17,209 nt of DNA from Desulfobacterales bacterium (lineage in GTDB: Bacteria; Desulfobacterota; Desulfobacteria; Desulfobacterales; UBA5852): contig JASJBQ010000108.1 in assembly GCA_030066455.1 (NCBI GenBank), positions 1 to 17,209 of the forward strand, read 5' to 3'. How positions within the stretch are numbered: position 1 is the stretch's first letter; each line of letters starts with the position of its first letter. Shown piece by piece: positions 1 to 17,209 of this stretch. The position numbers were made by a program, and so were the translations under genes. Below the pieces are notes generated by a model, which did not search any database, had not been told where the DNA came from, and was given only the letters and a program-made list of their open reading frames with translations.

Positions 1-139
1 CCGGGGCGGCATTCGACTTGGCCGGGGCTCCGCCGCGCGACGGCGGATTCGCAACACCCAGACCCGTGGCGGCGGCAGGGGGCTGGGCAGCCCCGAAGCC
101 CGGCGCACCGGGCCGCAAGTCCGAGGACGCCCCTCGGCC

Positions 140-673
140 TCAGCGCATGAGCCGCCGGAGTCCCATCCAAAAGTGCCGGGGGTGCAAGCGGCTCAGGCTG
201 AAGCGCGCCTGCGTCTCGATCAACTCGCGCGTCGTCTCCCTGAGTCTTTCGGCCAGAACCTCGGCAAATACCCGATAGAGGATATAGCTAAAGGCCATGC
301 GGTCGTAACCCGTTAGCTGACGGATCTGTCGCGTGTCGGTGGCGATACAAATCGTTTCCTTGTGGGCAATAACCGTGGCCGACCGCCGGGCGCCGTCGAT
401 GGCCCCCATCTCTCCGATCAATTCGCCCTGGCGCGAGGTCGTGGTGACAACCCGACCCTGTCTGGCAATGGACACCTCGCCATAGACCAGAAAATAGACC
501 CAGCTTCCGGTGCGGCCCTCACGGATGATGGTTTCCCCGGGGGCATATTTGTGCAGCTTGCTGCGTTTGAGCAATCGCCGTAATTCCTTTTCACAAAAAG
601 GCTCGAACACCGGGATTCGCTTCAGCGAACCCAGAATCTTATCATTGTCCTCCAGAAAACTTGACGTCAGCAT
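140..673 (-). CDS. Cyclic nucleotide-binding domain (Crp-like sensor domain) protein, 177 aa
   Basis: The protein is a single cNMP-binding beta-roll (about residues 20-130) followed by a charged helix (about 130-160). The phosphate-binding cassette is visible as GELIGEMGAIDGARRSATV, with Glu88 and Arg97 at the positions that bind the cyclic phosphate and ribose in this family. No helix-turn-helix follows, and only about 47 residues remain after the roll, so it is probably not a DNA-binding Crp/Fnr regulator. It is more likely a cytoplasmic sensor or regulatory module whose target is not evident. The start at 673 is chosen because GGAGG lies 7 bases upstream; an in-frame ATG at 745 would add 24 residues unlike the family. 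It is divergent from the FmdB genes, with about 200 bases between the starts. Confidence 0.85.
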   Translation of the reverse strand: MLTSSFLEDNDKILGSLKRIPVFEPFCEKELRRLLKRSKLHKYAPGETIIREGRTGSWVYFLVYGEVSIARQGRVVTTTSRQGELIGEMGAIDGARRSATVIAHKETICIATDTRQIRQLTGYDRMAFSYILYRVFAEVLAERLRETTRELIETQARFSLSRLHPRHFWMGLRRLMR

Positions 674-802
674 TCCGATGCCTCCATGCAGCCGGGAATA
701 AGGCGGAGGCCCATGGCAACAAACCGCCCTGAGCGCAAACCGCAACCATCACCGCGTAGATGCAAATTTCAAGCCTTCGCGAGGCATGTCATAAAATAGG
801 AA

Positions 803-831
803 TTGACTGCTGTTTCTATGAAAGCTATATT
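803..831 (+). promoter_or_regulatory. Candidate sigma70-type promoter for the FmdB genes
   Basis: TTGACT (803-808) and TATATT (826-831) are separated by exactly 17 bases in a distinctly AT-rich patch within GC-rich surroundings. A second AT-rich hexamer, TATAAA, follows directly. The -10 ends 44 bases before the first FmdB start. This is read from consensus similarity only. Confidence 0.6.
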
Positions 832-875
832 TATAAATTGGTTTTTAATCTATTGGCTGTTTGGAAGGAAACCTC

Positions 876-1064
876 ATGCCAGTTTACGAATTCGAGTGCC
901 CCAAGGGCACCATCACCGAGCGGTTGGTCAAGTTGGGCACACAAAGCATCAAGTGCCCGCAGTGCGGTCGCAAGGCCAAGAAAATCCTCTCATCCTGCAC
1001 CTTCGAACTCAAAGGCGGCGGCTGGTACGCTGACGGCTACGCCTCCAAACGCGGTAAAAAATAG
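876..1064 (+). CDS. FmdB-family zinc-ribbon protein, degenerate first knuckle (62 aa)
   Basis: The opening MPVYEFEC, the later CPQC (Cys27, Cys30) and the C-terminal FELKGGGWYADGY are typical of the FmdB/CxxC_CXXC_SSSS small regulatory or zinc-ribbon proteins. The biochemical role of the family is poorly known. The family normally has two CxxC pairs. Here the first pair is Cys8-Pro-Lys-Gly11, so one metal ligand is missing; Cys41 could substitute but is not in the usual place. The ATG at 876 is preferred over the TTG at 861 because GGAAGGA sits 6 bases upstream. It is the first gene of a likely operon with a second FmdB 49 bases downstream. Confidence 0.8.
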   Translation: MPVYEFECPKGTITERLVKLGTQSIKCPQCGRKAKKILSSCTFELKGGGWYADGYASKRGKK

Positions 1065-1113
1065 GGGCTGGAGTTCCGCGCCATTGCCCGTAGAAGATTG
1101 AGGAGATTCACCC

Positions 1114-1320
1114 ATGCCCCTCTATGAATACCGGTGCCGTCATTGCCAGAGCGAATTCGAGTGCCTGGTCCTATCCTCCGGGGATGACGAGCCTGAATGC
1201 CCCTGCTGCAAAAAGAAAGGCGTCGACAAGCTGATGTCGGCCGGCAGCTTTCGACCCCAGGGAATACCCACCGGCGCCGGAGGGTTCAGCCCACCGCCCT
1301 GTGCCCCCCGAGGGGGGTGA
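1114..1320 (+). CDS. FmdB-family zinc-ribbon protein, complete zinc site (68 aa)
   Basis: The N-terminus MPLYEYRCRHC matches the FmdB family start. Both knuckles are intact: Cys8/Cys11 and Cys29/Cys32, a four-cysteine zinc ribbon. The C-terminus is a Gly/Pro-rich tail with one extra Cys, longer than the compact core and probably disordered. AGGAG at 1101-1105 lies 8 bases before the ATG. It is the second of two tandem FmdB paralogues; this copy keeps the ligand the first copy lost. The function is not established; the family is named after a putative regulator near formamidase genes. Confidence 0.8.
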   Translation: MPLYEYRCRHCQSEFECLVLSSGDDEPECPCCKKKGVDKLMSAGSFRPQGIPTGAGGFSPPPCAPRGG

Positions 1321-1389
1321 AAGGTCTGAATGCCCCTGGTCGAGGGGCAAACCAAACCGGCCCGAACAACGCCTGCCCGAGGTGCCGCC

Positions 1390-1626
1390 ATGAGCGAAAT
1401 CCGCATGACGACCGAAGTGCGAACCGACTACGACTGCGAGGCAACCGGCCTGCCGGCGGAACGCTGGGGTGAGGCCGTGTTCAACGTGAGCGGTCAGGAA
1501 TTGGCCATCGAAGTCAGTGTCGAGAAGGACGTCATCGTAGCGGTCATGGCCGGCGAGGACGCCATGTGGAAGGGGACGCTGGAAGGCTTCAAGCGTCTGC
1601 TTCGCAGCGGCGTGGCCAAGCAATAG
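1390..1626 (+). CDS. Hypothetical protein, 78 aa
   Basis: I do not recognise a family. The predicted product is soluble and mildly acidic, with no membrane segment or signal peptide and one cysteine (in DYDCEA). It appears to hold beta-strand stretches (VFNVSGQELAIEVSVEKDVI) followed by a helix (TLEGFKRLLRSGVAKQ). The start at 1390 is chosen because GAGG (1379-1382) lies 7 bases upstream; an in-frame ATG at 1330 would add 20 residues of low-complexity sequence without a good ribosome site. It follows the second FmdB by 69 bases on the same strand, so it is probably in the same transcript. Codon use matches its neighbours, which supports it being real. Confidence 0.6.
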   Translation: MSEIRMTTEVRTDYDCEATGLPAERWGEAVFNVSGQELAIEVSVEKDVIVAVMAGEDAMWKGTLEGFKRLLRSGVAKQ

Positions 1627-2090
1627 ACCACGCCCAACCCTTCCCCGACGGCGCGGCAAGCTAGACCCTGAATTCACCCCCGGCGCGCCCCGCCGCCAAC
1701 ATCGCCGTCAACACCTGTCACCGTAACAGCCATGGCCTGCAGCCGGGGGCATGCAGGTGACCGTTTCAACCCGCAAAGGCTTCGACCCGCGCCTTTATCC
1801 TGAATTTGCCCCGCAACGCGGGTGCCACCTGCCAGGAACCACCGACGCCTATGTCATGACCTGACCGGGCTTGGGCCTTACGGCCCGGCGCGCGCCCCTC
1901 GCCATGCTGCCGACAACGCCCGTTCGCTTCCGCGCCCACCCCTCAGGGGTCAGCATCGACGCGTACCGTACCGCCATCATTTTGTTGTTGACCACAGCTC
2001 AAAGAAAATATAACGATCATTTTTCGAATGGCATTCGACTGCAATTTCCCCCGATTCGCCCAACCCTGCCAGCAAAGGAAAAGCCTAACG
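1627..2090 (+). other. Intergenic stretch without a supported gene
   Basis: About 460 bases with no convincing coding frame on either strand. It holds an inverted repeat at 1865-1888 (CCGGGC paired with GCCCGG, enclosing an alternative GGGCC/GGCCC stem) with no T-tract. The start CCTGAATT occurs at two places (near 1667 and near 1799), too short to call a repeat. The last 100 bases become AT-rich and carry the candidate promoter for the next gene. Confidence 0.5.
1985..2014 (+). promoter_or_regulatory. Candidate promoter for the SDR/ThDP/BASS cluster
   Basis: TATAAC (2009-2014) is a good -10 element. Two -35 candidates exist: TTGTTG (1985-1990) at 18 bases, or TTGACC (1988-1993) at 15 bases. 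The patch is AT-rich and lies about 75 bases before the SDR start. No clear operator palindrome for the downstream TetR regulator was found beside it. Confidence 0.4.
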
Positions 2091-2927
2091 ATGTACAAGG
2101 ACCTCAAGGGAAAAACCGCCCTCATCACGGGGGCCGGTAAGAAAACCGGGATCGGCTTTGCCATTGCCGAAAACCTGGCCGCCAGCGGATGCCACATCAT
2201 CCTGGCCGACCTGGGCAGCGAAGGAAGCGACGGCGGGGTGGTGGCGGCGGGGTCGTCTGCCGAGATGGCGAAGAACGCATCCGACCTGGCCACGCGCTTC
2301 GGCACCCGCTGTTCGAGCGTCAGTGTCGACGTGACGGCCAACGCATCGATCGAGAAAATGGTGGCCGCCGTTTCGGCCGCAGCCCAACGCATCGACATTT
2401 TGTGCAACAACGCCGGGGCGGTGTTCGGTGTGCCCAACGCCGTGCATACCTACCCGGAGGAAGACTGGATGAAGACGATCGACGTCAACCTTCACGGGGT
2501 CTTCCGCGTCACCCGCGCTCTGCTTCCGCTGATGCTGGGGCAGCCGGCGGCCATCGTCAATACCGCCTCCCGGGGCGGCAAAGTGCCCCCGCTTTTCAAC
2601 GGCGCCTATGCGGTGGCCAAAGCCGGTGTCATCATGCTCACCAAGGTCATGGCCAAGGAATTGGCCGGTGCCGGCATCCGGGTCAACGCCATCTGTCCGG
2701 GCCAGATTCACACCGATCTGGAAGACTGGCGCGCGCCCCTGGAGGCCGAGTTCACGGGGCAGACGGTTGAAGCGCGCAATGCCGCCGTGCGACGCACCAT
2801 CCCCATGAACCGGGTCGGCACCCCGGATGAGGTCGGCCGCCTGGTGGCCTTTCTGGCTTCGGAGGCCTCGGCCTACATCACCGGCCAGGCCATCAACATC
2901 ACCGGCGGCCAGTTGATGGAGCTGTAG
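2091..2927 (+). CDS. Short-chain dehydrogenase/reductase (SDR), 278 aa
   Basis: A classical SDR that oxidises an alcohol or reduces a carbonyl with NAD(P). The Rossmann motif TGAGKKTGIG is at residues 13-22. Asp40 at the end of the second strand favours NAD(H). NNAG is at 106-109, the catalytic serine is probably Ser160, and Tyr173-x3-Lys177 (YAVAK) completes the site. The PG motif (CPGQIHTDL) and the C-terminal ITGQAINITGG are also typical, and the length is normal apart from an insertion after Asp40. The start at 2091 is chosen because the dinucleotide fold begins directly after it and AAAGGA lies upstream; an in-frame ATG at 2028 would add 21 unrelated residues. First gene of the cluster, 83 bases before the ThDP enzyme. 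The substrate is not predictable. Confidence 0.9.
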   Translation: MYKDLKGKTALITGAGKKTGIGFAIAENLAASGCHIILADLGSEGSDGGVVAAGSSAEMAKNASDLATRFGTRCSSVSVDVTANASIEKMVAAVSAAAQRIDILCNNAGAVFGVPNAVHTYPEEDWMKTIDVNLHGVFRVTRALLPLMLGQPAAIVNTASRGGKVPPLFNGAYAVAKAGVIMLTKVMAKELAGAGIRVNAICPGQIHTDLEDWRAPLEAEFTGQTVEARNAAVRRTIPMNRVGTPDEVGRLVAFLASEASAYITGQAINITGGQLMEL

Positions 2928-2934
2928 CGCTTCC

Positions 2935-2968
2935 GGCCGCCGTCCCGTTGTGGACGACTGCGGCGGCC
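2935..2968 (+). other. Intercistronic stem-loop between SDR and ThDP enzyme genes
   Basis: GGCCGCCG (2935-2942) is perfectly complementary to CGGCGGCC (2961-2968), and an inner GTCC/GGAC can pair as well. There is no T-tract, so it is unlikely to be a strong intrinsic terminator. It could stabilise or help process the transcript between the two genes, or cause partial attenuation. Confidence 0.35.
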
Positions 2969-3010
2969 CATGCAACAAACCCCACACGATCTGCAGTCTG
3001 AGGAGGTGTC

Positions 3011-4738
3011 ATGGCGGAGGTCACGGGAGGAGAGCTGCTGCTGAAATGCCTGCACGCCGAAGGGGTGCAGCACATCCATGCCATTACGGACGGCACCTAT
3101 ATGATGGTCGTCGAAGCCCTGGAGCGGCTGGGCGAACAGCTCGACATGCGCCTGATCGTGCCCCGGCACGAGGCGGCTGCGGCCCATGCCTGCGATGCCT
3201 ACACCCGGGTCAGCGGAAAGCCGGCGGTGGCCATGGCCTGCGCCGGCCCCGGGGCCGCCAATCTGCTGGCCGGCATGATGTGCGCCGAGGCCGAGGGCAG
3301 TCCGGTGGTGGCGATCACCACGACCCGGCGCAGCGATATCGCGGATGCCTATCTACAGCAGGGGGGCATGCAGGTCAGCCGCCACCTGGAAATCTTCAAG
3401 CCGGCGGTCAAATGGAACGGCAAGGTGGAACACTGGCAGCGCATCCCCGACATGGTGCGCCACGCTTTCCGCGTGGCCGTGAGCGGCCGCCCCGGGCCGA
3501 CCCACATCCTGATCCCCGAGGATATCATCTCCCGACGGGGGGATGAGGACAGTGTGACGATCCTGCCCCCGGATCAGTATCGCCTGACCACGCGGGTGCC
3601 CGCCGATCCCGAGGCGGTCAGAAAAGCGGCGCAAATGCTGGCGGGGGCCGACCTGGTCAACATGCACTGCGGCAACGGGGCGGAGCGCTCCGACGCAGCC
3701 GAGCAAGTCCGCCGTCTGGCCGAGCACCTGGGCTGCCCGGTCACCCACACGATACGGGCGCGCGGCATCATCCCCGACGATCACCCCCTGTGCTTCCATC
3801 CCACCTGCATGTCCCGCATCGCGGCCAACGGCCAGTCCGACGTCGTCATGGCGGTGGGCACGCGTCTGGGGGAGCTGAACATGTGGGGCCGGCCCCCCAT
3901 GTTCGGGGAACCCGGCAAGCAGCGCCTGATCCAGATCGACACCGAGCCCACCCACATCGGTCTCAACCGCCCGACGGACATCGCCCTGATCGGGGATGCC
4001 CGCACCGTTCTGGAGCAACTTCTGGACGCCGTCCGGCAGTTGACGCCAAAGCGGGAGCCGCATGCGAAGGTGGCCGAATTCAGGGCCCTTCAGGACGCGT
4101 TCGAACAGGAATTGAACACGGCGCTCGAAGACACGACGCGCCGGCCCATGCTGACGGGCCAGATCCTCAAGGCCTGCAACGACTTCTTCAAGGATGACGC
4201 CATCTTCGTGATGGACGGCGGCAACACGACCCTCTGGGACATCCATTACCATGTCGCCCGGCGCTCACGCGCGGTGATCTACTCCATGAACTACGGGCAC
4301 CTGGGCACGGGCCTGCCGTACAGCCTGGGGGCCAAGCTGGCCCGCCCGGACAGGCCGGTCTACTGCGTCACCGGTGACAGCGCTTTCGGCTTCAACCTCC
4401 AGGAACTCGAGACCGCCGTGAGAAACGATCTGCCGGTCATCATCCTCGTGGCCGTGGACGGGGCCTACGGCATGGAGAAGAGCGCCCAGCAGCGCCAGTT
4501 CGGACGCGAGGCCCCCTGGTTCGGTCATGATCACGCGCCTGTGCGCTACGACCAGGTGGCCATCGCCATGGGTTGCCACGGCGAATACGTCGACAGCGTG
4601 GCCGAACTCCGGCCGGCCCTGGAGCGCTCCGTGGCCTCGGGCCGACCGGCAGTGATCCACGTGGTGGTCGATCCCGAAGCCAACGTGGATCCGCCGGGCA
4701 ACTGGCTGTGGGCGGCCGCGCGGTCCGGGAAGATGTAA
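3011..4738 (+). CDS. Thiamine diphosphate-dependent enzyme, acetolactate synthase-like (575 aa)
   Basis: The three-domain architecture of the ALS/pyruvate oxidase/decarboxylase superfamily is complete. The N-terminal pyrimidine-binding domain carries the cofactor-activating Glu54 in RHEAAAAHA and the conserved CAGPGAANLLAGM (about 77-89). A central domain follows (about 190-340), then a C-terminal pyrophosphate domain. The ThDP/Mg motif is GDS (455-457), 24 residues, then Val482-Asp483, a variant of GDG...NN. Such enzymes cleave or form C-C bonds beside a carbonyl, for example 2-oxo acid decarboxylation or carboligation. The sequence alone does not separate acetolactate synthase, a decarboxylase, a lyase or an acetyltransferase. 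No small regulatory subunit gene is adjacent, which argues against a biosynthetic acetolactate synthase. AGGAGG at 3001-3006 precedes the ATG. Located between an SDR and a transporter. Confidence 0.88.
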   Translation: MAEVTGGELLLKCLHAEGVQHIHAITDGTYMMVVEALERLGEQLDMRLIVPRHEAAAAHACDAYTRVSGKPAVAMACAGPGAANLLAGMMCAEAEGSPVVAITTTRRSDIADAYLQQGGMQVSRHLEIFKPAVKWNGKVEHWQRIPDMVRHAFRVAVSGRPGPTHILIPEDIISRRGDEDSVTILPPDQYRLTTRVPADPEAVRKAAQMLAGADLVNMHCGNGAERSDAAEQVRRLAEHLGCPVTHTIRARGIIPDDHPLCFHPTCMSRIAANGQSDVVMAVGTRLGELNMWGRPPMFGEPGKQRLIQIDTEPTHIGLNRPTDIALIGDARTVLEQLLDAVRQLTPKREPHAKVAEFRALQDAFEQELNTALEDTTRRPMLTGQILKACNDFFKDDAIFVMDGGNTTLWDIHYHVARRSRAVIYSMNYGHLGTGLPYSLGAKLARPDRPVYCVTGDSAFGFNLQELETAVRNDLPVIILVAVDGAYGMEKSAQQRQFGREAPWFGHDHAPVRYDQVAIAMGCHGEYVDSVAELRPALERSVASGRPAVIHVVVDPEANVDPPGNWLWAAARSGKM

Positions 4739-4840
4739 CCCGGCCGGGCGAATTCGGCTCTGATGACCGGCCGGCACCCATAAAGCGTGCGGGCGCCGGC
4801 CCCGACCCGATTATCCCTACGTGCGAATGGAGTTGCGTCC

Positions 4841-5782
4841 ATGGACATGGCCGCCGTCGATCAGGTCCGTTTGAATTTCAATCCCCAGGGGTTGTTCATT
4901 ATCAACATGGCCATCGGGCTGATGATGTTCGGGGTGGCCCTGGATTTGAAGCTTGCGGATTTCAAGCGGGTGATCGTTGACCCCAAGGCGCCCGGCATTG
5001 GTCTGGCCGCGCAGTTTATCCTCCTGCCGGCCTTCACCTACCTGCTGATCCTGATGATCCGGCCCCACCCCAGCATGGCCTTGGGCATGATCCTGGTGGC
5101 CGCCTGCCCGGGTGGCAACCTCTCCAACATCATCACCTATCTGGCCCGGGGCAACTGCGCCGTTTCGATCAGCATGACGGCGGTGTCCTCGGCCCTGGCC
5201 ATCCTGCTGACGCCCTTCAACCTCGCGTTGTGGGGGCGGCTCAACCCGGCCACCGCCGCCATCCTGCGTGAAGTCCGACTGAGCCCGTTCGACGTCTTCG
5301 TGACCATCTTTGTGATCCTGGGCATTCCCCTGGCCGCCGGCCTGATCGCCAGCCGAGCCTTCCCCGGCCTGGCCGATCGTGTGCGCCAACCGTTTAAGAT
5401 TTTCTCCCTCGCTTTCTTCATTCTCATCGTCTGCGGAGCGCTGGCCGCCAACTGGCAGCATTTCCTGCAGTATGTCGGTCTGGTCATCCTGGCCGTGTTC
5501 CTGCACAACCTGCTGGCGCTCAATATCGGCTATTGGACGGCCCGGGCGCTGCGCCTGGACGAACGCGACTGCCGGGCCGTGTCGATCGAGGTCGGCATTC
5601 AGAACTCGGCCCTGGGTCTCGTGCTGGTATTCAATTTTTTCAACGGGCTGGGCGGCATGGCCATCCTGGTGGCCTGGTGGGGTATCTGGCACATCATCTC
5701 AGGCCTGAGCGCCGCCTTTGTGTTCAGCCGGAAACGGCTGCCCGGCGACAATGACAACACCAATGCCTGCCGGGCGTCCTGA
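4841..5782 (+). CDS. BASS-family (bile acid:sodium symporter-like) transporter, 313 aa
   Basis: A hydrophobic integral membrane protein with about 9-10 predicted segments. Both hallmark sodium-site motifs of the fold are present: CPGGNLSN (89-96), and EVGIQN (250-255) in the second repeat. Family members import organic anions with sodium, such as bile acids, pantoate or ketopantoate and other oxo or hydroxy acids. The name does not imply bile acids here. The start at 4841 is chosen for GGAG (4829-4832) 8 bases upstream; a GTG at 4787 would add 18 residues. Its stop is one base before an in-frame ATG of the next gene, so the two are translationally linked. The context suggests it imports the substrate of the surrounding dehydrogenases and ThDP enzyme. 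Confidence 0.88.
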   Translation: MDMAAVDQVRLNFNPQGLFIINMAIGLMMFGVALDLKLADFKRVIVDPKAPGIGLAAQFILLPAFTYLLILMIRPHPSMALGMILVAACPGGNLSNIITYLARGNCAVSISMTAVSSALAILLTPFNLALWGRLNPATAAILREVRLSPFDVFVTIFVILGIPLAAGLIASRAFPGLADRVRQPFKIFSLAFFILIVCGALAANWQHFLQYVGLVILAVFLHNLLALNIGYWTARALRLDERDCRAVSIEVGIQNSALGLVLVFNFFNGLGGMAILVAWWGIWHIISGLSAAFVFSRKRLPGDNDNTNACRAS

Positions 5783-5798
5783 TATGAAGGCCCCGCAT

Positions 5799-6845
5799 AT
5801 GGATCGTTCGATTCCCCCGCACATGCCGGCCGTGGTCTATCGCCAAGGGCGCGGCCTGGTACTGGAGGAAATACCGGTGCCCGCCACCGGCCCTGACGGC
5901 GTCCTGATCGAGGTGGCGCACACGGGTTTCTGCGGATCGGATCATGCCTTGATCAAAACCGGCGGTTTGGCCGACGGCACCATCCTGGGCCATGAGGTCA
6001 GCGGCCGGGTGGCGGCCTGCGGCGAGGCGGTTTCCGGCGTGGCGGTCGGGCAGCGCGTTATGGTCCGGCCCAGCGCCTGCGGTGCCTGCCGCGACTGCCG
6101 GGAAGGACGCCCCTATTTCTGCCAGAACGACCGGCACAGCATCGGTATCGGGGACATGCCCGGTGGCTTCGCGGCCTACGTGCGGGTGCTGCCCGCCATG
6201 CTGATTCCCGTCCCCGATGGGGTCGACGCCCTTAACGCCGCCCTGGCCGAGGTCCATGCCGCTGCGCTGCACGCCATCAACTGTGTCGGGCGCCGCCGGG
6301 GCGCGTCCCTGGTCGTGGGCGGCGGTCCCATCGGTCTGGCCCTGGTGAAACTCCTTGGCCTGATGACATTCGACCCGATCGTGCTCTCCGAACCGGTGGC
6401 CGCCAAGCGTGAATTGGGAGCGGCTCTCGGTGCCCACGCCACCATCGATCCCTTTGGGGACGACACGGGCCGGCAGGTGTTCGAACGCACCGCCGGGCAT
6501 GGGTTCGACATCGTGTTTGAATGCTCGGGCATTGCCGCCAACATCGCCCAGGCACTGGAGTGGGTCGCCCGCGGGGGCGATGTCTGCATTGTCAGCCTGA
6601 TTTTCGACCCGGCCACGATCGCGCCCCTGACGCTCACCTTCAAGGAGGCTCGGCTGACAGGCTGCTACTCCAACACCCACGAGGAAAACCGGCGCATCCT
6701 GGATTGGATGGCGGAAGGCCGTTTGGACGGACGGCCGCTGATCTCGCATCGGACGACGCTCGCCCAGCTGCCCCAGGTCTTTCGCGAACAGATCGAACCG
6801 GGCCGCGCGATCAAGGTTGTGGCGGATATCGGCAAATCCTTCTGA
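5799..6845 (+). CDS. Zinc-dependent alcohol dehydrogenase (MDR family), 348 aa
   Basis: A medium-chain dehydrogenase that interconverts an alcohol and its aldehyde or ketone with NAD(P). The catalytic zinc ligands fit Cys45 (GFCGSD), His65 and Glu66 (GHE). The structural zinc site is complete: Cys94, Cys97, Cys100 and Cys108. The Rossmann motif is VVGGGPIGLALVKLLG, and the length is normal. The start is uncertain. ATG 5799 has GAAGG 8 bases upstream and is used here; ATG 5784 lies right after the transporter stop, and ATG 5823 starts the conserved core (MPAVVYRQG). Closest in style to sorbitol/threonine/2,3-butanediol dehydrogenases, but the substrate is not assignable. Fourth gene of the cluster. 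Confidence 0.87.
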   Translation: MDRSIPPHMPAVVYRQGRGLVLEEIPVPATGPDGVLIEVAHTGFCGSDHALIKTGGLADGTILGHEVSGRVAACGEAVSGVAVGQRVMVRPSACGACRDCREGRPYFCQNDRHSIGIGDMPGGFAAYVRVLPAMLIPVPDGVDALNAALAEVHAAALHAINCVGRRRGASLVVGGGPIGLALVKLLGLMTFDPIVLSEPVAAKRELGAALGAHATIDPFGDDTGRQVFERTAGHGFDIVFECSGIAANIAQALEWVARGGDVCIVSLIFDPATIAPLTLTFKEARLTGCYSNTHEENRRILDWMAEGRLDGRPLISHRTTLAQLPQVFREQIEPGRAIKVVADIGKSF

Positions 6846-6902
6846 CCGCGTCCGCGTTTGGGGCCGTGGGTGGATGATCCGCTTCGAAAAGGAAATGGAA
6901 CC

Positions 6903-7570
6903 ATGGGGTAAAACAGCGTCGTCACCGTGAACGGGCCGAGCGACGGCAGCAGATTCTGGATGCGGCCCGTCAACTTCTGTTTGAAAAGGGCCTGGCCGCA
7001 ACGTCGGTCAACCAAATCGCCCGCATCGCCGAGCTGAGCATCGGCACGGTCTATTTCTATTTTGAAAACAAGGAGGACATTTTCGCCGCCCTGCAGGCCG
7101 AAGGGCTGGCGATCCTTCACCGCGACGTCCTGGCTGCCTGCCGGCCGGCGGCCGACCCGGAAACGACGCTTGCGCGGGTGGCCGACGCCTATTACCGTTT
7201 CAGCGAAATCCACAAAAACTATTTCGACGTGATTCACTATTTCCTGTCGACCACCGATGTGGTCTTTTCACCGGCCGTCAAGCAACAGATCGACCGGCAT
7301 GGCCAGCGCATTTTAAAGCGGGTCGAAGCACTGATTGCCGCGGGGGTCGCCGCCGGCCGGTTTCGCCCGGTTCCAGCCCGACGCTATGCCCTACTGTTCT
7401 GGGGGTTGATTCATGGGCTAATTCCCTTTCGCAAGATGCGCGCGACCCTGCTGGCGGCCGACAGCCACCGGGCGCTCTACGACGAAGCCGTGGGTAATTT
7501 CATGGCGGGCCTGAAATACACCACCGCCGTTGCGAATCATCGGCCATCGGACAATCGGGAGGAGCGTTAA
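6903..7570 (+). CDS. TetR/AcrR-family transcriptional regulator, apparent frameshift at the start
   Basis: The reading frame from 6908 to 7570 encodes a full TetR-type repressor. It has an N-terminal DNA-binding domain with helix-turn-helix (SVNQIARIAELSIGTVYFYF, then ENKEDIF), followed by a helical ligand-binding domain of normal length. That frame contains no ATG, GTG or TTG before the HTH; the first is a GTG at 7178, which would delete the whole DNA-binding domain. The only well-placed start, ATG 6903 with AAGGAA 9 bases upstream, reads ATG-GGG-TAA. One extra G in the run 6905-6908 would give an uninterrupted 222-residue protein beginning M-G-V-K-Q. Possible causes are a base-calling or assembly indel, a recent inactivating deletion, or slippage. 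It would sense a ligand and control the cluster. The nitroreductase start follows its stop by one base. Confidence 0.75.
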
Positions 7571-7571
7571 A

Positions 7572-8501
7572 ATGGATTTGATGGATCGCACCGTGTCGGT
7601 CGACATCGACCGGGACAAGTGCATCGGATGCGGGGCCTGCATCGCGGTCTGCCCCTCGGAGACACTGACCCTGAAAGACGGAAAGGCCGTCGTCAGCGGC
7701 AGCCAGTCGCTTGCATGCGGCCACTGCGAGGCGGTCTGCCCCGAGGCCGCCGTGCGGGTGCGCGCGCTGCAAAACGACAGTCTGGCGTTTGAGAGCTTTG
7801 ATCGGCGCTCAGAATGGCTGGCCCCCGGGACCGCGGATGCCGCCGGTCTGGTGCAACTGATGCACTCGCGCCGGTCCTGCCGCCATTACCGCGACCGTCC
7901 CGTGCCCCTGAGTGTTCTGCAGGATCTCGGGCGCATCGGACTGACCGCGCCCTCCGGATCGAACTGTCAGCCCTGGTCGTTCACCCTTCTGCCTTCGCGC
8001 CAGGCCGTGGCACGTCTGGGCGATCTGATCGCCGCCTTTTTCCGCCGCCTGAACCGCACGGCGGACAACCGTCTGCTGCGCCAGGCCCTCAAACTGATCG
8101 GCCGCCGCGAGCTGGATTTCTACTACCGGAATTACCGTGATGCCGCGGTGGCCGCTTTGCAAGCGTGGGAGCGCTCCGGCCGCGACGTTCTCTTCCATGG
8201 TGCGCCGGCGGCGATACTGGTGGGTGTGCGACCGGGGGCGGCCTGCCCGGGAGAAGACGCGCTACTGGCCACCCAGAATATCCTGCTGGGCGCGCACGCG
8301 CTGGGCCTGGGTACCTGCCTGATCGGGTTTGCCGTCTCGGCGATGAAGAACGATCCCGAAATCCGCAGGCAACTGGGCATCCCGCCGGGCGAGTCCGTGC
8401 GGGCCGTCATTGCCCTGGGCTATCCCGGAAGCGAGGAAGTCTACAGCCGCCTGCCGGGCCGCAAGACCCTGGTCAGCCGCGTGTGGGAACCGCCCCCATG
8501 A
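7572..8501 (+). CDS. Ferredoxin-nitroreductase fusion protein (309 aa)
   Basis: The N-terminal ~60 residues form a bacterial-type ferredoxin domain. The first cluster motif is complete (Cys17, Cys20, Cys23, Cys27). The second reads SLACGHCEAVCP, with Ser46 where the first cysteine is expected and Cys49, Cys52 and Cys56 present. The rest (about 95-309) is a nitroreductase-fold FMN domain: HSRRSCRHYRDRPV and APSGSNCQPW are the flavin-binding region, and LLGAHALGLGTCLIGF is the second conserved part. Proteins of this form pass electrons from the clusters to FMN to reduce an unknown acceptor in anaerobes. GGGAGGAG (7557-7564) lies 7 bases before the ATG and inside the end of the TetR gene, so the two are co-transcribed. 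The physiological substrate is unknown. Confidence 0.88.
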   Translation: MDLMDRTVSVDIDRDKCIGCGACIAVCPSETLTLKDGKAVVSGSQSLACGHCEAVCPEAAVRVRALQNDSLAFESFDRRSEWLAPGTADAAGLVQLMHSRRSCRHYRDRPVPLSVLQDLGRIGLTAPSGSNCQPWSFTLLPSRQAVARLGDLIAAFFRRLNRTADNRLLRQALKLIGRRELDFYYRNYRDAAVAALQAWERSGRDVLFHGAPAAILVGVRPGAACPGEDALLATQNILLGAHALGLGTCLIGFAVSAMKNDPEIRRQLGIPPGESVRAVIALGYPGSEEVYSRLPGRKTLVSRVWEPPP

Positions 8502-8547
8502 GGAAACCGACTGGGCGGCGACTGACGCACGACGTCACCGGGGGGCT

Positions 8548-9189
8548 TTAAGAAATGCGTGCGGCGGCACCTCCGGCCGCCCTGTCCCTGATAAGGCCGA
8601 CCAGAAGAGAAATGAGGGCCTCCCGGTAGCCGAAAAAGAAGTGGTCGGCGCCGGTGAGGATCTCCAGTCGCGCCTCAGGGTTCCAGAGGGCGGTCAAACG
8701 CTTGAGCATGTCGGGCGGGGCGATGTCGTCCCGGCTGCCCGTGAGGACCGCCTTCAACCCCGGAAGGTCCGATACGGCGCCGAAGTCCATGAACGCCGCC
8801 GGGGGTGCAACCATCGTCATGGGAATATCCGGCAGACGACTCCCGGCGCAAAGCGCATTGACCCAGGTGCCGAAACTGTAGCCGCTCAGCTCGACGTCGG
8901 CGTACCCGCACCCCCTGAGGTGGTCCACGGCCGCGCAGACATCCTCCTGCTCGCCAAGCCCCTCGCTGTAGCGGCCCTCGCTGCGCCCGATCCCGCGGAA
9001 ATTGAATCGCAGCGTGGTGTAGCCCGCCTGCGCGAAAGCCTCTGTGATGGCGGTGACGACGTCGTTGTCCATGTCGCCGCCGTAAAGGGGATGGGGATGG
9101 GTGACCACCACCGCACGTTCGCCGCCGATCGCCAGCCGCCCTTCGATCCCATAACCCTCCGAGCGAAAAACAACGCGTGACGCGGGCAT
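8548..9189 (-). CDS. Alpha/beta hydrolase (COG2945-like), 213 aa
   Basis: A small soluble alpha/beta hydrolase. The oxyanion-side motif HPHPLYGGDMDN (31-42), RFNFRGIGRSEG (61-72) and the nucleophile elbow GYSFG with Ser105 are clear. The acid is probably Asp154 or Asp155 (GSRDD), and the base is His183 (GADHFFFG). This pattern fits the compact COG2945/dienelactone-hydrolase-like group; the natural ester or thioester substrate is unknown. The start at 9189 is chosen because GAGGAGG lies directly upstream; the longer frame to 9375 would add 62 Arg-rich residues overlapping the 3' end of RNase D. Same strand and downstream of RNase D by 128 bases; convergent with the nitroreductase gene (46 bases between stops). 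Confidence 0.85.
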   Translation of the reverse strand: MPASRVVFRSEGYGIEGRLAIGGERAVVVTHPHPLYGGDMDNDVVTAITEAFAQAGYTTLRFNFRGIGRSEGRYSEGLGEQEDVCAAVDHLRGCGYADVELSGYSFGTWVNALCAGSRLPDIPMTMVAPPAAFMDFGAVSDLPGLKAVLTGSRDDIAPPDMLKRLTALWNPEARLEILTGADHFFFGYREALISLLVGLIRDRAAGGAAARIS

Positions 9190-9229
9190 GGATTCCTCCT
9201 CTGGTTCGCGCCGCCCGGCCGGCCGCGGC

Positions 9230-9319
9230 GCCCTGCGCCCGATGATTCCGTTCGCCGACCGTCGCCACCGCAGGGCAGCGCGCCGGCGGCACAGACGCCA
9301 TGAAGGGCCGTTCGGCGTC
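9230..9319 (-). other. Inverted repeats in the spacer between RNase D and hydrolase genes
   Basis: Two inverted repeats lie in this GC-rich spacer. GCCCTGCG (9230-9237) pairs with CGCAGGGC (9269-9276) over a 31-base gap. GACGCC (9294-9299) pairs with GGCGTC (9314-9319), overlapping the RNase D stop codon. No T-tract follows on the minus strand. They may form a weak terminator or processing site, or be chance in GC-rich DNA. Confidence 0.25.
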
Positions 9320-10466
9320 AGCGCAAGGTTTGCATCAAGTTGACGAGCTCCGTACCGAACGCCTGCGTGCGCCACCGGCGCATATCGGCGATGGCCGCCA
9401 GGTCCTTGCGGTTTTGGGGTTTGACCACCGCAATCGCCTGAATCAGGGTTTTGTTGAGCAACAGACCGGGATCGAGATCGAGGGCCGCCGCCTTGCGGTC
9501 GCGCCAGGCCTTAAGCGCCGTCACCCGATCGGGCACCCCGGCAGACAGCCGCGGCGCCCGTTTGCGCGGATAAACCGGTCGCTGCTTCGGGTCCATGGCC
9601 AGAGCCTTGGCCACCGCTTCGAGCAGGACCGTGCCGTGCATGTTCACCTGGCGCTTGCTAAGCACCCCCGCCGCTTCGATCTGCCTCACGCTCGTCGGTG
9701 CCGCCAGGGCCAGCGCCAGCATGGATTGGTTCGAAAAGATCTTGAACAGCGGGCGGTCGCGTTCCCTGGCCAGGCGGCGGCGCAGCTGGAGGAGTTCTTC
9801 CAGAACCGCAAGCTGTTTGGGCTTCAGCCGGCCGGCGCCCCGGAAGGTAAGGAAAAGCGGTGCCGCGTTGTTCTCCGGCGGCCGAACACCGCTCAGAATT
9901 TCACACTCTTCGCGGACCCAGCCCAGCCGCTGTTTGGCCTTGAGCTCACGCTGGATCTCGCGCGCCAGGGGCAGGAGGTGAGCCACGTCCCCGGCGGCGT
10001 AGTCCATCATCTCCCCCGGCAACGGGCGGCGCGACCAGTCCTTGCGCTGGTATTTTTTATCCAGCCGGATGTCGAAGCGCGACTTCAATACCGCTTCCAG
10101 CCCGCTTTCGCGGATGCCCAGAAACCGCGAGGCCAGTTCGGTGTCGAACAGATTCCGGATACGAATGCCGAAGTCGCGGTAAAGGGAGCGGATATCGTAG
10201 TCGGCGCCGTGAAAAACCTTGCCGATCCGGTCGTCGGCCATCAGGGGCTTGAGGGGGTCCAGGTCGTCCAGTTCGAGCGGATCGACCACATAGGTGGCGT
10301 GCGCCGATGCCATCTGCAGCAGACAGACCTTTTCCTGGAAGTGAAACATGGAATCCGCTTCAAGGTCCACCGCGATCCGGCGCGCACGGCCGAGTTCCTC
10401 GGCCGCCTGCTCCAGCGCATCGCGAGAGGCCACCAGACGGTATCCATTCGAAGAAACGTTTTTCAT
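9318..10466 (-). CDS. rnd: Ribonuclease D (3'-5' exoribonuclease), 382 aa
   Basis: Trims the 3' ends of tRNA precursors and other small structured RNAs in the cytoplasm. The DEDDy exonuclease domain is complete: Asp34 and Glu36 (DLEAD), Asp91 (FHGADYDIRSL), and Tyr156 and Asp160 (DYAAGDVAHLL). The linker KKYQRKDWSRRPL is typical of RNase D. One or two HRDC-type helical domains follow (about 210-380), matching the usual length of about 370-390 residues. The start codon at 10466 has only a weak upstream ribosome site. It is divergent from thrS, whose start is 80 bases away, so the two promoters share that interval. Confidence 0.93.
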   Translation of the reverse strand: MKNVSSNGYRLVASRDALEQAAEELGRARRIAVDLEADSMFHFQEKVCLLQMASAHATYVVDPLELDDLDPLKPLMADDRIGKVFHGADYDIRSLYRDFGIRIRNLFDTELASRFLGIRESGLEAVLKSRFDIRLDKKYQRKDWSRRPLPGEMMDYAAGDVAHLLPLAREIQRELKAKQRLGWVREECEILSGVRPPENNAAPLFLTFRGAGRLKPKQLAVLEELLQLRRRLARERDRPLFKIFSNQSMLALALAAPTSVRQIEAAGVLSKRQVNMHGTVLLEAVAKALAMDPKQRPVYPRKRAPRLSAGVPDRVTALKAWRDRKAAALDLDPGLLLNKTLIQAIAVVKPQNRKDLAAIADMRRWRTQAFGTELVNLMQTLR

Positions 10467-10474
10467 GATTTTGC

Positions 10475-10503
10475 TTGACCCGACTGCATCAATACCCTAA
10501 TTT
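10475..10503 (+). promoter_or_regulatory. Weak candidate promoter for thrS
   Basis: TTGACC (10475-10480) is followed after 17 bases by TAATTT (10498-10503), or after 15 bases by CCTAAT, in the short divergent interval between rnd and thrS. The -35 is good, the -10 is poor. The segment is more AT-rich than the flanking genes. Confidence 0.3.
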
Positions 10504-10546
10504 TCATGATTTCGATCACTTGCTAACTACCGTAAAAGAGGACGCG

Positions 10547-12463
10547 ATGGTCAATATAACACTTCCCGATGGGAGCTCAAAACAATTTGATGAAATCCCC
10601 AGCGGCCTGGATGTGGCCAGCAGCATCTCCGAAGGTCTGGCCCGCGACTGCGTGGCCGTTGAAATCGAAGGCCAGATCATCGATCTCTACCGCCCCATCG
10701 AGCGGGATGCCGCCGTGCGGCTGATCACCACCCGCGACCCGGAAGGCCTCGAAATCATGCGTCACAGCGCCGCCCACGTGATGGCCCAGGCCGTATTGCG
10801 GGTCTACGCCAAGGCCCAGCTGACCATCGGACCGGTGATCGAGGACGGCTTTTACTACGATATCGACATGCCGCCCATTTCCGAGGACGACTTCCCCAAG
10901 ATCGAAGCGGAGATGAAGAAGATCGTCAAGGCCAAGCTTCCCATCCGCCGTCGGGAGGTCAGCAAGGCGGAGGCGCTGGCGTTCTACAAAAACGAACCCT
11001 ACAAGCTGGAAATGATCCAAGACCTCGAGGACGGGCAGATCTCCTTCTACGCCCAGGAGGAATTCACCGACCTTTGCCGGGGGCCGCACGTACCCCACAC
11101 CGGTTTCGTCAAGGCCTTCAAGCTCATGAAGGTCTCCGGGGCCTACTGGCGGGCCGACCAGAGCAAGGCCCAGCTTCAGCGCATCTATGGCACCGCCTAT
11201 TTCAACAAGAAAGATCTCAAGGCCCATCTGCATTTCCTCGAGGAAGCCAAGAAGCGCAACCACCGCAAAATCGGCGAGGCCCAGGAGCTCTTCAGTTTTC
11301 ACGACGAAGCCCCGGGCATGCCCTTCTTCCATCCCAAGGGCATGGTCATGTGGAACCTGCTTTTGGACTTCTGGCGCGAGGAGCACCGGCGAGCCGGCTA
11401 TGTCGAGACCAAGACGCCGATCATGCTGCAGCGCCGCCTCTGGGAGCAGAGCGGGCACTGGGAGAACTACCGCGAGAACATGTACACCAGCGAGGTGGAC
11501 GCGATCGAGTATGCGATCAAGCCCATGAATTGTCCCGGCGGGATGCTGCTCTACAAGAACCGGCCCCACTCCTACCGCGAACTGCCGCTGCGGGCCGCCG
11601 AGGTCGGCCTGGTGCACCGCCACGAGCTGAGCGGCGTGCTCTCGGGACTCTTCCGGGTACGGGCCTTCCACCAGGATGATGCCCACATCTTCATGACGCC
11701 CGATCAGATCGAAGCCGAAATCCTGGGCGTACTCCGCCTGACGGAGCGGATCTACGGCGTTTTCGGGCTCGGGTTTCACCTGGAGCTTTCCACCCGGCCG
11801 GCAAAGAGCATCGGCACGGACGAGCAGTGGGAGGTGGCCACCAGCGGCCTGCGGGCGGCCCTTGAGGCCTATGACCAGGAATACCAGCTCAACGAGGGTG
11901 ACGGCGCCTTCTACGGGCCCAAGATCGACCTGCATATCAAAGACGCCCTCGGGCGCACCTGGCAGTGCGGGACCATTCAGCTGGACATGTCGCTGCCCGA
12001 GCGCTTCGATCTGACCTACGTGGACCGGGACAACCAGCGCCGCCGCCCGATTATGATCCACCGCACCGTGCTGGGATCTCTGGAGCGCTTCTTCGGCATC
12101 CTGATCGAGCACTTTGCCGGCAAGTACCCCATCTGGCTCGCGCCGGTGCAAGCCGTGGTGCTGCCCATCAACGACGATCTGGCCCCTTACGCCGCAACGG
12201 TCCGGGACGAGCTCCGACGGGCCGGCCTGCGGGCCGATCTGGACGACCGGGCCGAAAGCCTCAACAAGAAGATCCGCGAGGCCCAGCTCAACCAGATTCC
12301 GCTGATTCTGACCATTGGGGCCAAGGAAGAGGCATCCGGCAACCTGTCCGTTCGCACCCTCGACGGAAATGTGCGCTACGGTCTTGCCCGCGACGCCTTT
12401 TTTGACGCCGTGGCCGATCACGTGCGCGAGCGGCGGTTGAACCTGGACCTTTTCACGGATTGA
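10547..12463 (+). CDS. thrS: Threonyl-tRNA synthetase (638 aa)
   Basis: Charges tRNA-Thr with threonine. The full-length bacterial architecture is visible. A TGS domain comes first (MVNITLPDGSSKQF, 1-60). An editing domain with HSAAH (His73, His77) and DLCRGPH clears mischarged serine. The class II catalytic core carries MNCPGG (zinc-binding Cys), motif 2 RVRAFHQDDAHIF and motif 3 GSLERFFGILIEH, and a C-terminal anticodon-binding domain follows. The length is typical. The ATG at 10547 is used because the TGS domain begins there and AGAGGA lies upstream; an ATG at 10475 would add 24 unrelated residues. The usual infC-rpmI-rplT partners do not follow; a VanZ-like gene does. Confidence 0.97.
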   Translation: MVNITLPDGSSKQFDEIPSGLDVASSISEGLARDCVAVEIEGQIIDLYRPIERDAAVRLITTRDPEGLEIMRHSAAHVMAQAVLRVYAKAQLTIGPVIEDGFYYDIDMPPISEDDFPKIEAEMKKIVKAKLPIRRREVSKAEALAFYKNEPYKLEMIQDLEDGQISFYAQEEFTDLCRGPHVPHTGFVKAFKLMKVSGAYWRADQSKAQLQRIYGTAYFNKKDLKAHLHFLEEAKKRNHRKIGEAQELFSFHDEAPGMPFFHPKGMVMWNLLLDFWREEHRRAGYVETKTPIMLQRRLWEQSGHWENYRENMYTSEVDAIEYAIKPMNCPGGMLLYKNRPHSYRELPLRAAEVGLVHRHELSGVLSGLFRVRAFHQDDAHIFMTPDQIEAEILGVLRLTERIYGVFGLGFHLELSTRPAKSIGTDEQWEVATSGLRAALEAYDQEYQLNEGDGAFYGPKIDLHIKDALGRTWQCGTIQLDMSLPERFDLTYVDRDNQRRRPIMIHRTVLGSLERFFGILIEHFAGKYPIWLAPVQAVVLPINDDLAPYAATVRDELRRAGLRADLDDRAESLNKKIREAQLNQIPLILTIGAKEEASGNLSVRTLDGNVRYGLARDAFFDAVADHVRERRLNLDLFTD

Positions 12464-12541
12464 CGCCGCCGTAACGCGAACCCTGACATCAACCCCGGAG
12501 GCTTCGCCCTGCCGGGGGCAAACGCTGATCCGACGCGATCG

Positions 12542-12946
12542 ATGACAGCCTTGCTACGCGACATCGCTATGCCCTGGCTTCTTTTGATCGGCCTCTGCGG
12601 GCTGATCTTCTGGCAGTCTTCCGGGCCACTGCCACCTGAAACGCCCTCCCTGCCGGGACTCGACAAAATCGCCCACGCCGCCATCTACGCCCTGCTGGCC
12701 TGGCTGGCCGCCCGGGCCTTTGCCACCCTGCCGCGGATAGCGGATGCCGGTTGGCTCCCGTGGGCCGCCGCCATGTTCGCCGCCCTTTACGGGTTGAGCG
12801 ACGAGGTGCACCAGTCCTTCGTGCCCGGTCGCAGCGCCGACCTCTGGGACCTGGTGGCCGATACGGCCGGGGCGGTCGGCGGCGCTCTTTTCTACCGCCT
12901 GCGCGCCCCGGTCCGGAACCGCGGATCAGGCGCTTTCCTCCGTTGA
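12542..12946 (+). CDS. VanZ-like membrane protein, 134 aa
   Basis: A small integral membrane protein with three to four predicted membrane segments (about 10-27, 43-62, 74-88 and 108-124). The VanZ-family core is clear: LDKIAHAAIYALLAW, then YGLSDEVHQSFVPGRSADLWD, then ADTAGAVGG. VanZ proteins are named after a teicoplanin-resistance gene, but most chromosomal homologues, including this one, have no proven role. No convincing ribosome site is seen before ATG 12542; ATG 12569 is an alternative that would shorten the first helix. It lies 78 bases after thrS. Its stop codon overlaps the -35 element of the formate dehydrogenase promoter. Confidence 0.85.
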   Translation: MTALLRDIAMPWLLLIGLCGLIFWQSSGPLPPETPSLPGLDKIAHAAIYALLAWLAARAFATLPRIADAGWLPWAAAMFAALYGLSDEVHQSFVPGRSADLWDLVADTAGAVGGALFYRLRAPVRNRGSGAFLR

Positions 12947-12969
12947 CAATTGCAGGCGGATTCTATAAA
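12943..12969 (+). promoter_or_regulatory. Candidate promoter for formate dehydrogenase
   Basis: A perfect TTGACA (12943-12948) is followed by TATAAA (12964-12969) at a short 15-base spacing; TAAAAA at 12966-12971 would give 17. The AT-rich run at 12960-12980 stands out from GC-rich surroundings. The -35 overlaps the VanZ stop codon, leaving a leader of roughly 70 bases. No sigma54-type -24/-12 element was noticed. Confidence 0.5.
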
Positions 12970-13045
12970 AATTTAAACTCTGCACACCTGCCCGCCCGGT
13001 TCTTCACCGGGCTCGCCAACCTGCCCAAAGGAGAGCGGAAACGCC

Positions 13046-15814
13046 ATGACAGACCAAAATATCCTGGTGATGAACGGCAATGAATTCACCTTCGAACCCG
13101 GTGAAACCGTCCTGGATGTGGCCCGGCGCAACAGCATCGATATCCCCACCCTCTGCCATCTGAAAGGCGCCATCCCCACGGGGGCCTGCCGGATCTGCGT
13201 CGTGGAGGTGGAGGGTGCCCGCACCCTGCTGGCGGCCTGCGCCACACCGGCCGGCAAGAACATGGTCATCCGCACCGAGTCGCCGCAAGTGGTCGAAGCC
13301 CGGCGAACGATCCTGAAACTCATGCTGGCTTCGGGCAACCACAACTGCGCGGCCCGCGGCTCCGACGAGCAGGACTGGACCACCTTCCAGCTGGCGGTCG
13401 AAGCGGGCGACCGCAGCGACAAGCTCTGCCCCACCTGGGGCGACTGCCGGCTCCAGGACCTGGCCTACCGCTATCAGGTCGACGGCGAAGGGCACCCGGG
13501 AACGGCCTCGCCCTACCCGCTCGAGGACGTCAACCCCATGATCGTGCGCGACTTTTCGCGCTGCATCCTCTGCGGGCGCTGTGTTCAGGCCTGCAACGAG
13601 ATCCAGGTCAACAAGGCCATCAGCTTCGGGTTCCGGGGGGCCGAAACCAAGATCATCGCCGCCGGCGACAAGCCTCTCAAGGATTCGGACTGCGTCTTCT
13701 GCGGCGAGTGCGTCCAGGTCTGCCCGGTGGCGGCCCTGGTGGAAAAAAACCCGCGCTACGACGTTCGTCCCTGGGAAACCGAGCATGTGCGCACCACCTG
13801 CACCTACTGCGGTGTGGGCTGCCAGATCCATCTGCACGTCCGCGACAACCGGGTCGTCAAGGTGACGGGCGTCGAGGACGTGACCCCCAACCACGGCAGC
13901 CTGTGCGTCAAGGGCCGTTTCGGCTTTGATTTCATCCACGCGCCCGACCGCCTGACCAAACCCCTGGTGCGTAAAAACGGCAACCTCGAGGAAACCTCCT
14001 GGGACGAGGCCCTCGGTTTCGTGGCGGACAAACTGGGGCAGATCAAGAACGACCACGGCCCCGACAGCATCGGACTGCTGACCTCGGCCCGCGTCTCCAA
14101 CGAGGAGAATTACCTGGCCCAGAAGCTCTTCCGGGCGGTGATCAAGACCAACAACGTGGACCACTGCGCCCGTCTCTGACACAGCTCCACCGTGGCCGGT
14201 CTGGCCGCAGCATTCGGCAGTGGCGCGATGACCAACACCATCGCCTGTGTTGAAAAAGCCGACGTGATCCTGATCACGGGCTCCAATACCACCGAGAATC
14301 ACCCCGTCATCTCCGCCGGTGTCAAACGGGCCGTGGAATCCGGCCGCACCAAGCTGATCGTGGTGGACCCGCGCTATATCAAGATCGCCGGTTTCGCCGA
14401 CATTTACCTGCGCCAGAACCTGGGCAGCGACGTGGCCTGGCTCAACGGGATGATGCACGTCATCATCAAGGAAGATCTCCACGACAAGGATTTTGTCGCC
14501 GAGCGCACCGAGGGCTTCGAGGAACTCAAGGCGTCCGTCGCGAAATATACACCGGCCTACGTTGAGGAAATCAGCGGCATCCCGGCCGACCGACTGGTCG
14601 CGGCCGCCCGCATGTACGCCAACGCCAAGGTGGCCAGCATCCTCTACTGCATGGGCATTACCCAACACACCAGCGGTACGGACAACGTCAAGTCGCTGGC
14701 CAACCTGGCCATGCTCTGCGGCAACCTGGGCATGCCGGGTGGCGGGGTAAACCCCCTGCGCGGCCAGAACAACGTCCAGGGCGCCTGCGACATGGGAGGG
14801 CTCCCCAACGTCTACACCGCCTACCAGGCGGTCAACAGCGAAGAGGTGGCCCGCAAGATGGAAGACGCCTGGGGCGTCGAGGGCGTCTCGCTCGAGCTGG
14901 GCATGAAAGCCACCGACATGATCCCGGCGGCCCACGACGGCCGCCTCAAGGCGCTCTATGTCCTCGGTGAAAACCCGCTGGTCTCGGATGCCGATCTCAA
15001 CCACGCCGAGAAGAGCCTGGCCAACCTGGAACTCATGGTCGTCCAGGACCTGTTTATGACCGAAACCGCCCAGATGGCGGACGTGGTGCTGCCCGGACGC
15101 TGTTTCGCCGAAAAGGACGGCACCTTTTCCAACACCGAAAGGCGCGTCCAGCGCGTGCGCAAGGCGGTCGAGGCCCCGGGCGAAACCTGGGACGACTGGA
15201 AGATCATCGGCGAGATCGCCACCCGCATGGGCTATCCCATGGCCTATGAAAACGCCGAGGCCATCTTCGAGGAAATCCGGCAGGTCACCCCCTCCTACGC
15301 CGGCATCTCATATGACCGCATCGAGGTGGAAGGTCTGCACTGGCCCTGCCTGAACGAGGAGCACCCGGGCACGCCCGTCCTGCACAGCGCCCAGTTCACC
15401 CGAGGCAAGGGCGTGTTCCACGCCATCGACTGGCAGTCGCCGGCCGAGACGGCCGACGCCGAATACCCCCTTTATCTCACCACCGGGCGGGTACTCTACC
15501 ATTACCATACCGGCACCATGACCATGCGCTCGGAAGGCCTCATGGACCGGGCCCCGGAGAGTTTTGTGGAGATCTCGCCCAAGGATGCCGCCACCTATGG
15601 CATCGAGGACGGCGGGCGGGTCAATATCGCTTCGCGACGGGGCACCATCAACGCCCTGGTCAAGGTTTCCAACCAAGCGGTGGACGGCACGGTCTTCATC
15701 CCCTTTCACTACGCCCAGGCCGCCGCCAACAAACTGACCAACGCCGCCCTGGACCCGGTTTCCGGCATACCCGAATTCAAGGTCTGCGCGGTAAAGCTCA
15801 GCGCCGAGGGCTGA
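13046..15814 (+). CDS. fdhA: Formate dehydrogenase catalytic subunit, selenocysteine-containing, NuoG-like N-terminus (922 aa)
   Basis: Interconverts formate and CO2 at a Mo/W bis-pterin centre. Coding continues in frame through UGA 14177-14179, read as selenocysteine 378 in ARL-Sec-HSSTVAGLAAAFGSGAMTN, the known Sec site of formate dehydrogenases. Domains in order: [2Fe-2S] domain with Cys37, 48, 51 and 65; a modified NuoG His/Cys region (His99, Cys101, Cys128, Cys134); two [4Fe-4S] motifs (Cys173/176/179/183 and Cys216/219/222/226); then the catalytic part with CTYCGVGC (Cys252, 255, 259) and Cys287 holding a further [4Fe-4S]; and a C-terminal pterin domain. No signal peptide, so it is cytoplasmic. 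AAAGGAGAG lies 10 bases before the ATG. No NuoE/NuoF-like partner adjoins, so the electron acceptor (NAD(P), ferredoxin or a hydrogenase) is open. Standard gene callers would split it at 14179/14192. Confidence 0.95.
14177..14208 (+). promoter_or_regulatory. Bacterial SECIS element following the in-frame UGA
   Basis: Directly after UGA, GTGGCC (14192-14197) pairs with GGCCGC (14203-14208), including one G-U pair, around a GGUCU loop (14198-14202). The loop sequence and its position 18 bases after the UGA are the same as I recall for the Escherichia coli fdhF SECIS, where the loop binds SelB. This supports recoding rather than termination. Confidence 0.88.
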
Positions 15815-15840
15815 TCGCCTCACCAGGGATTGAAAACACG

Positions 15841-15880
15841 AAACCCCGAGAGATACCCGCCTCTCGGGGTTTGTATTTTA
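15841..15880 (+). terminator. Bidirectional intrinsic terminator between fdhA and metV
   Basis: AAACCCCGAGAG (15841-15852) is perfectly complementary to CTCTCGGGGTTT (15861-15872), a 12-base stem with an 8-base loop, followed by GTATTTTA. Flanking A-rich bases upstream (TGAAAACACG) also give a T-rich tail on the minus strand. It sits between two convergent genes, 26 bases after the fdhA stop, and probably ends both transcripts. Confidence 0.88.
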
Positions 15881-15925
15881 GGGGCGTGCGTCTGAAATCC
15901 GGCCATCCCGGGGGAAGGACCGTTC

Positions 15926-16603
15926 CTATTTCTTATTCTCGTAGCGTGCGGCGTATTCGTCCTGCACGATCATCCGCCGGGTCTGGTTCTGCCACTGCAT
16001 CACCGGTTTGACCTTCAAGATGTCGGCCACGCGGTTCTGTTCTTTGAGGCGTTCGTAGATATCCTGCCAGGCGCAGGGGATCTCGTTGCTGACCTCGCAG
16101 TTGCCCTTGTTGGTGCCGCCGCAGGGGCCGTTGAAAAGACCCTTGGCGCAGCGAGTGATCGGGCAGATCCCGGCGGTATAGCCCAGCACGCATTCGCCAC
16201 AGGCCCGGCAGCGCTCTTCGTAGATGCCGATCTGCCGGTCGACGCCGATGGCGATCGTGTTCACGGCCGGGAAAATGGGCTTGTCCGGATAGCGCTCGGC
16301 CATCAGCTGCACCCCGGCGCCGCAGGCCATGGACATGAGGCCGTCGTAGCGCGGCACCACCTTGTCCAGATCGGCCAGGAACACCTCGTTGCACTGGCGC
16401 TCCACCGTGAAGCTGTCGACCCGGGTGGCTTTGTTCTCACCGCTGAATGCGGCGTTGAGCTGGAGGTTTAAAAGGTTAACTTCTTTCTGCCCCCCGGCCA
16501 GGCAGACCGAAACACATCCGCCGCACCCGATGTTCAACACCCGCGTGTAGCCTTCAATCGCCTGCTTGATTTCCTCGAACGGTTTTTTCTTGGCTTTGAT
16601 CAC
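15926..16603 (-). CDS. metV: Methylenetetrahydrofolate reductase C-terminal domain protein (MetV-like), 225 aa
   Basis: A cysteine-rich protein of the MetV/PF12225 type, the partner subunit of MetF-type methylenetetrahydrofolate reductase in acetogens and sulfate reducers. It is thought to bind zinc or Fe-S and link the reductase to an electron carrier. Cysteines fall in an N-terminal CGGCVSVC (Cys27, 30, 34), in Cys71 and Cys94, and in a dense C-terminal group, CRACGECVLGYTAGICPITRC to Cys177, including FNGPCGG. The start codon is GTG at 16603 with a strong GGGAGGT 7 bases upstream. It follows the cytochrome gene by 38 bases on the same strand. A MetF gene is not in the window; it could lie elsewhere. 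Confidence 0.85.
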   Translation of the reverse strand: MIKAKKKPFEEIKQAIEGYTRVLNIGCGGCVSVCLAGGQKEVNLLNLQLNAAFSGENKATRVDSFTVERQCNEVFLADLDKVVPRYDGLMSMACGAGVQLMAERYPDKPIFPAVNTIAIGVDRQIGIYEERCRACGECVLGYTAGICPITRCAKGLFNGPCGGTNKGNCEVSNEIPCAWQDIYERLKEQNRVADILKVKPVMQWQNQTRRMIVQDEYAARYENKK

Positions 16604-16641
16604 TCTAACGACCTCCCAGTCGATTAACTATCGATCGTGTT

Positions 16642-17055
16642 TTATGCTTCCGGCGGCAAATGGCAGGTACCGCACATTTCCGGCCCCGAGGCCTCTCCGG
16701 CCTTGCGCACCTCGATGTGGCACCCCATGCACTGGCGGTGGTAGGCCCGCTGGCGGTCGATGGAGGCCTGGTCGTCGTGGCAGGCCCCACAGCTCACCTC
16801 CGGGGATTCCTCGACCAGATCGTCCTCGTCCAGGACGTTCTCGCCGTTTTCGTACTTGTGATGACAGTCCAGGCATTCGTAGAGTCCCATGTGAAGCTCA
16901 TGGGAAAAGGCCACCGGTGTCCGCTGGCGAGCGGCCTCCGGGTTGGCGTTCAAATTGATGATCTCTTCCTGGGCGAAGGCGATGGAGAGCCCCAGCCCGA
17001 CCACTACCAGGAAGCCGGCCAGCAGAATGAGCGTCCTTTTGGATTTTCGATGCAT
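16642..17055 (-). CDS. Periplasmic tetraheme cytochrome c (cytochrome c3 family), 137 aa
   Basis: Four CxxCH haem sites are present: Cys61-His65, Cys89-His93, Cys109-His113 and Cys128-His132. Extra histidines (His52, His55, His66, His106) can serve as sixth ligands, the bis-His pattern of class III cytochromes. A signal peptide is clear: MHRKSKRT, then a hydrophobic stretch at residues 8-26, and a likely cut after AFA before QEE. The mature protein of about 109 residues matches cytochrome c3 size. It carries electrons in the periplasm. The ATG at 17055 is chosen because the signal peptide starts there; an upstream frame to 17151 would overlap the preceding gene. The ribosome site (AAAGG) is about 13 bases upstream, rather far. 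Confidence 0.88.
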   Translation of the reverse strand: MHRKSKRTLILLAGFLVVVGLGLSIAFAQEEIINLNANPEAARQRTPVAFSHELHMGLYECLDCHHKYENGENVLDEDDLVEESPEVSCGACHDDQASIDRQRAYHRQCMGCHIEVRKAGEASGPEMCGTCHLPPEA

Positions 17056-17110
17056 TGACGTCGCGCTACCTTTCTTGGAAACCACGGTTGCCGGGTTGAA
17101 TCCCAAAGCC

Positions 17111-17209
17111 TCAGGCCGGCGGCTCGATCTGATCCCACTCGAAATATACATCCTGGGACCGGCAGATATTGCGGGCCAGGGCGATCATCTCGGGGATGTC
17201 GATCCCCAG
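17111..17209 (-). CDS. C-terminal end of an unidentified gene (partial, 32 residues)
   Basis: An open frame enters from the right edge on the minus strand and ends at TGA (17113-17111). The tail reads LGIDIPEMIALARNI, then CRSQDVYFEWDQIEPPA. Codon use fits a real gene and its stop precedes the cytochrome start by 55 bases, so it is probably the upstream gene of the same operon. Too short to assign a family. Confidence 0.55.
   Translation of the reverse strand: MGIDIPEMIALARNICRSQDVYFEWDQIEPPA

Follow-up and report, generated by a model that had tools for sequence, protein, structure and literature searches.

Does the in-frame UGA within a formate dehydrogenase gene of a Desulfobacterales bacterium end the protein chain, or is it decoded as selenocysteine (Sec)? 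The gene lies on a contig of 17,209 nucleotides (JASJBQ010000108.1), analyzed over its whole length and hereafter denoted the window, for which an earlier note had proposed a Sec codon followed by a canonical SECIS element. Here we find that UGA 14177-14179 is almost certainly a Sec codon of fdhA directed by the SECIS hairpin at 14192-14208. This reading is supported by the conservation of TGA among relatives, covariation and synonymous constraint in the hairpin, the broken hairpins of Cys-containing homologs, and the presence of the Sec machinery in related genomes.

The fdhA gene and its active-site codon

With the UGA read through, positions 13046-15814 of the forward strand encode a protein of 922 residues, with Sec at residue 378, that matches the formate dehydrogenase alpha subunit family TIGR01591 with 884.9 bits, against a cut-off of 666.25. 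The frame opens at ATG 13046 and closes with the UGA stop codon at 15812-15814, and UGA 14177-14179 is its sole in-frame interruption; the 377 codons before and 544 codons after this UGA that had been reported previously are exact when counted from ATG 13046. The motif GGAGAG at 13030-13035 of the same strand, 10 nt upstream of the ATG, is a putative ribosome-binding site, read directly from the sequence. According to the Pfam matches, NuoG-like N-terminal Fe-S domains come first and are followed by the molybdopterin domains (PF13510, PF22117, PF04879, PF00384, PF01568). The product is read as the alpha subunit of a formate dehydrogenase with molybdenum or tungsten, probably located in the cytoplasm, and the organism as a sulfate reducer of the desulfobacterial kind.

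The UGA occupies the active-site position of the enzyme. Its flanks, VDHCARL-U-HSSTVAGL, align with those of solved formate dehydrogenases, which bears out the active-site motif that had been recognized around the codon. Ten solved homologs were matched at E 1e-150; in five of these alignments, the active-site residue is Cys in 7qv7, 7vw6, 7e5z and 9wxb, and a non-standard residue (X) in 9t1s_L, the best match.

Conservation of the UGA codon

Relatives of the window gene were represented by the best 80 of 541 fdhA loci found in genome contigs. Among these 80, codon 378 is TGA in 74, TGC in four and TGT in two, which places the window gene among the Sec-containing FdhA. An in-frame UGA taken alone would look the same if it were a true stop that arose by a nonsense mutation or a sequencing error and left a pseudogene or two separate genes, and gene finders do split such frames. 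Against a true stop stand the recurrence of TGA at the same codon in most of the relatives, the lack of any further in-frame stop within the aligned region in all 80 relatives, and dN/dS values that, across the five relatives compared, are similarly low on either side of the UGA (range 0.062 to 0.268; for L001, 0.072 before the UGA and 0.076 after it). We consider this explanation highly improbable.

Genetic codes in which UGA is reassigned genome-wide, for example to Trp or Gly, exist, and under such a code a SECIS would be needless. Reassignment is at odds with the termination of the neighboring genes for threonyl-tRNA synthetase (12461) and an exonuclease/HRDC protein (9320) at UGA, with the identity of the homologous residue, which is Cys and neither Trp nor Gly, and with the conserved hairpin that follows the codon; its probability appears negligible. 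Conservation, the dN/dS values and the Cys residue of homologs thus led us to reject pseudogenization, a true stop and genome-wide reassignment of UGA alike.

Another conceivable arrangement involves two products, that is, the full-length Sec enzyme when selenium is available and, under starvation, either a working NuoG-like Fe-S fragment of 377 residues or a piece of 528 residues started at ATG 14228. The N-terminal half indeed has its own set of Fe-S domains, and this internal ATG lies after the hairpin, but dN/dS is similar in both halves and none of the present results points to a separate product; we regard a dual output as very unlikely.

The hairpin downstream of the UGA

The hairpin GTGGCC-GGTCT-GGCCGC on the forward strand (14192-14208) consists of a 6-bp stem (14192-14197 paired with 14203-14208) and the loop GGUCU (14198-14202). 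The stem with its loop is present as the earlier note described it; the distance of 18 bases from the UGA given there fits the loop, which starts after 18 nt (14180-14197), but not the stem, which starts after 12 nt. The bacterial SECIS model, in the available part of its description, calls for an apical loop of 3-9 nt on an upper stem of 4-16 bp, a G within the first two loop positions, a distance of 16-37 nt between the UGA and the apical loop, and a minimum free energy at or below -7.5 kcal/mol (PMC13188914). The window hairpin, with its 5-nt loop and 6-bp stem, the loop sequence GGUCU, the spacing of 18 nt and energies of -11.2 to -12.2 kcal/mol, falls within each of these ranges. It also resembles the Rfam family SECIS_3 (RF01989) over its full length (model positions 1-59 over 14174-14232, 52.5 bits, E 9.4e-12), yet stays below the gathering threshold of 63 bits. 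At the gathering level, no Rfam family was detected anywhere in the window, and the gathering score was reached by none of the 15 relatives' loci tried (nine Sec and six Cys, out of the 80). Hence, the designation of the element as canonical holds with respect to the constraints given in the available part of the published bacterial model (PMC13188914) but not with respect to the Rfam threshold.

Judged on one sequence alone, the hairpin is not beyond chance. Its folding energy is unremarkable, with z-scores of +0.43, -0.05 and -1.26, and a loosely SECIS-like hairpin follows 15 of the 26 UGAs in the window that are flanked by at least 60 open codons on each side, the fdhA UGA included.

Comparison across the relatives gives a different result. 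All six pairs are kept in each of the 74 Sec copies, among which the third pair occurs as G-C, A-U, G-U and U-A types, and the fifth and sixth pairs have undergone one two-sided change apiece; one two-sided change, that in L031, replaces two amino acids. In 72 of these copies the loop reads GGUCU, and in two it reads GGGCU. Three pairs covary, with pairing in 100% of the cells, and none of 500 shuffles, which ignore the relatedness of the sequences, equaled the covariation score; this calculation included 60 distinct rows out of 75, the window among them. When the partners were slid by 1-3 columns as a control, pairing was found in 16.9-68.3% of the cells. In a scan of synonymous variation over 596 scored codons of the 74 Sec copies, codons 383-388, which spell the hairpin, had the lowest value among 345 six-codon windows. 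The Cys copies present the opposite picture: the third pair is broken in all six, and GGUCU is absent from five, of which three have GGGCU, the loop also seen in two Sec copies, and two have GGCCU; the remaining one, L054, keeps GGUCU but has three broken pairs. Because TGA is so widely shared among the relatives, all six pairs are preserved wherever it occurs, three of these pairs covary and the synonymous minimum falls on the same codons, the hairpin is beyond chance. Its maintenance by covariation is a further argument against a true stop.

Selenocysteine machinery in related genomes

Genes for Sec decoding were searched in 12 genomes behind the relatives' loci (six Sec and six Cys) and in 14 named control genomes. 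Matches over the cut-off were found for selC in 10, selB in nine, selA in 11 and selD in 10 of the 12 genomes, and all four genes were over the cut-off in six, including the Desulfosarcina widdelii genome (G005), which is recorded as complete. The respective counts among the 14 controls were five (three at a stricter E-value), two, one and two. Four further genomes (G013-G016) encode a full-length SelB with 59-65% identity to the SelB of G003.

The one point in this search that favors a true stop is that no SelB over the cut-off was detected in G001 and G006, the two closest relatives (94%); G006 also gave no selC match at E 1e-9. These assemblies comprise 4.0 Mb (G001) and 3.8 Mb (G006); for the two relatives that come next, the sizes are 5.7 and 5.9 Mb. 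A contig end accounts for the missing SelB of G006: the match to the flanking gene located after selB in G002 starts at residue 175 of that gene, and the contig, 7866 bases long, stops 95 bases past this match in the direction in which G002 has selB. For G001, the flanking gene that follows selB in G002 gave no match and the best match of the second flanking gene was 31% identical; selB may therefore be absent from this genome, although its assembly is probably incomplete.

Several additional features of the Sec genes were observed in these genomes. In four of them, contig ends fall within the tRNA-Sec gene or at most about 30 bases away from it (L081 and L086 in G001, L083 in G003, L098 in G009, and L099 in G010); integration of foreign DNA at selC may be the reason. 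The two matches in G001 are two contig ends with the same tRNA sequence, and a second tRNA-Sec gene was accordingly rejected for this genome. Among 13 SelD matches over the cut-off in relatives (L118-L125 and others), 11 contain a single in-frame TGA, which makes SelD a probable selenoprotein in its own right in those relatives. A second, divergent SelB directly adjoins its own tRNA-Sec gene in G012 and G013 (L133 6721-8755 and L134 4021-6048), both of which also encode an ordinary SelB. The divergent protein scores 281.9 in G012, against the selB cut-off of 242.25, and 241.5, just under it, in G013; in G012, SelD is encoded about 4 kb from the divergent SelB. These pairs may come from contaminated bins. 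The available part of a previous survey names eight bacteria with two tRNA-Sec genes, of which seven belong to the Clostridia (PMC5330540).

Sec and Cys forms of FdhA

The distribution of Sec and Cys was mapped on a quick tree of 81 rows in which the Sec column was blanked and branch support was given by SH-aLRT only. The Cys label requires at least four changes on this tree, three of which are forced by starred branches, and L053, a Sec copy, is placed within a group that includes four Cys rows. The sequence of L045, which encodes Cys, is a mosaic. Its DNA is 0.93-0.99 identical to that of L053 over the first 372 codons (0.99 at codons 241-372), as opposed to 0.77 over codons 373-840, whereas its identity to another Cys copy, L061, is 0.73 before the break and 0.91 after it. 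The break falls at codons 373-378, beside the Sec/Cys codon. This mosaic is either a product of recombination or an assembly chimera in a metagenome and, because of it, the position of L053 in the tree alone is no proof of a Cys-to-Sec change. The break suggests, with a probability that we take to be rather low, that the Sec form (UGA with SECIS) and the Cys form are exchangeable by intragenic recombination, beyond point mutation alone. In the available part of a 2006 study of FdhA, seven Sec-to-Cys conversions and no Cys-to-Sec conversion are reported (PMC1794560). SelB is over the cut-off in five of the six Cys genomes, and in four of these five, selC is likewise over the cut-off and selA is present at least in part; under the recombination reading, Cys would be a choice made inside Sec-decoding cells.

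Predicted decoding and comparison with known systems

Established knowledge of FdhA and SelB suggests how the locus would function. SelB carrying Sec-tRNA(Sec) would bind the GGUCU hairpin while the ribosome is at UGA 14177-14179, and Sec would be inserted at residue 378 instead of the chain being ended. The selenium of Sec378 would then ligate the metal, Mo or W, and participate in catalysis, either oxidizing formate or reducing CO2. Perhaps the enzyme serves the formate step of the Wood-Ljungdahl pathway, given that a gene of the methylenetetrahydrofolate reductase type is its neighbor.

In E. coli fdhF, we take GGUCU to be equally far from the UGA as it is here and Sec to be the same active-site residue in formate dehydrogenase H; the E. 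coli SECIS presumably has a bulged U where the window hairpin has a U-G pair. Compared to fdhF, the window hairpin closes its 5-nt loop with six pairs, the U-G pair included. The structure of E. coli formate dehydrogenase H (PDB 1aa6) matches the window FdhA only from residue 248 and, given this start of the alignment, lacks the NuoG-like N-terminal part.

Counterparts are also known from sulfate reducers. Desulfococcus multivorans, another species, belongs to the Desulfosarcina-Desulfococcus group; according to the available part of its published description, its cytoplasmic FdhA is likewise an alpha subunit with a Sec-UGA followed by a SECIS, and is entered under two locus tags, dmul_C16320/30 (PMC5109826). 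In the available part of its own description, Desulfobacterium autotrophicum HRM2 encodes four cytoplasmic FdhA selenoproteins, differing from the present case in having several FdhA paralogs, and its genome carries selA, selB, selC and selD (PMC2702500). The available part of PMC13188914 describes FdhA as the selenoprotein family with the widest distribution in bacteria. Because the arrangement of a UGA and a hairpin is already well known in sulfate-reducing bacteria, the finding is an ordinary one and adds nothing new to the mechanism.

The practical consequence concerns annotation, which can miss the Sec codon in fdhA. The earlier note had anticipated that automatic annotation would turn the gene into two truncated ones or a pseudogene, and a search with the second half of the protein agrees with this expectation: the best 120 of 7994 scored database proteins are all C-terminal pieces of 528-586 aa, starting after the active-site residue or near it, although the candidates ran to about 950 aa.

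Genomic neighborhood

Upstream of fdhA, the window contains a vanZ-like gene and the threonyl-tRNA synthetase gene. Downstream, a terminator-like hairpin that matches the consensus only (15841-15872, both strands) lies between fdhA and the convergent genes; positions 12900-16000 contain five sites with the terminator pattern, where shuffled sequence gave 2.8 (sd 2.0). The first convergent gene (15926-16603, reverse strand), outside the Sec element, encodes a methylene-tetrahydrofolate reductase C-terminal protein (PF12225) that is presumably MetV-like. In L001, a homolog of the PF12225 gene also adjoins fdhA, and a PF02219 MTHFR gene is near as well, which would agree with a function in the Wood-Ljungdahl pathway. 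In the window, fdhA looks monocistronic.

The neighborhood comparison among relatives takes the longest ORFs, and at several loci, the window included, an antisense ORF appears in place of fdhA; therefore, only clusters 2, 3, 5, 7, 14 and 15 were used. Within the flanks that were fetched, 15 of the relatives' loci have NuoE-like genes and 11 have NuoF-like genes (Pfam names from L058 and L049); members of these clusters were not found in the window. Their proximity to fdhA in part of the relatives suggests NAD(H) as a possible electron partner of FdhA.

Two other groups of genes in the window were observed. The forward-strand run at 2028-8501 encodes a short-chain dehydrogenase (2028-2927), a thiamine-pyrophosphate enzyme, a bile-acid-symporter-type transporter, an alcohol dehydrogenase and a ferredoxin-nitroreductase fusion, and may be a catabolic cluster. 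On the reverse strand, 16642-17151 encodes a class III multiheme cytochrome c, whose highest-scoring NCBIfam model, TmcA, gives 81.7 bits and thus stays below its cut-off of 114.
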